From the NCBI GenBank assembly GCA_937922785.1, contig CALAJQ010000026.1:1-64000 (forward strand): DNA of 64,000 nucleotides, given 5' to 3'. The notes beneath the pieces were generated by a model. The model searched no databases. It had not been told where the DNA came from and saw nothing but the letters and a program-made list of their open reading frames with translations. This stretch comes from an uncultured Acidimicrobiales bacterium (lineage in GTDB: Bacteria; Actinomycetota; Acidimicrobiia; Acidimicrobiales; SZUA-35). Positions 1-64,000 of this stretch are shown one piece after another (position 1 is the first letter of the stretch; each line of letters opens with the position of its first letter). The position numbers were made by a program, and so were the translations under genes.

Positions 1-419
<419 letters not shown>

Positions 420-431
420 AGAATCTGGTCA

Positions 432-449
432 GAGGTCTGGGAAGACCTC
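432..449 (-). other. Hairpin in the 16S leader
   Basis: A perfect 7-bp inverted repeat, GAGGTCT/AGACCTC with a 4-base TCCC loop on the transcript strand, sits 12 bases before the mature 16S 5' end. It is probably a processing or folding element of the rRNA precursor. The partner side downstream of 16S is outside the window, so the large RNase III stem cannot be checked. Confidence 0.4.
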
Positions 450-583
450 ATAACAAAATCCGTTTAATCGGCCTTGGGTACCATCCCAATCCGATTGGCT
501 TATTTCTTTAATATATGACGGGGTACCACTTCTGGTTAGGTTGAAGTGATACTCCGCACACGCTGCGTACTTCGTCTATTCCG

Positions 584-596
584 TTTTCAAGGAGCA
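584..596 (-). promoter_or_regulatory. boxA-like rRNA antitermination element
   Basis: The transcript strand reads TGCTCCTTGAAAA, close to the rrn boxA consensus TGCTCTTTAACA that loads NusB/NusE antitermination factors. It lies between the candidate promoter and the 16S gene, as expected. The remainder of 420-748, more than 300 bases without a gene, is rRNA leader. A 73-codon reading frame there (508-729) looks spurious. Confidence 0.5.
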
Positions 597-700
597 GAGC
601 GCAACGGGCACACAGGAGAAAACTCTTGGAGGTGCGGGTTGCGGGCTTGGTTGCATTTCCCGGCAAGAAACGTTGTTTCGGCCGGTGTGTGCGAAGAACT

Positions 701-729
701 ATGCTAAACGGATGAGACGGGACTTGCAA
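701..729 (-). promoter_or_regulatory. Candidate rrn promoter
   Basis: On the minus strand, -35 TTGCAA (724-729) and -10 TAGCAT (701-706) are separated by exactly 17 bases. Transcription would start near 694 and run through boxA into 16S. The -35 box lies only about 20 bp past the tyrS stop, and no terminator is visible between them, so tyrS read-through may also feed the rRNA operon. Confidence 0.5.
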
Positions 730-748
730 CCGTGAAATGGGTTTTCTT

Positions 749-2143
749 TCAGTCGAAGATGGCCATCACGACCTTCTTCTTTCCCCGCCTGATCAGGCAA
801 AATCGCTTGTGCAGTAGGTCCTGAGGCCCTACGACCGATTCTGGGGTTGCTTTGGAGTCGTTCAAAGAGATTCCATTTTGTTTTAGAAGTTTTCGCGCAT
901 CGCCTTTTGAGGTCGCCAAATCGGCCTGAATCAACAGATCGACAAGGTTGCCCTCGACCTCCAAAGTCGACGCAGAAACAACCACTGTGGGAACCTCGGC
1001 CGCGAGCATTGACAAGGTCGACTCATCCAAGTGCGCAACCGAGCCGCCAAAGAGAGCATCCGAAGCTGCCACCGCAGCATCGGCGGCCTCGGCGCCATGC
1101 ACGAGCGAGGTGACTTCATATGCCAATAACTTGTGCCCGCTCCGAGCATGAGGTGCCTCACTGTGAGTGACCACTGCTTGATTTACTTCGCTTACCGACA
1201 CAAAGGTCAGTTGGAGAAGCAGCTTCTCTAACTCAGAGTCATCAACCTGAAGCCAAGCCTGGTAGAAGCGGTAGGGGCTCATCTGTTCTGGAGATAGCCA
1301 TATGGTGTCTCCGCCAGCTGTCTTGCCGTACTTGGAGCCGTCAGGCTTAGTGAGAAGCGGCCACGTGAGACCAAAGGCTGACTTCTGACTTTTGCGTCTG
1401 ATCAGATCTATGCCAAGCGTGATGTTGCCCCACTGGTCCGAACCACCAGCCTGAAGCTCGACCCCCTCATTCTCATGTAGCCAGTAGAAGTCATGGGCCT
1501 GCAGCAACATGTAGGAGAACTCGGTAAAGGAAATGCCCTGAACCTGATCGACTCTTTGGGTTGGGTCATCAGTACGCCCCATTCGAGCCTTTACTGAATC
1601 CTTGGCAATCATCTGGTTGACCGTGACGTGTTTGCCTACGTCTCGCAGAAACTGCAGAACCGGTACCCCTACGGTCCAAGCTCTGTTGTCTAGAAGCTTG
1701 GCTGGGTTGTCGCTGTGGTCAAAATCTAGGAACTGACGGAGTTGAGGCACAATGCCCGCCAGATTCTTGGCCAGTCCGTCATCGTCGAGGAGATTCCGTT
1801 CATCGGACTTGCCGGACGGGTCACCAATCATGCCAGTAGCACCTCCGGCTAGGGAGACCACTTTGTGACCGGCGTTCTGGAAGCGCCTAAGGAAGAGCAG
1901 TCCCACCATGTTGCCGGCATGCAACGATCCTGCTGTCGGATCAAACCCCACATAGATCGAAGCTTGGGTCTTGAGCCGCTCGGCGAGTTCGGCTCTATCG
2001 GTTGAGTCGTGAAGCAAGCCTCTTGCCTCAAGATCGTCTAGGAGCCCTACATCAATATCTATGTCCGTATCTGTGTCAGTACCGAGGCGTGAGTTGTCGC
2101 CGGTGTTGCTGCTATCTGTCTGTGTGCTGTCGATGCCATCCAT
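749..2143 (-). CDS. tyrS: Tyrosyl-tRNA synthetase
   Basis: Charges tRNA-Tyr in the cytoplasm. The class I Rossmann core shows the HIGH-type motif SLHAGN (residues 73-78), the tyrosine-pocket region VGFDPTAGSLH, and the KMSKS-type loop KYGKT near residue 270. A C-terminal S4 RNA-binding domain starts around 395 (GNLVDLLIQADLATSKGDARKLL). The usual start (xLLDDLEARGL) comes only at about residue 33. The first 32 residues are an acidic tail with a DTDTDIDID repeat. No other ATG/GTG/TTG lies between, so the ATG at 2143 is kept. It is divergent from the membrane protein at 2165, with 21 bp between the starts. Confidence 0.95.
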   Translation of the reverse strand: MDGIDSTQTDSSNTGDNSRLGTDTDTDIDIDVGLLDDLEARGLLHDSTDRAELAERLKTQASIYVGFDPTAGSLHAGNMVGLLFLRRFQNAGHKVVSLAGGATGMIGDPSGKSDERNLLDDDGLAKNLAGIVPQLRQFLDFDHSDNPAKLLDNRAWTVGVPVLQFLRDVGKHVTVNQMIAKDSVKARMGRTDDPTQRVDQVQGISFTEFSYMLLQAHDFYWLHENEGVELQAGGSDQWGNITLGIDLIRRKSQKSAFGLTWPLLTKPDGSKYGKTAGGDTIWLSPEQMSPYRFYQAWLQVDDSELEKLLLQLTFVSVSEVNQAVVTHSEAPHARSGHKLLAYEVTSLVHGAEAADAAVAASDALFGGSVAHLDESTLSMLAAEVPTVVVSASTLEVEGNLVDLLIQADLATSKGDARKLLKQNGISLNDSKATPESVVGPQDLLHKRFCLIRRGKKKVVMAIFD

Positions 2144-2151
2144 GTAGTCAC

Positions 2152-2158
2152 TACCCTA
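2152..2158. promoter_or_regulatory. Overlapping divergent -10 elements (tyrS / membrane protein)
   Basis: Only 21 bp separate the two divergent ATGs. The plus strand has TACCCT (2152-2157) 7 bases before the ATG at 2165. The minus strand has TAGGGT (2153-2158) 9 bases before the tyrS ATG. Both fit the TANNNT pattern of actinobacterial -10 boxes for leaderless or nearly leaderless transcripts, and they occupy almost the same bases. Confidence 0.4.
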
Positions 2159-2164
2159 AAGCCG

Positions 2165-2665
2165 ATGAACTCCAAGATTACGCTGAAGGGCCTAGCCCTC
2201 GCCGCCATTATTTTGGTGTCCTTCGCCCCCTGGATCTATCGCTGGTCAGGCCAAGCCGACAGACCTTTCCCAGACACCCTTGATGTCCCGGCATTCGGGA
2301 TTGCTGCTGACCCGATTTGTGCCGCTGCGATGGAAGAGCTTCCTGATGCTCTGCGAGCACAAGACAATATTGACCGCGCTCGACAACTTCGAGAAGGTAC
2401 TGCTCGGCTTCAGGTAATGGTTGATGACCTTTCCAACGAAGTCACCGGAACCGAACGAGACGTTCGCATCACCAACCTGTGGCTCGAGGACTGGGAGATC
2501 CTGCTTGGTGACAGACTTGCCTACGCCGATCGCCTAGAAGAGGACGAGTTTGCCTTCTTTTATGTGACTCAGCTTGAAGGTAAAGAACGCCTAGAGAAGA
2601 GAATCAGTCGATTCGCCCTAACCAACAAGATCCTCAGTTGCGTCTCCCCCGGTGATGTGGGTTGA
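2165..2665 (+). CDS. Small membrane-anchored protein of unknown function
   Basis: 166 residues. One N-terminal membrane helix (about 8-25, LALAAIILVSFAPWIY) is followed by a soluble, charged, mostly helical part (about 35-160) predicted outside the membrane. No catalytic motif is recognised. Two cysteines occur (in DPICAAAM, about residue 51, and near the C-terminus in LSCVSP). The ATG at 2165 fits a leaderless start. I do not recognise the family. It may belong to the conserved hypotheticals that sit next to tyrS in related genomes, but this is a guess. Confidence 0.7.
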   Translation: MNSKITLKGLALAAIILVSFAPWIYRWSGQADRPFPDTLDVPAFGIAADPICAAAMEELPDALRAQDNIDRARQLREGTARLQVMVDDLSNEVTGTERDVRITNLWLEDWEILLGDRLAYADRLEEDEFAFFYVTQLEGKERLEKRISRFALTNKILSCVSPGDVG

Positions 2666-2672
2666 AACCCAC
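2657..2672 (+). terminator. Inverted repeat across a stop codon
   Basis: GTGGGT-TGAA-ACCCAC forms a 6-bp stem with a 4-base loop containing the stop codon of the preceding gene. There is no T-run after it, so it is at best a weak terminator. Confidence 0.2.
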
Positions 2673-2722
2673 TCGCTCCATCGACGTTTCAGCCTCAGGT
2701 TCTCGTGTGACCTCTATAACAC

Positions 2723-2751
2723 TTAAGTCTTCCTGCTGGCGGCCGTAGGAT
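2723..2751 (+). promoter_or_regulatory. Candidate promoter of the SulP transporter
   Basis: TTAAGT (2723-2728), a 17-base spacer and TAGGAT (2746-2751). This would leave a leader of roughly 55 bases before the ATG at 2814. The -35 match is poor (3/6). Confidence 0.3.
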
Positions 2752-2813
2752 AGAGAGAAGCGCCCTGTTTTGAAGCTGGTCGTTCCGCCCTAGCCACAAC
2801 ACGAGGCTTGACC

Positions 2814-4373
2814 ATGCCAACCAAATCAGACCCGCTATCAGAGATGCCCTGGCGTCTAGCCGACCGATTCTCTCCTGAAAGCATCAAACGTGAGTGGGGA
2901 GCCAATCCCAAAGCGGATCTGCTTTCCGGAATGGTGGTTGCCTTAGCCCTGATCCCAGAGGCCATCTCCTTCTCAATTATTGCCGGGCTAGACCCCAAGG
3001 TCGGCCTCTACGCATCTTTCACAATCGCGATCATCATTTCCTTCACCGGCGGACGAATGGGAATGATCTCTGCAGCCACGGGTGCCATGGCGCTAGTACT
3101 TGTACCGCTAGTAGAGCGTTTCGTCGACGACTACACCCTTGCTCTTGGCTACGTGCTAGCCGCAAGCATCCTCGCTGGCCTTCTTCAGATCGGATTTGGG
3201 TTCTTAGGGGTTGGCGGACTTATGCGGTTCATACCGCGAACGGTAATGACTGGGTTTGTGAACGCTCTGGCGATTCTGATCTTTATGGCACAGATCCCCC
3301 ACCTTTTCCTAACGGAGGAGCCCGACAGAACTCAGCTGCCTCTGAACTTGGCATTTGTTTCGGCCGGTCTGGCCATCATCTACGGATTACCGCGTATAAC
3401 GAAGGCGATCCCTTCACCTCTGGTAGCGATCGTCGTGCTGGCGGGAATCGCTATCGCTATTGATCTCGAGCTTCCAACTGTTGGCGACATGGGAAGCCTG
3501 CCCGATGCCCTCCCCTTCTTGGCCCTGCCTGCTGTTCCCCGCACCTTTGAGACCTTGAGCATCATCTTCCCGGTTGCCCTAACCCTGGCCCTTGTTGGCC
3601 TGCTTGAGTCTCTGCTGACTGCCCAGCTGTTGGACGACATGACCGATTCTGAATCCGACAAGAACACCGAAGCCCGCGGTCAAGGCATAGCGAATGTGGC
3701 AACCGGTTTCCTTGGCGGCATGGCCGGATGCGCAATGATTGGTCAGTCGATGATCAACCACAAGTCAGGCGGGCGAACCCGCCTGTCAACGCTGGCCTCA
3801 GGCGTCTTCCTACTGTTACTCATACTGACCCTTGGCGATCTAGTAGCCCGAATCCCGATGGCGGCCCTTGTTGCGGTAATGATTATGGTTTCGATCGGCA
3901 CGTTCGATTGGAACAGCGTTTCACTGCCCACACTCAAGGCCATGCCTAAGCCCGAGACCACTGTGATGTTGGCCACCGTCGGCGTGGTTGTCTTCACCCA
4001 TAACCTCGCTTACGGCGTGCTCGTCGGAGTTCTTCTGTCAGCGGTTTTCTTTGTTCGCCACGTTTCCCACATCGTCTACGTGACCAGTGTTGTCGACCCC
4101 GACAACACAGCTCGCTTGTACGCAGTTACCGGCCAGCTGTTCTTTGCCTCAACCAATGACTTGGTTCATTCGTTTGACTATGACGCTGTCAAAGTTCCCC
4201 GTGTTGAGATCGACTTCAGCGAAGCCCGCATTTGGGACACATCGGCAGTCGTGGCTATCGATGCTGTTGTAGCCAAGTTCGCTGAGCGCAACATCGAAGT
4301 GGAGCTAGTCGGCCTGAACCCTCACGCCGAACGCATCCACCGCGACAACACTGGTTCAGTGGCAGCGCACTGA
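2814..4373 (+). CDS. SulP-family anion transporter with STAS domain
   Basis: Inner-membrane permease of the SLC26/SulP family (sulfate, bicarbonate or another anion; substrate not decidable). The N-terminal half has about 10-12 hydrophobic segments and the family signature around [21 protein letters not shown], then [12 protein letters not shown]. The last ~90 residues form a cytoplasmic STAS domain ([20 protein letters not shown]). The longest frame starts at TTG 2808. The ATG at 2814 is preferred because GAGG at 2803-2806 lies 7 bases upstream. About 520 residues, normal for bacterial SulP. It converges on the NUDIX gene with an 11-bp gap. Confidence 0.9.
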
Positions 4374-4384
4374 GCCTGACCGCT

Positions 4385-4957
4385 CTACCTCAGGAATTCT
4401 GAAACGCTTAGCCCACGAGCTACCAGTGCTCGCAGCTCTGATGACGCCTGAACTTCGGCTGCGTCTTCACCAAACCAACTCGCTCCGTTTGTCTCGGTCA
4501 AATCCGGGTGGACCTCGGCTTCGTCGGGAGCCAGCACCAGGAATCGAAGATCCAAGTGCAGATGCCGCGGTTCGTTCTTGCGCGTCGGAATTTCGTGGAT
4601 ATCAATACTTACCGCTGGTGTAACAACCTCAAGACCCTCAATACCGGTCTCTTCGGTCGCTTCCCTCAGAGCGACTTGCGCAAGGTCACCTTCGCCATCG
4701 GCATGACCACCAGGCTGAAGCCAACGGTCCAGCTTCTTGTGGTGAATCAGCAAAGCCTCACGCCGACTTGGCGACACGACCACAGCTGAACCCGTCAGGT
4801 GACCTTCAAGACATGTTCGATGAAGGGCATCAGGATGCTCGGCGCAAAACTGCAAAACCCGGCGGCGCAAATCGTCCTCAACCCACCGACTCAGGTTTGC
4901 TTCTTTTACTTGGGCCACTGCCACAGCTAGCTGCTCAGAATCTTGGGGGGAACTCAT
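4385..4957 (-). CDS. NUDIX hydrolase
   Basis: 190 residues. Hydrolyses nucleoside-diphosphate-linked substrates, exact substrate unknown. The Nudix box is seen at about residues 83-106 as GGHADGEGDLAQVALREATEETGI split around its core: the REATEETG core is intact, and the upstream Gly-Glu pair is shifted by one residue relative to MutT, a variant common in actinobacterial NUDIX proteins. The ATG at 4957 is chosen because GGAGGG stands 4 bases upstream. A longer frame to 5077 has an arginine-rich, non-conserved N-terminus. It follows the zinc-ribbon gene on the same strand. Confidence 0.85.
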   Translation of the reverse strand: MSSPQDSEQLAVAVAQVKEANLSRWVEDDLRRRVLQFCAEHPDALHRTCLEGHLTGSAVVVSPSRREALLIHHKKLDRWLQPGGHADGEGDLAQVALREATEETGIEGLEVVTPAVSIDIHEIPTRKNEPRHLHLDLRFLVLAPDEAEVHPDLTETNGASWFGEDAAEVQASSELRALVARGLSVSEFLR

Positions 4958-4980
4958 AGAACCCTCCAGCGTACCTGGCG

Positions 4981-5553
4981 CTAAAGAGCCCTGAGGATCA
5001 TGTTCACTGCAATTGCCACTGCGATTACAAACACTAGGTAAAAGACGCCGGTGGCGATGTTCTTGCCGGTTTCCCAACGTGAAGACGGGGCTGCCAAACC
5101 AACTGCTTGATAGTTTTCGAGCGCACCCTCAAGCCTTGAGTCCGCCGGTTCGGGGCGAACGTCGACTGACTGACCAACCACAACAACAGGCGATCTTTGA
5201 TCTTGGACGGTTGTTCCGCTGGCTAGCGGATCCGAACCTGGCGAAACCACGACTCGGCTTCCTGGCCCACCGGGTACTCGAAGATCAACTACCTGTTCGC
5301 CGTTAGCTGCCGGACTTGGGAATGCTGGGCTTTCCAGTGCAGGGCTTTCTAGGGGATGACTCTGGGGTTCGAGCAAATCAAGATGGCACCTGATTGAAAA
5401 TACGCCAAGGGACCGACTCGACGTGCGCTCCGGGGAACCCACAAGAAAGCCTCCGCAGACGCGACAAACAGAATCTTCAACAAGAGCCGCTTTGCCACAT
5501 TCTCTACAAGAAACCACTGTTTGCCCCACAACCGAATCCCTAATCACTTGCAC
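4981..5553 (-). CDS. Zinc-ribbon, single-pass membrane protein
   Basis: 190 residues, not a recognised named family. The N-terminus has two CxxC pairs (CRECG near 16 and CRVCG near 30) that make a zinc ribbon. A long Pro/Ser/Val-rich, probably disordered middle follows, then one hydrophobic C-terminal helix (about 169-188, GVFYLVFVIAVAIAVNMIL). The topology suggests a tail-anchored protein with the zinc ribbon in the cytoplasm. The start is GTG at 5553. A GTG two codons later is equally possible. The gap to the downstream NUDIX ATG is 23 bp, so the two are probably co-transcribed. Confidence 0.7.
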   Translation of the reverse strand: MQVIRDSVVGQTVVSCRECGKAALVEDSVCRVCGGFLVGSPERTSSRSLGVFSIRCHLDLLEPQSHPLESPALESPAFPSPAANGEQVVDLRVPGGPGSRVVVSPGSDPLASGTTVQDQRSPVVVVGQSVDVRPEPADSRLEGALENYQAVGLAAPSSRWETGKNIATGVFYLVFVIAVAIAVNMILRAL

Positions 5554-5705
5554 TCTTAGGCCGGTCCATTGGTGTTTCCCCCCACCTCATGCGTGTTCAA
5601 GGTTAAGGCAAGTAGACCTCGAAGAGCCAAACCAGGCCAACCTTTCACCCTCGAGCGGGTGTTTCACGTGGCACTTAACTAATAAAACTTGATCCGATTC
5701 CGTTC

Positions 5706-7076
5706 CTAGTTTCCCGTTTGTTCGACGAGGATCGCGGCAAACCGCTCGAGCTGAACTGACACTGCCGTAGGGGATCCACCGCCTGGCGTAGTGCGCGACT
5801 GGACTGACATGCCAGGTGTCATGACACCAATTGCAGCCTCTCCTAGGTCCGGAGATGCTGCAACCAGGTCTGCAAATGCGCCTTCGCCAGCCAGGGCCCG
5901 TCGAACCAACTGACCGACAACCGCGTGGGCACCTCGGAAGGGCATGCCGGTTTTGACTAGCCATTCGGCCAAGTCGGTTGCCGCCGCATATGGCGAGTCG
6001 GCCTGAGCGGCCATGCGCTCAGTGTTAAACGTCAACGTCGAAACCATCCCGCTGAGGGCAAGCAACGTCAGGCGAACCGTGTCGCAGGCATCAAAGAGTG
6101 GTTCTTTGTCTTCCTGTAGGTCCTTGTTATAGGTCAGTGGCAGCCCCTTGAGTGTTGCCATGAATCCCGAAAGATGGCCGATCAAACGACCGGATTTACC
6201 CCTGGCCAACTCGGCAATATCGGGATTCTTCTTCTGGGGCATCATCGACGAACCTGTACTGAACGCATCGTCAAGTCCTATGAAACCGAACTCAGTTGAG
6301 GCCCACAGAATGAGCTCTTCGCCGATTCGGGACAGATGAACTCCCAACAGCGCAAGGTCAAACAGAGCTTCAGCCACATAGTCTCGATCGCTGACAGCAT
6401 CTAGTGAATTCTCGAATCGACTTGTGAATCCGAGCGCTGCGGCGGTGGCGTCAGGATCGAGAGGCAGCGAAGATCCCGCCAACGCACCAGCGCCTAGTGG
6501 AGAAACGTTTAGCCGAGCGATCGTCTGATCAAGTCGCTGTACGTCCCGTGACAGAGCCCAACCGTGAGCTAACAGGTGATGGGCCAAGGCCACGGGCTGA
6601 GCTTGTTGCAAGTGCGTGTAGCCGGGCAAGTAAGCGTCACCCACCGAGCGGGCTTGGTCCAACAACACCCGCTGGAAATCGATGACTATGCTTCTCAGTT
6701 CGCCAAGCTCGCGTCGAGTCCACAACCGAAGATCGGTGGCAACTTGATCGTTTCTGCTACGACCTGTGTGAATCTTGCCCCCAGCCGGTGTGATCTCTGT
6801 AACCCGACGCTCCACTGCTGTGTGGATGTCTTCATCCGATGCCACAAACTCAAATGACTGATCAGAGAACTCTGACTCCACCTGATCAAGTGCTGTGAGA
6901 ATGTCATCGCGTTCGCCAGCATCAACAAGGCCGACGTCGGCCAACATCGTCACGTGAGCCCGAGAGCCCTCGATGTCCTGGGCATACATCCGCCTGTCAA
7001 ATGGCAGGCTGTTATTTAGCTCCTGGAGAGCTTCAGCGGGTCCGCCTTCGAATCTGCCATGCCATAGCTCTGCCAT
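5706..7076 (-). CDS. argH: Argininosuccinate lyase
   Basis: Last step of arginine synthesis: splits argininosuccinate into arginine and fumarate. 456 residues. The fumarase/aspartase superfamily signature GSSMMPQKKNP is near residue 280, and the HTGRSRNDQ substrate loop is near 110. The ATG is supported by a perfect AGGAGG at 7085-7090, 8 bases upstream, which itself overlaps the argG stop. It ends the arg operon, and about 150 bp of gene-free DNA (5554-5705) separates it from the zinc-ribbon gene. Confidence 0.97.
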   Translation of the reverse strand: MAELWHGRFEGGPAEALQELNNSLPFDRRMYAQDIEGSRAHVTMLADVGLVDAGERDDILTALDQVESEFSDQSFEFVASDEDIHTAVERRVTEITPAGGKIHTGRSRNDQVATDLRLWTRRELGELRSIVIDFQRVLLDQARSVGDAYLPGYTHLQQAQPVALAHHLLAHGWALSRDVQRLDQTIARLNVSPLGAGALAGSSLPLDPDATAAALGFTSRFENSLDAVSDRDYVAEALFDLALLGVHLSRIGEELILWASTEFGFIGLDDAFSTGSSMMPQKKNPDIAELARGKSGRLIGHLSGFMATLKGLPLTYNKDLQEDKEPLFDACDTVRLTLLALSGMVSTLTFNTERMAAQADSPYAAATDLAEWLVKTGMPFRGAHAVVGQLVRRALAGEGAFADLVAASPDLGEAAIGVMTPGMSVQSRTTPGGGSPTAVSVQLERFAAILVEQTGN

Positions 7077-7088
7077 TTGGCATACCTC

Positions 7089-8309
7089 CTATGAGTTCCG
7101 CTTTTGGGCCAAAGTTCTAAGCCTTAGGGCGTTTAGCTTGATAAATCCTTCGGCATCGGCCTGGTTGTAAGCACCACCGTCGTCTTCAAATGTTGCAATC
7201 TTCTCATCAAACAACGAGTCAGGACTTTTCCGTCCAGCGACGGTGACGTTGCCTTTGTAAAGCTTGAGGCGAACAGTTCCGTTCACGCTTTGCTGACTCC
7301 AGTCGATAGCAGTCTGAAGCATCTCACGTTCGGGGCTCCACCAGTAGCCGTTGTAGATCAAGGTGGCGTATCGAGGCATGAGCTCATCTTTAAGGTGGGC
7401 GACCTCACGATCGAGAGTGATCGATTCGATCGCACGGTGGCCCTTCATCATGATCGTGCCACCCGGCGTTTCGTAGGCGCCGCGGCTCTTGATGCCCACG
7501 TAGCGGTTTTCAACAATATCTAGACGGCCAACACCGTTTGCTCCGCCTACGGCGTTTAGGTGGGTGAGAACTTGGGCCGGAGTCATCGGTTTGCCGTCAA
7601 CGGCAACTATGTCTCCCTTTTCATATTCCAGTTCAACGTAGGTGGCTTCGTTGGGGGCCATTTCGGGGCTTACGCTCCATCGCCACATCTCTGCCGGAGG
7701 TTCGGTCCACGGGTTCTCAAGCGGGCCGCCTTCGAACGAGATGTGCAGCAAGTTGGCGTCCATCGAGAACGGGCTTTTCTTGCCGCGCTTTTGTTCAATT
7801 GGGATGTTGCGCTCTGCAGCGTAGGCCATTAGTTTTTCACGGCTCAGCAGATCCCACTCGCGCCACGGTGCGATCACTTTGATACCAGGATCAAGCGCGT
7901 AGGCGCCCAGTTCGAACCGGACCTGATCGTTGCCTTTGCCCGTTGCACCGTGGGAAACAGCGTCAGCTCCGGTCTCGTTCGCTATCTCGACGAGGCGTTT
8001 CGCGATTAGCGGCCGGGCAATCGACGTTCCCAAAAGGTACTCGCCCTCGTAAATTGTGTTGGCCCGGAACATCGGAAATACGAAGTCGCGAACAAACTCT
8101 TCACGCAGATCGTCAATGTAGATGTGCTCATCGGGCACACCCATCTGTTTAGCTTTGGCCCGGGCAGGCTCGACTTCTTCGCCTTGTCCGAGATCGGCAG
8201 TGAAGGTCACAACCTCACAGTCATATGTGTCTTTGAGCCACTGAAGGATTACTGAGGTGTCGAGACCGCCTGAGTAGGCCAGTACGACGCGGTTGATTTT
8301 GTCTGACAT
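7089..8309 (-). CDS. argG: Argininosuccinate synthase
   Basis: Joins citrulline and aspartate using ATP. 406 residues, normal length. The N-type ATP pyrophosphatase P-loop is SGGLDTS (residues 13-19). The conserved [15 protein letters not shown] block is near 120. The stop lies inside the AGGAGG ribosome site of argH (12 bp gap). The 47-bp gap to argR upstream is the largest inside this operon and shows no clear promoter. Confidence 0.97.
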
Positions 8310-8356
8310 AGGAATCGTTTCTATCTAGAGAGATGGTGGTTGAGGACCGGTCCCCA

Positions 8357-8827
8357 CTATTGGGGTAGCCCGGCAAGTTGTGACAGCTCTGAGGCGACAG
8401 CTGCGCCTTTGCCTTCGGCTGCGATTGCTAACAACGTGTCGTCGCCGGCGACTGTGCCGACCAGGTTGGAAATGGAAGAACGGTCCAGAACGGAGGCAAC
8501 TACGTGAGCTGATCCTGGGGGCGTACGAAGGACCACTAGATCGCCGGAGCGCTCAACTTCGACTAGCCACTCCCCTAGGACCCTTCTCACGTGGTCTTGA
8601 GGAGCCAGCTGATCAGTTGGGTGTTCGGGAATGGCGTAGACCGTGGCCCCACCGGGGACTCTCACTTTGATCGCGCCAAGATCTTCGAGATCTCGCGAGA
8701 CTGTCGCTTGGGTTGCGGTGACGCCCTCGTCGCCAAGCAGATCTACCAGTTGCGCCTGGCTGGTGACCGGATTGTCAGCCAGGATCTTTGAAATCTGGTG
8801 TTGGCGTTGCGCTTTGCCTGCTGCCAT
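8357..8827 (-). CDS. argR: Arginine repressor
   Basis: 156 residues. Hexameric repressor/activator that uses arginine as corepressor. The N-terminal winged helix (about 1-70; VTATQATVSRDLEDLGAIKV is the recognition region) is followed by the C-terminal oligomerisation and arginine-binding domain with VGTVAGDDTLLAIA near 125-138, whose Asp pair contacts arginine. The ATG at 8827 shares one base with the argF stop (TAATG), so translation is probably coupled. Longer frames to 8956 run into argF and are rejected. Its likely target is the palindrome set before argC at 14051-14073. Confidence 0.95.
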   Translation of the reverse strand: MAAGKAQRQHQISKILADNPVTSQAQLVDLLGDEGVTATQATVSRDLEDLGAIKVRVPGGATVYAIPEHPTDQLAPQDHVRRVLGEWLVEVERSGDLVVLRTPPGSAHVVASVLDRSSISNLVGTVAGDDTLLAIAAEGKGAAVASELSQLAGLPQ

Positions 8828-9717
8828 TAGCGATGTATCCACCCAAGCGTGCCCCGAACTGCGTTCAGTCGATTGGCTGCTTGTTGCCAAATTCGTGACT
8901 GGGGCCCGTCCAATGCTCCGTCTGAGGCTTCTTCTCCGCGGTGGGCCGGCAAACAATGCAAGAAAATGGCGTCCGGGGCGAGGCTAAGCATCGATTCATC
9001 AACCTGATATCCCTCAAACGAACGAACTTGGGCGTCTCTGTCTCCGCTGAAACCCATTGAGACCCACGTGTCGGAATAGATAACGTCTGAACCCGGAACA
9101 GCCTCAGCGACCCGGTCGGTCTCCATCGCCACCACGCCTGCTGCACCGAGTCGGTCTCGGTCTAACTCGGTCATACCTTTTTCAGGTGGACAGACAAGTC
9201 GAATCTCTCCACCTTGGAATCCAACGGCCAAAGCAAGCGAGCGAGAAACGTTGTTGGCCTCCCCCACATAGGTGACGACTCGCCCTTCCAAAGAGCCAAA
9301 CTCGGCCTTGATCGTGAGGACATCGGCGATTGCCTGCAGAGGGTGGGCCTGATCAGAGAGCAGGTTTACAACGGGGACCTTGTTGACAGCCCGCATGCGC
9401 TCCAGAACTTCATGGCCGTGCACCCGGGCACAAATGCCAGCGTGATAACACGCCATAGTGTGGGTGACGTCCTCAACTGATTCACGGTCATCCATGCCGA
9501 TCTCTTCCCCCGTTATGTAAACCGGGTGGCCGCCAAGCTGAACTACCCCCATTTCTGTTGAGTTGCGGGTTCGAGCCGAAGCCTTGGTGAAGATGGCGGC
9601 AATCCCTTTGCCTTCAAGCGGCCGATTCAATTCAGCAACCGGCAACACCGCTAACTCGAGGATCTCGTCGAGCTCGCTGTGGGTAAGATCATCGATATCC
9701 AACAGGTGCCGGATCAT
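8827..9717 (-). CDS. argF: Ornithine carbamoyltransferase
   Basis: Makes citrulline from ornithine and carbamoyl phosphate. 296 residues. The carbamoyl-phosphate loop reads KASARTRNS, so the usual STRT has Ala for the first Thr. HPLQ (about 127) and HCLP (about 252) are intact, and the WVSMG segment is the ornithine-specific signature that separates it from aspartate transcarbamylase. The start overlaps the argD stop as ATGA. Confidence 0.95.
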   Translation of the reverse strand: MIRHLLDIDDLTHSELDEILELAVLPVAELNRPLEGKGIAAIFTKASARTRNSTEMGVVQLGGHPVYITGEEIGMDDRESVEDVTHTMACYHAGICARVHGHEVLERMRAVNKVPVVNLLSDQAHPLQAIADVLTIKAEFGSLEGRVVTYVGEANNVSRSLALAVGFQGGEIRLVCPPEKGMTELDRDRLGAAGVVAMETDRVAEAVPGSDVIYSDTWVSMGFSGDRDAQVRSFEGYQVDESMLSLAPDAIFLHCLPAHRGEEASDGALDGPQSRIWQQAANRLNAVRGTLGWIHR

Positions 9718-10916
9718 TGCGCCTCCAGAACAGACTTAACAATGGCGGCAGCGTCGGTTATCTGAGCCTCTGTAATGGTTAGCGGCGGGGCAATTCGAAG
9801 TGCGGTCGCGGTTACTCCGTTCAAGACCAGTCCGGCCTCAAGACAATCGGCCGCAACCTTCCTTGCGTCAAAACCGTCAATCTCTATTGCTAACAAGCAC
9901 CCAAGACCTCGTGTCCCGCTGACCTGGGGCAGAGCAGAAAATGCGGCGACGATCGCTTCGCTAGCCGCTGTGGCGAGCTTGGGTGCATCAAGGGCAATCA
10001 TTTCATCTAGCACTGCTCTGGCTGCGGCGGTTGCCAGGGGCTGCCCGCCATAGGTTGTGGCGTGATCGCCCGGCTTGAAGCTGGCCGCTACGTCCGCTTT
10101 AGCCCAGCATGCGCCAATTGGCATTCCGTTGCCGAGTGCCTTGGCCATTGTAATGACGTCTGGCTGGACATCGAAGTGTTGAAAGCCAAACCAGCGGCCA
10201 GTCCTTGCCAGGCCCGTCTGTACTTCGTCAACCATCATCAGAATGTTTCGCTCGTCGCACAACGCCCTGATGCCTTGGAAATATTCTGCAGTTGCAGGGT
10301 TAACGCCGCCCTCGCCCTGGACTGGCTCAATCAGTATTGCAGCGACGGTGTCGTCGATTGTGTTGGCAAGCTCGTCAAGGTCGGCCCAGACCACATGCTT
10401 GAACCCCTCAGGCAACGGCTGGAAAGAGTCCCACTTTTCAGGCTGGCCGGTTGCGTGCAGCGTGGCCAGTGTTCGGCCATGGAAGCTGCGGTAGGCAGTG
10501 ACGACGGTGTGTCGACCGTGCCCACCAAAGCGCCGAGCCAGCTTGATTGCAGCCTCGTTGGCTTCTGCGCCGGAATTGCAGAAGAAGGTTTGCCCTCCAG
10601 CAGGAGAGCCATCACCGATGAGTGTGTCCAGGGTTTGGGCTACGGCGCCGTTGTGCTCGGTTCCGAACAGATTCGATACGTGAAGAAGTCTTTGAGCTTG
10701 GTCCGCAATTGCCGAAGCTATGACGGGGTTCGCGTGACCCAGGCTGGTAACGGCAAGACCGCTCAGAAAGTCCAGGTACTTCTTGTCGTCGGAGTCCCAC
10801 AGGTAAGCGCCTTCGCCCCGGACAAACTGCACCGCAGGTGGGCCATAGGTTGGCATGATCGGGCATCGGTCAAGCTCGGCGGGAGCTTTGACAGCCTGGG
10901 CATGTGTTGAAGTCAT
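9714..10916 (-). CDS. argD: Acetylornithine aminotransferase
   Basis: PLP enzyme converting N-acetylglutamate semialdehyde to acetylornithine. 400 residues. The PLP lysine lies in MAKALGNGMPIGA (about 250), the pyridoxal-ring aspartate region is MMVDEVQTGLARTG, and the cofactor-phosphate loop is FFCNSGAEANEAA. The ATG shares a base with the argB stop (TAATG). Class III aminotransferases can also act in lysine synthesis. The operon context supports argD. Confidence 0.95.
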   Translation of the reverse strand: MTSTHAQAVKAPAELDRCPIMPTYGPPAVQFVRGEGAYLWDSDDKKYLDFLSGLAVTSLGHANPVIASAIADQAQRLLHVSNLFGTEHNGAVAQTLDTLIGDGSPAGGQTFFCNSGAEANEAAIKLARRFGGHGRHTVVTAYRSFHGRTLATLHATGQPEKWDSFQPLPEGFKHVVWADLDELANTIDDTVAAILIEPVQGEGGVNPATAEYFQGIRALCDERNILMMVDEVQTGLARTGRWFGFQHFDVQPDVITMAKALGNGMPIGACWAKADVAASFKPGDHATTYGGQPLATAAARAVLDEMIALDAPKLATAASEAIVAAFSALPQVSGTRGLGCLLAIEIDGFDARKVAADCLEAGLVLNGVTATALRIAPPLTITEAQITDAAAIVKSVLEAQ

Positions 10917-11818
10917 TATGAGTCCTCTGTTTCGCTTTGGTTAAGCGTGATCATTGTTCCGATGCCAGCTTGGGTGAACAGTTCCAGCAGCAATACGTGG
11001 GGCACACGACCGTCCAACATGTGAGCCGCACTTGCTCCGGCCAGGACGGCTTCGATGCAAGCGCCGACCTTGGGCACCATTCCCCCGGTGACGGTTCCAT
11101 CCGCAATAAGGCCAGACAGTTCGGCGACTGTTGCCTTAGCTACAAGGCTGGATGGATCATCGACGTTAGTCATCAGTCCGGGGACGTCGGTGAGATACAT
11201 CACTTTTTCGGCGTTTAGCGCACCGGCTATGGCACCAGCAACAGTGTCGGCGTTGATGTTGTAAGCCTGGCCGTTGCGGTCCGAACCAATACTTGAGACC
11301 ACCGGAATTAGTTCTTCGGCCAGCAAGCGCTCGAGCACTCCGGGCTGGACCTCTTCAATGTCGCCAACATATCCCAGTTCAGGGTTTCGCTGTTTGGCCA
11401 CGATTAGCTGCCCGTCTTCGCCGGACATACCTACCGCATAGGCTCCATGGGTGTTGATTTGGCCAACGATCTCGCGACCGACTTTGCCAACCAGGACCAT
11501 TCGGGCGACGTCGAGCGTCTCGGTGTCGGTGACTCTAAGACCGTCACGGAACTCACTTTCCTTACCGAGCTTTCCCAACATTGCCCCAATCTGAGGAGCA
11601 CCTCCGTGCACTACGACGGGCTTAAATCCAACGGAACGAAGCAGAACAATGTCTTCAGCAAATGACTTCGAAAGTTCGGGATTGATCATGGCGTTACCGC
11701 CGAACTTGACCACGACTACCGAACCACGGAATTTGTTAATGTAAGGAAGTGCCTCGATCAGGGCAGCAGTGCGAGCTTCGGGAGAGTAACCCCGGCTTGC
11801 CTCGACAGTGTCGGTCAT
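10916..11818 (-). CDS. argB: Acetylglutamate kinase
   Basis: Phosphorylates N-acetylglutamate. 300 residues. The amino-acid-kinase fold shows VVKFGGNAM (about 37-45), the VHGGAPQIG glycine loop and the nucleotide-binding GGMVPKVGACIEA near 250. The N-terminal helix (about 10-25) is of the type that lets arginine-sensitive kinases form hexamers, so feedback inhibition by arginine is likely. The ATG follows the argJ TAA directly with no gap. Confidence 0.96.
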   Translation of the reverse strand: MTDTVEASRGYSPEARTAALIEALPYINKFRGSVVVVKFGGNAMINPELSKSFAEDIVLLRSVGFKPVVVHGGAPQIGAMLGKLGKESEFRDGLRVTDTETLDVARMVLVGKVGREIVGQINTHGAYAVGMSGEDGQLIVAKQRNPELGYVGDIEEVQPGVLERLLAEELIPVVSSIGSDRNGQAYNINADTVAGAIAGALNAEKVMYLTDVPGLMTNVDDPSSLVAKATVAELSGLIADGTVTGGMVPKVGACIEAVLAGASAAHMLDGRVPHVLLLELFTQAGIGTMITLNQSETEDS

Positions 11819-12994
11819 TTAGCTGGTTCCCATGTTTTCATCTATGTAGGCGTGGGTGAGGTCGGTCGTAATTACCTGACCCGAGCCAGTGCCCTGACCT
11901 AGGTCTAATGTGAGGTGCAGCTGGCGGGCATCCATGATGGTCCCCAGCCTCGCCTCATCTGCGGGTTGCTCTACTCCATCTGCGTAGACCAACTGGTCCC
12001 CATAGGAAATGGACAACGTGGTTGGATCGAATTCGATTGCAGCAGACCCAGCCTCGGCTGCGATTCTGCCCCAGTAAGGATCCTTGCCGTACCAGGAGCA
12101 CTTGACCAACTGGCAATTTGCGATGCTGCGAGCGATGTTGGCTGCATCATCGTCGCTCGAAGCACCGTTGACAACAATGAAGACAGTCTTGGTGGAGCCT
12201 TCGGCATCGTCGGCCATCATCACTGCGAGATCCCGACAGACCTGAGACACCGGCGCTTGAACTTCTGCCGGGTCCATGCGACCTGCTTTTCCGTTAGCGA
12301 ACAACAAAACCGTGTCGTTGGTGCTCTGCGCCCCATCGACTGTGAGGCTATTAAACGCCGGGCCGACAGCCTTAGTTAGAATTTCGGTGGCTTCAGTCGG
12401 CGTAAGCTCGGCGTCAGTTGTAAGAACCGCCAACATTGTGGCCATGTTCGGCTCGAGCATCGCAGCACCTTTTGCTATCCCGCCCACCGTAACGGTGACT
12501 CCATCTTTGGTCTGGGTAGAAACGCAATGCTTGGATCTGGTGTCGGTGGTCATGATTGCCGTTGCGGCAGCCTCGCCGCCATCTTCGGAAAGCTCACCAA
12601 CCAGGGGGCCAACTCCGTTGACTATTGGGTCCATTGGCAGCTGGTAGCCGATGAGACCGGTCGAGCAGACCACGTAGTCCTGAGTCTCTCCGCCAAAGTT
12701 CTCCGCAACCAGGGCACACATCTTGGTTGCATTATCCATGCCCTCTTTACCCGTTGCGGCGTTGGCATTACCTGAACTCAAGATGACGCCCGCCGACATA
12801 CCGTTGGTTGCCCCTAGATGTGCTTGGCTAACCAAGACCGGTGGCGCAGTCATCTTGTTCGAGGTGAAGACTCCGGCTGTCGGAACTGGCTTTGCATCCG
12901 CGGTGGCGACAAGGGCCAAGTCGGAATCTCCGGAAGGCTTTATCCCACTGGCTATGCCAGCCGCAACAAAGCCGGGAACACTAGTGACGCTCAC
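11819..12994 (-). CDS. argJ: Ornithine acetyltransferase / N-acetylglutamate synthase
   Basis: 391 residues. Recycles acetyl groups between acetylornithine and glutamate. The self-cleavage site is seen in KGAAMLEPNMATML (about 170-183), where the Thr of the AT pair becomes the nucleophile of the beta chain. The start is GTG at 12994, overlapping the argC stop as GTGA. The longer frame to 13057 adds an Arg-rich stretch inside argC and is rejected. The presence of argJ means the cyclic acetyl pathway; no argE or argA is seen here. Confidence 0.95.
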   Translation of the reverse strand: MSVTSVPGFVAAGIASGIKPSGDSDLALVATADAKPVPTAGVFTSNKMTAPPVLVSQAHLGATNGMSAGVILSSGNANAATGKEGMDNATKMCALVAENFGGETQDYVVCSTGLIGYQLPMDPIVNGVGPLVGELSEDGGEAAATAIMTTDTRSKHCVSTQTKDGVTVTVGGIAKGAAMLEPNMATMLAVLTTDAELTPTEATEILTKAVGPAFNSLTVDGAQSTNDTVLLFANGKAGRMDPAEVQAPVSQVCRDLAVMMADDAEGSTKTVFIVVNGASSDDDAANIARSIANCQLVKCSWYGKDPYWGRIAAEAGSAAIEFDPTTLSISYGDQLVYADGVEQPADEARLGTIMDARQLHLTLDLGQGTGSGQVITTDLTHAYIDENMGTS

Positions 12995-14031
12995 GGGTAA
13001 ACCCCTACGATTGGCAGACCAGAGCCTTCGGGAAGACCGAGGGCAATATTGGCGCATTGGACAGCCATGCCCGATGCTCCCTTCATTAAGTTGTCGAGTG
13101 CTGAGATAACCATCACCTTGTTTGTGCGGGGATCAAACCGAGCTGTCAGGTGAACTGTGTTTGAACCCAATGTCGCTTTGGTCGAAGGCGGTCTTTCTGA
13201 AACGACCATAAACGGCTCGTCGCAGTAGGCATCGGCCAGGGCCTCTAAAGCTGACTCGGTGGTCACATCGCCAACCGCGTCGGCAAAACAAGTGGCGATG
13301 ATGCCTCGGTTCATGGGGATTAGGTGGGGCGTAAACAACAGCTGCGCTGGTTTGCCCGAGTACTCGGTGAGGGCCTGTTCCATCTCTGGGGTATGCCGAT
13401 GAGTTAGCAGTGCATAGGCCTCAGCATTGGAGTCAACCGTACAGAACGTCGTGTTTTCCTTCGGCGGGCGCCCGGCCCCGCTAACCCCGGTTAGCAGGCT
13501 GACAACTGCGCCTTCGCCTGCGATCATTCCGGCATTAAGAAGCGGTGCCAATCCGAACACCGCGGTGGCTGCGTTGCATCCAGTCGCAGCAATCAGCTCG
13601 GCCCCTTCAATCTTTGATCGGAACAGTTCAGGCAGGCCATATACAAACTCCGCCAACAGCTCAGGGGCTGTGTGCTCGGCTCCGTACCAATCGGGATAGA
13701 GATCCTTATTGTGAAGTCTGAAGTCGCTACCCAAATCAACGATGTGCTTAACCCGGCCACGGATTTGGGGCACAACGCTCATGGAAATACCGTGCGGAAG
13801 ACCAACAAAGACGACGTCCAGCCCGTCCAGTTTCTCAGGCTCGAATGGCTGATAGGCCATGGTCGGATAAGCCGCCGCCAGAGAGGGGTAGAGGTCTCGA
13901 ACGAGGGTGCCCGCTTTAGAGTCACCGGTGGCTATCTTGAGGTCAAGATTGGGATGCCCGACCAGCAGGCGCATGAGTTCGGCACCGGTGAAGCCCGACG
14001 CTCCAACGATTCCAGCGGACAGTTTCGACAT
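12991..14031 (-). CDS. argC: N-acetyl-gamma-glutamyl-phosphate reductase
   Basis: NADPH-dependent reductase and first gene of the operon. 346 residues. The Rossmann loop GIVGASGFTGAEL is at the N-terminus. The catalytic cysteine lies in AATGCNAATA near residue 145, and HRHTPEM follows later. The ATG at 14031 is preferred over the longer frame to 14088: a -10 box sits 6 bases upstream, and the longer frame would cross the operator. The mRNA is probably leaderless. Confidence 0.95.
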   Translation of the reverse strand: MSKLSAGIVGASGFTGAELMRLLVGHPNLDLKIATGDSKAGTLVRDLYPSLAAAYPTMAYQPFEPEKLDGLDVVFVGLPHGISMSVVPQIRGRVKHIVDLGSDFRLHNKDLYPDWYGAEHTAPELLAEFVYGLPELFRSKIEGAELIAATGCNAATAVFGLAPLLNAGMIAGEGAVVSLLTGVSGAGRPPKENTTFCTVDSNAEAYALLTHRHTPEMEQALTEYSGKPAQLLFTPHLIPMNRGIIATCFADAVGDVTTESALEALADAYCDEPFMVVSERPPSTKATLGSNTVHLTARFDPRTNKVMVISALDNLMKGASGMAVQCANIALGLPEGSGLPIVGVYP

Positions 14032-14037
14032 TGAGAG

Positions 14038-14066
14038 ATGATACAAGTTTATGAATACTAATGCAA
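14038..14066 (-). promoter_or_regulatory. arg operon promoter
   Basis: Minus strand -35 TTGCAT (14061-14066), 17-base spacer, -10 TATCAT (14038-14043), then 6 bases to the argC ATG. This is one of the best promoter matches in the window and implies a leaderless argC mRNA. Its spacer is occupied by the ArgR-type palindrome. Confidence 0.65.
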
Positions 14067-14073
14067 TATTAGT
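14051..14073. promoter_or_regulatory. Two overlapping ARG-box-like palindromes (ArgR operator)
   Basis: On the minus strand, TGCATTAGTATTCA (14052-14065) matches the ARG box form TGAATnnnnATTCA with one change in the left arm. Overlapping it, the plus strand reads ACTAAT-GCAAT-ATTAGT (14057-14073), a perfect 6-bp inverted repeat. The pair covers the -35 and spacer of the argC promoter and also lies about where the udk -35 would be, so arginine-bound ArgR would be expected to block argC and might affect udk. Confidence 0.6.
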
Positions 14074-14089
14074 TTTTGGAGGCTGCAAG

Positions 14090-14095
14090 TAACCT
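14090..14095 (+). promoter_or_regulatory. Candidate -10 of udk
   Basis: TAACCT followed by 6 bases and the GTG start. The same hexamer and spacing occur before aroB. No good -35 is visible. GGAGG at 14077-14081 is too far from the start to serve as its ribosome site. Confidence 0.4.
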
Positions 14096-14101
14096 CTAGG
14101 A

Positions 14102-14782
14102 GTGCCTCACGATCATGACCATTCCCACCATCACCATGATGACGATCATGCTCATGACCACGATCACGTCGCCCACACACACCTAGTCGGCATTTCTGGC
14201 GGCTCTGGATCGGGAAAGACGACATTGGCCCGACTAGTTTCAGAGCGCCTCGGAGCCGCCAACGCACCAGTATTTGCATTCGACACCTACTACAAGGATC
14301 ACAGCCACCTCACGGTTGAAGACCGCGGCAAGGTCAATTACGACCATCCTGACTCTCTTGATGTCGAGCTGTTCACAAAACACCTAGACCAGCTGTTGTC
14401 AGGCCACGGAGCTGAAACCCCCGTCTATGACTTTGCATCTCACACTCGAGTAGATGAGACCCGCACTGTCGGGCCAGCCCACATCGTCATTGTGGAAGGC
14501 ATATTACTGTTTGCTTTCCCCGAAATCCGCCAGCGGTTACATCTTCGAGTGTTTCGCGATTGCCCCGAAGAAGAGCGCTTCAAACGTCGACTAAAGCGTG
14601 ATGTGGCCGAGCGCGGCCGAAGCCCCGAATCGGTTAAACAACAGTGGGACGCCACCGTGTCACCCATGCATGACAGCTTCGTGCAACCAACAATTTCCAA
14701 CGCACACATAGTGATAAGCCACGGCGAAGATCTCGAAGAGACCGCCGACCTGCTTGCAACCCACATCCACGGGATGCACTAG
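14102..14782 (+). CDS. udk: Uridine kinase with His/Asp-rich N-terminus
   Basis: 226 residues. Phosphorylates uridine/cytidine in pyrimidine salvage. The Walker A is GISGGSGSGKTT (about 30-41), with FDTYYKD and YDHPDSLD as the substrate-loop signatures of the family. The first ~27 residues are almost only His and Asp plus a few Ala, Ser and Val, a possible metal-binding tail. The GTG at 14102 is the only standard start in the frame, since a stop lies at 14090-14092. The tail therefore seems to be translated unless a non-standard start is used. It is divergent from argC. Confidence 0.88.
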   Translation: MPHDHDHSHHHHDDDHAHDHDHVAHTHLVGISGGSGSGKTTLARLVSERLGAANAPVFAFDTYYKDHSHLTVEDRGKVNYDHPDSLDVELFTKHLDQLLSGHGAETPVYDFASHTRVDETRTVGPAHIVIVEGILLFAFPEIRQRLHLRVFRDCPEEERFKRRLKRDVAERGRSPESVKQQWDATVSPMHDSFVQPTISNAHIVISHGEDLEETADLLATHIHGMH

Positions 14783-14808
14783 CGCCTTCACTCCGCTCAC
14801 TAACCGAG

Positions 14809-14827
14809 TTTCGGCCTGCGGCCAAAA
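14809..14827. terminator. Weak bidirectional terminator between udk and pepF
   Basis: TTTCGGCC-TGC-GGCCAAAA can fold on either strand into a short stem, with one C-A mismatch and a T- or A-run at each side, in the 79-bp space between convergent genes. Confidence 0.3.
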
Positions 14828-14861
14828 CATCGCAGCGCATGAATTTTAGGAGAACGTGTTT

Positions 14862-16676
14862 TTAGAGGCGGCCGGCTGCTTTAGCTGCTGCTTCGGCTTC
14901 GTTTAGCTGCTTCTCTACGATATTTAGGCCCGCATCCCAGAAACCTGGATCGGCCAGATCGCAGCCAACAATTTTGCCTAGCTCGGTTGGGGGCATAGAG
15001 CCGCCAGCTCGCAACAAGTCGAGGTAAGCCGGGACAAAGTCTTCGCCCTGTTCTTCATAGCGTGTATAGACCGACAGGGCTAACAACTGCCCGTAGGCGT
15101 ATGCGTAAACATAACCTGGGGTGCCCATGAAGTGAGGCACGTAGCTCCACCAGTTCCTGTAGCCGTCGGTTATCTCGACGGCGTCGCCCATCATGTCGGT
15201 CTGGGTGCCCGCCCAAATGTCGCCGAAGTCTTCAACCGATAGCTCGCCAATTTCACGACGATGAGTGTGGCAACCATGTTCGAACCGGTTCATCGCAACT
15301 TGGCGAAATACCGTGGCAATCGAGTCTTCAAGGGTTGACGCCAACAACGCAAAGCGTTCTCCAGGGTCATCCAGCATTGCCAGCAGGCGGTTGTTCGTGA
15401 CGGTTTCTCCAAAGACTGAAGCCGTCTCTGCCAACGTGAGCGGGGTTGAGTGGTGGAAGATGCCTTGTTCACGAGCGAGGTAGGCGTGAACGCCATGGCC
15501 AAGTTCGTGAGCCAACGTAAGCACATCTCGGTTCTTACCGGTCCAGTTCAATAGGACGTAAGGATGAAGCGCCGGCGTTGCATAAGCACAGAAGGCGCCG
15601 GGTCGCTTGCCCGGACGGACCGGAGCATCGATCCAGCCCTCGTCGATGAACCGGCCAACTACTTCTTGAAGCTCAGGAGAGAAAGAGCCGTAGGCATCTC
15701 GCACGACACCAGTTGCCTCGGCCCAGCCGATGCGCTCCTCAGAATCGGCTACCGAGGCGGATCGGTCATAATCGGCCAATCGCTCGACACCCAGAATCTT
15801 GGCCTTGAGGCTGTACCAACGCTGGGGAATGTCATAGCGGCCGACAACGGCAGAGACCAGCGCCTCGACAGACTCATCACTTGCCTCATTTGAGAGGTTC
15901 CGAGAAGAAACCCAAGACGGGAAACCACGAAGACGATCATCAATGCTCTTGTCCAACAACAACGTGTTGTACACATAGGCCCTAGTTCGAAGCCCTGGTT
16001 CAAGGCCAGCCGATACCGCCGCTGCCGCTCCCGAACGAACTTCAGAATCTGGGTGACCCAGCATAGAAAGAGCTTGCTCTAGTGGCGCTTCGGTTGTGCC
16101 ATCGCCATCGGGCAGGTCAACGGTGATGGCCGAAGTCAATTCATCAAACATTCGGACCCAGGCAGAGCCTCCAGATTGGGAGGTCTCGGCCAGGATCTTC
16201 TCTTCGGGCTCGGTCAGCAGGTAAGGACGGTTACTGCGAAGGTTCTTCAGGTGGTGACGACAGAAATCTAACTCTGGCGCTTTAAGCACTTCGGTTGCGT
16301 GTTCGTCGGTGGTGCCAGCCCATTCGAGATCAACAAAGATCAGGCGAGTTGCAATCGCAGTGCCACGCTCTTGGAGCTTGGCCATTGCGGCGCCGCGCTC
16401 TGGGTCTGAGGTGTCTTCGCTGAAGCGCAGCATGACGTAATGGCCGGCTTGGCTAGACAGCTCGCTCATGTCTGAAACCAGTTGCATGAGCGTGGCGAGT
16501 TCGGGGCCGGTTAGCTCAGCGACACGACCGCGATAGGTCTCGATCTCATTCGCTACCTCTTCTGCCTTATCAAGCAGTTGGTCGGGCGAGTCCGAGTCGC
16601 CAAGAAGTGGTTCTAGGTTCCACGAAACGTCAGACGCTAGGAGGTCGGCTTCGGAAGTGTCGGCAGGGCTATTCAT
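14862..16676 (-). CDS. pepF: Oligoendopeptidase F (M3 metallopeptidase)
   Basis: 604 residues. Cytoplasmic zinc endopeptidase that degrades oligopeptides. The zinc motif HELGH is in LTLAHELGHGVHAYLA (about 392-405), with the third ligand downstream in the LTLAETASVFGE segment. No signal peptide. The ATG at 16676 is chosen over the TTG at 16694: TAAGCT lies 8 bases upstream and GGTGGG immediately before it. It is separated by 66 bp from pheT, same strand. Confidence 0.92.
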   Translation of the reverse strand: MNSPADTSEADLLASDVSWNLEPLLGDSDSPDQLLDKAEEVANEIETYRGRVAELTGPELATLMQLVSDMSELSSQAGHYVMLRFSEDTSDPERGAAMAKLQERGTAIATRLIFVDLEWAGTTDEHATEVLKAPELDFCRHHLKNLRSNRPYLLTEPEEKILAETSQSGGSAWVRMFDELTSAITVDLPDGDGTTEAPLEQALSMLGHPDSEVRSGAAAAVSAGLEPGLRTRAYVYNTLLLDKSIDDRLRGFPSWVSSRNLSNEASDESVEALVSAVVGRYDIPQRWYSLKAKILGVERLADYDRSASVADSEERIGWAEATGVVRDAYGSFSPELQEVVGRFIDEGWIDAPVRPGKRPGAFCAYATPALHPYVLLNWTGKNRDVLTLAHELGHGVHAYLAREQGIFHHSTPLTLAETASVFGETVTNNRLLAMLDDPGERFALLASTLEDSIATVFRQVAMNRFEHGCHTHRREIGELSVEDFGDIWAGTQTDMMGDAVEITDGYRNWWSYVPHFMGTPGYVYAYAYGQLLALSVYTRYEEQGEDFVPAYLDLLRAGGSMPPTELGKIVGCDLADPGFWDAGLNIVEKQLNEAEAAAKAAGRL

Positions 16677-16742
16677 ATCCCACCAGCTTAGCAATCTCGG
16701 CCGAGGTGCTAGCCATCACAACCAGCTCCGGGACCTAAGCGC

Positions 16743-19133
16743 TTACGCTCGGAGCTCGGCCTCAAACTTCTTGGTTACCGCGTCAATCATTTTCTGGCGA
16801 GTCGTCGAGACGTCACTATCACTAAGGGTTCGGTCATCAGCCTGAAGACGCACAGCAAACGCGAGCGAGCGTTTGCCATCACCAAGCTGGGGGCCACGGA
16901 AGACGTCAAAGACCTCTACCGACCGGGCAAGCGGAGCGCCCGCCTTAGCAATTGCAACCGACACTTCGTGAGCAGAGGTCGAGTCGTTCACAACAAAGGC
17001 AAGGTCAAGATCCGAACTCGGATAGCGCGACACGCGCTTGTATTTGTTGGGCTTGGACAACGCCGTTGTGATTGGCCCAGTCTCAAGCCTTAGCCAACCG
17101 ACCCGGCCTTCGATCTCGAATGCCTCCGCAACTGCAGGGTGCACTTCACCAACTTCACCCAGATGTTTACCCCAGAACTGAATCTCAGCTGAACGGCCTG
17201 GATGCATTCCCGGACGGGGTCCATTTATCAATCGCATCCCCGGCAGACTCAAAACGGCTGCGATCTCGTGAAGAAGAGCGGTTGCCTCGACTGCGCTAGC
17301 GCCAGCCAAAACTGCCGCGACCTGCTCGGGCTCATCTGGAAGATCTGAGTCATTTGCCAGATAGACCCGGCCCAGCTCAAACAGTCGAACGTCGGCAGAC
17401 CGATGGCTTTGGTTGTAAGCAACGGCCTTTAACAGACCAGGCATCAGCGAGGTGCGCAAGATCGACTCTTCGTGAACAAGCGGGTTGGCCAGCGAAATTC
17501 CGTCTTCGCTCAGCCCGGCGTTGCGAAGGTCCTCGGGCGCAAGAAACGGCATGGGCATGGCTTCTGAATAGCCGGCGCCTAGGAAGGCACGACGGATAAG
17601 ACGACGGCCTTTCTGTGCAGGCGTCAACGAGCCTGGTTGTTCTGGGACCGGAACGAGCTTCCCGGACTTCTCGTATCCGTGGTGTCGGCCGATCTCTTCG
17701 ATGAGATCTTCCTCAATTGAAGAGTCAGGACGCCATGAGGGCACCTGAACGATCAAAGCGGCATCGCCATCGGGGTCGCTTGCGAACCCAATTCGGTCCA
17801 AATAGTTGGCCATCTCATCGAGGGTGAGATTTGTGGTGAGCAACAGATTGCACTTTTCGCGACGCAATCGAACAGGAGCAGTCGGCTCCCAGCCGCCAGC
17901 GACGATAATTTCGCCCTCGGCTACGGTGGCGCCGCAGATCTCTACGGCAAGCTGACAAAAGCGCGCTAAGGCTCGCTCAATACCAAGAGGATCGGCGCCT
18001 CGTTCGAAACGAGTCGATGCTTCGGACCGCAAGTTGAGGTGACGACTGGTCTTGGCGATAGTCATCCGATCCCAAACAGCGGCCTCAAGAAGAACGCTCG
18101 TTGTGGAGTCTGAGATCTCTGTTGATTCCCCGCCCATTACTCCGGCTAGGCCAATTGGAGTGTCAGTACCGTCGCAGATAAGACCGTCAGCGGAGGTGAC
18201 GTTACGCGTCTGGCCGTCAAGAGTCACCAGCGACTCGCCGTCACGGGCCATCCGAACCCGCAGTTTTCCGTCTGGAACCTTGTCCAGGTCATAGGTGTGG
18301 TTGGGCTGGCCAAGCTCGAGCATCACATAGTTGGAGATGTCGACGATGTTAGAGATTGGTCGTTGGCCGGCGGCGATTAATCGCTGCGCCATCCACTGAG
18401 GCGAGGACCCGGGCGTGATGTTGTGTAGCACTCGTGCGCCAAATCGCTGGCACAACTCGTTGTCCAAGATCTCCACCGATGCGAGGTCGTTGGCGCCGGG
18501 TTGACTCTCATCTAGTTCAGCGACCGGAGCCGAAAAGGCAACACCAAGCTTTGCGCAAAGGTCTCTTGCCACACCAATAACAGAAAGTGCATCGGGTCGG
18601 TTGCCTTCAACGTCGAGGTCAAAGACGACGTCGGTCTCAGCACCCAAAGCATCGGCCAACGGTGTTCCGATGGTTAGTCCGGCATCAAGAATGAATATGC
18701 CGTCAGCATCTGCGTCGTCGCCCATTTCAAGCTCGGCAGCTGAACACAGCATCCCGTTGCTGGTCTGGCCGCGCATCTTTCGCTGAGCGATTTCCATGCC
18801 GTTGCCCATCGTGGTGCCGATCGTTGCCAACGGAACAAGGTCCCCGACGCTCATGTTGAAAGCGCCACAGCAGATCTGCAGACCTTCGCCCGCCGGCGAT
18901 GCCGCTCCCCCAGTATCCACCTGAACCAGCTGGATCCTGTCGGCCTCAGGATGTTTCTGGAGGTCCAGCACTTTGGCTACGACGATGCCGTCCCAAGAGT
19001 TGCCAGTGTGCTCGATTGATTCGACCACCAGACCAAGGTTGGTAAGCACGTCGCCAAGTGCTGCAGGGTCTTGCGCAATTGGCCCGAGGCCGTCGGGCGC
19101 AAATTCAGTTAGCCAAGACAGAAGAATTTTCAT
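16743..19133 (-). CDS. pheT: Phenylalanyl-tRNA synthetase beta subunit
   Basis: 796 residues, full length. Domains in order: N-terminal helix (MKILLSWLTEFAP), tRNA-binding OB fold (about 45-155), B3/B4 editing domain (about 210-370), B5 domain (about 400-475), catalytic-like domain, and C-terminal ferredoxin-like anticodon-binding domain (YKRVSRYPSSDLDLAFVV onward). It forms an alpha2-beta2 enzyme with pheS, which ends 49 bp upstream. The ATG at 19133 matches the family start; the longer frame to 19235 overlaps pheS out of frame. Confidence 0.96.
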   Translation of the reverse strand: MKILLSWLTEFAPDGLGPIAQDPAALGDVLTNLGLVVESIEHTGNSWDGIVVAKVLDLQKHPEADRIQLVQVDTGGAASPAGEGLQICCGAFNMSVGDLVPLATIGTTMGNGMEIAQRKMRGQTSNGMLCSAAELEMGDDADADGIFILDAGLTIGTPLADALGAETDVVFDLDVEGNRPDALSVIGVARDLCAKLGVAFSAPVAELDESQPGANDLASVEILDNELCQRFGARVLHNITPGSSPQWMAQRLIAAGQRPISNIVDISNYVMLELGQPNHTYDLDKVPDGKLRVRMARDGESLVTLDGQTRNVTSADGLICDGTDTPIGLAGVMGGESTEISDSTTSVLLEAAVWDRMTIAKTSRHLNLRSEASTRFERGADPLGIERALARFCQLAVEICGATVAEGEIIVAGGWEPTAPVRLRREKCNLLLTTNLTLDEMANYLDRIGFASDPDGDAALIVQVPSWRPDSSIEEDLIEEIGRHHGYEKSGKLVPVPEQPGSLTPAQKGRRLIRRAFLGAGYSEAMPMPFLAPEDLRNAGLSEDGISLANPLVHEESILRTSLMPGLLKAVAYNQSHRSADVRLFELGRVYLANDSDLPDEPEQVAAVLAGASAVEATALLHEIAAVLSLPGMRLINGPRPGMHPGRSAEIQFWGKHLGEVGEVHPAVAEAFEIEGRVGWLRLETGPITTALSKPNKYKRVSRYPSSDLDLAFVVNDSTSAHEVSVAIAKAGAPLARSVEVFDVFRGPQLGDGKRSLAFAVRLQADDRTLSDSDVSTTRQKMIDAVTKKFEAELRA

Positions 19134-19182
19134 GATTTCAGTGCTCGCGGTTGATTCTGGCGGAAGTGATTGGTTGGAGTCA

Positions 19183-20181
19183 TCAGAACTGGGACAGGAA
19201 ACGGACGTCGTTGGTGAACAGTTCACGTAGGTCATCTACGCCGAACTTAAGGAGAGCCAATCTGTCGATGCCAAAGCCAAAGGCGAAACCGCTGTACTCC
19301 TCGGGGTCAATTCCCCCAGAGCGCAACACGTGAGGATGCACTACGCCGCAGCCGCCGAGCTCAAGCCAGGATCCGTCGGGCCGTTGGATATCGAATTCGG
19401 CCGATGGTTCGGTGAATGGGAAATGGTTAGGCCGCAACCGTGAGCTGAAACCCTCGCCGAAGTAGGCCGTGGTGAAAGCTTCGATTGTTCCAGCTAGATG
19501 TGCCAGGCCAATTCCCTTGTCAACAACCAGGCCCTCGATCTGATGGAACACTGGCATATGGGTGGCATCGGCGGTGTCACGACGGAATACACGGCCCGGA
19601 GCAACGATATAGATTGGCGGCTTTTGATCCAGCATCGTACGAATCTGGACGGGGCTGGTATGGGTGCGCAGCACGGTTTGGCCCGGCTCGCCGTGGTTCA
19701 CATAAATCGTGTCGAACCCATCGCGCGCGGGATGTTCGGGCGGAAGGTTCAGTGCGTCGAAGTTGTACCAGTCGGTCTCGACCTCGGGGCCCTCAGCAAC
19801 CCGGAAGCCCATCCCGACAAAAACATCCTCTAGCTCTTCCCAGGCCTGGGCCACGATGTGGGCGTGACCAACCGAAGTGCCCGACGGAATCTCAGTGAGG
19901 TCCATTGTCTCGGTTGCCAGCTGGGCGTCAAGCTCTGCTCTGGCCATGGACTGTTCGGCTTCAGCGAGCGCAGCCTCCACAGTTTTGCGTGCGGTGTTCA
20001 GCGCCTGACCCGCCGCTTTGCGATCTTCGGGGGCAAGGTTGCCGAGCTCACTTTTGGCCTTGGTTAGTGGCGCTTGTTTACCAAGGTGCGCTGCGTGAAT
20101 GGCCTTTAGTTCGACCGTGGAGGCCGCCGCGCCAATGGCGGCGATGGCGGCAGAAACCATAGATTCGTGGGCAGAAGTCAT
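19183..20181 (-). CDS. pheS: Phenylalanyl-tRNA synthetase alpha subunit
   Basis: 332 residues. The N-terminal coiled coil (about 10-85) contacts tRNA. The class II catalytic core shows motif 2 (GRVFRRDTADATHMPVFHQIEG) and motif 3 (GFAFGFGIDRLALLKFGVDDLR). The ATG at 20181 is preferred to the TTG at 20190, because a -10-like TAAGTT lies 8 bases upstream. No T-box or Phe-rich leader peptide was found before it. Confidence 0.96.
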   Translation of the reverse strand: MTSAHESMVSAAIAAIGAAASTVELKAIHAAHLGKQAPLTKAKSELGNLAPEDRKAAGQALNTARKTVEAALAEAEQSMARAELDAQLATETMDLTEIPSGTSVGHAHIVAQAWEELEDVFVGMGFRVAEGPEVETDWYNFDALNLPPEHPARDGFDTIYVNHGEPGQTVLRTHTSPVQIRTMLDQKPPIYIVAPGRVFRRDTADATHMPVFHQIEGLVVDKGIGLAHLAGTIEAFTTAYFGEGFSSRLRPNHFPFTEPSAEFDIQRPDGSWLELGGCGVVHPHVLRSGGIDPEEYSGFAFGFGIDRLALLKFGVDDLRELFTNDVRFLSQF

Positions 20182-20189
20182 CGCAGGCA

Positions 20190-20217
20190 AACTTAGGCCC
20201 TACAGAGCCAATGTCCA
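20190..20217 (-). promoter_or_regulatory. pheST promoter
   Basis: Minus strand -35 TGGACA (20212-20217), 16-base spacer, -10 TAAGTT (20190-20195), 8 bases to the ATG. A near-leaderless transcript is predicted. Confidence 0.45.
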
Positions 20218-20355
20218 CACATTTAATGCAACTGCCAAACGCCGGCCAAGCGCCGAAAGAAGGGCCAAAAGTCTTAGCCCGGTTCGACAATCACCCATAA
20301 CGGTTAATCGCTAGTCGCTATGCGGGCCATCAGGAGGTCGCATACACTCTGTTTG

Positions 20356-20381
20356 TTGCAAGTTATTGGTTTATTGCAAGT
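20356..20381 (+). repeat. Direct repeat TTGCAAGT upstream of the secreted phosphodiesterase
   Basis: TTGCAAGT occurs at 20356-20363 and again at 20374-20381, 18 bp apart, on the same helix face within roughly two turns. It could be a binding site for an activator or part of a promoter. The rest of the 258-bp divergent spacer (20182-20439) holds the pheS promoter, and no other gene is seen. Confidence 0.3.
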
Positions 20382-20439
20382 GTCTGGTGGCAATAGTGCG
20401 GGAACCAGAGCATTCACCGCAGGCGGAAGTACGGCGATC

Positions 20440-22032
20440 ATGAAATCACTCAAACGGCTATTTGTACCCTTCATCGCACTTAGCGCCATGGCTGCGCTTG
20501 CGACCTCAGCCCCGGTGTCGGCCCAAGAGGCGCCCATTGCTCCTGCTAGTTGTTCAATGGTACGCACCGGCAGCACAATCGACCTCAACTGGACACCAGC
20601 CGCCAACGACAACGCAGAACGCTACGTCCTACGCCGCTCACGCAACTCAGGCACCACCTACTGGGCCGGAATAGCCCTACCCCCAGCAACCACCTTCACC
20701 CAATCCGGCCTCTCCACCAGCAGCACCTATGAATACTGGGTAGAAACCAAATCACCAGCCGGTACCTTCAGCAACCGCACCGAATGTGAGTCGAACACTC
20801 CGCCACCGGCAGCCCCTGTGGCCCCGACGGCCTGCACCGCGGTCCGGACCGGAAACACCATTCAGCTCGACTGGACGCGAGCAGCCAATGACAATGCTGA
20901 ACGATTTGTTCTGCGCCGCTCACGGAATGGAGGCACTACCTACTGGGCCGGAATAGCCCTACCCCCAGCAACCACCTTCACCCAATCCGGCCTCTCCACC
21001 AGCAGCACCTATGAATACTGGGTAGAAACCAAATCACCCCAAGAAGCATTTAGCAGCCGGACCGAATGCCTCACTGGTGGACAGCCAGTTAATCCTGTTC
21101 AGAAAGTCATCCACATAAGCATTGACGGCTTGCGGCCCGATCACGTGACCCAGGCTTTGACTCCAAACCTTGTCAGCATGATCGGCCAGGGCGCTTCCAC
21201 CATGAATGCCCGCTCTGACTACAGCCTCACGGTCACTTTGCCGAACCACACCGGCCAGTTGACGGGCCGTCGAGCGCTTGGACCTGACGGTTTCAACATT
21301 GCCTTTAACACAGACAACGGGTCCACTGTTCATTCCAACGCTGGCTTCTACGTCGAGTCTTCGTTCAGCGTTGCCCACGACAACGGGCTTGAGACCTTCG
21401 CCCTAGTAGGCAAAGACAAGTTCGATCTTTTGGACCGAAGCTGGGATGCAACCAACGGTGCAGCCGACACCACTGGCGCAGACAACGGAACCGACAAGAT
21501 TGACAGCTACGTGTACCTGTCTGCCATCGAGGGCCAAAGGATGGTCATCACCAACGAGCTAGCGAACGGATCAGCGGACTATCTGTTCTGGCATATCCCA
21601 ACACCAGACGCATTTGGTCATCCGCACGGCTGGGGATCTAACCCCTACCAAGACGCAGTCACCCGGGCCGATACCGCAATCGGTGAACTGCTTGCAACGA
21701 TTGCCGCTGACCCAGCGCTGGCTAGCTCGACTGCAATCATTGTGACCGCAGACCACGGGGGCACAAGTATCGGGCCAGAAGCTCACGCTGACCACACTCT
21801 TGGTTTGAACTACACCATTCCGTTCATCGTCAACGGCCCTGGAGTAGCAGTCGGTGACCTTTACGCACTGAACGCCGGCGTCCGTCTTGACCCCGGAGTT
21901 GGGCGTCCAGATGAAGACGGCATTCAACCAATAAGGGGCTCAGAGGCCGGCAACCTTGCCTTGCAGCTTCTGGGACTTAACCCCATCCCAGGGTCCCGCT
22001 ACAACGCACTGCACGATCTGAACCTTTCTTAG
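20440..22032 (+). CDS. Secreted alkaline-phosphatase-family phosphodiesterase with two FN3-like repeats
   Basis: 530 residues. A Sec signal peptide (about 1-29: KSLKRLF, hydrophobic core, cleavage near SAQEAP) is followed by two ~90-residue FN3-like repeats and a type I phosphodiesterase/nucleotide pyrophosphatase domain (about 225-530). The metal and nucleophile motifs are visible: ISIDGLRPD, TVTLPNHTG (Thr nucleophile), PDAFGHPHG and TADHGG. It probably cleaves nucleotide or phosphodiester substrates outside the cell. The ATG at 20440 gives the signal peptide; the longer frame to 20320 does not. The two FN3 repeats share 101 identical bases. Confidence 0.85.
   Translation: MKSLKRLFVPFIALSAMAALATSAPVSAQEAPIAPASCSMVRTGSTIDLNWTPAANDNAERYVLRRSRNSGTTYWAGIALPPATTFTQSGLSTSSTYEYWVETKSPAGTFSNRTECESNTPPPAAPVAPTACTAVRTGNTIQLDWTRAANDNAERFVLRRSRNGGTTYWAGIALPPATTFTQSGLSTSSTYEYWVETKSPQEAFSSRTECLTGGQPVNPVQKVIHISIDGLRPDHVTQALTPNLVSMIGQGASTMNARSDYSLTVTLPNHTGQLTGRRALGPDGFNIAFNTDNGSTVHSNAGFYVESSFSVAHDNGLETFALVGKDKFDLLDRSWDATNGAADTTGADNGTDKIDSYVYLSAIEGQRMVITNELANGSADYLFWHIPTPDAFGHPHGWGSNPYQDAVTRADTAIGELLATIAADPALASSTAIIVTADHGGTSIGPEAHADHTLGLNYTIPFIVNGPGVAVGDLYALNAGVRLDPGVGRPDEDGIQPIRGSEAGNLALQLLGLNPIPGSRYNALHDLNLS
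20656..20756 (+). repeat. 101-bp perfect direct repeat, copy 1
   Basis: Identical base for base to 20938-21038, an offset of 282 bp or 94 codons, in frame. It encodes the second half of the first FN3-like domain. The flanks of the two domains differ at many synonymous sites, so the identical core points to recent duplication or gene conversion. Confidence 0.9.
20938..21038 (+). repeat. 101-bp perfect direct repeat, copy 2
   Basis: Second copy of the repeat at 20656-20756, inside the second FN3-like domain of the same gene. Confidence 0.9.
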
Positions 22033-22053
22033 CGGCGCATCGCATGTGGTGAT

Positions 22054-22776
22054 GTGGTCCAAGATGTACTAATGCCAGGCCATCGTGTTTTTGCCAGAGT
22101 CCGTCTCGCTCCGGACCGCCAGACGACCCTCCCAGTACCTGCTCCTCCGATAGAGCCCGGAAACCGGGGCTTCTACTATCGTTTCGAATCGCTGGACGCC
22201 GATGATCCAAAGCCGATTGAGCTCAGGGCCGTTGTCGAATCAACGGAAGAAACAGCTTCCAATGATTACCTCGTTAACATCTGGTTTTGGGCAGACAAAG
22301 CCCGGCGTTACGCGACCAAGGGCGCAACATTCGGGATCTCATACGGCGGAATAATCGGTGAAGGCGAAGTACTTCTAGAGATCGGACTGGCTGATCAGAC
22401 GGGGTCGTCTTCAGTCGAATTTAGCTTGACGGCTAGACAACGACAGGTGATGAGAGCAGGGCTGCTTGAGTGGGGCGGTCCAAGCAATTGCACGAGCGCG
22501 ATGGCCCGGGCGATGGGGTTCAAGTCCGTAGAGACGCTCTTCGAACAGTCCGATCGCCTTCGCGAGCGACTTCGGCACAGCGAACCTCTCAGCGAGGCCG
22601 ATTGGGCCAGATCTCTCTTGGCGACAGAGATCTGCTTTGCCTCCAGTCTCGGTTCTAGGGACGATTGGCAAGTCACAACCGGGTTTAGCGATGTAGACAC
22701 AATCGAGCTCTTACGAGAGTTGCAGCGCCGTCTAGCCTCAGCCACGGCAAAGCTCAGGGCCGGCGAACTCTTCTAG
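22054..22776 (+). CDS. Unknown protein with a possible helix-turn-helix segment
   Basis: Up to 240 residues. No family recognised. The N-terminal half looks beta-rich (repeated FYYRF, VNIWFW, FGISYGG segments). The middle contains LTARQRQVMRAGLLEW followed by SAMARAMGF, which resembles the helices of a LuxR- or winged-type DNA-binding motif. The C-terminus is helical. The start is uncertain: GTG 22054 or ATG 22072; neither has a clear ribosome site. It lies 21 bp after the phosphodiesterase on the same strand and may share its transcript. Confidence 0.6.
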   Translation: MVQDVLMPGHRVFARVRLAPDRQTTLPVPAPPIEPGNRGFYYRFESLDADDPKPIELRAVVESTEETASNDYLVNIWFWADKARRYATKGATFGISYGGIIGEGEVLLEIGLADQTGSSSVEFSLTARQRQVMRAGLLEWGGPSNCTSAMARAMGFKSVETLFEQSDRLRERLRHSEPLSEADWARSLLATEICFASSLGSRDDWQVTTGFSDVDTIELLRELQRRLASATAKLRAGELF

Positions 22777-22786
22777 AGAAGAGTGA

Positions 22787-23584
22787 TTAGGAAGGCGGAG
22801 ACAGTCGAATCTGACGTAGGGCCTCGAAACAGAGAATTGCCCCAGTGGCAGCGACGTTCAGCGATTCTGTTGGTCCTGCCAACGGAATCGTGATTGGATG
22901 GTCGACCAATTGGGCGATCTCTTCTGAGAGCCCGTGGGCTTCATTACCGAGGACGATCGCAGCAGTTGTTAGATCTACTTGGTCATAGCTTTGGGCTGAA
23001 GAGTCAACCAATGCCCCAGCCAGGATTCGGCCCTGGCTCTTTAGTTCTTCGAACAGACCGGTCGTGTCGGGCGCTTTGACGATTGGGAGGCGAAAGGCTG
23101 CCCCGGCGCTGGCGCGAATGACCTTGGGGTTAGTTGGGTCAACCGAGGTTCCAGCCAATATCAACCCCGCCATCCCCGACGCCTCCGCAGTACGCATCAG
23201 CGTGCCAGCGTTGCCGGGGTCTCGAACATCTTCAAGAACTAGTACCGGTTTGTCAGAGGCGAGATCCTCCAGCGTGTGCTCAACTGCCTCAACCACTGCG
23301 GCGATTGGTCGCGGGGCTTGGGTGTTTAGTATCGAGGCGAGCGCACCGTCAGCCACAACATGAACCGGAACCCGTAGAGCTGAAGCCTCTGCGGTGACCA
23401 ACGCCACCGAGTCGGCTTCGGCGTAGATGTCCAGCACCGCCCGGTTGCTTGCCAGTGCCTCAGCAACCAGAACCGGGCCCTCTGCCACTACGACAGAGTC
23501 CTGGGCGCGAACGTCGCCTCGGTTGACGAGGCGACGAAGGTGTTTAAGTTTTGGGTTCTTCGCGCTCAACGGCTCAGAAGCCAC
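22787..23584 (-). CDS. SpoU/TrmH-type RNA 2'-O-methyltransferase
   Basis: 265 residues. The N-terminal substrate-binding domain (about 1-90) precedes a SPOUT knot domain with the three motifs NAGTLMRTAEASG, IVLGNEAHGLSEE and IPLAGPTESLNVAATGAI. SAM-dependent and probably acting on 23S rRNA, as for the tsnR-like gene that follows rplT in other actinobacteria. The GTG start at 23584 lies 16 bp after the rplT stop, so it is likely the last gene of the infC-rpmI-rplT transcript. Confidence 0.88.
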   Translation of the reverse strand: MASEPLSAKNPKLKHLRRLVNRGDVRAQDSVVVAEGPVLVAEALASNRAVLDIYAEADSVALVTAEASALRVPVHVVADGALASILNTQAPRPIAAVVEAVEHTLEDLASDKPVLVLEDVRDPGNAGTLMRTAEASGMAGLILAGTSVDPTNPKVIRASAGAAFRLPIVKAPDTTGLFEELKSQGRILAGALVDSSAQSYDQVDLTTAAIVLGNEAHGLSEEIAQLVDHPITIPLAGPTESLNVAATGAILCFEALRQIRLSPPS

Positions 23585-23600
23585 TAAACGCTCAGATCAG

Positions 23601-23975
23601 CTAAGCGTTTACTGAAGCGTCTGCTGCAGCAGAACTTGCAACTTCAACAAGCTTTGCAAACGCGGCAGCGTCGTTCACTGCGATGTCGGCAAGGTTCTTG
23701 CGATCGATCTCAATGCCGGCGGCGCCAAGGCCAAACATGAACTTGGAATACGTTGTTCCGTTGAGACGGCATGCTGCGTTGATTCGCTGGATCCATAGCT
23801 TGCGGAACTCACCCTTGCGGGCCCGACGGTCACGGTAGGCGTAGTTGCCTGAGTGCATGACCTGCTCGTTAGCAGCCCGAACCGAACGGCTCTTGTTGCC
23901 GTAGTAGCCCTTTGCCTTATTAAGTGTACTGCGGCGGCGCTTCTTGGAATGTACTGAGCGCTTTACTCTTGCCAT
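23601..23975 (-). CDS. rplT: Ribosomal protein bL20
   Basis: 124 residues, basic. The classic start is [21 protein letters not shown] split by the usual [11 protein letters not shown] segment, with the C-terminal [10 protein letters not shown] motif. It binds 23S rRNA early in 50S assembly. It lies 93 bp downstream of rpmI. Confidence 0.97.
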
Positions 23976-24068
23976 TGGTTGCTTCTTTTCTCTACTGGAT
24001 TCGCGATTTGAGTATCGCTACTTGGGATTCGTACTTACAACAACTGGTGCTAGGAGCCGAAACAGCTA

Positions 24069-24254
24069 CTAGCTAGAAAGCATCTCTTTGATTGTGCCTT
24101 CATCTGCTTCAGATACCAGGTGTGGACCGCTCAGACGACGCTTGCGACGGCTGCTCATCTTCGAGTTGAAGTGGTTCAGGTTCTTGGAACGACGGCGTAC
24201 CTTGCCGCTTCCAGTTACCTTAAAACGCTTCTTTGCGCCCTTGTGAGTTTTCAT
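24069..24254 (-). CDS. rpmI: Ribosomal protein bL35
   Basis: 61 residues. Family start MKTHKGAKKRFKVTGSGKV followed by the RRRSKNLNHF basic patch. The ATG at 24254 is used; the longer frame to 24317 adds infC-derived residues that do not belong. The gap to the infC stop is 16 bp. A GTGGG sequence stands before the ATG as a poor ribosome site, so coupling with infC is plausible. Confidence 0.96.
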   Translation of the reverse strand: MKTHKGAKKRFKVTGSGKVRRRSKNLNHFNSKMSSRRKRRLSGPHLVSEADEGTIKEMLSS

Positions 24255-24270
24255 TTTGTTACCCACGGCG

Positions 24271-24957
24271 TTACTCCTCGGGTGGTAGTTCAGTTGCGGC
24301 GGCCGGAGCCTCTGCAACAGGTTCAGTTGGTGGTATTTCGTCTGGTGTTTGCTGTTCTTCGGAAACTTCAGGAGCTTCGGCGGCAGCTGCTTCTGCTGCC
24401 AGCGCCAACTTCTCCTCCCGCTTCTTCTTCTTGATTTTCTTTGAGTCAGGACCCAAAAGCATTGTCATGTTACGGCCGTCAAGGCGGGGGTAGGTCTCTA
24501 CCCGAGCAATGTCGTCTGTAGCTGCTGCGATGTCATCAAGTATCTTGCGACCCAATTGAGGGTGAGTTACCTCACGGCCCCTAAACATGATGGTGATTTT
24601 GACTTTGTGGCCATCTTCTACGAAGCCATAGACCTTGCGAGTCTTAGTGTCGAAATCTCCACCCGAGATCTTGGGTCGATACTTCATTTCTTTAACTACG
24701 ACCTGGTTTGCCTTCTTACGAGATTCTTTCGCACGTTGGGCAGCCTCATACTTGTACTTGCCGTAGTCCATAATCTTGCAAACCGGAGGGTTGGCCTGTT
24801 CAGCCACCTCCACAAGGTCTAGGTCTAAGGCTCGGGCTAGGTTCAGCGCTTCGGGAAGCGTTTTGATTCCTAGCTGTTCGCCAGTATTTGATATGAGTCT
24901 GACTTCACGAGCTCGGATGCGATCGTTGATCCGAGGTTCGGCGGGGTTAGCAGCTAT
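24271..24957 (-). CDS. infC: Translation initiation factor IF-3, non-standard start codon
   Basis: About 228 residues. The IF-3 N-domain begins with RINDRIRAREVRLIS (codons from about 24930 leftward), runs through LDLVEVAEQANPPVCKIMDYGKYKYE, then the C-domain and a ~45-residue Ala/Glu/Pro-rich tail. A GTG at 24813 would delete most of the N-domain. The frame has an in-frame TGA at 24964-24966, and between it and the N-domain the best non-standard start is ATA at 24955-24957 (start ATAGCTGCTAACCCC); no ATG, GTG, TTG or CTG occurs. ATA overlaps the TAG stop of a 6-codon leader ORF. Start inferred; an indel in the sequence is the alternative. Confidence 0.85.
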   Translation of the reverse strand: MAANPAEPRINDRIRAREVRLISNTGEQLGIKTLPEALNLARALDLDLVEVAEQANPPVCKIMDYGKYKYEAAQRAKESRKKANQVVVKEMKYRPKISGGDFDTKTRKVYGFVEDGHKVKITIMFRGREVTHPQLGRKILDDIAAATDDIARVETYPRLDGRNMTMLLGPDSKKIKKKKREEKLALAAEAAAAEAPEVSEEQQTPDEIPPTEPVAEAPAAATELPPEE

Positions 24958-24974
24958 GGCCGGTCACTATTCAT
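24954..24974 (-). CDS. Six-codon leader ORF before infC
   Basis: ATG at 24972-24974 encodes MNSDRP and stops at TAG 24954-24956. A perfect AGGAGG (24986-24991) lies 11 bases upstream, the only strong ribosome site in this leader. The TAG overlaps the inferred infC ATA start as ATAG. It may be a coupling device or, if one base is missing or extra here, the true N-terminus of IF-3. Confidence 0.5.
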   Translation of the reverse strand: MNSDRP

Positions 24975-25021
24975 GCAGGCGCAATCCTCCTGGGCGCGGG
25001 ATACTTGAGTACAAGCTTGAA

Positions 25022-25030
25022 ATGATAGCA
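25022..25030 (-). promoter_or_regulatory. infC operon extended -10 promoter
   Basis: Minus strand TGCTATCAT is an extended -10 (TGn plus TATCAT). No -35 is evident. It would give a leader of about 40 bases to the leader-ORF ATG. Confidence 0.45.
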
Positions 25031-25054
25031 GCGAGAAGGGCTTAAAGCTGTCGC

Positions 25055-25060
25055 TAAGCT
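25055..25060 (+). promoter_or_regulatory. -10 of the DUF1844 gene
   Basis: TAAGCT, then 6 bases, then the ATG at 25067. A leaderless transcript is predicted. Confidence 0.4.
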
Positions 25061-25066
25061 AACTGA

Positions 25067-25510
25067 ATGAGTTTGTGGACACCAGACGGTGAAGTACCAG
25101 TAGAGCGAAACCCAGCTGAAAACTCGGCCGAACCTTCCCAGGAAGCTCCCATAGCCGGCAACGGTGGCCCAGATGCTGAGGTTGATGAAGAACAAGCACG
25201 ACAAATGGCCCAGGCAATGGCTGAGAGCCGAAAGCAGATCCTTGAAACCGGCGTTGGCACATTGTTAGCCAATCACGCCATGGGAATGTATGAACTCGCT
25301 GCCATACACCTCACCGCTGATGAGCCCGACTTTGCCGAGACTCGCCTCGCGATCGATGCCCTCAAACTTTTTGTAGAGGGCCTAGCCGGCAAGCTCGGCG
25401 AGGTTGAAGAGACTCTTACCGAAGCACTCCACCAGATTCAGCTTGGTTACGTGCAACGATTCAACGATGCCAAGAACGCCGCCGCTGCAGAAGGTGCGCC
25501 GCCTAGCTAG
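25067..25510 (+). CDS. DUF1844 family protein
   Basis: 147 residues. An acidic disordered N-terminus (1-45) precedes the DUF1844 helical region (ANHAMGMYELAAIHL...ARLAIDALKLFVEGLAGKL in outline), ending EGAPPS. The function of the family is unknown. It is found next to infC in several actinobacteria. The 3' end is part of a 24-bp tandem duplication that copies the stop codon region. Confidence 0.85.
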   Translation: MSLWTPDGEVPVERNPAENSAEPSQEAPIAGNGGPDAEVDEEQARQMAQAMAESRKQILETGVGTLLANHAMGMYELAAIHLTADEPDFAETRLAIDALKLFVEGLAGKLGEVEETLTEALHQIQLGYVQRFNDAKNAAAAEGAPPS

Positions 25511-25535
25511 ACAGAAGGTGCTCCCCCTAGCTAAA
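25488..25535. repeat. 24-bp tandem duplication across a stop codon
   Basis: Units 25488-25511 and 25512-25535 differ at only 3 of 24 positions. The first contains the end and TAG of the DUF1844 gene. The second contains the last bases and stop of the convergent GGDEF-EAL gene, so both gene ends lie in the duplication. Confidence 0.85.
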
Positions 25536-27864
25536 CGGTGCAATCCCAGGGCAGGTCGAACGTCTTGGACAACAGATTTAGAGTCTGTTCTCCAGAGGCT
25601 GGCCTAGCAAAGTAGAAGCCTTGAATCTGATCGACACCTAGCTCGTTCAGAACTGATGCCTGGTCCGGGTCTTCGACACCTTCGGCCACAATTTCCATGT
25701 TGACACTTTTGGCTAATGCCACAATCGCGGTGACGATGTTGCGATCAACCTGATCGGTGGCCACGTCGTTAACAAACGCTCGATCGATCTTGAGGGTGTG
25801 GACCATGTCAAGGGTCTTCAGCTGAGACAACGAGGCGCGGCTAGTACCGAAGTCGTCGATGGCAAGTTTGACTCCCATCGAAACAAGGTCACGCAACATG
25901 TGAAGACGACCATCCAGCTTCTCGACGATGAGTTCCTCTGAAAGCTCTAGCTCAAGCTGCTTGGGATCAAGACCAGTTTCGGCCAGTACGCGGGTGACTG
26001 TGTCAATCAAGGTTGAGTCCAGCAGTTGACGTTCTGCAACGTTTACCGACATCACCAGCGGTCGACCTAAGGCAGCGCTCCACTGGGCCGCCTGACGGCA
26101 CGCCTCCCGGAGCACGTGTTCGCCCAGGTCCACAATCAACCCTGACTCTGATGCCACTGAAAGGAATTGGCCTGGGGGGATCATTCCACGTTCGGGGTGA
26201 GCCCAGCGCACCAGCGCTTCAACTCGCCCTACGGTGCCATCGAGCAGGTCAACGATTGGTTGATAGTGCACCACGAGCTGGCCCTTGCGAATTGCTCTGC
26301 GCAGCTCACGTTCTACTTCAAGTCTTGCTACAGCCTGGGCTCGCAGTTCGCTATCAAAAACGACGTAGTTGGCTCCACCAGTGTCTTTAGCCCGGTACAT
26401 GGCCGAATCAGCGTCACGGAGCAGGCTCTCTGAACTGCTGGCAAGAGCGCCAGTTGTGTGGGCGATGCCAACACTGGCAGACACGATCTGTGAGCTTGAA
26501 TCGCTCAAGATGACCGGCGCCTTTAGAGAATCCATTAGTCGTTCCGCCAGCCGCTCAAGGTCGCTAACTGCAGGCAAGCCAAGCGTTGCGATTACAAACT
26601 CGTCGCCACCGAATCGCCCTATCACATCATCAGGCCGCACAACCCTCCGAAGACGGTCAGCTACCGCTACAAGAACCTCATCGCCAGCGCTGTGGCCGAT
26701 GGAATCGTTGACAACCTTCAAACGGTCCAGGTCGCAAAAGAGCAGCCCAACCATCTGATGGGGCCGTCGCTGATCAACAAGTTCGTTAACCGCTTTGGTG
26801 ATTCCAGCACGATTGAGAAGTCCGGTTAGATCATCATGGCGTGCGTCATATTCGCTGCGCTGCAATCGCCCAAGGGTCATTGCGTGCTTGCGCACCGAGC
26901 GAGCGAATCCAGCGGCTGAAACGGTCAGTATGATTCCGGCCACCATCGCTAACCACGAGGTCCAGTGCGCCACCTGAGAGCCGTCGGAATATCCCTGGAT
27001 CGACCATTGAGCACCAGCAGCGCTGAAATCGCTGGGTTCGCCAAACGCGTCGGCTTCGTTAAAGCTCATGTTGCCGAGAGTTCGCCCATTGAATGACACG
27101 ACGGCTTGGCTCGATGGCTGGTTAAGACGTTCGACCATTCCGACCACGTCGACCCAGAGAATCAGAGCGCCGCGAACAACACTTTCACCATCTCTGGTTC
27201 GGGTTACTGGCGTAACCAGGATCACTCCGGTGCTCGGATCACCGAGTAGCTCTAGACCCGGAACCGCTGAGTAGGCCTGTGTTTGGCGCTCAGCCAAGGC
27301 CTGCACTCGGAGGTTTTCTAAGAACTCGCCGCTGCCACCAATGTTGGCCCCAATGAGATTCGTGCCGACGTCGCTGCCGACGACTCTGGTCAGGACCATG
27401 GCCGGATAGTCAGTGGACTCCGCTGCCGGGTTAAACATCAGCTCGAAAGCCTGATCGACTCGGCCCTCCTCACTTTCAGCCAACTCGGTAGCCTCGACCT
27501 CGCTTCTGACCAACTCGATGAAGGCAACCGGACCCAGGTGATCGGTTTGGAGACGTAATGCAGCTGGCGTTGGCGTCAATGTCTGAAGACTCTGAAACGA
27601 CGCGCGCTTATCCAGTTCGGTTGCAAGGTCGGCGATCGACTGCTCAAACCCAGTGCTCTGGCTGAGAAATTGTCGCTCCTGATCAACTCTGAACTGATCA
27701 GATTCGATCGAGCGAAGCCCCCACCACAGAAGAGCTGTCAAAACAAGACCGACAACACCGATTACCGCCACAACTGGAGCGTTTTTTAGCCACGCGTCAA
27801 CAACTCCACCGGGCTCTTCCTCGGTGAAAGCGTCGTTTGGGACCGCAATTGCAACATCGCTCAC
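25531..27864 (-). CDS. Membrane GGDEF-EAL cyclic-di-GMP protein
   Basis: 777 residues. A membrane helix (about 29-49), an extracytoplasmic CHASE-like sensor (about 50-300), a second helix (about 303-325), then GGDEF and EAL domains. The GGDEF motif is intact (RFGGDEF, about 425), with a proper inhibitory I-site RPDD five residues before it. The EAL domain keeps VEALVRW, IDDFGTS, KIDRAFV and AEGVED, so both synthesis and hydrolysis of c-di-GMP look possible. Start GTG at 27864. Monocistronic, convergent with DUF1844. Confidence 0.9.
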   Translation of the reverse strand: MSDVAIAVPNDAFTEEEPGGVVDAWLKNAPVVAVIGVVGLVLTALLWWGLRSIESDQFRVDQERQFLSQSTGFEQSIADLATELDKRASFQSLQTLTPTPAALRLQTDHLGPVAFIELVRSEVEATELAESEEGRVDQAFELMFNPAAESTDYPAMVLTRVVGSDVGTNLIGANIGGSGEFLENLRVQALAERQTQAYSAVPGLELLGDPSTGVILVTPVTRTRDGESVVRGALILWVDVVGMVERLNQPSSQAVVSFNGRTLGNMSFNEADAFGEPSDFSAAGAQWSIQGYSDGSQVAHWTSWLAMVAGIILTVSAAGFARSVRKHAMTLGRLQRSEYDARHDDLTGLLNRAGITKAVNELVDQRRPHQMVGLLFCDLDRLKVVNDSIGHSAGDEVLVAVADRLRRVVRPDDVIGRFGGDEFVIATLGLPAVSDLERLAERLMDSLKAPVILSDSSSQIVSASVGIAHTTGALASSSESLLRDADSAMYRAKDTGGANYVVFDSELRAQAVARLEVERELRRAIRKGQLVVHYQPIVDLLDGTVGRVEALVRWAHPERGMIPPGQFLSVASESGLIVDLGEHVLREACRQAAQWSAALGRPLVMSVNVAERQLLDSTLIDTVTRVLAETGLDPKQLELELSEELIVEKLDGRLHMLRDLVSMGVKLAIDDFGTSRASLSQLKTLDMVHTLKIDRAFVNDVATDQVDRNIVTAIVALAKSVNMEIVAEGVEDPDQASVLNELGVDQIQGFYFARPASGEQTLNLLSKTFDLPWDCTV

Positions 27865-27962
27865 TTAGACCTATCGGCCTAATAGCTCACGAAATAACCC
27901 GAAAATGCGCCAATTAGTAAGCTAGAACTGGATCCATGTACCGCTAAAAGAGTCGATCATGC

Positions 27963-27976
27963 GGGCCCGTAGGCCC
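27963..27976 (-). terminator. Stable hairpin after hisG
   Basis: Minus strand GGGCC-TACG-GGCCC is a 5-bp GC stem closed by a UACG tetraloop of the very stable UNCG class, about 10 bases past the hisG stop. No T-run follows. The rest of 27865-27985 shows nothing clear. Confidence 0.35.
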
Positions 27977-27985
27977 AAATCGGTG

Positions 27986-28864
27986 TTAGCGGATGATTTT
28001 GGACAGCGGAAGCTCGATTATGTCCGTTGCTCCTGCGTCCTTCAGATCAGGAATCAACCTGTTGATTCCTGACTTCTCAACAACGGTTTCAATGGCGTAC
28101 CCGGCCTGGCCGTGCAACTGGTTGACCGTGGGCGATTTCATGGACGGAAGCAAAGCAATAACGCTCTCGAGTTCGCTATCGGAGACAACGTTCAGCTTGA
28201 CTAACACCTTTGTGCGGGCCTCAAGCGAGCCTTGCAGCAGCGTCAGCAGCTGCTCCATAGCGTGGCGTTTGTCAGGATCGGCGTAGGCCTCAGCGTTAGC
28301 AACAAACTCGGTATAACTAGTGAGAATAGTGTCGACGATTCGCAAGCCGGCAGCCCGCAGGGCGTTACCGGTTTCTGTGATGTCAACCGCAACGTCGACA
28401 ATGTCGGGGACCTTTGCCTCGGTGGCTCCATAAGACAGGCGTATGTCGGCTTCGATCCCTTTGTCTGCAAAGAACTTTCGGGTCAGAACCGGGTACTCAG
28501 TTGAGACCCGAACTCCTTGGGGCAGTTCGGCAACCGATTGAACTGGGGAGTCCTCGGGAACAGCAACAACGATCTTGACGGGCTTCGCGGTTACTTTTGA
28601 GTACTTCAACTCCCCGAGGCTGACAACATCGCTGTCAGTCTCAGCAACCCAGTCTCGACCTGTTATGCCGAGATCGAACAGACCCTCTGCCACATAGACC
28701 GGAATCTCCTGAGGTCGGAGGATGCGCACACCGTTGACACGGGGGTCATCGATTGTGGCCTTGTATTGGACTGATGAGTTGCGGCGGACATTTAGATCAG
28801 CCGCCTCAAACAACGCCATCGTGGCTTTCTCTAGCGATCCCTTAGGCAGGACGAGTTCTAGCAT
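27986..28864 (-). CDS. hisG: ATP phosphoribosyltransferase (long form)
   Basis: 292 residues. First step of histidine synthesis. Periplasmic-binding-protein fold with LVLPKGSLEKAT at the start and the PRPP loop VVDVAVDITETGNALRAAGL region (about 155-175). The C-terminal ~75 residues form the ACT-like regulatory domain of the long, histidine-inhibited HisG class, so no HisZ is needed. Start ATG 28864, with TAGGCT 6 bases upstream. No hisE or other his gene is adjacent. Confidence 0.94.
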   Translation of the reverse strand: MLELVLPKGSLEKATMALFEAADLNVRRNSSVQYKATIDDPRVNGVRILRPQEIPVYVAEGLFDLGITGRDWVAETDSDVVSLGELKYSKVTAKPVKIVVAVPEDSPVQSVAELPQGVRVSTEYPVLTRKFFADKGIEADIRLSYGATEAKVPDIVDVAVDITETGNALRAAGLRIVDTILTSYTEFVANAEAYADPDKRHAMEQLLTLLQGSLEARTKVLVKLNVVSDSELESVIALLPSMKSPTVNQLHGQAGYAIETVVEKSGINRLIPDLKDAGATDIIELPLSKIIR

Positions 28865-28870
28865 CTGCTG

Positions 28871-28876
28871 AGCCTA
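28871..28876 (-). promoter_or_regulatory. -10 of hisG
   Basis: TAGGCT, 6 bases, ATG. Leaderless pattern. The -35 region is weak. Confidence 0.4.
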
Positions 28877-28928
28877 TTGGGCTAAAGCCAGATCATTGTC
28901 ACCCAAATCAAGAATGTGCTTGTCAGCC

Positions 28929-29411
28929 TTAGTGCGGACGGCCGCCAGCCATCAGGTCGATGGCGTGGGGCACCACATCAAGAACGGCGTCAAGGGTCTC
29001 GATGCAGCCCTTAGTAGAGCCTGGGGTGTTCAGGATCAATGCTGTCCCAATGGTCCCAGCCAGCGCTCGCGAAAGGCGACCAAGGCCCTTGGGGTTACAA
29101 AGCCGCATCGCTTCGGCTAACCCAGGGGCTTCGCGCTCTAGGACCTGCTTTGTGCCTTCAGGCGTTAGGTCTCGCGGGCCAAAGCCCGTGCCCCCTGTAG
29201 TGACGATCAAGCCGTTGAAACCCTTGGCAAGCGCTTCAAGCGTCTGAGCGACCGAATCAACACCGTCGGAAATCTGGCGTCTGTCGACTATCTCATAGCC
29301 CGCCTCGGTCAAGTGAGCCGCTAGAGCATCCCCCGACTTGTCTTCCCTAGTTCCGGCTATGACGCCGTCGGAAACGGTAATGATCTTTGCACTTAGCTGA
29401 GTGTCACCCAT
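28929..29411 (-). CDS. mog: MogA/MoaB molybdenum cofactor protein
   Basis: 160 residues. Adenylylates molybdopterin before molybdenum insertion. The MoCF-binding fold starts SAKIITVSDGVIAGTREDKSG, with the signature GLIVTTGGTGFGPRDLTPE (about 68-86) and LNTPGSTKGC near 128. The ATG at 29411 matches the family start; the GTG at 29432 adds seven residues. It lies 64 bp upstream of hisG on the same strand. No other Mo-cofactor genes are nearby. Confidence 0.88.
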   Translation of the reverse strand: MGDTQLSAKIITVSDGVIAGTREDKSGDALAAHLTEAGYEIVDRRQISDGVDSVAQTLEALAKGFNGLIVTTGGTGFGPRDLTPEGTKQVLEREAPGLAEAMRLCNPKGLGRLSRALAGTIGTALILNTPGSTKGCIETLDAVLDVVPHAIDLMAGGRPH

Positions 29412-29478
29412 AGACACAGTGTGCCAATGCACGTACTCTTCTGCATAGTTCCAATCTAAACAGTACTAACCGTGTCAC

Positions 29479-29521
29479 CTGGGATTCCGCTTTGCCGAAT
29501 CCCAGCTTGCCTAAGGAATCC
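29479..29521 (+). promoter_or_regulatory. serA leader hairpin with alternative pairing to the ribosome site
   Basis: CTGGGATTC (29479-29487) and GAATCCCAG (29497-29505) form a perfect 9-bp stem. The same 5' arm also contains GGATTCC (29482-29488), which is exactly complementary to GGAATCC (29515-29521) covering the serA Shine-Dalgarno AAGGA. The two pairings exclude each other, so the leader could switch between an open and a hidden ribosome site. No known riboswitch class is recognised. Confidence 0.45.
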
Positions 29522-29523
29522 AA

Positions 29524-30735
29524 ATGCATATTTTGTTTGCTGACAACATCGATGAAGGCCTGCTGGGCGCACTGAAGGAGGCCGGGCACACCCTCACCGT
29601 CGATGCTTCGATCACAGCCGACGACCTGCCCGACCGCATCTCGGGAGCCGACGTTGTGGTTGTGCGCTCTACCAAGGTCAATGCAAGCTCAATTGCGGCC
29701 GCAGACAACCTTGGATTGATTGTGAGAGCGGGGGCTGGGACCGACAACATCGACAAGGTCGCAGCGTCGACTCGCGGAATCTATGTTTGCAACGTTCCGG
29801 GGCGCAACGCCATCGCGGTGGCTGAACTAACTATGGGCTTAATGCTCTCGATTGATCGCCACATTGCTGACCAGGTTGGAGATCTTCGCAACAATGCTTG
29901 GAACAAGAGCCGATACACAAAGGCCGAGGGCATCGCTGGCAAGACAATTGGCATTGTTGGCCTAGGTGAGATCGGCCTGGCCGTTGCTGAACGAGCGAAG
30001 TCTTTCGATATGACAGTCATCGCGGTTCGCAAGGAAGGCCGATCCGAGTCGGTGTTGAACAGGATTCGCAGCATCGGGATTCGGTTGGTCGAGAACCAGG
30101 AAGAGCTTCTTCGTACCTCTGACGTAGTCTCGATCCACGTACCCAAGAGTGATTCAACACTGGGCATGGTTGACGGCCAATTCCTGGGCCACATGCGCGA
30201 TGGCGCGGTCATCTTGAACACGAGCCGCGGCGAGGTAATTGACGAAGCAGCGCTGCTTGATGCGCTGGATAACCGGGGAATGAAGGCCGGGCTTGATGTG
30301 TATGCAAACGAGCCATCGGGCGGCAAAGGAGAGTTCGACTCGGTCCTTGCCAAGCATCGGTCAGTTGTGGGCACCCACCACGTGGGCGCATCAACCGATC
30401 AGTCCCAAGCTTCGGTTGCTCAAGGTACCGTCGAAGTGATCTCCGCCTACACCAAGGGCGAGGTGCGTAACTGCGTGAATATGAACGCCGAGCCGACCGG
30501 CCACGATTGCCTTGTTGTGCGCCACGCCGACAAGGTTGGCGTACTTGCTCAGATCTTCGCGATCCTGAGGGCCGAAGGCATAAACGTTCAGCAAATGGAG
30601 AATCAGGTGTTCGCCGGACCTGACGCCGCAGCAGTTGCAACGATTCAGGTCTCACAATGCCCGGACGATTCGACTCTGGCGAAACTGCTGGAAATTGAAG
30701 AAGTTATTGCTGCCTCAACAACCGGCGGTTCGTAG
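29524..30735 (+). CDS. serA: D-3-phosphoglycerate dehydrogenase
   Basis: 403 residues. Oxidises 3-phosphoglycerate, first step of serine synthesis. The NAD loop is GIVGLGEIGLAVAERA (about 143-158). The catalytic Arg/Glu/His set is seen in NTSRGEVIDEAAL, DVYANEP and GTHHVGAST. A C-terminal ACT domain (about 325-400) suggests serine feedback. ATG at 29524 with AAGGA 6 bases upstream. It overlaps the next gene by one base. Confidence 0.93.
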   Translation: MHILFADNIDEGLLGALKEAGHTLTVDASITADDLPDRISGADVVVVRSTKVNASSIAAADNLGLIVRAGAGTDNIDKVAASTRGIYVCNVPGRNAIAVAELTMGLMLSIDRHIADQVGDLRNNAWNKSRYTKAEGIAGKTIGIVGLGEIGLAVAERAKSFDMTVIAVRKEGRSESVLNRIRSIGIRLVENQEELLRTSDVVSIHVPKSDSTLGMVDGQFLGHMRDGAVILNTSRGEVIDEAALLDALDNRGMKAGLDVYANEPSGGKGEFDSVLAKHRSVVGTHHVGASTDQSQASVAQGTVEVISAYTKGEVRNCVNMNAEPTGHDCLVVRHADKVGVLAQIFAILRAEGINVQQMENQVFAGPDAAAVATIQVSQCPDDSTLAKLLEIEEVIAASTTGGS

Positions 30736-31916
30736 TGGTCGCATTCGTACCGCTCTCTTTGGCGTTGGTAAAACCTGAGTGGGCCGAACGTGTTGTTGCG
30801 CCAGCGCACGACTCTTTGAGCGACTCCCAACGAGCGACTTTTACCGCCACAAACCCAGACAGCTACCTGAACGTTACGAGGTCGCCCGAACCCGGAACTG
30901 ACGACACTGTCGAAGACATGGTGTTGGCAGGCAAAGCTGCACTTGATCGCTTGATCACTGAAGGCGCCTTCGGCTCGCTAAGTGAGTGCTTCTATGTGTA
31001 TGAGCTGGCTAACCAGATCGGGGTTCAGCGAGCGATAGTGGGCGGAGTCGACGTCGGCGCCTACCACCGCAAGCAGATCAAGACCCACGAGGAAGTCCAC
31101 CCTGATCGACTCGAACTTCTCACGCGACACTTCGAAGTTGTGGCCGCTCAGTCAAGCCCGATTGCACTCGGGCACCGTTACAGCACGGTTGTGGCTGACG
31201 CCATCGACCGCAGCTGCATAAGTGACCCAGTTCTGGATGTTGACAACTTTGGACTTCGGCAAAGGGTTTGGCCAATCTCGGCTGCCGACGCCGCCATCAT
31301 CACCGAAGATTTGGCCGACGAGCCTTTCTATGTGATCGACGGCCACCATCGAATTGGAACTGCAGCCCGATATATGAGCCGCAACGAAAACCCGGCTGGC
31401 CGGTGGACCCACACTGCGTTGTTTGCTTCTGACCAGCTGAACAACCTGGCCTACCACCGTGTTCTCAAGAACATGAGCAGCCAGCAATTCTGTGACGCCA
31501 TAGCAGGCTTCGATCAACGTCGTAGCGTTGACCTCCCGGCCCAACAAAGTGATGACGAGCTGCTCTTCCACACCGGACAGGAATGGGTACTGGTTAGCTT
31601 GCCAATTGTTCCCAGCGCAGCAGACCCGCTAGCCCATTTAGATCCAGTGGTTCTCCACCGACAGATCCTTGATCCGTTATTCGGATTCAAGGAATCGGAC
31701 AACAGAGTGATTTACCACCCGGGCGAAGAGCCTCTCACCGAGGTCGCCGCCTCCACCAGTGGCAGCGGAATTCTCTGTGCAATGCGACCAGTGTCAATCC
31801 CGGACTTACTCGCAGTTGCCGATGCTGGAATAAACATGCCTCCTAAAAGCACCTACTTCAGCCCGAAGGTACGGTCTGGTTTGTTCCTTCGACCAATGGT
31901 CGACGATCTTCTTTAG
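30735..31916 (+). CDS. DUF1015 family protein
   Basis: 393 residues. The family hallmarks are YHRKQIKTHEEVHPDR (about 113-128) and the DGHHRIGTA segment (about 206-214). Function unproven; the family often travels with serA and has been linked to kinase-like activity. Start GTG 30735 shares a G with the serA stop (TAGTG), which argues for one operon with coupled translation. Confidence 0.88.
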   Translation: MVAFVPLSLALVKPEWAERVVAPAHDSLSDSQRATFTATNPDSYLNVTRSPEPGTDDTVEDMVLAGKAALDRLITEGAFGSLSECFYVYELANQIGVQRAIVGGVDVGAYHRKQIKTHEEVHPDRLELLTRHFEVVAAQSSPIALGHRYSTVVADAIDRSCISDPVLDVDNFGLRQRVWPISAADAAIITEDLADEPFYVIDGHHRIGTAARYMSRNENPAGRWTHTALFASDQLNNLAYHRVLKNMSSQQFCDAIAGFDQRRSVDLPAQQSDDELLFHTGQEWVLVSLPIVPSAADPLAHLDPVVLHRQILDPLFGFKESDNRVIYHPGEEPLTEVAASTSGSGILCAMRPVSIPDLLAVADAGINMPPKSTYFSPKVRSGLFLRPMVDDLL

Positions 31917-31949
31917 CCCGGCGAAAACTAACCTCTGAGAGTCGAGCTC

Positions 31950-33107
31950 TTATGTTCGGCGCAAAATGGCGGTGAACATTCCGTCGGACTCATCGGGCAG
32001 CTTTAGCTCCTGGCTTTCAACTATCACTTTGCTCCCAAGCGACTCGAGTACACCCTGTGACTCGGCGTTTGTGAGAGTGCAGACGCTGTAGATCAACTTG
32101 CCCTCGGGCTTCAGGAGATCAAGCCCAGCTTCCACTAGCGCCACTTGAAGCGGAGCGAGACGACCGGGCGCGTTTGCATCAATTCGCCAGCGAGCGTCCG
32201 CTCGACGCCGCAAACTGCCAAGCCCACTACAGGGGGCATCCACCAGCACTCGATCAAACGACTCGGGCCTGAACGGTGGCTTCAATCCGTCTGCAACCAG
32301 CACTCCTACGTCATGACCTAGCCGTTGAGCGTTCGACGCTATTAGTCCAGCCCGCTTTGGGTTGAGATCTCCTGCGATAACGGTTGCGCCTGTTTGGGCG
32401 ATGCCTGTTGCCTTACCACCTGGGGCGGCGCAGAGATCGGCAACAAACATTCCTGGGCCAGCATCGACTGATGCCACCACCTCCGCTGATGCTGGGTCCT
32501 GGATGTAACCGTCGTCGCGCTCGGTAACGGTGGCTCGCTCGTTCATTGCCTCCAAGGCTTGGAGTGCCTGATCAGACCCAAGATCGTTTGTGAGCTCTTT
32601 CAAGATCCAGTTGGGATAGCTAAGCCTTGTTGCGTCATCTGGCCAGTTGATGTTGCCAACCGAGGCTCCAACTTTACGAAGCACGGCGTTAACCATTGAT
32701 CCGCCACGGCCCTTAACAGCTCCAACCGTTGCTGACACCGCAGCATGAGGAGGCGTGTCCATATAGGCCATCTGGTAGGCACCCAGCCTGAGCGCGTTCC
32801 TAACCTCGTTGTCTACCTTGCCCAGCACAAACCCGTCCACGATGTGGTCACAGGCTCGGCGCATTCGAGTAGTGCCGTAGACCAGTTCGGTCACCAGTCC
32901 TCGGTCACGATCAGACAGGTCCGACTCGGCCAACATTGGACCCAGCACCAAGTTGGCATAGGCACCGTCGGCGTCGATTCGCTTTAGTGCGCGCAAGGCA
33001 AGCCGTCGGGCCGGTATGCCCGAATTAGAACTGGCTTTTCGGTTGCCGGCTTTCCGGTTGCCGGCTTTCCGGTTGCCGGGGTTTTTGCTAGCGGCCATCT
33101 TGACCAC
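31950..33107 (-). CDS. rsmB: 16S rRNA m5C967 methyltransferase
   Basis: 385 residues. The N-terminal NusB-like RNA-binding domain (about 32-160) precedes the SAM domain with VADLCAAPGGKATGIAQ, the catalytic cysteine in DAPCSGLGSLRR and the second cysteine in YSVCTL. The first ~30 residues carry three GNRKA repeats. Start GTG 33107 (GAGG 6 bases upstream) or ATG 33098; both overlap the end of fmt. The gene converges on DUF1015 with 33 bp between. Confidence 0.93.
   Translation of the reverse strand: MVKMAASKNPGNRKAGNRKAGNRKASSNSGIPARRLALRALKRIDADGAYANLVLGPMLAESDLSDRDRGLVTELVYGTTRMRRACDHIVDGFVLGKVDNEVRNALRLGAYQMAYMDTPPHAAVSATVGAVKGRGGSMVNAVLRKVGASVGNINWPDDATRLSYPNWILKELTNDLGSDQALQALEAMNERATVTERDDGYIQDPASAEVVASVDAGPGMFVADLCAAPGGKATGIAQTGATVIAGDLNPKRAGLIASNAQRLGHDVGVLVADGLKPPFRPESFDRVLVDAPCSGLGSLRRRADARWRIDANAPGRLAPLQVALVEAGLDLLKPEGKLIYSVCTLTNAESQGVLESLGSKVIVESQELKLPDESDGMFTAILRRT
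33033..33077. repeat. Three 15-bp tandem repeats in rsmB
   Basis: Units 33033-33047, 33048-33062 and 33063-33077; the last two are identical and the first differs at one base. They encode basic GNRKA repeats in the N-terminal tail, in frame. Confidence 0.9.
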
Positions 33108-34014
33108 CGAGAACCTCGCCGGCCTTGGGTTGCATGCCGTTAAGCCACGCGTCAGCTGGCATCCGTTTCTTTGATTCCGGCTGGACTTCTAACAGCGTTA
33201 GCAACCCGTCGCCAGTGCCTACCACGGCGCCTGCACCAATCTCTCCTGCAGCCAGCAGCACATCGTCTTGTTCGAGCTTCTGAGCTTCGTCACCGGCTCC
33301 CAAACTCACGGCCCAAATGCCCAGCCGTTTGCCCCGAAAGCTTGACCATGCACGACCGAGACGAACTTGACGTTCGATCAGGCTGGCTGGCTGGTTGAAA
33401 TCGATGCGGAGCGTGTCAGCGGTTATCTTCGCCGCGTAAACAGGTTCGCCAACTTGAGGTTCGGGCTCGGGAAGTTCGGCCTCGAGTGTGTTGAGCAACA
33501 ACTCGGTGCCTCGTTCGACCAGTTCGCGCCGCAATGATTCAAGTGTGGCTTCGGGGCCAATTGGCAACTCGATCCGGGCAAAGACTGGGCCCGTATCCAA
33601 AGTCTCTTCAAGTCCCATGATGCAGACTCCGGTCGTCTTGTCACCGCTCAGAAGCGCACGCTCAACCGGTGCGGCACCCCGCCATCGGGGAAGTAGTGAG
33701 AAGTGCAAGTTCAACATCGGTATTGCCTGGAGAATTTCAGATGAGATCATACGGCCATAGGCCACAACAATCCCTAGCTCGGCTCCCGAAGCCAAAACGT
33801 CATCGGGGTCATGACTCACCTTTAGGCCCAGCTCTAAAGCAGCCGCCTTCACCGGTGACGGACTCACGTCTCCCCCGCGGCCTCGCTTCTTGTCCACCCT
33901 GGTCACAACTAAGGCAATTTCGTGGCCCGCTTCGTGAAGCGCTCGTAACGTTGGCACGGCCAGAGCCGGAGTGCCCAAGAACACCAGCCGCCTCTTGGTG
34001 TTCGCTGGGTTCAT
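33088..34014 (-). CDS. fmt: Methionyl-tRNA formyltransferase
   Basis: 308 residues. Formylates initiator Met-tRNA with 10-formyl-THF. N-terminal FLGTPALAVPTLRAL, the hallmark LNLHFSLLPRWRGAAPVERAL (about 100-120), and a C-terminal OB-like domain. It lies 7 bp after def, giving the usual def-fmt-rsmB unit. Confidence 0.95.
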   Translation of the reverse strand: MNPANTKRRLVFLGTPALAVPTLRALHEAGHEIALVVTRVDKKRGRGGDVSPSPVKAAALELGLKVSHDPDDVLASGAELGIVVAYGRMISSEILQAIPMLNLHFSLLPRWRGAAPVERALLSGDKTTGVCIMGLEETLDTGPVFARIELPIGPEATLESLRRELVERGTELLLNTLEAELPEPEPQVGEPVYAAKITADTLRIDFNQPASLIERQVRLGRAWSSFRGKRLGIWAVSLGAGDEAQKLEQDDVLLAAGEIGAGAVVGTGDGLLTLLEVQPESKKRMPADAWLNGMQPKAGEVLGGQDGR

Positions 34015-34021
34015 GACGGCG

Positions 34022-34525
34022 CTATAGGTTGACTGGGTCTATGAACGTTTCGCGCAGCGTACGCATAGCCGCTTTGCGCGTATCGCCTTCGAGGTGATCG
34101 ATCAGGAGCACGCCGTTCAAGTGGTCCATCTCATGTAGGAACAGCCGGGCCAGCAGTTCGTCAGCTTCGATATTGATTTCGTTTCCGTCAAGGTTGTAGC
34201 CCTGAATGTGAACTTCCTTGGGCCGAACAATTTCCCAGGACAATCCGGGCACGCTCAGGCAGCCTTCCTCAAACAGCCATTCGTCTCGGGTCTCGATAAC
34301 GGTGGGATTCACCATCACCTCTGGGCCTTCGCCAACGTCGTAAACAAAGAAGCGTTTACCCACTCCAACTTGGGGGGCAGCAAGCCCGAGACCAGGCTCT
34401 TCATACATTGTCTGGAGCATGTCGTCAGCGAGCTGAACAAGCTTTCCGTCAATATCAGTTACGGCTTCGGCCACTTTGCGCAGCACTGGGTCTCCGAAGA
34501 CACGGACGTCATAAGGGGAGGTCAT
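34022..34525 (-). CDS. def: Peptide deformylase
   Basis: 167 residues. Removes N-formyl from nascent proteins. All three motifs are present: GLGLAAPQVG (about 46-55), EGCLSVPG (metal cysteine, about 88-95) and HEMDH (about 131-135). ATG at 34525. Divergent from the methyltransferase at 34554. Confidence 0.96.
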   Translation of the reverse strand: MTSPYDVRVFGDPVLRKVAEAVTDIDGKLVQLADDMLQTMYEEPGLGLAAPQVGVGKRFFVYDVGEGPEVMVNPTVIETRDEWLFEEGCLSVPGLSWEIVRPKEVHIQGYNLDGNEINIEADELLARLFLHEMDHLNGVLLIDHLEGDTRKAAMRTLRETFIDPVNL

Positions 34526-34530
34526 AGCGC

Positions 34531-34545
34531 TACCCAGGGTACCGT
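34531..34545. promoter_or_regulatory. Divergent promoter region between def and a methyltransferase
   Basis: The 28-bp spacer contains the palindrome TACCC-A-GGGTA (34531-34541). TACCGT (34540-34545) lies 8 bases before the plus-strand ATG, and TACCCT on the minus strand lies 10 bases before the def ATG. It is similar in design to the tyrS divergent spacer. Confidence 0.35.
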
Positions 34546-34553
34546 CTATATTT

Positions 34554-35192
34554 ATGACGAACGAGTCTGGGACCCAAGGATCAGTTACGCCTGCCGGTCA
34601 CTATTTCAGCCCCGATCCCCAGGTTCAGTCGGCGCCGAGTCAGGTCGAGCTGGCATTGCCCGACATCAAGCTGACGCTGGGAACCGACCGAGGGGTTTTT
34701 GCTGGTCAAGCGGTGGACTATGGAACCAAATTGCTACTGCTTGACGGACCCGAAGCAGTGGAGACCGACTCGGTCCTGGTAGACGTTGGCGCCGGATATG
34801 GCCCAATCGCTCTGGCCTTGGCCAGCCGCAATCGCAATGCCACTGTGTATGCAGTCGAGATCAACTCTCGAGCGAGAGAGCTGTGTGCCGCCAACGCCCG
34901 AGCCGCTGGTCTAGACAACGTCAAGGTTCTGGCCCCCGAAGACTTCCCACCCAATCTGAAGATTGACCGGATTTGGTCAAACCCACCGATTCGCATTGGC
35001 AAGAAGGCGCTTCACGAGCTGTTGACCCTTTGGCTGAGCCGTCTTGGCTCCGAAGGTTCTGCGCATTTGGTGGTGCAGAAACACCTAGGATCTGATTCCC
35101 TAGCAAGCTGGCTCGAGACCCAGGGCTACGGCGTTGTGCGCCGAGGCTCAAGAAAAGCCTTCCGACTATTCGATGTGAGCCCAAACAAGTGA
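34554..35192 (+). CDS. RsmC-like class I SAM methyltransferase
   Basis: 212 residues. SAM motif I is VDVGAGYGPIALAL (about 77-90), and the N6/N2-base methylase motif SNPP is near 142. It resembles the catalytic half of 16S rRNA m2G methylases (methyltransferase small domain), without the N-terminal half of E. coli RsmC. RNA target inferred only. It overlaps the next gene by four bases (GTGA). Confidence 0.82.
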   Translation: MTNESGTQGSVTPAGHYFSPDPQVQSAPSQVELALPDIKLTLGTDRGVFAGQAVDYGTKLLLLDGPEAVETDSVLVDVGAGYGPIALALASRNRNATVYAVEINSRARELCAANARAAGLDNVKVLAPEDFPPNLKIDRIWSNPPIRIGKKALHELLTLWLSRLGSEGSAHLVVQKHLGSDSLASWLETQGYGVVRRGSRKAFRLFDVSPNK

Positions 35193-35716
35193 AGTCACTA
35201 ACTCCAACAGAACTCAAACGTCTTCACCGCACGTGGCGTCGCAAAACCGAACTCTCGCTTGGGGTGATTCTTGACGGAGTTCAGAGCCCGTTTAACGTCG
35301 GTTCTCTATTCCGGTCCGCTGCGGCCTACAAAACTGGGCCGATGTGGCTAGTTCCGCCGACCCCGGACCCGGGCCACACCAAGGTCGCCAAGACCGCGCT
35401 CGGTTGCGAGCGCTTGGTCGACTGGAAGGTTGCTGCCACCGGTGTTGAAGCGGTTGCCGAAGCCCAGGCGTTAGGTATGACAACGGTTGCGATAGAGCTA
35501 ACCCACACGGCCCGCCCGATGTTCGAGATCGACCTTGGAAGCAATATTTGCCTGGTACTAGGCCACGAAGAACGTGGCGTTCATCCCGCCACTCTCGATG
35601 TTGTCGACCATGTCGCATTCTTGCCTCAGCTAGGCAAGGTCGGCTCGCTAAACGTGTCACAAGCGGGGACCGTGGCACTGTATGAAGCGGCTCGTCAACA
35701 GTGGGCCAAATCCTGA
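35189..35716 (+). CDS. TrmH-family RNA 2'-O-methyltransferase
   Basis: 175 residues, a single SPOUT domain. Motifs: SPFNVGSLFRSAAAYK, CLVLGHEERGVHPATL and LPQLGKVGSLNVSQAGTVALYEA. A tRNA Gm18-type target is possible but not decidable. The GTG start lies in a GTGA overlap with the methyltransferase stop, so the two are coupled. Confidence 0.85.
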   Translation: MKSLTPTELKRLHRTWRRKTELSLGVILDGVQSPFNVGSLFRSAAAYKTGPMWLVPPTPDPGHTKVAKTALGCERLVDWKVAATGVEAVAEAQALGMTTVAIELTHTARPMFEIDLGSNICLVLGHEERGVHPATLDVVDHVAFLPQLGKVGSLNVSQAGTVALYEAARQQWAKS

Positions 35717-35756
35717 GACTCCAGTCAAGCCAAACCGGATCTGGCCAGACCAGCCC

Positions 35757-36428
35757 TTAGCTAATGGCAGCTTTATCGATGGCCCAAAGCGTTTTGTGAG
35801 TGTTGTAGGTCAAGGTCACAAGCGCCGCAACATTCGCCGCTAGAACTAAGGGCACACCCCACCAGAAGATCCCATTGCCTGTGAAGAACACCAAGGTGTT
35901 TAGCGCGATGTAGGAGATCCGAACTTCGGTCGGCCCGATTCCATAGAAGGCGATTTGGAATTTGTTGGTTGCTGCGAAACTTAGAAAGGACAGAGCCATC
36001 ATCAGCACTGTTACCAAAAGCAATAGCTGAAACAAGAAACCCATACCTTCAGGGGCAATAAAGGAATAGGCGATGACGATGCTGCCGGCAAAGACAGTGT
36101 CGAGAAAGTGGTCCATGAAGAACCCCCACTTCACCAAGCCTTCTCCCCTAGTGCGACCCAACGTCCCATCAAAGGAGTCAGTCAGCCATTGACCAAAAAC
36201 ACAGAAGGACAAGAGCCAGAGCCAGGATCGATTGTCACCTTGGCCTGGTGAGGCCAACCACCCACTCAGGACAATTACTGCGCTCCATACCGTGGTGAAC
36301 ATTGTCAGCTGCCAACTGCGCAGCCACTGCGGCAGCCGGGGTACCCAGTAGTCAATGAACTTGCGTTCGACCGGTCCGAGGATTGACTGGCCCTCTTTCT
36401 TGTCGCCACCAAACGATTCATCAGCCAT
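35757..36428 (-). CDS. CDP-alcohol phosphatidyltransferase
   Basis: About 223 residues. Integral membrane enzyme of phospholipid synthesis. The family signature is present as DSFDGTLGRTRG...GFFMDHFLD (about 86-110), with Gly in place of Ala before Arg. Five to six hydrophobic helices. The alcohol substrate cannot be told. ATG 36428 is preferred to 36434, because GGGAG stands 9 bases before it. Confidence 0.85.
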   Translation of the reverse strand: MADESFGGDKKEGQSILGPVERKFIDYWVPRLPQWLRSWQLTMFTTVWSAVIVLSGWLASPGQGDNRSWLWLLSFCVFGQWLTDSFDGTLGRTRGEGLVKWGFFMDHFLDTVFAGSIVIAYSFIAPEGMGFLFQLLLLVTVLMMALSFLSFAATNKFQIAFYGIGPTEVRISYIALNTLVFFTGNGIFWWGVPLVLAANVAALVTLTYNTHKTLWAIDKAAIS

Positions 36429-36483
36429 CGCCATAGTCTCCCAAACGTCTGCCGACTTCGGAGCGATATGTTGCCGAACTGAC

Positions 36484-36489
36484 TAGGTT
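36484..36489 (+). promoter_or_regulatory. -10 of the VOC gene
   Basis: TAGGTT, 7 bases, ATG. Leaderless pattern. Confidence 0.35.
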
Positions 36490-36496
36490 TGAAGGC

Positions 36497-36847
36497 ATGG
36501 GAACAAAGCTGGCCAACCTCACTTTTGATTGCAAGCAACCCTTAACCCTGTCTGGGTTCTGGTCAAACGTGATTGATCGGCCAGTGGGTGAAGGCGCTAG
36601 CGAGTTCTTTGCGCAGTTGCCCAGCAGTGACTCTTCGCCTAACTGGCTCTTCATTCAGGTTCCCGAAGACAAGACAGTTAAGAACCGGGTGCATATCGAC
36701 CTTGAGTGCGACGACATGGCGAACGAGATCGAGCGCTTGGTTGGGCTAGGCGCAACCCACGTACGAGATGTCGAAGAATGGGGCCACGCTTGGTCAGTCT
36801 TCAACGACCCCGAAGGTAACGAGTTCTGCGTCAGCGGACCTCACTAG
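36497..36847 (+). CDS. VOC-superfamily (glyoxalase-like) protein
   Basis: 116 residues, one beta-alpha-beta-beta-beta unit pair. Seen: TFDCKQPLTLSGFWSNVI, VHIDLECDDMANEIERLVGLGATHV and the terminal FNDPEGNEFCV typical of the fold. Metal binding and substrate unknown. It ends one base before the priA stop on the other strand. Confidence 0.8.
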   Translation: MGTKLANLTFDCKQPLTLSGFWSNVIDRPVGEGASEFFAQLPSSDSSPNWLFIQVPEDKTVKNRVHIDLECDDMANEIERLVGLGATHVRDVEEWGHAWSVFNDPEGNEFCVSGPH

Positions 36848-36848
36848 G

Positions 36849-38600
36849 TCAGACCCTGGGTGGGTCCACGGCAATTCGATAGGAGCCTGACTTCGTCGAT
36901 GACGACGGAGTGGCCAGGCGAAGTTCAATCAGAGCCTGCGCCAGGGTCGCTGAATCTGGCGATCTCAGCAAATAGTGACCTGCGGCGTTTGGGCCCATGA
37001 CTTCAACGTCCAGGCGAGACATCATTGACTCGACGGCTTTGGCGGCCCCGGCACCACTCACCTGAGCCAGCGCGGACACAGGCGGGAAGTTGCCGGCCAA
37101 ACGCAGGCGATGTTCAAAGGAGGTGAACGACTCGATATCGGCCTTTACGACCGCAGCTATGACCCGATGCTGTGGGTCCCGGGTCTGAATAAGAATCCTT
37201 CCACCCCCCGACCGGCCACCAACGATCCGGGCTGCCCGCGCCAGTAATCCCAACGCTTGCTCGGCTGCCCGATACCGCGGCGCCATTAGCTCTGAGTCAA
37301 AATCCAAGAACACAACCGTGTCTGCGGTGTCGATCTGATGCAACACAGCTTCGGTCCCAACCACGATGCGTGCGTCGTAAGCGTCGCTGGATGCTGTGTC
37401 ACCAGTCAGTTCGGCGACGGGTTCTCGGGCCAGTGCTTCAAGCTCTTCCCGAGCACGCGCAACGCCCAATCGCAGTCGCTTCAGTTTGGTGCCAGTGCAA
37501 ACTGCACATATCAAGGGCCGACTTTCGCCGGTTGGAGCCACTAGCTGGCCATCGGTTTCCGCCATCAGGTGTTCGCCGTCGGTGGTGCGGATGAGCTCGC
37601 CACAGCTGCCACACGCCAACATCTTTGCCCGACCTTTCCGGTTCAGAACGCAAAGAACCTTTCCGCCACCACCAATTGCGTTCACCAGCTGCGGCGAGAA
37701 TAGGCCGGCTCGGGCTGGGTCCTCATTCCGCCTGTCGGCCAACATCGTGACCGGCCAACCGCTGCGCTCTTGAGTACGCGAAGGCGCAAGTATCCGGTCT
37801 GCATTTGCAACTACGTCTACCGACGGCGTCGGCGACACAAGAACACAAGGCACGCCGGCTCGGTGGGCGCGTTCAATGGCAACGTGCCTGGCGTGCCACG
37901 TAGGGTTCCGCTCTTCTTGAAGAGACTCATCGTGTTCGTCGATCACCAATATCGCAGCCAGGTCGTTACACGGGCCCCAGACCGCCGAGCGAGCGCCAAT
38001 TACGGTGCCCCCGCCAGCCGCGGCCAACGCCCAGTCCCGTGGCAACAAGCGAGCAACACCCCCGGCACGCCGCAACGCGCCAGCCGCGTCTTGGGCCATT
38101 CGAATGCTCGGGGTAACTACTAGAGCGTCTCCCAAATGGGCAGCGCCCACAACAAACTGCGAGAGATCAGCACTTGGTGGCATGCGAACAACGGTTACCC
38201 CAGGTTCGGCAAAGGCACTTTGGGCCAGCTCGGTTGGGGTCGTTTTGGGAGTTACAGTCCGCCGCTGAGTTGGCAACACTGGAACCATCGTGTCAGGTGA
38301 GGCGGTCTTGAGGAGACGTGACCACCTCCCGCTCCAACGATGACTGGCCCACCTTCCAAGCGAAATGACATCGCCGCTTGGGCCGACGCTAGAGATCTTG
38401 GACACGTCCTTGAGTTCTACCTGGGGTGGCAAGTCTGCTGGATCACACTCGACGATCCAGCCCGCCACCCGCCTGGGGCCCAAATCGATGCGAACAAGCG
38501 CGCCCAATACCGCTCGATCAGCCCAGTCGGCTGGGACTGAGTAATCGAAGGTCTTATCTAGGCCCGAAACATCGGGCAGGACTCGAACAACCTGCGCCAC
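36849..38600 (-). CDS. priA: PriA-like primosome protein lacking Walker A
   Basis: 583 residues. The N-terminal 3'-DNA-binding domain (about 1-105; LDKTFDYSVPADW, GALVRIDLG, GRRVAGW-like) is clear. Where a helicase should have GxTGSGKT there is only MPPSADLSQFVVGAAHLGDALVV, so no Walker A. The DEEHD box reads IDEHDES, and only two zinc CxxC pairs (CGSCG, CAVC) remain of the usual four. Actinobacterial PriA proteins are often degenerate in this way, so it is probably a DNA-binding loader without helicase activity. Confidence 0.85.
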   Translation of the reverse strand: MAQVVRVLPDVSGLDKTFDYSVPADWADRAVLGALVRIDLGPRRVAGWIVECDPADLPPQVELKDVSKISSVGPSGDVISLGRWASHRWSGRWSRLLKTASPDTMVPVLPTQRRTVTPKTTPTELAQSAFAEPGVTVVRMPPSADLSQFVVGAAHLGDALVVTPSIRMAQDAAGALRRAGGVARLLPRDWALAAAGGGTVIGARSAVWGPCNDLAAILVIDEHDESLQEERNPTWHARHVAIERAHRAGVPCVLVSPTPSVDVVANADRILAPSRTQERSGWPVTMLADRRNEDPARAGLFSPQLVNAIGGGGKVLCVLNRKGRAKMLACGSCGELIRTTDGEHLMAETDGQLVAPTGESRPLICAVCTGTKLKRLRLGVARAREELEALAREPVAELTGDTASSDAYDARIVVGTEAVLHQIDTADTVVFLDFDSELMAPRYRAAEQALGLLARAARIVGGRSGGGRILIQTRDPQHRVIAAVVKADIESFTSFEHRLRLAGNFPPVSALAQVSGAGAAKAVESMMSRLDVEVMGPNAAGHYLLRSPDSATLAQALIELRLATPSSSTKSGSYRIAVDPPRV

Positions 38601-38621
38601 GTTCTGACGCTAACTGGCGAG

Positions 38622-39860
38622 TTAAAGATTCAGCGCGCTCTTGACTGCGTCAACTCGGTCGAGGCGTTCCCAGGTGAAGGAATTGCCGTCTTCACGACCG
38701 AAGTGGCCATAGGCCGCTGTGGTTGCATAGATCGGGTTGCGAAGCTCAAGATCGCGCAAGATGGCACCGGGGCGCAGGTCAAACACGTCGTTGACGACTG
38801 CGGCAATCTTGTCTGGGTCGACGTTTTCAGTTCCGAAGGTCTCAACCATCACCGATACCGGGCGAGCCACACCGATGGCGTAGGCAACTTGCACCTCACA
38901 ACGCTTCGCAGCGCCGGCAGCTACCAAGTTCTTTGCAACCCAGCGAGTGGCGTAGGCGGCTGAACGGTCAACCTTGGATGGATCCTTGCCGGAGAACGCA
39001 CCACCGCCGTGACGGGCCGTGCCGCCGTAGGTGTCAACGATGATCTTGCGACCGGTCAATCCGGCGTCGCCTACTGGGCCGCCAATTACGAAACGACCGG
39101 TTGGGTTAACAAGGATCTCATAGTCATCGTCGGCGAACTGAGCAGGGATGACAGGCCGGATGACGTGCTCGGTGAGGTCGGGACGAATCATCGAATCGCG
39201 GTCGATTCCGTCGTCGTGCTGAGTCGAAATCAGCACCGTCTTTAGGCGAACTGGAACACCGTCTTCGTAGTCAAATGTCACCTGGGTCTTGCCGTCAGGA
39301 CGCAGATACGGAACGGTGCCCGCCTTGCGAACCTCAGCCAACTTCTCAGCCATGCGGTGGGCCGTGTGAATCGGAAGCGGCATCAGCACGTCGGTCTCAT
39401 CCGATGCGTAGCCAAACATCATGCCCTGATCGCCAGCGCCCTGTTCATCCAAGTCGTCGCCGCCGGCGCCGCTACGGATTTCTTCACTCTTGTTAACGCC
39501 CTGGGCGATGTCAGGCGACTGCTCGTCAATTGCGACCATGACACCACAGGTGTTTCCGTCAAAGCCGTAGCTCTCCCGGTTGTATCCAATCCGGTTGATA
39601 GTGCCGCGGACAACCGACGGGATGTCGACATAGGCCTCGGTTGTGATTTCACCAGCAATCAGGGCCAGACCTGTGGTCACAAAGGTTTCACACGCGACCC
39701 GAGACATCGGGTCTTGTTCCAGGATTGCATCGAGAATCGAATCTGATATCTGGTCAGCCATCTTGTCTGGATGGCCTTCGGTAACTGACTCAGAGGTAAA
39801 GGTAAAGTTTTTCAACAGAGACTCGCTTCTCAGAAGATTGTGGTTTTCGGGCAGCGTCAT
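38622..39860 (-). CDS. metK: S-adenosylmethionine synthetase
   Basis: 412 residues. Makes SAM from Met and [25 protein letters not shown] near the start (read in two pieces), the [12 protein letters not shown] hexapeptide region (about 137-148) and [19 protein letters not shown] (about 290-308) are all present. The ATG at 39860 precedes the family start by about 17 residues. A TTG at codon 16 is an alternative. No SAM riboswitch fits in the 39-bp gap before it. Confidence 0.95.
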
Positions 39861-39865
39861 GTCGC

Positions 39866-39899
39866 CTAGCTGCCCGCTTGAGGATACATGGCCAGCTAG
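39866..39899 (-). other. Hairpin between coaBC and metK
   Basis: CTAGCTG (39893-39899 region) pairs with CAGCTAG (39866-39872) to form a 7-bp stem, plus two inner GC pairs past a mismatch, enclosing a 14-base loop. There is no T-run. It may stabilise a processed mRNA end or pause the polymerase. Confidence 0.3.
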
Positions 39900-41123
39900 T
39901 CAGGTGCTGGAACCTAGCCGGGCAAGTGCAGCATCTAGAACTGCGTGAGCGATTTGAGACTTTTCACTAAGTGCTACCTGGGTTTGGGAACCGTCGGCGG
40001 CGTGAATTGTGACTGCGTTTGTCTCGTGCCCAAAGCCGACACCAGGGGCCGAGACGTCGTTGGCAACAATGAGGTCAGCGTTCTTTTTTTCCAGCTTGGC
40101 TTTGGCGTTAGCGGAAACGTCGTTGGTCTCTGCGGCGAAACCAACCAAGACTTGACCGGACCTCTTTGACTGACCCAGAGCGGCCAAAATGTCTTCAGTC
40201 CGCTCCAAAGTGATTTGCGGAGTCCCGTCAGCCTTTTTGAGCTTCTTCTCTGCCACCGACACAGGCCGGAAGTCAGCGACAGCAGCGGCCATAATCACGA
40301 TGTCTGAGGTCGCTGCTTCGGCCTTGACAGCAGTAGCCATCTCAGCTGCGGACACCACGTTGATTCGCCCGATACCACTGTGACTAGCAAGCGGGGACGC
40401 TGTTATGAGAACCACCTCTGCGCCACGAGCTGCAGCTGCTTCAGCCAGCGCGTGTCCTTGCTTGCCAGTAGATCGGTTGCCGAGATAACGCACAGGATCA
40501 AGTGCTTCTCGGGTACCGCCAGCGCTGATCAAGACCTTTAAGCCTGCCAGATCTGCATCGCTCGCCAGCCGCTGAACCACTGCCACCACGATCGTCTCGG
40601 GTTCAGACAAGCGCCCGGGACCCTCATCACCGCCGGCGAGTCGACCCACTGCAGGACCAACAACTGTGACACCCCTAGAACGAAGGACCGAAACGTTTTC
40701 CGTTGTTGCGGGATGATTCCACATCTCTGTATGCATCGCCGGGGCCACCACAACTGGTGCCTCGGTGGCCAACAGCGTTGCCGAGAGCAAGTCATCGGAT
40801 CGGCCGGTGCGAAGATCGGAGAGAATTCGCGCGGTAGCGGGGGCGACCAGAATTAGGTCAGCGTTTTGCCCGAGATAGGTGTGAGGGCTGGGATGGGAAT
40901 CTGAATAGAGCGAGGTTTTGGGGGGTTCAGATGCCAGCGCCTCAAAGGTCTTGACGCCGATCATCTTCGTGGCAGATTCGGTCAGGATCGGACTGACGTG
41001 CGCGCCCAAGTCTTGCAGCCGTCTCATGATCTCAACACTTTTGTAGGCGGCAATGCCACCGGTAACACCCAGAACGATGCGGCGACCAGCTAGCGGTGCC
41101 GGGGCATCAGTTGAGGGCGCCAT
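39900..41123 (-). CDS. coaBC: Bifunctional phosphopantothenoylcysteine decarboxylase / synthase
   Basis: 407 residues. Two steps of coenzyme A synthesis. The N-terminal flavin decarboxylase (about 12-185) has the catalytic His in SHPSPHTYLG and PAMHTEMW, where the usual PAMN has His for Asn, as I recall for many actinobacteria. The C-terminal CTP-dependent synthase (about 195-400) has ISAGGTREALDPVRYLGNRSTGKQG and AAAVADFRP. It lies 5 bp after rpoZ. Confidence 0.94.
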   Translation of the reverse strand: MAPSTDAPAPLAGRRIVLGVTGGIAAYKSVEIMRRLQDLGAHVSPILTESATKMIGVKTFEALASEPPKTSLYSDSHPSPHTYLGQNADLILVAPATARILSDLRTGRSDDLLSATLLATEAPVVVAPAMHTEMWNHPATTENVSVLRSRGVTVVGPAVGRLAGGDEGPGRLSEPETIVVAVVQRLASDADLAGLKVLISAGGTREALDPVRYLGNRSTGKQGHALAEAAAARGAEVVLITASPLASHSGIGRINVVSAAEMATAVKAEAATSDIVIMAAAVADFRPVSVAEKKLKKADGTPQITLERTEDILAALGQSKRSGQVLVGFAAETNDVSANAKAKLEKKNADLIVANDVSAPGVGFGHETNAVTIHAADGSQTQVALSEKSQIAHAVLDAALARLGSST

Positions 41124-41128
41124 TAAAG

Positions 41129-41392
41129 TTAACCGTCGTCTGGCTCTGGTCGAACCGGAACGATCTTTTCAGCCGCAATCTCTTCAAAGGCAATAGTCAG
41201 CGACTTGCGCGAGATTGAGGTGACTTGTGGTGGAACCTTGGAACCAAGACCTTCGCCACCAAGCTGACCGAAGTATGCGTTGATTTCTCGGGCCCGAGTC
41301 GATGCCAATGTGCACAGACCAAACTTGGAATCAGTCTTGGCCATGAGGCCTTCAACTTCGGGGGTCATCATCGTGTCGTAGTTTTTGGTCAT
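41129..41392 (-). CDS. rpoZ: RNA polymerase omega subunit
   Basis: 87 residues. Family pattern: MMTPEVEGLMAKTDSKFGLC, then STRAREINAYFGQLG (about 31-45), and the C-terminal KSLTIAFEEIAAEKI. Assists RNA polymerase assembly. It sits between gmk and coaBC as in other actinobacteria. Confidence 0.94.
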   Translation of the reverse strand: MTKNYDTMMTPEVEGLMAKTDSKFGLCTLASTRAREINAYFGQLGGEGLGSKVPPQVTSISRKSLTIAFEEIAAEKIVPVRPEPDDG

Positions 41393-41449
41393 GGAATTGC
41401 GGTCCTCAAGCTTTGAGATCTATCGGTAGAACAACGGCTCACTATAGCG

Positions 41450-41992
41450 CTACTGGCGGTGTTTTTTGATTACGTCGTATATGGCATCGGCGGTATCAGA
41501 GACCTCGTTATTGATCAACACGATGGCTCCGAGTTCGGCTCCAGCCGAAGCCTCTTCAGCCGCCTTGGCCACCCGTTCTTGAACTCTTTCGGGCGGGTCA
41601 CCGCGTCGCTCCAGTCTTGAGCGCTGCTCATCCGCCGACGGTGCCTGTAGAAATATCAGCAGCGGGGAATCCACCACTTCGAGAACTTGGCGAGCCCCTT
41701 GTACGTCAATCTCAAGAATCAGATCCCGATTCGGCGGCGGGGTCGGCGTCGGCGTTCCATAGTAGTTACCAAGAAAGTCTGCGTATTCGAGGAACCCGCC
41801 AGCGGCAATACGCGCTTCAAATTCTTCTCTCGTTTTGAACGCGTAAGCGTCAGGATCTTCTCCTACTCGCCGTTCGCGAGTTGTCCATGACCGGCTGAGC
41901 CAGAGGTCGTCCGGATACTTCTTAAGCAATTCGTTGACGACGGTTCCCTTGCCGACGCCGCCTGGTCCTGAAATTACAACAACAAGACTCAG
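41450..41992 (-). CDS. gmk: Guanylate kinase, CTG start
   Basis: 180 residues. GMP to GDP. The Walker A GPGGVGKGT lies only nine residues from the start, so the gene must begin upstream of the TTG at 41929. The frame MSLVVVISGPGG begins at CTG 41992, overlapping the mihF stop as CTGA. AAGGA is placed 6 bases upstream of that CTG. No ATG, GTG or TTG is available in frame before the P-loop. The rest is normal: SRSWTTRERRVGE, YAFKTREEFEARI, LEIDVQGARQV. Confidence 0.9.
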   Translation of the reverse strand: MSLVVVISGPGGVGKGTVVNELLKKYPDDLWLSRSWTTRERRVGEDPDAYAFKTREEFEARIAAGGFLEYADFLGNYYGTPTPTPPPNRDLILEIDVQGARQVLEVVDSPLLIFLQAPSADEQRSRLERRGDPPERVQERVAKAAEEASAGAELGAIVLINNEVSDTADAIYDVIKKHRQ

Positions 41993-42303
41993 GAGAATTC
42001 CTTGAGCAGTGCCGCCGTCTGCTTTTCACCTAGGCCGGCAAGCCGACGAGACTCTGCAATGCCGATGTCTTCCATGAGCTTGCGCGCAGTGACCTTGCCT
42101 ACGCCGGGCAAAGACTCCAGAACTGCTAGCACTTTGATCTTGGAAATGATCCGATCGCCTTCAGCCTGTTTTAACAGCTCCGGGAACGTGACCGTCCCCA
42201 TCTTCAACCTTGCTTTTACCTCAGCCCGCACACGACGCGCCTCAGCCGCTTTGACAAGAGCTGCGGCCCTTTGTTCTGGGGTTAACTTGGGTGGGTTAGC
42301 CAT
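41989..42303 (-). CDS. mihF: Actinobacterial integration host factor
   Basis: 104 residues. Nucleoid-associated DNA-bending protein restricted to actinobacteria. A basic N-terminal helix (PEQRAAALVKAAEARRVRAEVKARL in outline) is followed by the S13-like two-helix fold with LPGVGKVTARKLMEDIGI (about 65-82) and SRRLAGLGEKQ. The ATG has TATCCT 6 bases upstream, so it probably has its own promoter inside the pyr-gmk run. Confidence 0.95.
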   Translation of the reverse strand: MANPPKLTPEQRAAALVKAAEARRVRAEVKARLKMGTVTFPELLKQAEGDRIISKIKVLAVLESLPGVGKVTARKLMEDIGIAESRRLAGLGEKQTAALLKEFS

Positions 42304-42309
42304 GAAATA

Positions 42310-42315
42310 AGGATA
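42310..42315 (-). promoter_or_regulatory. -10 of mihF
   Basis: TATCCT, 6 bases (TATTTC), ATG. Leaderless pattern within the 33-bp pyrF-mihF gap. Confidence 0.4.
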
Positions 42316-42336
42316 CTAGAGGTCTTCCGAGCGTGC

Positions 42337-43062
42337 TTAGCTAGCAGCGATGTCGGCGAAAAGAGCCGCTGCAGCAGCGGCAGGATCGTCGGCCAAGGTG
42401 ACTGCTCGGCCTACAACAATCATGTCTGCGCCCTCTTCTAAAGCAATCTCTGGGGTGACTGCCTTAGGTTGATCATGTTTGTCGCCACCTGCTGCCCGTA
42501 TCCCCGGAACGACCCTCATAGTCCGTGGCGACATCTCGCGAATGTCCTTGAGATCAGTAGCTGAGCAGACAACTCCGCCACATCCAGCCTCAACCGCTAC
42601 CCGCAAGCGACTAGGCACAATGTGGTCCGGAGCATCTGCATCTGAGGTCAGAACGGTGATGGCAAGAGCGGTTGGATCTTCCAGTCCGGCCTTGCGGGCG
42701 CCGGTGGTGAGTCCTTCGACGCCAGCTCGCAGCATGGGTAGGCCGCCATGAGCGTGCATGGTCAAATAGCTCACTCCAAGAGCACCTGCGACGCTCGCCG
42801 CCTTGTTGACCGTGGTCGGGATGTCGTGAAGCTTGATGTCCAAGAAGACCTCAAAGCCGTTGTCCAACATTGCCCCGATCACGTCAGGACCAGTTGCGGT
42901 GTAGAGCTCAAGCCCTATCTTGGCTACTCCAAACCACGGGCGAAGCTGGCGGGCGAGGCGATTGGCCGCCACTAGGTCGTCGACATCAAGGGCCAGCGCC
43001 ATCTTGGATCGAAGCTCAGGGGCAAGACCCTCAGCCGATGTTTGAGTTGAAGATTCCGCCAT
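42337..43062 (-). CDS. pyrF: Orotidine 5'-phosphate decarboxylase (type 1)
   Basis: 241 residues. Final step to UMP. The catalytic signature is DIKLHDIPTTV (about 74-84). The phosphate loop is VVPGIRAAGGDKHDQ and the late GADMIVVGRAVT. It is the short, E. coli/Bacillus-type enzyme rather than the longer type 2 of mycobacteria. AAAGG lies 8 bases before the ATG, and the gap to pyrD is 17 bp. Confidence 0.95.
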   Translation of the reverse strand: MAESSTQTSAEGLAPELRSKMALALDVDDLVAANRLARQLRPWFGVAKIGLELYTATGPDVIGAMLDNGFEVFLDIKLHDIPTTVNKAASVAGALGVSYLTMHAHGGLPMLRAGVEGLTTGARKAGLEDPTALAITVLTSDADAPDHIVPSRLRVAVEAGCGGVVCSATDLKDIREMSPRTMRVVPGIRAAGGDKHDQPKAVTPEIALEEGADMIVVGRAVTLADDPAAAAAALFADIAAS

Positions 43063-43079
43063 AGTCTTGGCCTTTCGGG

Positions 43080-44068
43080 TTAAGAGAAGTCCGCTTTGCC
43101 GACTAACTCGGCATAGCTGGCGACCCCTTGTTTAGCGCACCAGCGACCTAGATCGGTGACTAACCGACCAGTGATCGCTGGATCAGCGAAGGTTGCAGTT
43201 CCTACTTGAACCGCCGAAGCTCCAACAAGAGCGAACTCGACGACGTCTTCGACGGCGGCAACACCACCGGCTGCGATAATGGGCAGCTCCGGTTCAGCGT
43301 CGTGAACCAAAGCAACTGCTCGTACTGCGAGAGGGTGAATTGCTGGCCCTGACACCCCGCCATAGCCCTTGCCGAGGCGAGGTTTGCGAGTAACTGGATC
43401 AATACTTAGCCCGAAGAAAGTGTTAGCCACCGTGACCGCTTCAGCGCCCGCATTAGCTGCGGCCCGAGCCACTGGCACCAACACTGGTCCGCCGTTCGGG
43501 CTCAGCTTTGCCCACAACGGTCGATCCGCTACTGAACAAGCCGAGATGACCTGTTCGGTCATTTGTGGCGAGTGGGCGAAAAGTTCGTTGCCTGCTTCGG
43601 TGTTGGGGCAAGAGATGTTTACCTCGACCGCCACGACCGTGTCGGGGGCGCCAGCCAGCAGTTGGGCGGCGCGCCTGTAGTCATCAACTGAGCGTCCCCA
43701 GATGGATGCAACCACCAACGCCCCCGCTGCTTCAAGATCGGGCAGCTCGTTCTCAACCCAATCAGCAACGCCAGTGCCCTGCAGACCAACAGAGTTGATC
43801 ATGCCTGCGGTTGTTTGATGGACTCGAGGCGCTGGGTTGCCTTCCCACTCGAATGCTGCAATCGATTTCACTACCACTGCGCCAAGAGTGGCCAGGTCAA
43901 CAAAGGCGCTTAGCTCAGCGCCGTGGCCAGCCGTTCCCGAAGCTGTAAGGATCGGCGAACCAAGACTGACTGACCCGATTTGTGCAGTCAGGTCAACATC
44001 GGAGGCGCCCAGAGGCGCTCGACGGCCGAACTTGGCAAGAGTTGCTGCTACCGGGTTACCCACCGCTC

Positions 44069-44072
<4 letters not shown>
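43080..44072 (-). CDS. pyrD: Dihydroorotate dehydrogenase, class 1 (1B-like)
   Basis: 330 residues. Oxidises dihydroorotate to orotate. FMN barrel with [23 protein letters not shown], and the active-site cysteine in [12 protein letters not shown], a class 1 feature (class 2 has Ser). The 1B type normally pairs with PyrK, which is not in the window. The GTG at 44072 is chosen because it overlaps the carB stop as GTGA; the longer frame to 44123 overlaps carB by 55 bases. Confidence 0.9.
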
Positions 44073-47377
<3,305 letters not shown>

Positions 47378-48490
47378 TTAGCTACCCACCTTGTCCATGA
47401 GGTCTACAAACGAGCCAAACAGGTATGCGCTGTCGTGCGGTCCTGGACTGGCTTCAGGGTGATGTTGGACGCTGAATGCCGGAATGTCATTGAGGATCAT
47501 CCCTTCGCAGACTCCGTCATTCAGGTTGATATGTGAGACTTCAGCGACGCCCGAGATTGAGTCCGCAACTACCGCGAAGTTGTGATTCTGGCTGGTGATC
47601 TCAACCTTGCCGGTAGCAAGGTTACGAACCGGATGGTTGGCCCCGTGATGTCCGAAAGGAAGCTTCTCGATTTCACCACCGATTGCCAGCGAGAGAAGCT
47701 GATGCCCTAGGCAAATGCCAAAGATAGGCACTTCGCCCAGGAGCTTCTTAATGTTCTCAATTGCTGGTTGGGCCATGTTCGGGTCGCCTGGGCCGTTTGA
47801 CAAGAAGACGCCGTCTGGACTCATTGCCAGGATCTCATCGGCGCTTGTGTAAGCCGGAACCACTTCAACAGTGGCATGGGTTGAAAGCATGTGTCCGATG
47901 TTGGTCTTCATGCCAAAGTCCATGGCAACCACTCGCTTGGGCCCGCCGGCAATGACGTATGGCTCTGGAGTGGTTACTTGAGAAACCAGATCCACGCCAT
48001 CGGTGCCGGGTTCGGCCTTTGCCGCAGCGGTCAATGCTGCCATGTCGAGAGCACCAGGACCATCGGTAGGGCCAAATGCGCCAGGAATAGCGCCTGAATC
48101 GCGGATCAGTCTGGTGAGACGGCGCGTATCAATGCCACCGATTGCCGGTAACTGGTGGTCAGTTAGGAACTTCTGAAGAGGCGTCTCAGAACGCCAACTT
48201 GAAGCTCGACGGGCCATGTCGCGAACGATGACTCCCCTGGCGAAGACTCCCCTACTTTCATTGTCATCGGGGTTTGTGCCGTAGTTGCCGATGTGGGGAT
48301 AGGTAAAGGTGATTATCTGGCCTGCATAGGAAGGGTCGGTGATGATTTCCTGGTAGCCGCTGTGGGCGGTGTTGAACACAACTTCGCCGGTTGCAACGGG
48401 AGCAGTTTGGGAACCGCCCGTGCCCATGCTTTCGCCCTCGAACACCGACCCATCGGCCAGTACTAGTGCTGCTGGAGTTGGCCCGTTCAT
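47378..48490 (-). CDS. carA: Carbamoyl-phosphate synthase small subunit
   Basis: 370 residues. Glutaminase: the nucleophile cysteine is in FGICLGHQLL (about 249-258), and the His/Glu pair is in VQHHPEASPGPHD. The N-terminal carA domain is intact (VVFNTAHSGYQEIITDPSYAGQ). ATG with AGGAG 7 bases upstream, 49 bp after pyrC. Confidence 0.96.
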   Translation of the reverse strand: MNGPTPAALVLADGSVFEGESMGTGGSQTAPVATGEVVFNTAHSGYQEIITDPSYAGQIITFTYPHIGNYGTNPDDNESRGVFARGVIVRDMARRASSWRSETPLQKFLTDHQLPAIGGIDTRRLTRLIRDSGAIPGAFGPTDGPGALDMAALTAAAKAEPGTDGVDLVSQVTTPEPYVIAGGPKRVVAMDFGMKTNIGHMLSTHATVEVVPAYTSADEILAMSPDGVFLSNGPGDPNMAQPAIENIKKLLGEVPIFGICLGHQLLSLAIGGEIEKLPFGHHGANHPVRNLATGKVEITSQNHNFAVVADSISGVAEVSHINLNDGVCEGMILNDIPAFSVQHHPEASPGPHDSAYLFGSFVDLMDKVGS

Positions 48491-48539
48491 TGGATTGCTC
48501 CTACTTCTGATGATGTTGGTGTTGAAGAGTTGTCTGTTG

Positions 48540-49859
48540 TCATTGGTTTGTGGCCTGCAGAGTTTTCGAATTCTTGTTTGTTAGCTGCCCGTTGAACACC
48601 GTGTGGGTTACCCGGCCAGTCAACTCGCGTTGGTCAAAGATCGTGTTGGCCGAGCGGGAAACACTCTGGGTTGTATCGACGGTCCACTGCTTGTTGGGGT
48701 CAATCACACAGAGGTTGGCCTTAGCCCCTATTGCGATCGGGCCGCCATGACGGGGGAACACACGAGCCAGTTTCGCTGGCCCCCAAGACATGAGCGCCAG
48801 GATCTCCGCCAGTGGCAAGTCCAGTTCGCTCATTGCCACTGCTAAGGCTGTTTCGAGCCCAATCGAACCTGAAGAGGCTGTATCGAATGGCAGTTCTTTT
48901 ACGTCACGGCTGTGAGGTGAGTGGTCTGAAACAATGGCATCTACTGATCCGTCGGTCAAAGCAGTTTTTAGCGCTGCGATGTCGCCCGTTGTCCGCAACG
49001 GAGGGTCAACCCGGAAGTTCGGGTTGAAGCCGACACAGTCGGCGTCAGTGAAGGTGAAGTGATGAGGTGTGACCGAAGCAGTCACTTGGACGCCACCGGC
49101 CTTGGCTGCTTTAACCATCGCAAACGAGCCAGCGGTGGTGAGCTTCTGAAAGTGGACGCCCACACCAGTAAGCCGAGCCAACGCAACATCTCTCATGACT
49201 TGGATCTCCTCGGCCTCGGCTGGCTTGCCGCCTAAGCCGAGCTTGGTGGAGTAGGTGCCTTCATGCATCACTCCGCCTTCGCCTAACGCTGCGACCTCCG
49301 GATGCTGACCGATGATTAGTGAGTGGCCATCGGGCGCATCAATGCTGCCCAGATATTCAAGGGCCCGACGCATAAAGCGAGGGTCTTGCACACCGGGAGC
49401 GTTGTCGGTGAAGATCGTGACCCCAAGTTCCACCATCTCCGCAATTGGAGCTAGAACCTTGCCTTGCTGGCCGATGCTTAAAGCTCCTGCCGGAATGATT
49501 TCACAAGCTGCGCTCTGGGCTAACGCCAACAGATCACTGATACTGGCGGCGTTGTCCGCACATGGGTCGGTGTCAGGCATCGCAACGATTGCCGTGTACC
49601 CGCCGGCGGCTGCCGATGCTGATGCTGAAGCAACCGTCTCTGCCTCTTCGTTGCCGGGCTGGCGAATGTGGGTGTGCATATCAACGAGGCCTGGAGCCAC
49701 GATGCAGCCGCTGACATCAATCGTTTCGTCAATGTCAGTTGACTTAATGCTGGTTCCAACTTCAACAATTTCACCAGAAACCGAGTCGATGACCACTTCG
49801 GCGGTGCGCTGCCCGTCGATATCGATAATGTCTCCGCCGCTAAAGAGAGTCTTGGTCAT
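48540..49859 (-). CDS. pyrC: Dihydroorotase-like protein (class I), one metal ligand changed
   Basis: 439 residues. Amidohydrolase that closes carbamoyl-aspartate to dihydroorotate. Seen: DMHTHIRQPG (HxH pair), FTDNAPG, IIGQHPE and VSDHSPH. However, the segment that normally reads HxCHxST reads VHFQKLTT: the metal-ligand His is Lys (codon AAG). This may weaken or shift metal binding. The start overlaps the pyrB stop as ATGA. Position in the operon still supports pyrC. Confidence 0.88.
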   Translation of the reverse strand: MTKTLFSGGDIIDIDGQRTAEVVIDSVSGEIVEVGTSIKSTDIDETIDVSGCIVAPGLVDMHTHIRQPGNEEAETVASASASAAAGGYTAIVAMPDTDPCADNAASISDLLALAQSAACEIIPAGALSIGQQGKVLAPIAEMVELGVTIFTDNAPGVQDPRFMRRALEYLGSIDAPDGHSLIIGQHPEVAALGEGGVMHEGTYSTKLGLGGKPAEAEEIQVMRDVALARLTGVGVHFQKLTTAGSFAMVKAAKAGGVQVTASVTPHHFTFTDADCVGFNPNFRVDPPLRTTGDIAALKTALTDGSVDAIVSDHSPHSRDVKELPFDTASSGSIGLETALAVAMSELDLPLAEILALMSWGPAKLARVFPRHGGPIAIGAKANLCVIDPNKQWTVDTTQSVSRSANTIFDQRELTGRVTHTVFNGQLTNKNSKTLQATNQ

Positions 49860-50848
49860 TGGTCGGCCCTTTCCGAGTCTGGGTTCGCTGGGTTCGGGTC
49901 TGGGTTGGCTGAGTCAGGGTCGGCTGGATCAGGGTCGAAAGATCCAGGTCCGAGCACGTTGAACAGAACTGCCATGCGCACTGCTACTCCGTTGCCAACT
50001 TGTTCGAGAACTGTTGAGCGAGGGTCATCGGCAACTGCAGCGTCAATCTCGATACCGCGATTCATTGGCCCGGGGTGCATGATTAGCGCATTGGACGACA
50101 AGCGTTTCGCCCTTTCGCCAGTGAGGCCATAACCCGCTCGGTACTCACGAGCCGACGGGAACAACGCCTCGTCCTGACGTTCTGCTTGGATACGCAACAG
50201 GGACAACACGTCGATGTCGGCAATGACTGAATCCAGAGACTGAGCAACCTTTACCGGTAGTTCCTCAACTCGGGCTGGCAGCAAAGTTCGAGGGGCTACT
50301 AGCAAGACTTCAGCACCCAGCTTTGTGAAGGCCTCAATGTTTGAGCGTGCTACCCGAGAGTGCTTGATATCTCCCACGATTGCCACCGTCTTACCTTCCA
50401 GAGATCCAAAGTGGGATCGGATTGTGTAGGCATCGAGCAGCGCCTGCGTCGGGTGTTGGTGCCAGCCGTCGCCGGCGTTCACGACGCTGGCGTCTGTCCA
50501 CTGGGTGATCTGCGCCGGCACTCCCGAACTTCGGTGACGGACGACCATTGCATCTACGCCCATAGCTGAGATGGTTTGGATCGTGTCTCTGATCGACTCG
50601 CCCTTTGACAGCGAAGAGGACGAACTAGAGAAGGTGACAACATCGGCCGATAAGCGTTTAGCCGCCATGTCGAAACTGGTTCGGGTTCGGGTCGAGTCTT
50701 CAAAGAAGGCCAGGACAACTGTCTTGTTTCTTAGCGCCGGAACCTTGGGTACCTTGCGGGCCAAAACTTCTTTGAAGTTGTCGGTGAGGTCTAGCAACTC
50801 TTCGAGCTCACCTCGACTGGTGTCAGCAATTGAGAGAAGGTGCTTCAC
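49856..50848 (-). CDS. pyrB: Aspartate carbamoyltransferase with a DP/NP-rich tail
   Basis: 330 residues. The carbamoyl-phosphate loop FEDSTRTRTSFD (about 50-61), the HRSSGVP region, GDGWHQHPTQALLD (about 126-139) and MHPGPMNRGIE (about 271-281) are intact. The final ~25 residues are a repetitive Asp-Pro/Asn-Pro tail, encoded by imperfect short repeats at about 49862-49935 and absent from the core family. The start overlaps the pyrR stop as ATGA. Confidence 0.95.
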   Translation of the reverse strand: MKHLLSIADTSRGELEELLDLTDNFKEVLARKVPKVPALRNKTVVLAFFEDSTRTRTSFDMAAKRLSADVVTFSSSSSSLSKGESIRDTIQTISAMGVDAMVVRHRSSGVPAQITQWTDASVVNAGDGWHQHPTQALLDAYTIRSHFGSLEGKTVAIVGDIKHSRVARSNIEAFTKLGAEVLLVAPRTLLPARVEELPVKVAQSLDSVIADIDVLSLLRIQAERQDEALFPSAREYRAGYGLTGERAKRLSSNALIMHPGPMNRGIEIDAAVADDPRSTVLEQVGNGVAVRMAVLFNVLGPGSFDPDPADPDSANPDPNPANPDSERADQ

Positions 50849-51411
50849 TTGACCATGTCTCCAAGCTCGACGCCACTGATCTGGGCGTTAACTACTTCGG
50901 CTCGCCTGGTCGGGAGGTTTTTGCCAACAAAGTCGGGACGAATTGGGAGCTCTCTGTGCCCGCGATCCACCATCACGGCCAGCTGCACACAACGAGGTCG
51001 ACCTTGGTCAATTAGTGCGTCTAACGCGGCCCGGATAGTGCGACCGGTGAAGAGCACATCATCCACCAGCACCACGATCTTGCGCTCGATATCGAACGGT
51101 ACCTCCGTGACTGCTTCTGGGAGAACTGGGCGAAGGCTAATGTCGTCCCGGTAGAAGGCAACGTCAAGCTTGCCTACAGGAACGTCAGTGACTTCTATTT
51201 CTCCGAGCGCCCGCGCGATCGCGTCTGCGAAAGCTACTCCCCCGGTTTGAAGACCCAGTATGCAAACATCGGCAAGACCTTCGTTGCGTTCGAGAATCTC
51301 ATGAGCCATCCGTTTGACTGCCCGCTGAACACCGTCGGCGTCCATGACTTGGGTCCGGGCAACAAAAACGCCCCCAAATGGGGGCGTGCGTCGTCGTTCG
51401 CGCTCTGCCAA
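50845..51411 (-). CDS. pyrR: PyrR bifunctional pyrimidine regulator / uracil phosphoribosyltransferase
   Basis: 188 residues. RNA-binding regulator that senses UMP/UTP and PRPP. The PRPP loop is VVLVDDVLFTGRTIRAALDAL (from about 111), preceded by YRDDIS, and DRGHRELPIRPDFVGKN follows. TTG at 51411 has a perfect AGGAGG 7 bases upstream. ATG at 51345 would remove the first beta strand (FVARTQV). If TTG is used, codons 8-17 contain a complete intrinsic terminator. PyrR and its own binding site lie at the head of the pyr operon. Confidence 0.92.
   Translation of the reverse strand: MAERERRRTPPFGGVFVARTQVMDADGVQRAVKRMAHEILERNEGLADVCILGLQTGGVAFADAIARALGEIEVTDVPVGKLDVAFYRDDISLRPVLPEAVTEVPFDIERKIVVLVDDVLFTGRTIRAALDALIDQGRPRCVQLAVMVDRGHRELPIRPDFVGKNLPTRRAEVVNAQISGVELGDMVK
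51361..51387 (-). terminator. Intrinsic terminator inside the pyrR 5' coding region (attenuator)
   Basis: Minus strand ACGCCCCC-ATTT-GGGGGCGT is a perfect 8-bp stem with a 4-base loop, followed at once by TTTTGTT. It lies 24 bases after the pyrR TTG and would end transcription before the pyr genes if allowed to fold. Confidence 0.8.
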
Positions 51412-51431
51412 TTAACTGCCTCCTGGTTCGT

Positions 51432-51451
51432 ATGAGCCTCACTGGACTCAT
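51432..51451 (-). promoter_or_regulatory. PyrR-binding RNA loop
   Basis: The transcript contains AGTCCAGTGAGGCT, a full match to the PyrR recognition consensus ARUCCNGNGAGGYU described for Bacillus, closed by an ATGAG/CTCAT stem. It ends 7 bases before the AGGAGG of pyrR (51419-51424). Bound PyrR could therefore affect both ribosome access and the downstream terminator. Confidence 0.85.
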
Positions 51452-51487
51452 TTCACGTACCGCGATTTACACTTCCGCGCTCCCTTA

Positions 51488-51516
51488 ATCGTATCTACGT
51501 CGAAGCGCAGTGGCAC
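51488..51516 (-). promoter_or_regulatory. Candidate pyr operon promoter
   Basis: -35 GTGCCA (51511-51516), 17-base spacer, -10 TACGAT (51488-51493). Each matches the consensus at four of six positions. Transcription would begin near 51481, about 30 bases before the PyrR loop. Confidence 0.4.
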
Positions 51517-51530
51517 ACGATTTTGGAGGC

Positions 51531-52910
51531 TTAGTTGGTCCCAGTTGAGTTTTTGAACTCTGTGCTGTCGCTGAAGTACAACATGACGTCGCCCTTGCTG
51601 ACCTGGCCGCTGTCCATCAGCCCAAGCCAGTAGCTTTGTCCATCATCATCGGGCGTGCGTTCAAGCACGTTCGCATAAACCAAATTCAAGAAATCGCTGT
51701 TTGTCAGCGGCCCGTAACGGTTGTTGAACTCCGGGCTCAAAGCAAAGCTGTCAGAAATTGTCTTGTAGCTAGACCCGGTTATCTGCACTCCGGCCCAGTA
51801 GTCGTGCCCGCCAAGGTCTGGATAGCGGAGGAAGTAGGCACAATAAAGGCGGTACACCGAAGCCCGGTTTGGGTCTCCAACTGAGTAAATCGGGTCTACG
51901 GGGGCCTGGCGGCAATTGCCTGACGACGGCGACGGGTTATCCCCGAGGATGGCAACGGTGTAGGTGTGGTTCTGGGCAACGCCGCCGACTCTGACTCCGG
52001 TGATAGTGACTGAGTATGTGGTGTCGACCTGAGGGTTGGTATCTACACCTTGAGGCTCGAACACAATTATGGGGAACGGAGCCGATCCGCAGAAGGAACA
52101 CGCTGGCGATTGGAAGGCGATTGGAGTGTTTAAGGCGGCGCCGTCGCGCGTAACCGTAACCTTTGCCCCTGACATGTCGGCGCCACGAAGACTAAATGAC
52201 CACCGGGGGAAGACAGTCTCGCCTGGCACGTAACCTCGAGGTGGCCAAGCCACAAACCCTGCGGCCTCTCGAACCTCGGGTTGTTCTCCGAAGACGTTGT
52301 TGAACACATAAAGCGAGTTAGAGGCTCGACCCGAGTTGCTTGGAATATCGCCAGTTCCCATGGTCTGGGTGGGAGGATGAAGAATCCAGTTCCGGTGGCC
52401 AACTTTGGTGTTGTTGGATCCAGCGTCAAACATGTAGCCATCGATTGCGTCAAGGCCCGATAGTCCTAGCGCAAGGTTCGACTTACCAGCCATGTCGGCG
52501 CCGGTATCTGTGTAACAGGCAAAGCTATTGTCCGGGGTGTGGCTAAGGCGACCGGTGCGGGCCATCATTAGAGCGGCCTCTTGAGCCTGGATCGACTTAG
52601 CGACATCCTCTGTAATGACCGCTGGAACACCGCCCATGGCGCGGTACCAGTTGATCCGCGAAATCATCGAGTCCCGAAAGGCCTGGTTCGTGGACCCGGC
52701 GTCGCAACCATCGTTTGAACCGGTCCAGCCCATCGAGGGTTCGGTCCGGTTGAACTCTGAGTTGTAGGAATTCACAACCGCATCACGGTTAGTGGTGTCG
52801 ATCACCGCTTGTGCGGCTGCAAATACGGGTTCGGACGCGACCGAAGGCAAGGTCGAGACGACTAGGAGGAAGGCAACTAGTGAGGCGGCGCGGCGGAATT
52901 GTTTAGCCAT
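51531..52910 (-). CDS. Secreted CAP-domain protein with DUF4214
   Basis: 459 residues. Signal peptide (about 1-32: KQFRR, hydrophobic core, cleavage near FAAA). A CAP/SCP-like region follows (about 60-230, with INWYRAMGGVPAV and VGHRNWILHPPTQTMGTGDI), then a beta-sandwich-like stretch with paired cysteines (CSFCG) and a C-terminal DUF4214 repeat region (FLRYPDLGGHDYWAG, NVLERTPDDDGQSYWLGL). Probably cell-surface; role unknown. The ATG at 52910 lies inside the last codons of nusB (8-base overlap). Confidence 0.85.
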   Translation of the reverse strand: MAKQFRRAASLVAFLLVVSTLPSVASEPVFAAAQAVIDTTNRDAVVNSYNSEFNRTEPSMGWTGSNDGCDAGSTNQAFRDSMISRINWYRAMGGVPAVITEDVAKSIQAQEAALMMARTGRLSHTPDNSFACYTDTGADMAGKSNLALGLSGLDAIDGYMFDAGSNNTKVGHRNWILHPPTQTMGTGDIPSNSGRASNSLYVFNNVFGEQPEVREAAGFVAWPPRGYVPGETVFPRWSFSLRGADMSGAKVTVTRDGAALNTPIAFQSPACSFCGSAPFPIIVFEPQGVDTNPQVDTTYSVTITGVRVGGVAQNHTYTVAILGDNPSPSSGNCRQAPVDPIYSVGDPNRASVYRLYCAYFLRYPDLGGHDYWAGVQITGSSYKTISDSFALSPEFNNRYGPLTNSDFLNLVYANVLERTPDDDGQSYWLGLMDSGQVSKGDVMLYFSDSTEFKNSTGTN

Positions 52911-53400
52911 CACTAACGTCATCGGCTGAAACGGTGTCAAAACTTGAATCTTCAGCCTTGTTGGAGCTGGATGTGTCAGCCGCGTGTGACGCTTTTATAA
53001 CTTCGGCAACAGAGCTGAGCACTCCGTTTACAAACCGACTGCTTTCAGCCGTTGAGTATCGACCAGCCATCGCTACAGCCTCGTTAAGCACCACGCCAAC
53101 TGGGATCTTGCCCTGGATCAACTCAGAGATGGCAAGCCTCATTATTACTTTGTCCATTGTGGCGATGCGGCTAATCGCCCATCCGCGCGAGTTCTCACTA
53201 ATCAGCTGTTCCGCCCGGGCCCTGTCGACTTCGGCGTTGACTAGCAGGTCAACTACGAACGGGTCAACGGTTGTTAGCTGGGAGTCAAGGACAGCATCGG
53301 CCGTTATCTTTCGAACTTCGGACTCATATGCCAGTTCGACAGCACGTTCTCGAGCCGCCCGGCGTGATCCGATTAGTCCAGGTATTTCTTCGTCGCTCAC
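52903..53400 (-). CDS. nusB: Transcription antitermination factor NusB
   Basis: 165 residues. All-helical RNA-binding protein acting with boxA and NusE in rRNA transcription. Conserved segments: SRRAARERAVELAYESEV at the start, VDLLVNAEVDRARAEQLI, and MRLAISELIQGKIPVGVVLNEAVAMAGRYS followed by FVNGVLSSV. The GTG start overlaps the efp stop (GTGA). An acidic, Ser/Asp-rich tail of about 25 residues follows the core. A boxA candidate is at 584-596. Confidence 0.94.
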   Translation of the reverse strand: MSDEEIPGLIGSRRAARERAVELAYESEVRKITADAVLDSQLTTVDPFVVDLLVNAEVDRARAEQLISENSRGWAISRIATMDKVIMRLAISELIQGKIPVGVVLNEAVAMAGRYSTAESSRFVNGVLSSVAEVIKASHAADTSSSNKAEDSSFDTVSADDVSDG

Positions 53401-53960
53401 GCCCGAGTGAGGTATTCGCCGGTTCGAGTATCGACCTTGATCTTTGACCCCTGCTCCACAAACAGAGGGACCTGAACCACAAGGCCGGTCTCCAAAGTCG
53501 CTGGTTTGCGGGCGCCAGAAACACGATCACCCTGAACGCCTGGCTCGGTCTCGGTGATCGTCAACTCCACCGAGGCCGGAAGATCCACACCGACGATCTC
53601 GGTTCCGTACAGCTGCAGCGCAATGACAGCGCCTTCTGTGATGTAGTTGCCAGCGTCACCCATAGAGCCTGGGCTGACGGTCTGCTGGTCATAGGTTTCG
53701 TTGTCCATAACAACAAACCCGTCACCATCTTTGTACAGGTACTGCTGATCGCGCTTCTCGATGAAGGCTCGCTCCATCTTTTCGCCAGCCCGGAAAGTGC
53801 GGTCAACAACAGCGCCAGTGCGCATGTTTCTTAAGGTTGTGCGCACAAAGGCGCCGCCCTTGCCTGGCTTGACGTGCTGGAATTCTTGGATCTGGAACAA
53901 CCCTTCGCTGACATCGATTGCCATGCCGTTCTTGAAGTCCGAAGTGTTGATTGAGGCCAT
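53397..53960 (-). CDS. efp: Translation elongation factor P
   Basis: 187 residues. Relieves ribosome stalling at polyproline. Three beta domains. The tip loop is VKPGKGGAF, with the lysine that other bacteria modify or use bare. The end ...GSKIKVDTRTGEYLTRA is typical. The ATG at 53960 matches the family; the frame to 53987 adds nine residues across the promoter. Confidence 0.95.
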   Translation of the reverse strand: MASINTSDFKNGMAIDVSEGLFQIQEFQHVKPGKGGAFVRTTLRNMRTGAVVDRTFRAGEKMERAFIEKRDQQYLYKDGDGFVVMDNETYDQQTVSPGSMGDAGNYITEGAVIALQLYGTEIVGVDLPASVELTITETEPGVQGDRVSGARKPATLETGLVVQVPLFVEQGSKIKVDTRTGEYLTRA

Positions 53961-53966
53961 CAGGCA

Positions 53967-53994
53967 ACTGTATTGGTTTATCCCCAAACTCCAA
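53967..53994 (-). promoter_or_regulatory. efp-nusB promoter
   Basis: -35 TTGGAG (53989-53994), 16-base spacer, -10 TACAGT (53967-53972), 6 bases to the ATG. Leaderless. Confidence 0.5.
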
Positions 53995-54004
53995 GTGTGT
54001 GCGG

Positions 54005-54056
54005 CTAGAAACCACTCTGTCTAGAACCACCCTGTCTAGAACCACTCGGTCTAGAA
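54005..54056. repeat. 15-16 bp tandem repeats copying the pepP stop region
   Basis: Units begin at 54005, 54021, 54036 and, partly, 54051, each starting CTAGAA (TTCTAG on the minus strand). The last contains the pepP TAG stop. Downstream of the gene the stop is thus repeated three more times, with GTGG-containing spacers. Confidence 0.85.
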
Positions 54057-55175
54057 GACTGGAACAAGTCCCTTTGGCGCGTGGGTCAGCTTCCTGCAGC
54101 CCGTTTCGGTAACTAGTACGCAGTCTTCAACTCGCACGCCGCCGATCTCGGGCGGGTAAGCGCCTGGTTCCACAGTTACGACGAGTCCGGCCTTTAGGTT
54201 GCCTTTGGATCGGCTGAACAGAATTGGTTGCTCGTGAATCTCGAGACCGAGGCTGTGTCCAGTTCCGTGCACAAAGTGATCCCCCAAGCCAGCCTTGTCC
54301 AACACCGATCGGCACGCCGAATCAATACTGGCTTCAGGCACTCCGGCGCGAACTGCATCGACTCCCGCCTGCTGGGACTCTAGAACGGCCGAATACAGCT
54401 GGGCCTGGGCCTGTGTCGGTTCACCGGCTCCGGCCAGGATTGTTCGAGTCATGTCTGATCCGTAGCCGCCAATCTTGGCCCCAAAGTCAATCACTACTAG
54501 ATCACCCTCGGCAATAACTCGAGGTCCGGGCCTGGCATGGGGAAGAGAGCTGTTTGGGCCCGATGCAACGATTGTGCTGAAGCTCGGCTCTTCAGATCCC
54601 AAGTCGGCCATGGCCGCTTCAAGCTTCTTGGCAAACTCGGTTTCGGTTATTTCATTCGGTGACGCCAGCAGCGGATACGTCCGGGCGAAAGCCTCATCCG
54701 CGATGGCTGCGGCCTGCTCGAGGCATGCAAGCTCATAACTATCTTTCACTTGACGCAGGTCTTCAACGAGCGAAACCAATGGCACTAACTCGGTGCTGGG
54801 AAATAGCCGAGCAATCTCTGTTTGGCGGAGCCAGGTAACGTTTCCCGCTTCAAGAGCGATCCGTTTGGAACCTTCAAGCAGGCTCAAAATGTCGGGGTCT
54901 GGCCCGGCGGAGGCTATTCGAAGCTCGGTCTCGGATCTGGCCGCTTCCATTTCCCGAGCACCTTGAATCTGGTATCTGCCATCGGTGATTAAAACATCGT
55001 GTGTAGGAGTAATGACCACGGTTGCGTTCGAGCCGGTGAATCCCGTCAACCAGCGAACGTTCACAAGTGAAGTAACTACCAGCCCTTCACATTCTTGATC
55101 TACAAGCTCTGAACGAACACGATCTATACGATCTTTAGTGTTCACGTTCTCAGCAATCGAAGCAGACTCGCTCAT
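54051..55175 (-). CDS. pepP: Xaa-Pro aminopeptidase (M24B)
   Basis: 374 residues. Removes N-terminal residues next to proline. The N-terminal creatinase-like domain (about 15-140) is followed by the pita-bread domain with metal ligands in VIDFGAKIGGYGSDMTRT, the HGTGHSLGLEIHE histidine, TVEPGAYP and VRVEDCVLV. The start overlaps the aroB stop as ATGA. Together with efp, both proteins deal with proline, as in the common pepP-efp pairing. Confidence 0.92.
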   Translation of the reverse strand: MSESASIAENVNTKDRIDRVRSELVDQECEGLVVTSLVNVRWLTGFTGSNATVVITPTHDVLITDGRYQIQGAREMEAARSETELRIASAGPDPDILSLLEGSKRIALEAGNVTWLRQTEIARLFPSTELVPLVSLVEDLRQVKDSYELACLEQAAAIADEAFARTYPLLASPNEITETEFAKKLEAAMADLGSEEPSFSTIVASGPNSSLPHARPGPRVIAEGDLVVIDFGAKIGGYGSDMTRTILAGAGEPTQAQAQLYSAVLESQQAGVDAVRAGVPEASIDSACRSVLDKAGLGDHFVHGTGHSLGLEIHEQPILFSRSKGNLKAGLVVTVEPGAYPPEIGGVRVEDCVLVTETGCRKLTHAPKGLVPVF

Positions 55176-56182
55176 CGAACACGCTCAACTATCTCAGCCA
55201 GCAGATCTTTGTCTTCAACCAGCACCGGTTCAATCCCGTTAGGACCATCCAACACAAACGTGATGCCGTCGAGTGCCTTTTTGTCGCTTGCGAGAAGTCT
55301 TACCAGTTCCTCAGTTTTGAACTCTGGCCCTACGGTCGTTACAAGGTCATAGGCTCCGACGACCCTTCGGTGTTCGGCCACAGCGTCGGCGTCAATCCGA
55401 CCAAGGCTATGAGCAAGTTCGGCGGCGTAGACCAGACCAATCGCCACAGCTTCACCGTGCATGAGGTCATAACTGCCGGCGGTTTCCAGCGCGTGGCCCA
55501 ACGTGTGCCCGTAGTTCAAGATGGCCCGCCGGCCACCTTCGCGCTCATCGGCGGCCACGACGTCGGCTTTAATTCGAACACAGGCTGCCACTCGTTCTGG
55601 AAGCGGTAAGGCGTCCATGGCTCCGCCCCCCAGGAAGTGATATTTAGCCAGCTCGCCGAGACCGGCCTTATAGGCCCTGGGCGGAAGTGTCTCGAGAGTC
55701 TCGGTGTCACAGAGCACGGCGTCGGGTTGCCAGAACGTGCCCACAAGGTTCTTGCCCTCGGGCAGATTGACGCCAGTCTTGCCGCCTATCGCTGCATCAA
55801 TCTGGCCCAGCAATGTGGTGGGCACGTGGATTACCGAAATTCCCCGGTGATAAACCGACGCTGCGAAGCCGCCAACGTCGGTGACCACTCCTCCACCAAC
55901 TGCAACAACAACATCTCGACGTGTCATTCCCCATTCAGCAAAGCGCCGAGTTAGGTCAAGGATGGTTGCCAGTGTTTTGGCTTCTTCGCCATCGCCGATT
56001 TCGAACACCCGGTGCTCGACACCTGGGTCAACTGATACCCCAATGCCGGGCTGGGTGACGACGGCAACCCGCTTGACCTTCGGATCGATAACTGAAGCCA
56101 GCTCATGCCGAGCGCCAGCTCCTACCAACACTGGGTAGCTGCGGCCGCCGGGAAGCTCGACGATTTCTCTGATCAACGTCAC
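55172..56182 (-). CDS. aroB: 3-dehydroquinate synthase
   Basis: 336 residues. Second step of the shikimate pathway, NAD and metal dependent. Seen: VVVAVGGGVVTDVGGFAASVYHRG read in parts (about 92-115), the PTTLLGQIDAAIGGKTGVNLPEGKN region (about 121-145), and the metal ligand histidines in NYGHTLGHALE and LMHGEAVAIG. GTG start with TAACCT 6 bases upstream. aroK and aroC are not in the window. Confidence 0.95.
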   Translation of the reverse strand: MTLIREIVELPGGRSYPVLVGAGARHELASVIDPKVKRVAVVTQPGIGVSVDPGVEHRVFEIGDGEEAKTLATILDLTRRFAEWGMTRRDVVVAVGGGVVTDVGGFAASVYHRGISVIHVPTTLLGQIDAAIGGKTGVNLPEGKNLVGTFWQPDAVLCDTETLETLPPRAYKAGLGELAKYHFLGGGAMDALPLPERVAACVRIKADVVAADEREGGRRAILNYGHTLGHALETAGSYDLMHGEAVAIGLVYAAELAHSLGRIDADAVAEHRRVVGAYDLVTTVGPEFKTEELVRLLASDKKALDGITFVLDGPNGIEPVLVEDKDLLAEIVERVR

Positions 56183-56188
56183 GTGGTC

Positions 56189-56194
56189 AGGTTA
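56189..56194 (-). promoter_or_regulatory. -10 of aroB
   Basis: TAACCT, 6 bases, GTG. Same hexamer and spacing as udk. Leaderless pattern. Confidence 0.4.
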
Positions 56195-56209
56195 GACACC
56201 TTTGGGCTG

Positions 56210-57013
56210 CTAGGCGGTCAGTAAAGATGACACGGAAATCATGGTTATCGCGCCGATGGCCAAAAAGGGACCCATGGGAACCGGATACTTGCGCCAGTCC
56301 TTCATCAGAATCATGCCTGCGGTTGCGCCCACCACAAAACTGAGCAGGGACGCCACAATGATGGAGTACATAGTTAGCCGCAAGGCCATGACAATGTCAC
56401 CAGTGACCCACCCCACTGCCATTCCAAGTGTTGGCGCCAGCTTCACATCTCCGAGACCAAGGCTGGCGGGTGATATCAAATGAAGCAGCCCGAACACACC
56501 GAGATAGAACGCTCCTGCCACAAACGCGGGCCAGATGTTGTCGGCAATGTTTAGGCCTGGACTCAGCACCAGGACCACAAAGGCAAAGGCCAAGAAGGCA
56601 GGCTTAGTCAAGATGTCAACCAGCAGCCTGGTCTCGAGATCGATTATTGATGCCGCAACGAGCACGGCGAAAAGGGCCAAGTAAGGAATCAGCCACGGGT
56701 CTGACCCGAAGCGATACCCGGCAGCAGCGAAGACAGCTGCGGTTGATAGATCAGTGAGCGGATATCTCCAGTGCCTATGCGAACTATCGGTAGGACATTT
56801 CTGAAACCAATTGAGAATCGGCAGCAACGACCGCGCACCAAGGTCGGCCCCGCAGCGCTCCGGGAGCTCGTCGGGGTCAACCTCGGTCTCGCCTTCGATC
56901 ACCGGACACCGATGTGTGGCAACCAGGCGTTCTTTGTTGACCGCGCGGTCAATGATGATGCCTAGAAACGGACCTACTAAAAGTCCGAGGATGGCTAGTC
57001 CGAAGGTGAGCAT
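56210..57013 (-). CDS. Prepilin peptidase (type IV leader peptidase)
   Basis: 267 residues, about seven membrane helices. The catalytic aspartates are seen in IDLETRLLVD (about 121-130) and in GLGDVKL (about 186-192). The N-terminal cytoplasmic methylase region carries three cysteines (in HRCPV, ERCGAD and QKCPTD) instead of the usual four. It would process type IV pilin-like leaders, yet no pilin gene is in the window. It lies 16 bp after the DUF4388 gene. Confidence 0.88.
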   Translation of the reverse strand: MLTFGLAILGLLVGPFLGIIIDRAVNKERLVATHRCPVIEGETEVDPDELPERCGADLGARSLLPILNWFQKCPTDSSHRHWRYPLTDLSTAAVFAAAGYRFGSDPWLIPYLALFAVLVAASIIDLETRLLVDILTKPAFLAFAFVVLVLSPGLNIADNIWPAFVAGAFYLGVFGLLHLISPASLGLGDVKLAPTLGMAVGWVTGDIVMALRLTMYSIIVASLLSFVVGATAGMILMKDWRKYPVPMGPFLAIGAITMISVSSLLTA

Positions 57014-57029
57014 TTGCTCCTATCGGCCT

Positions 57030-58226
57030 TTAGCCCTCGCTTTGTAGGTACCGCATTAGCAAGCTGGTTTCGCCGTCAGATTCGCCTTCGCCGCTTCCCT
57101 GAATGCTGGAAGCATCCTCTACAGAGGTGCCAAACTTAGCAATCTCAGCTGGGGAGGGCGGGGCCGGTGGCGGCGGTACGTCGGCGCCCATTGGCTGCTC
57201 GGGTGCTGCCGACGGTGCGGGAGGAGGCGGAGGCGGCATTGGGGGCCGGGCTTCATCGCTACCGAACGGGTCGTCAAGATTGTCTTCGATCTTGGCCCGA
57301 ACCGGCGCTGGAGCTGGTGCGGGAGGTGGCGCAGGGATGGCCGAGACAAAGACTGATGGGGCTGCTGGCTTGGGTTCTGAAACCTGTTCTGCCTCGGCTC
57401 GACGGGCACTTAGCCTTCTGGCTGAAGGGGCGACAGGTGGCGGGACCACAGCAGTAGCTGCCGCGGAGCTCTTGACCTCAGGTGCTTCAAAGCCAAGCGG
57501 TTCTTCTGCCTTGGGGGCCTGAACAGAATTGTCCGCAACCGGCCCAGCATCGGCTACTTCGCTTGCAGCCGCAGCTGGCTCTGGAACAGGGGCTGGTTGG
57601 GCAGCCGGTGTGGCTGGAACATCGGCAGCCACAGCAGGAGCAGCAGAATCCATCGCAGTCTGTTCCGGAAGCTGGTCCGATTGGGGCTCTGTGAGCAAAA
57701 CCAGCTTGCGCTCGACGAGGCCCTTCATCCGACGCAGGCCTTCAAGTTGCCCGAGATGCAAATGAGATGCGACCTCGGCCACTGTTGCGCCAGTTCCGAC
57801 AGCAAGAAGTGTTGACCACTCGTCTTCGGTGATGGTCACTTGGTCAGCCGGAAGGCGAGGCGCCGGGCTGATGCGGTGTTCAAGGCTGGTGATTACCTCT
57901 TCGATTCCGCGCCACTCGACCAGCAGTTTGTTGGCCTGGGCCAGAACACCCTCGATCGCCATTGGCGACCCGGGGTTCGAATTGGTCTCGTCGAAATCAA
58001 AGGCGAAGGTGCCCGAGTTGAAGCGGAGAAGTTCGAATACAACTTCTTCCAAGGAAGAATCCGCACCGCCTTGGGTGGTCTCAGCCGCAACCATCTGTCC
58101 GTCTGTTACCCAGACAGAACCAGTGCCGCGATCTCCGCTTATGCGAAGAACGCCGGTCTTGGAGCTTGAGGCCAGGAAACCTAGGACCTCATCGAAACTT
58201 ACTGTGTCAAGTGAACCCTGAAGCAT
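57030..58226 (-). CDS. DUF4388 protein with long Pro/Ala-rich tail
   Basis: 398 residues. N-terminal DUF4388 (about 1-110: LQGSLDTVSFDEVLGFLASSSKTGVLRI, then GTGSVWVTDGQMVAAET), a short winged-helix-like stretch (about 125-180), a long disordered Pro/Ala region with proline runs (about 200-370) and a short conserved C-terminal helix (ETSLLMRYLQ). DUF4388 proteins are often tied to motility or signalling; the neighbouring prepilin peptidase fits this. The start overlaps the aroE stop (TAATG). Confidence 0.85.
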   Translation of the reverse strand: MLQGSLDTVSFDEVLGFLASSSKTGVLRISGDRGTGSVWVTDGQMVAAETTQGGADSSLEEVVFELLRFNSGTFAFDFDETNSNPGSPMAIEGVLAQANKLLVEWRGIEEVITSLEHRISPAPRLPADQVTITEDEWSTLLAVGTGATVAEVASHLHLGQLEGLRRMKGLVERKLVLLTEPQSDQLPEQTAMDSAAPAVAADVPATPAAQPAPVPEPAAAASEVADAGPVADNSVQAPKAEEPLGFEAPEVKSSAAATAVVPPPVAPSARRLSARRAEAEQVSEPKPAAPSVFVSAIPAPPPAPAPAPVRAKIEDNLDDPFGSDEARPPMPPPPPPAPSAAPEQPMGADVPPPPAPPSPAEIAKFGTSVEDASSIQGSGEGESDGETSLLMRYLQSEG

Positions 58227-59071
58227 TAAGAGGGCCTTTCAATTTGGGCGATCATCACGTCTATCGGCGCGATTTGCCCAGTCCATAAGCCAAAAGAAAG
58301 TGCAGCCTGGTGCGCTAGCATTCCGAGGCCTCCAACAGTTGCTGCGCCTTTACTTGCGGCGGCTTCCAATAGTGGTGTGACACGCGGGTAATAGACGATG
58401 TCAGACACAGTGTGATTGTTGCTGATAATCCGCTCCGGAAGGGGGATACCTCCCGGATTTGGACCACCGTCCATACCCACTGAGGTTGCGTTAATGATGA
58501 CCGGACAATCGGCCATCGCATCATGGTCAGATACCGTTGTTGCTTCAGCTTGAGACGCCAAGGATGCGGCCTCTTCAGCTTTGGAAATGCTGCGTCCTGC
58601 CACCACGATTTCGACCCCCCGTTTCCGCCCTAGCGCTTCAACTATTGACCGTGCTGCACCGCCGGTCCCGATGACACAGACCCTAGTTGAAGAAAGGTCT
58701 ACCGATGATTGAGACTCGAAGGAGTTGATGTACCCATCACCGTCGGTGCTGTGGCCGACGATCTCGGTTCCATCCCAATAAAGGGTGTTACAAGTCTGGA
58801 GTGCATGAGCGGTCGGGGTGAGCCGATCCGCCGACGCTGCGGCGGCATCTTTGAATGGCATCGTCACGTTCATGCCCGAAATGCCAAGAGTGCGCATTGC
58901 CTCCACAATCGATCCAGCACGATCGATGTCAACCTCTAGCGCAACGTATCGCCAGTTAAGTTCCAGGGCTTTGAATGCTGCATTGTGTATGCGAGGCGAA
59001 ACGCTGTGTCGAACCGGGTTACCAACAACGGCGGCAAGCCTGGTCTCGCCTGAAACGTCGGGCCAGGCCAT
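58226..59071 (-). CDS. aroE: Shikimate dehydrogenase
   Basis: 281 residues. Reduces dehydroshikimate with NADPH. Substrate domain: GNPVRHSVSPRIHNAAF and NVTMPFKD (catalytic Lys). NADPH loop: VIGTGGAARSIVEALG (about 133-148). Also NATSVGMDGG and GLGMLAHQAALSF. The start shares one base with the stop of the unknown gene (TGATG). Confidence 0.94.
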   Translation of the reverse strand: MAWPDVSGETRLAAVVGNPVRHSVSPRIHNAAFKALELNWRYVALEVDIDRAGSIVEAMRTLGISGMNVTMPFKDAAAASADRLTPTAHALQTCNTLYWDGTEIVGHSTDGDGYINSFESQSSVDLSSTRVCVIGTGGAARSIVEALGRKRGVEIVVAGRSISKAEEAASLASQAEATTVSDHDAMADCPVIINATSVGMDGGPNPGGIPLPERIISNNHTVSDIVYYPRVTPLLEAAASKGAATVGGLGMLAHQAALSFGLWTGQIAPIDVMIAQIERPS

Positions 59072-59895
59072 CAGGCAACAGATAGGCGCAGGTACGCAAG
59101 ATCTGACATCGACTTGTCACCAGGAGACAGTGAAGTCCCCATCGTCCATAGCCGGTCTAGCCCAGCTGGATCTTCGTTTTGCAGGGTCTCAAGCCGATGC
59201 CTTGTCTCGCCTAGAGATGGTCTTACCTCTGGGAACGCTGAGGACATGATCACCGAACAAGGGCCAGGAGGCAGCTCGAACACTTCTATGTACTTAATCG
59301 GAACCGGCGAACCGTTGATTGCGCCATAGCCCCAACGGCCGCTCTTGTTAATTAGGTACGGCTGGGCGTCATAGATCGGTTGGGCAGCGACCTTGCCAGG
59401 ATCATCTCTACGAATGGCCGAGACAGGCATGCCTTTTTCATGGTTAGCTGCGTTCACGACAGCTCTGTACGCATTGGCGGCTTGATGGACAGTCTTGGTT
59501 CCATAGTGCGCCTTGTTATCGATTGTCACTTCGCAGGTTCCGATGCGCCAAACTTCGCGACGAGGCACCGAAAGACAAACGACCGACGCCGCAGGCCATA
59601 TGAGGCTGTCGTCTAGCCCTTTGGCTTCCACCGCGGCACCCAAAACGTTTGTGAGGCGGGTGGCAAATCTGTTCGGTCCGGTTCCTGGGCCCAGCGTCAA
59701 AATTGCTTTGGCCAGTGTCTTCACCGCAAACGAAGCTGCTGTTTCTGTACCGACGTCGGGCTGGCCAGGTGAAGTGGCGCCCGCCACCAAAGCAGCGAAG
59801 TGTTGGTGAACAACGATCTCCACTTCAGGTTCGGCCCCCGGAGTAGCGGGTGCTGTGAAGTTGTCGATCACCTCGAAGCCGAGTGCTCGATCCAC
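59071..59895 (-). CDS. Unknown protein between mltG and aroE
   Basis: 274 residues, cytoplasmic, no membrane segment. I do not recognise the family. Visible: AASFAVKTLAKAILTL, then WPAASVVCLSVPRREVWRIGTCEVTIDN, which has a distant look of PP2C-type phosphatase strands (WRIGDC) but Thr replaces the usual Asp and no full metal set is seen. The C-terminus has LPPGPCSVIMSSAFPEVRPSLGE-type strands. GTG start two bases after the mltG stop; overlaps aroE by one base, so it is a true operon member. Confidence 0.75.
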   Translation of the reverse strand: MDRALGFEVIDNFTAPATPGAEPEVEIVVHQHFAALVAGATSPGQPDVGTETAASFAVKTLAKAILTLGPGTGPNRFATRLTNVLGAAVEAKGLDDSLIWPAASVVCLSVPRREVWRIGTCEVTIDNKAHYGTKTVHQAANAYRAVVNAANHEKGMPVSAIRRDDPGKVAAQPIYDAQPYLINKSGRWGYGAINGSPVPIKYIEVFELPPGPCSVIMSSAFPEVRPSLGETRHRLETLQNEDPAGLDRLWTMGTSLSPGDKSMSDLAYLRLSVA

Positions 59896-59897
59896 CT

Positions 59898-61007
59898 CTA
59901 GAAGAGCCCTGCGTCTTGGGAGATCTGCTTCTGCTCGAGGAACTCGTCGTAGCTCTCAGTGAAGAAGTGGTTGCCTTCAGCGTCGGCTAACACGTAGTAA
60001 AGCCACTCGCCTTCTTCGGGGTTCAGGGCCGCCCGAAGCGACTTCTCGCTAGGGGCACCAATTGGGGTTGGAGGCAGACCAACCCTGGTACGGGAGTTGT
60101 ATGGCGTATCTGTGTCCAGGATTGAGCGAGTCAGCTCTACCCTGCGGTCGCCCTGTTCATAGATGAACGTAGCGTCGATGCCGATCGGCTCATTCTTGCG
60201 AAGACGGTTGTAGATCACGCGGGCAATCTTTGGCCTGTCTTGATCAGTCTTTGCCTCGGCCTCGATGAGAGAAGCAATGATCAGAACGTCATAAGCAGGC
60301 AGTCCTACACGGTTTTCGGCGGCGCCATAGCCGAGGTCACCGGTTGTTGTGGAGAACTGATCGCTCAGCTTCAAGAGGACATCGACAGCGTCTGAGTCTT
60401 CTTCAACTTCGTAGGTATCTGGGAAGAGAAGACCCTCCCAGCTATCAGATGAATCTGGCCGGTACCGCGGAACGATCTCGCCCCTGTCCAGCACTGCTTG
60501 AAGATCCGCAACCGTTATCCCTTCCAGCTGGTTGGCGATTTGTGGCAGCATTTCACTGACCCATGCGCCCTCCGATACTCGGAAAGAGGTGTAAACGGGA
60601 GGCTTCGGACCGGTTTCCAGTACGGCGATTGCTTCCTCGGCCGACATGTTGTCGTTAAACACATACTCGCCGGCTTGGAAGTTTCCTTTGTCAGTCCATT
60701 CGGCGTAGTAGCGGAAGAATGTGCTGTTAGGGATAACGCCTTCAGTGGCGAGCTGACGGCCGATGTCAGAGGTGGTTGCTCCCCTAGGCACGATCAGCTC
60801 AATTGCCTCGCCCGGTTCGCCGGGAGGATCGAGTTGACGATCGAACCAGTTCTTGATGGTAAGGGCCCCAACGATGACAATAAGCCCTATTGCGAAAACT
60901 GATAGAAACGACCGCAGATGGCGCCACCATGGGTTGCGCACAGTCACAAAGCGGTCGTCGTCGTCCCAATCAAGTGAGGGCGCCGGAGATTCTGGACTCT
61001 CGATCAC
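59898..61007 (-). CDS. mltG: Endolytic murein transglycosylase
   Basis: 369 residues. Membrane enzyme that cuts nascent glycan strands. A cytoplasmic N-terminus, one helix (about 33-53, FLSVFAIGLIVIVGALTI), a LysM-like stretch, then the YceG domain with the catalytic Glu in IIASLIEAEAKTDQDRPKIARVIYNRL read in parts, and GLPPTPIGAPS. Located between ruvX and aroE as in many actinobacteria. Confidence 0.93.
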   Translation of the reverse strand: MIESPESPAPSLDWDDDDRFVTVRNPWWRHLRSFLSVFAIGLIVIVGALTIKNWFDRQLDPPGEPGEAIELIVPRGATTSDIGRQLATEGVIPNSTFFRYYAEWTDKGNFQAGEYVFNDNMSAEEAIAVLETGPKPPVYTSFRVSEGAWVSEMLPQIANQLEGITVADLQAVLDRGEIVPRYRPDSSDSWEGLLFPDTYEVEEDSDAVDVLLKLSDQFSTTTGDLGYGAAENRVGLPAYDVLIIASLIEAEAKTDQDRPKIARVIYNRLRKNEPIGIDATFIYEQGDRRVELTRSILDTDTPYNSRTRVGLPPTPIGAPSEKSLRAALNPEEGEWLYYVLADAEGNHFFTESYDEFLEQKQISQDAGLF

Positions 61008-61032
61008 GTCTTTAGACTAGGGCGCAGATTTC

Positions 61033-61482
61033 TCAAGTGGGGGTACCCGTGTTGTCGAGCCACGCTTGAAGAATTACCGCCGCCGCAACTTGGTCCACCA
61101 TCTCGGTTTGACGTTTGGCTTTCACACCCTGAGCACGCAAGTCCGCTTGGGCCGAAACGGTGCTGAGCCGCTCGTCATGGGTGTGCACTTCGATGTCAAA
61201 ACGCTTACGCAGCGCCTTCACTTCTGAAGTCACCTTCTTGGCTGCAGGGCCTATGGATCCGTCAAGTCCGTAGGGCATACCAACCACAATTGCCTCTATA
61301 CCAAGCTCGTCGACGAGCTTGGCGATAATCGCGTGTTCCACCGGCCGGTCACCAACCCGTTTGATGGTCTCATACGGGGTTGCGACTAGACCCTGAGCGT
61401 CACAAATAGCAACGCCGATTCGGCGATCACCAAGATCTAACCCCAAAGCCCGCACAGATCCGCGCCCTAAAGACTCTGCCAT
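61033..61482 (-). CDS. ruvX: RuvX/YqgF pre-16S rRNA nuclease family protein
   Basis: 149 residues. RNase H-like fold with GLDLGDRRIGVAICD at the start, VVGMPYGLDGS, HDERLSTVSA and the final Asp segment MVDQVAAAVILQAWLD, where the usual DK is DQ. Expected to trim 16S precursors. The ATG at 61482 lies in the fourth unit of a tandem repeat shared with the alaS stop. Confidence 0.9.
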   Translation of the reverse strand: MAESLGRGSVRALGLDLGDRRIGVAICDAQGLVATPYETIKRVGDRPVEHAIIAKLVDELGIEAIVVGMPYGLDGSIGPAAKKVTSEVKALRKRFDIEVHTHDERLSTVSAQADLRAQGVKAKRQTEMVDQVAAAVILQAWLDNTGTPT

Positions 61483-61543
61483 TTTAGAGGCCCTGCCATT
61501 TTAGAGACCCTGCCATGTTAGAGACCCTGCCATTTTAGAGACC
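61476..61543. repeat. Four 17-bp tandem repeats joining alaS stop to ruvX start
   Basis: Units 61476-61492, 61493-61509, 61510-61526 and 61527-61543 differ at single positions. Each, on the minus strand, contains CTCTAA (the alaS stop context) followed by ATGGCAG (the ruvX start context; CATGGCAG in one unit). The outermost units are the real stop and start. Confidence 0.9.
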
Positions 61544-64000
61544 CAGCAACTCGCGAGCCGCTGCAAGCGCGTCTGGAACGCCGTCGCCATTTCGTCCGCC
61601 TGCCATTGCCACGTCTTTACCTTTGCCACCGCCGCCCTGGATTGACTTGGCTCCTGCGGCGATCAGGTCTGATGCGTCGACTCCTGCTTCGGGTGACACC
61701 GCGGCAACAAGTGCTGCGCCTCCACCTTCAGGAACACCGCCAATGACAACTGCGCTGATGGCATCGTTGTTGCGCGAAGCCACAGCCAGTGACTTCATGG
61801 CGTCTCGATCGAGGCCATCAATTTGAACCACGATCTTGCCGTCAGTTGCATCTGCGATCAGCTCAGCGGACTTACCGGCTGCGACCTGGGCCCGGAGGCT
61901 TTTGATCTCATTGTTGGCCTGGTCAAGTTCGGACAGCCGCTTGGCAATCGCAGTTCCAAGTTCAGAGCGAGGAACACCCAGAGCTTCGGCAAGTTGAGCT
62001 GTTTCGTTCTGCTCGGCCCGCAGCAGGGCAATTGGGCCGGTGCCGGTGATTGCTTCGATCCTTCGTATGTTGGACCCGATGCTTCCCTCGCTGACAATCT
62101 TGATTGGGCCGATGTCGCCAAGAGCCTTCACGTGAGTGCCGCCGCAGAACTCTAACGAAGGTCCGGCTTTGAGGACTCGCACTAGCTCACCGTACTTATC
62201 GCCGAAGAACGCAATGGCGCCCATGTCCTCGGCCTGAGCCTTAGTGACTTCGGGGTGTTCGGTCTGTTCATTACTTAGAACGGCAGCGTTGGCGAGGTCT
62301 TCGATGGTTTCTAGATCGGTCTTGGAAAGAGAGTCGAAATGGCTGAAGTCGAAGCGAAGCCGGTCGGGAGCAACAAGTGACCCCTGCTGTTGGACGTGGT
62401 CGCCGAGGTGAGTTCGAAGCGCCCAGTGCAGCACGTGGGTTCCGGTGTGATTTCGAGCAATGGCCGCCCGGCGAGCAGCGTGAACTGTGGCCTTTACCTT
62501 CATGCCAGGTTCAAACGTGCCTTGGGTGACCTCAACTTTGTGGCGGTGAATGCCTGGCACTGCGTACACAGTGTTTGTCACTAGCGCTTCGCCAGCGACC
62601 GATCCGTTGGCGTCTATTGATTGAAGAATTCCAGTGTCGCCAACTTGGCCACCTGACTCTGCGTAGAACGGTGTGCGGTCAAGGAATATCGAAGCACCGG
62701 GGGTTCCCATCTGGGACACCAACACGATTTCAGCATCGACCTGCTCCAACTCGCCCCGGCCTACAAACTCGGTTAGGCCACGGGTCTCCATAAGTGCTTG
62801 AACCGCCTCGATGTCAACAGCAGCAGTGGCATCGCTTCTGGCCGCCTTGGCCCGCTGACGTTGCTGATCCATTTCTGCGTCAAAGCCGGCCCGGTCAAGC
62901 GTGTAGCCGCGCTCGGCCAGAACTTCAGCGGTTACTTCATATGGGAAGCCGTAGGTGTCGTGCAGCCCAAACGCCACCGACCCCTCTAGCTCTGAACCCT
63001 CGGGCAGTCCTTCAAGCCGGTCGTTCAATATGCCCAGGCCCTTGGCCAAGGTCTTTCGGAACTGGGTCTCTTCACGGGTCACTACGTTCTCAACTAGGTC
63101 GGCGGTGGCAACAAGCTGCGGGTAGTCGCTTCCCATGATCTCTACAACTGCCTTAGCTAGCGACGGAGTCACGAGGTCGTTGACGCCCAGCAGATATGCA
63201 AACCGGATAGCCCGACGCATGATGCGACGCAACACGTAACCGCGGTCTTCATTCGATGGAAAGACACCATCACTAATTAGGAACGTCATGGTGCGGGCGT
63301 GCTCGGCCAGCACTCGCAAGGCCAAGTCCGAATTGTCGTCAGCGCCGATTTTGTATCCGGTGATGTTCGAAGCAACTTCGACAAGGCGCGCCATTTCGTC
63401 AATTTCAAAGACGCTGTCTTTGCCCTGGAGGACAGACAGAACACGTTCTAGGCCAGCGCCAGTGTCGATGCTGGGTTTAGGCAGTGGAGTGGAGTTACCG
63501 TCAGCATCGGTCTCGAACTGCATGAACACGAGGTTCCAAATTTCGACGTAGCGCTCTTCGGCCTCGGGGTTGGCGGGGCCACCCTCGGGCCCGTACTCGG
63601 GACCTTTGTCCCAGAAGATCTCCGACGAGGGACCATTGGGCCCGGTGTCTGCCATTCGCCACCAGTTGTCTTCATCAAGACGCTGGATTCGTTCCAGAGG
63701 CAGGCCAACGTTCTTGTGCCAGAGCTGTTCGGCTTCGTCATCGGTTAGGTGAACCGTGACCCAAAGCCGATCGGGGTCGAGGCCAAGTTCCTGGGTGAAA
63801 AACGCCCAAGCATCAGTGATGGCGGTCTCTTTGAAGTAGTCACCAAAGGAGAAGTTGCCCATCATCTCAAAGAATGTGAGGTGACGCTTCGTCCTGCCGA
63901 CTTCGTCGAGGTCGTTGTGCTTGCCGCCAGCACGGACGCACTTCTGAACTGACACTGCTCTTGGTGCAGGCGGCTTCTCGGCGCCAATGAAATAGTTCTT
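61535..64000 (-). CDS. alaS: Alanyl-tRNA synthetase (N-terminus beyond right edge)
   Basis: At least 821 residues. The frame is open to base 64000 and the codons there read KNYFIGAEKPPAPRAVSVQKC, so about 50 N-terminal residues are missing. Seen: the class II catalytic part (FFEMMGNFSFGDYFKE), the editing domain HTGTHVLHWALR with the CGGTH zinc/editing motif, and the C-terminal DHHA1 region with glycine-rich GGGGKGKDVAMAGG. A GTG at 63955 is not the true start. Confidence 0.96.
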   Translation of the reverse strand, partial: KNYFIGAEKPPAPRAVSVQKCVRAGGKHNDLDEVGRTKRHLTFFEMMGNFSFGDYFKETAITDAWAFFTQELGLDPDRLWVTVHLTDDEAEQLWHKNVGLPLERIQRLDEDNWWRMADTGPNGPSSEIFWDKGPEYGPEGGPANPEAEERYVEIWNLVFMQFETDADGNSTPLPKPSIDTGAGLERVLSVLQGKDSVFEIDEMARLVEVASNITGYKIGADDNSDLALRVLAEHARTMTFLISDGVFPSNEDRGYVLRRIMRRAIRFAYLLGVNDLVTPSLAKAVVEIMGSDYPQLVATADLVENVVTREETQFRKTLAKGLGILNDRLEGLPEGSELEGSVAFGLHDTYGFPYEVTAEVLAERGYTLDRAGFDAEMDQQRQRAKAARSDATAAVDIEAVQALMETRGLTEFVGRGELEQVDAEIVLVSQMGTPGASIFLDRTPFYAESGGQVGDTGILQSIDANGSVAGEALVTNTVYAVPGIHRHKVEVTQGTFEPGMKVKATVHAARRAAIARNHTGTHVLHWALRTHLGDHVQQQGSLVAPDRLRFDFSHFDSLSKTDLETIEDLANAAVLSNEQTEHPEVTKAQAEDMGAIAFFGDKYGELVRVLKAGPSLEFCGGTHVKALGDIGPIKIVSEGSIGSNIRRIEAITGTGPIALLRAEQNETAQLAEALGVPRSELGTAIAKRLSELDQANNEIKSLRAQVAAGKSAELIADATDGKIVVQIDGLDRDAMKSLAVASRNNDAISAVVIGGVPEGGGAALVAAVSPEAGVDASDLIAAGAKSIQGGGGKGKDVAMAGGRNGDGVPDALAAARELLGL

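Follow-up and report, generated by a model that had tools for sequence, protein, structure and literature searches.

infC, the gene for translation initiation factor IF-3 (IF3), is a textbook example of self-regulation by way of a poor start codon. Papers are cited here by PMC number, and what is taken from them reaches as far as the excerpts available to us. The start of infC is AUU in Escherichia coli and Bacillus subtilis and AUC in Streptomyces (PMC1805508; PMC5472188), with IF3 feedback described for the E. coli gene and IF3 described as repressing near-cognate starts (PMC5472188), and in Staphylococcus aureus initiation-site profiling found ribosomes enriched at an infC AUA (PMC13009471). 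Termination-reinitiation is known at ATGA and TGATG overlaps (PMC6728339; PMC12548453), and short upstream ORFs could deliver ribosomes to the next gene (PMC12548453). In Streptomyces sigR, from the Actinomycetota, a rare GTC start in a stop/start-overlapping pair of genes is repressed by IF3 (PMC5472188).

The infC locus described here lies in the window, the whole 64,000-nucleotide stretch of DNA that was analysed, from an uncultured bacterium of the order Acidimicrobiales. It shares an AUN start with the near-cognate infC systems, and AUA itself with S. aureus (PMC13009471), but differs from them in that a separate short ORF holds the strong Shine-Dalgarno (SD) sequence and ends on the infC start codon. 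The four-base overlap, which places the upstream stop on the downstream start, is that of termination-reinitiation pairs, except that it is ATAG with a near-cognate start rather than ATGA and that the upstream ORF has just 5-14 codons. In the sigR pair, as excerpted, the rare start belongs to the upstream gene, whereas here it belongs to the downstream gene and the start of the upstream ORF is canonical. Near-cognate infC starts and stop/start coupling are each known; what is new is their combination with a leader ORF. We found no description of a leader ORF before infC in the open-access literature searched, as far as the excerpts go. An earlier note on this DNA had suggested that an AUA start coupled to a leader would be a new layout of the IF3 circuit. 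The leader ORF does look new, but the AUA start is already known from S. aureus (in the excerpt of PMC13009471) and is found elsewhere in the phylum without a leader, so the novelty sits in the leader ORF.

The infC start in the window

On the minus strand of the window, infC (24271..24957) is followed by rpmI (ribosomal protein L35, 24069..24266) and then rplT (ribosomal protein L20, 23601..23975). The rpmI gene was identified by the Pfam model Ribosomal_L35p on 24257-24069 and from the ORF list, its start being probably GTG 24266, and rplT by Pfam Ribosomal_L20. Read from ATA 24957-24955 to the end of the frame at 24271, infC encodes an IF-3 of 228 amino acids. IF3_N matches residues 10-78 (107.5 bits), IF3_C matches with 105.6 bits, and the NCBIfam infC model (TIGR00168) aligns residues 7-173 with its positions 4-170 of 170, so that the model matches begin a few residues after the ATA. 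No other IF3_N match occurs in the 4.9-Mb genome.

Just 5′ of the ATA the infC frame carries two consecutive stops, TAG (24969-24967) and TGA (24966-24964), which together (24964..24969, minus strand) shut the frame to upstream canonical starts. The first ATG, GTG or TTG after these stops is GTG 24813, within the IF3 N-domain, and the ATA is the only plausible start between the stops and the N-domain. The earlier note had proposed an ATA start with the N-domain encoded before every in-frame ATG, GTG or TTG, and these positions confirm it. ATC 24930 was considered as a start and rejected, as it sits in the conserved PRIN motif and no SD was seen before it. The case is also a warning for annotation: a gene finder restricted to ATG, GTG and TTG would begin infC within the N-domain, at GTG 24813, which is where the program-made ORF list of the window begins it.

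The ATA overlaps the stop codon of a short leader ORF (24954..24974, minus strand; ATG AAT AGT GAC CGG CCA TAG, encoding MNSDRP) that runs from ATG 24974-24972 to TAG 24956-24954, the TAG and the infC ATA being shared as ATAG (24954..24957, minus strand). The SD of the leader ORF, AGGAGG (24986..24991, minus strand), lies 11 nt 5′ of its ATG, a long gap, yet within the 4-13 nt range of the order. The same AGGAGG is 28 nt from the infC ATA and is too far away to serve it. The leader ORF contains AATAGTGAC (24963..24971, minus strand; -14 to -6 relative to the infC start), which comparison with relatives marks as a degenerate second SD; its duplex with the anti-SD has an energy of -4.1 kcal/mol, against -10.3 kcal/mol for the leader SD. 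That AGGAGG serves MNSDRP, whose TAG overlaps the ATA as ATAG, was also as the earlier note had it, with the minus strand now added. Its description of AGGAGG as the only strong SD holds for the window, but not for most relatives with a leader ORF, which have a second SD inside the leader that has largely been lost here. The anti-SD, GGATCACCTCCTTTCT, was taken from the 16S rRNA of a genome of the same order (G038); a search for the 16S tail in the genome G042 gave no match.

Upstream, a divergent gene on the plus strand (25067-25510, 147 amino acids) has a weak DUF1844 match of 23.1 bits, below the Pfam cut-off of 27. Because this gene diverges from 25067, infC probably comes first in its transcript, and the leader ORF does not form the end of some other gene. 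Scanning for consensus promoters gave none in this region. In the window there are 0 terminator-like sites in 24850-25200, the fold of the leader RNA is nothing unusual (z-score +0.98), and Rfam gave no match in the infC leader at gathering score; a riboswitch was rejected on these three results. At the far end of the window, positions 1-419 (minus strand) hold a 16S rRNA fragment cut by the contig end, and a search of the whole own genome with RF00177 (16S) gave no match, so the assembly may lack a full 16S rRNA gene.

Loci compared and tests applied

IF3_N was found in 55 of 61 genomes (60 relatives and the genome of the window), and 54 loci were read from these 55, a partial IF3_N match in G025 being left out. 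To these were added 80 named loci and loci from 100 genomes each of the class and the phylum; genomes of other orders gave 43 loci from 70, and genomes of other classes 48 loci from 91. The first 30 of each class and phylum search were chosen by score and the rest by hand from tables, so the sample is non-random, and most of the genomes are draft assemblies. The infC loci total 249 (L001-L249), of which 229 distinct and anchored ones entered the comparison: 144 of the order (32 of the window's own family, 45 from the rest of the order and 67 named), 41 from other orders of the class and 44 from other classes of the phylum. Excluded were L108, which was too short, L228, L229, L231, L235, L247 and L249 (no anchor) and, by subtraction, 13 duplicates. 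The named loci were assigned to the order by their titles (Acidimicrobiia, Acidimicrobiales, Acidimicrobiaceae, Microthrixaceae, or only Actinomycetota, Actinomycetes and the like), some of which are plainly wrong, and on the ground that 10 of these loci match family or order genomes exactly in the region of the start. L070, L077 and L082, titled Bifidobacterium breve, Actinomyces sp. and Acidobacteria, have infC loci that resemble those of Acidimicrobiia and are probably mislabelled metagenome-assembled genomes. A tblastn search of phages with the IF3 N-domain matched 23 records, with no bearing on the start or the leader.

Only ATA, ATC and ATT were considered as starts, within 5-19 codons upstream of the N-domain anchor, and the candidate with the best SD was chosen; 7 of the 144 order-level starts, for which the automatic pick failed or was ambiguous, were set by hand (L039, L049, L051, L133, L148, L151 and L155). 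A locus was scored as having a leader ORF if an ATG, GTG or TTG lay 12-45 nt upstream of the infC start in a frame other than that of infC, was preceded by an SD match of 4 or more bases and led to a stop that fell from -6 to +18 relative to the infC start.

Start codons of infC in relatives

The order-level start can be read as ATA in 117 of 144 loci and as ATC in the other 27, a complete score that is partly by construction, given the restriction to ATA, ATC and ATT, the choice by best SD and the 7 rows set by hand. In Acidimicrobiales, infC appears to have the rare codon ATA as its start. In the class outside the order, ATC predominates (31 of 39, with 6 ATA and 2 ATT), as it does in the phylum outside the class (23 of 31, again with 6 ATA and 2 ATT), and elsewhere in the phylum an ATA start does occur without such a leader. 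Not included in the 39 and 31 are 2 of 41 class rows and 13 of 44 phylum rows without ATA, ATC or ATT where these were sought.

An ordinary start in frame with infC, which the earlier note had named as evidence against its reading, is not the rule among relatives. An in-frame ATG, GTG or TTG within 60 nt upstream with no stop between occurs in 20 of 144 loci, but has an SD match in only 3 of them (L047, L138 and L139, at 54-57 nt); L138 and L139 also carry a leader ORF, and L047 has none and a strong direct SD. In 7 of the 144 loci a canonical codon lies downstream of the assigned start but ahead of the N-domain anchor, in most cases immediately before the anchor.

The leader ORF in relatives

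Of the 144 order-level loci, 100 have a leader ORF with its own SD and its end at the infC start: 31 of 32 in the window's own family (11 genera), 24 of 45 in the rest of the order and 45 of 67 among the named loci. Shuffled leaders passed the same test far less often (mean 17.2, standard deviation 3.5 and maximum 27 over 300 sets), and at the other starts of these loci it was passed by 0 of 16 rpmI and 1 of 40 rplT. Outside the order, 1 of 39 class loci passes (L201, 11 codons, stop at +13) and 3 of 31 phylum loci (L233, 14 codons, and L242, 20 codons, both with the stop at +16, and L243, 15 codons, with the stop at +1). Among the 100, the stop is at +1 of ATA, giving ATAG, in 92 (92 of the 144 loci), at +5 in 4, at -2 (TAATA) in 2 and at +14, with ATC starts, in 2. 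Most leader ORFs have 6 codons (53), 7 (30) or 8 (12), and those of 5, 10, 11 and 14 codons number 5 together. The leader start codon varies (ATG 44, TTG 36, GTG 20), as does its position, while SD and stop are kept.

The frame of the leader ORF is strongly biased. Among 115 ATA loci an SD-backed ORF was found in the TAG frame in 89, in the other out-of-phase frame in 5 and in the infC frame in 0, against a mean of 10.4 and a maximum of 22 in 200 shuffles of the ATA loci; the corresponding numbers for 26 non-ATA loci are 2, 3 and 0. This count used 141 rows, with the wrongly set start of L039 among them. Where the leader ORF begins at -17, as it does in 25 family loci, its start triplet is ATG in 24 and TTG in 1, so that NTG is kept in 25 of 25, and the infC start reads ATAGC in all 25. 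Mean pairwise identity in these loci is 0.97 for the leader start triplet, 0.67 for the leader body and 0.45 for third codon positions of IF3, and the identity of 0.27 in the region -60..-36 equals chance. Several leader codons vary freely even inside the family. The shuffles, the frame bias and the retention of an NTG start in otherwise random sequence argue that the leader ORF is under selection; the hexapeptide MNSDRP probably has no function of its own.

The recurrence of the layout also bears on sequencing error. The earlier note had asked whether an indel might join MNSDRP to the IF-3 frame; this is very unlikely, given that other genomes show the same out-of-frame overlap, with ATAG in 92 of the 144 leaders.

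The 44 loci that lack a leader ORF are concentrated: 42 belong to a single clade of 49 rows. The ORF is present in 84 of 85 rows of a second clade (with weak support, 64) and in 9 of 10 of a third. A quick IF3 tree that included 39 outgroup rows requires 6 changes to account for its distribution over the 144 rows. The leader ORF looks like an old trait of the order that was lost, or never gained, in one clade. It is associated with ATA over ATC (98 loci with and 19 without a leader ORF against 2 and 25; Fisher p 5.5e-14), although this value is not independent evidence, as there are too few independent pairs: a kinship-aware test of ATA and leader ORF had 4 supported pairs and was not significant.

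Several loci depart from the common layout. The leader start is TAT instead of ATG in L023, of the window's family, where a strong direct SD is kept, and ATT instead of TTG in L137, elsewhere in the order; both can be regarded as natural knock-outs. Variant overlaps occur in two genera of the window's family (L049, L051, L053, L054 and L024, L027), with the stop at +5 (ATAGCTGA) or at +14 with an ATC start.

A second Shine-Dalgarno sequence inside the leader ORF

Many relatives have AGGAGTGAT or a similar sequence within the leader ORF, spaced from the ATA as an SD usually is, and relatives that lack the leader ORF carry a comparable SD at the same place before the infC start. This direct SD is -5 kcal/mol or better in 82 of 100 leader-ORF loci, so de novo initiation could suffice there, and -6.0 or better in 44 of 44 loci without the leader ORF. 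A weak infC SD (above -5 kcal/mol) is found in 18 of 100 leader-ORF loci against 0 of 44 without (Fisher p 0.0016, uncorrected for kinship); all 18, the window included, have the leader ORF. The SD of the leader ORF itself is weak in 1 of 100 loci. The best indication from sequence that ribosomes can be supplied by the leader ORF is that weak infC SDs are confined to leader-ORF loci.

Probable hand-over of ribosomes from the leader ORF to infC

We think it probable that the leader ORF hands terminating ribosomes to the AUA, a codon disfavoured by IF3, by termination-reinitiation, adding a layer to IF3 self-control. A ribosome would load at the strong SD, make the hexapeptide and terminate at UAG, with its P site adjacent to the AUA. 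This ribosome, or its 30S subunit, would then re-initiate there, helped in most relatives with this layout by an internal SD that may hold it at the AUA. In the window the internal SD has decayed, and infC should there depend mainly on the hand-over. The anatomy, the position of the ATA and the conservation of the leader ORF with its SD are shown by the sequences; the coupling of the leader ORF to the infC AUA is likely, and we infer from the layout that the leader is translated and that IF3 feeds back on infC. Excess IF3 lowers re-initiation in E. coli, less so where there is an SD, according to the excerpt of PMC2268962. Since excess IF3 is reported to repress both near-cognate initiation and re-initiation, IF3 synthesis should be doubly sensitive to the IF3 level. 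The literature, as excerpted, also holds contrary results: an aUAA junction without an SD, a situation near that of the window, failed to re-initiate in E. coli (PMC9955659), and a review describes effects of IF3 on coupling in both directions (PMC12548453). Within our own data, the 82 of 100 loci with a direct SD, the loss of the leader start in L023 and L137, the 44 of 144 loci without a leader ORF, the 11-nt gap, the missing promoter-like site, the few independent ATA-leader events and the 7 of 144 loci with a canonical codon before the N-domain anchor all count against the hand-over.

The direct SDs could instead mean that a 30S subunit binds the internal SD and starts at AUA de novo, ribosomes on the leader ORF covering that SD and damping IF3 synthesis. 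Besides the 82 loci with a usable direct SD, the 44 leaderless loci, all at -6.0 or better, seem to need nothing else. We nevertheless consider this unlikely: the internal SD is weak in 18 loci, including the window, where the leader SD is kept (weak in 1 of 100), and a mere competitor need not end exactly on the start codon, yet 92 of 100 do. A leader peptide acting as a sensor, through transcription attenuation or through a stall that exposes infC, would suit a short, conserved, SD-backed ORF before a translation gene, all the more as 36 of 92 end in proline before the stop. It is improbable in view of the free variation of several leader codons within the family and, in the window, of the 0 terminator-like sites in 24850-25200, the fold z of +0.98 and the lack of an Rfam match at gathering score.

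The leader ORF might also be the true N-terminus of IF3, joined to it by a programmed -1 frameshift before the TAG, given that it has the only strong SD of the window's leader and that its frame differs from that of infC by one. No common slippery site is apparent among the 92 ATAG loci, where the last sense codon is for Pro (36), Gln (22), Arg (14), Ser (11), Leu (4), Thr (4) or Lys (1); leaderless relatives have ATA or ATC at the same place behind a direct SD; and 8 loci have other overlaps (+5, -2, +14), which together leave a frameshift very improbable. It is just as hard to credit that the leader ORF has no function and merely results from purine-rich SD sequence together with the ATAG overlap. 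Many of the peptides do have an R-S-D core that is the internal SD read as codons, but the shuffle, frame, rpmI/rplT and out-of-order controls, and a near-invariant NTG with its own upstream SD amid otherwise random leader sequence, speak against this.

A fuller version of the hand-over, which we hold only tentatively and would sooner doubt than assert, is that an ORF of about six codons, old in the order, has the sole job of handing ribosomes to the infC AUA, that IF3 represses its own synthesis both at re-initiation and at near-cognate start selection, and that AUA is kept as the codon that completes the overlap with UAG. In much of the order, ribosome loading (a strong SD and a canonical leader start) and start selection (AUA) look separated. 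The layout offers a test of whether IF3 acts on re-initiating ribosomes and of whether 30S or 70S particles re-initiate, a choice that is still debated in the available part of a review (PMC12548453).

Possible other near-cognate starts of infC

In six other actinobacterial infC loci without ATA, ATC or ATT in place, an SD and TGATGCGGG or a similar sequence are followed at the same position by GTC (L168, L174, L175, L180 and L181) or GTA (L177). infC in these six may start at GTC or GTA, like Streptomyces sigR at GTC. The infC start looks like GTA in L245 as well, and like CTG in L236, L152 and L199.
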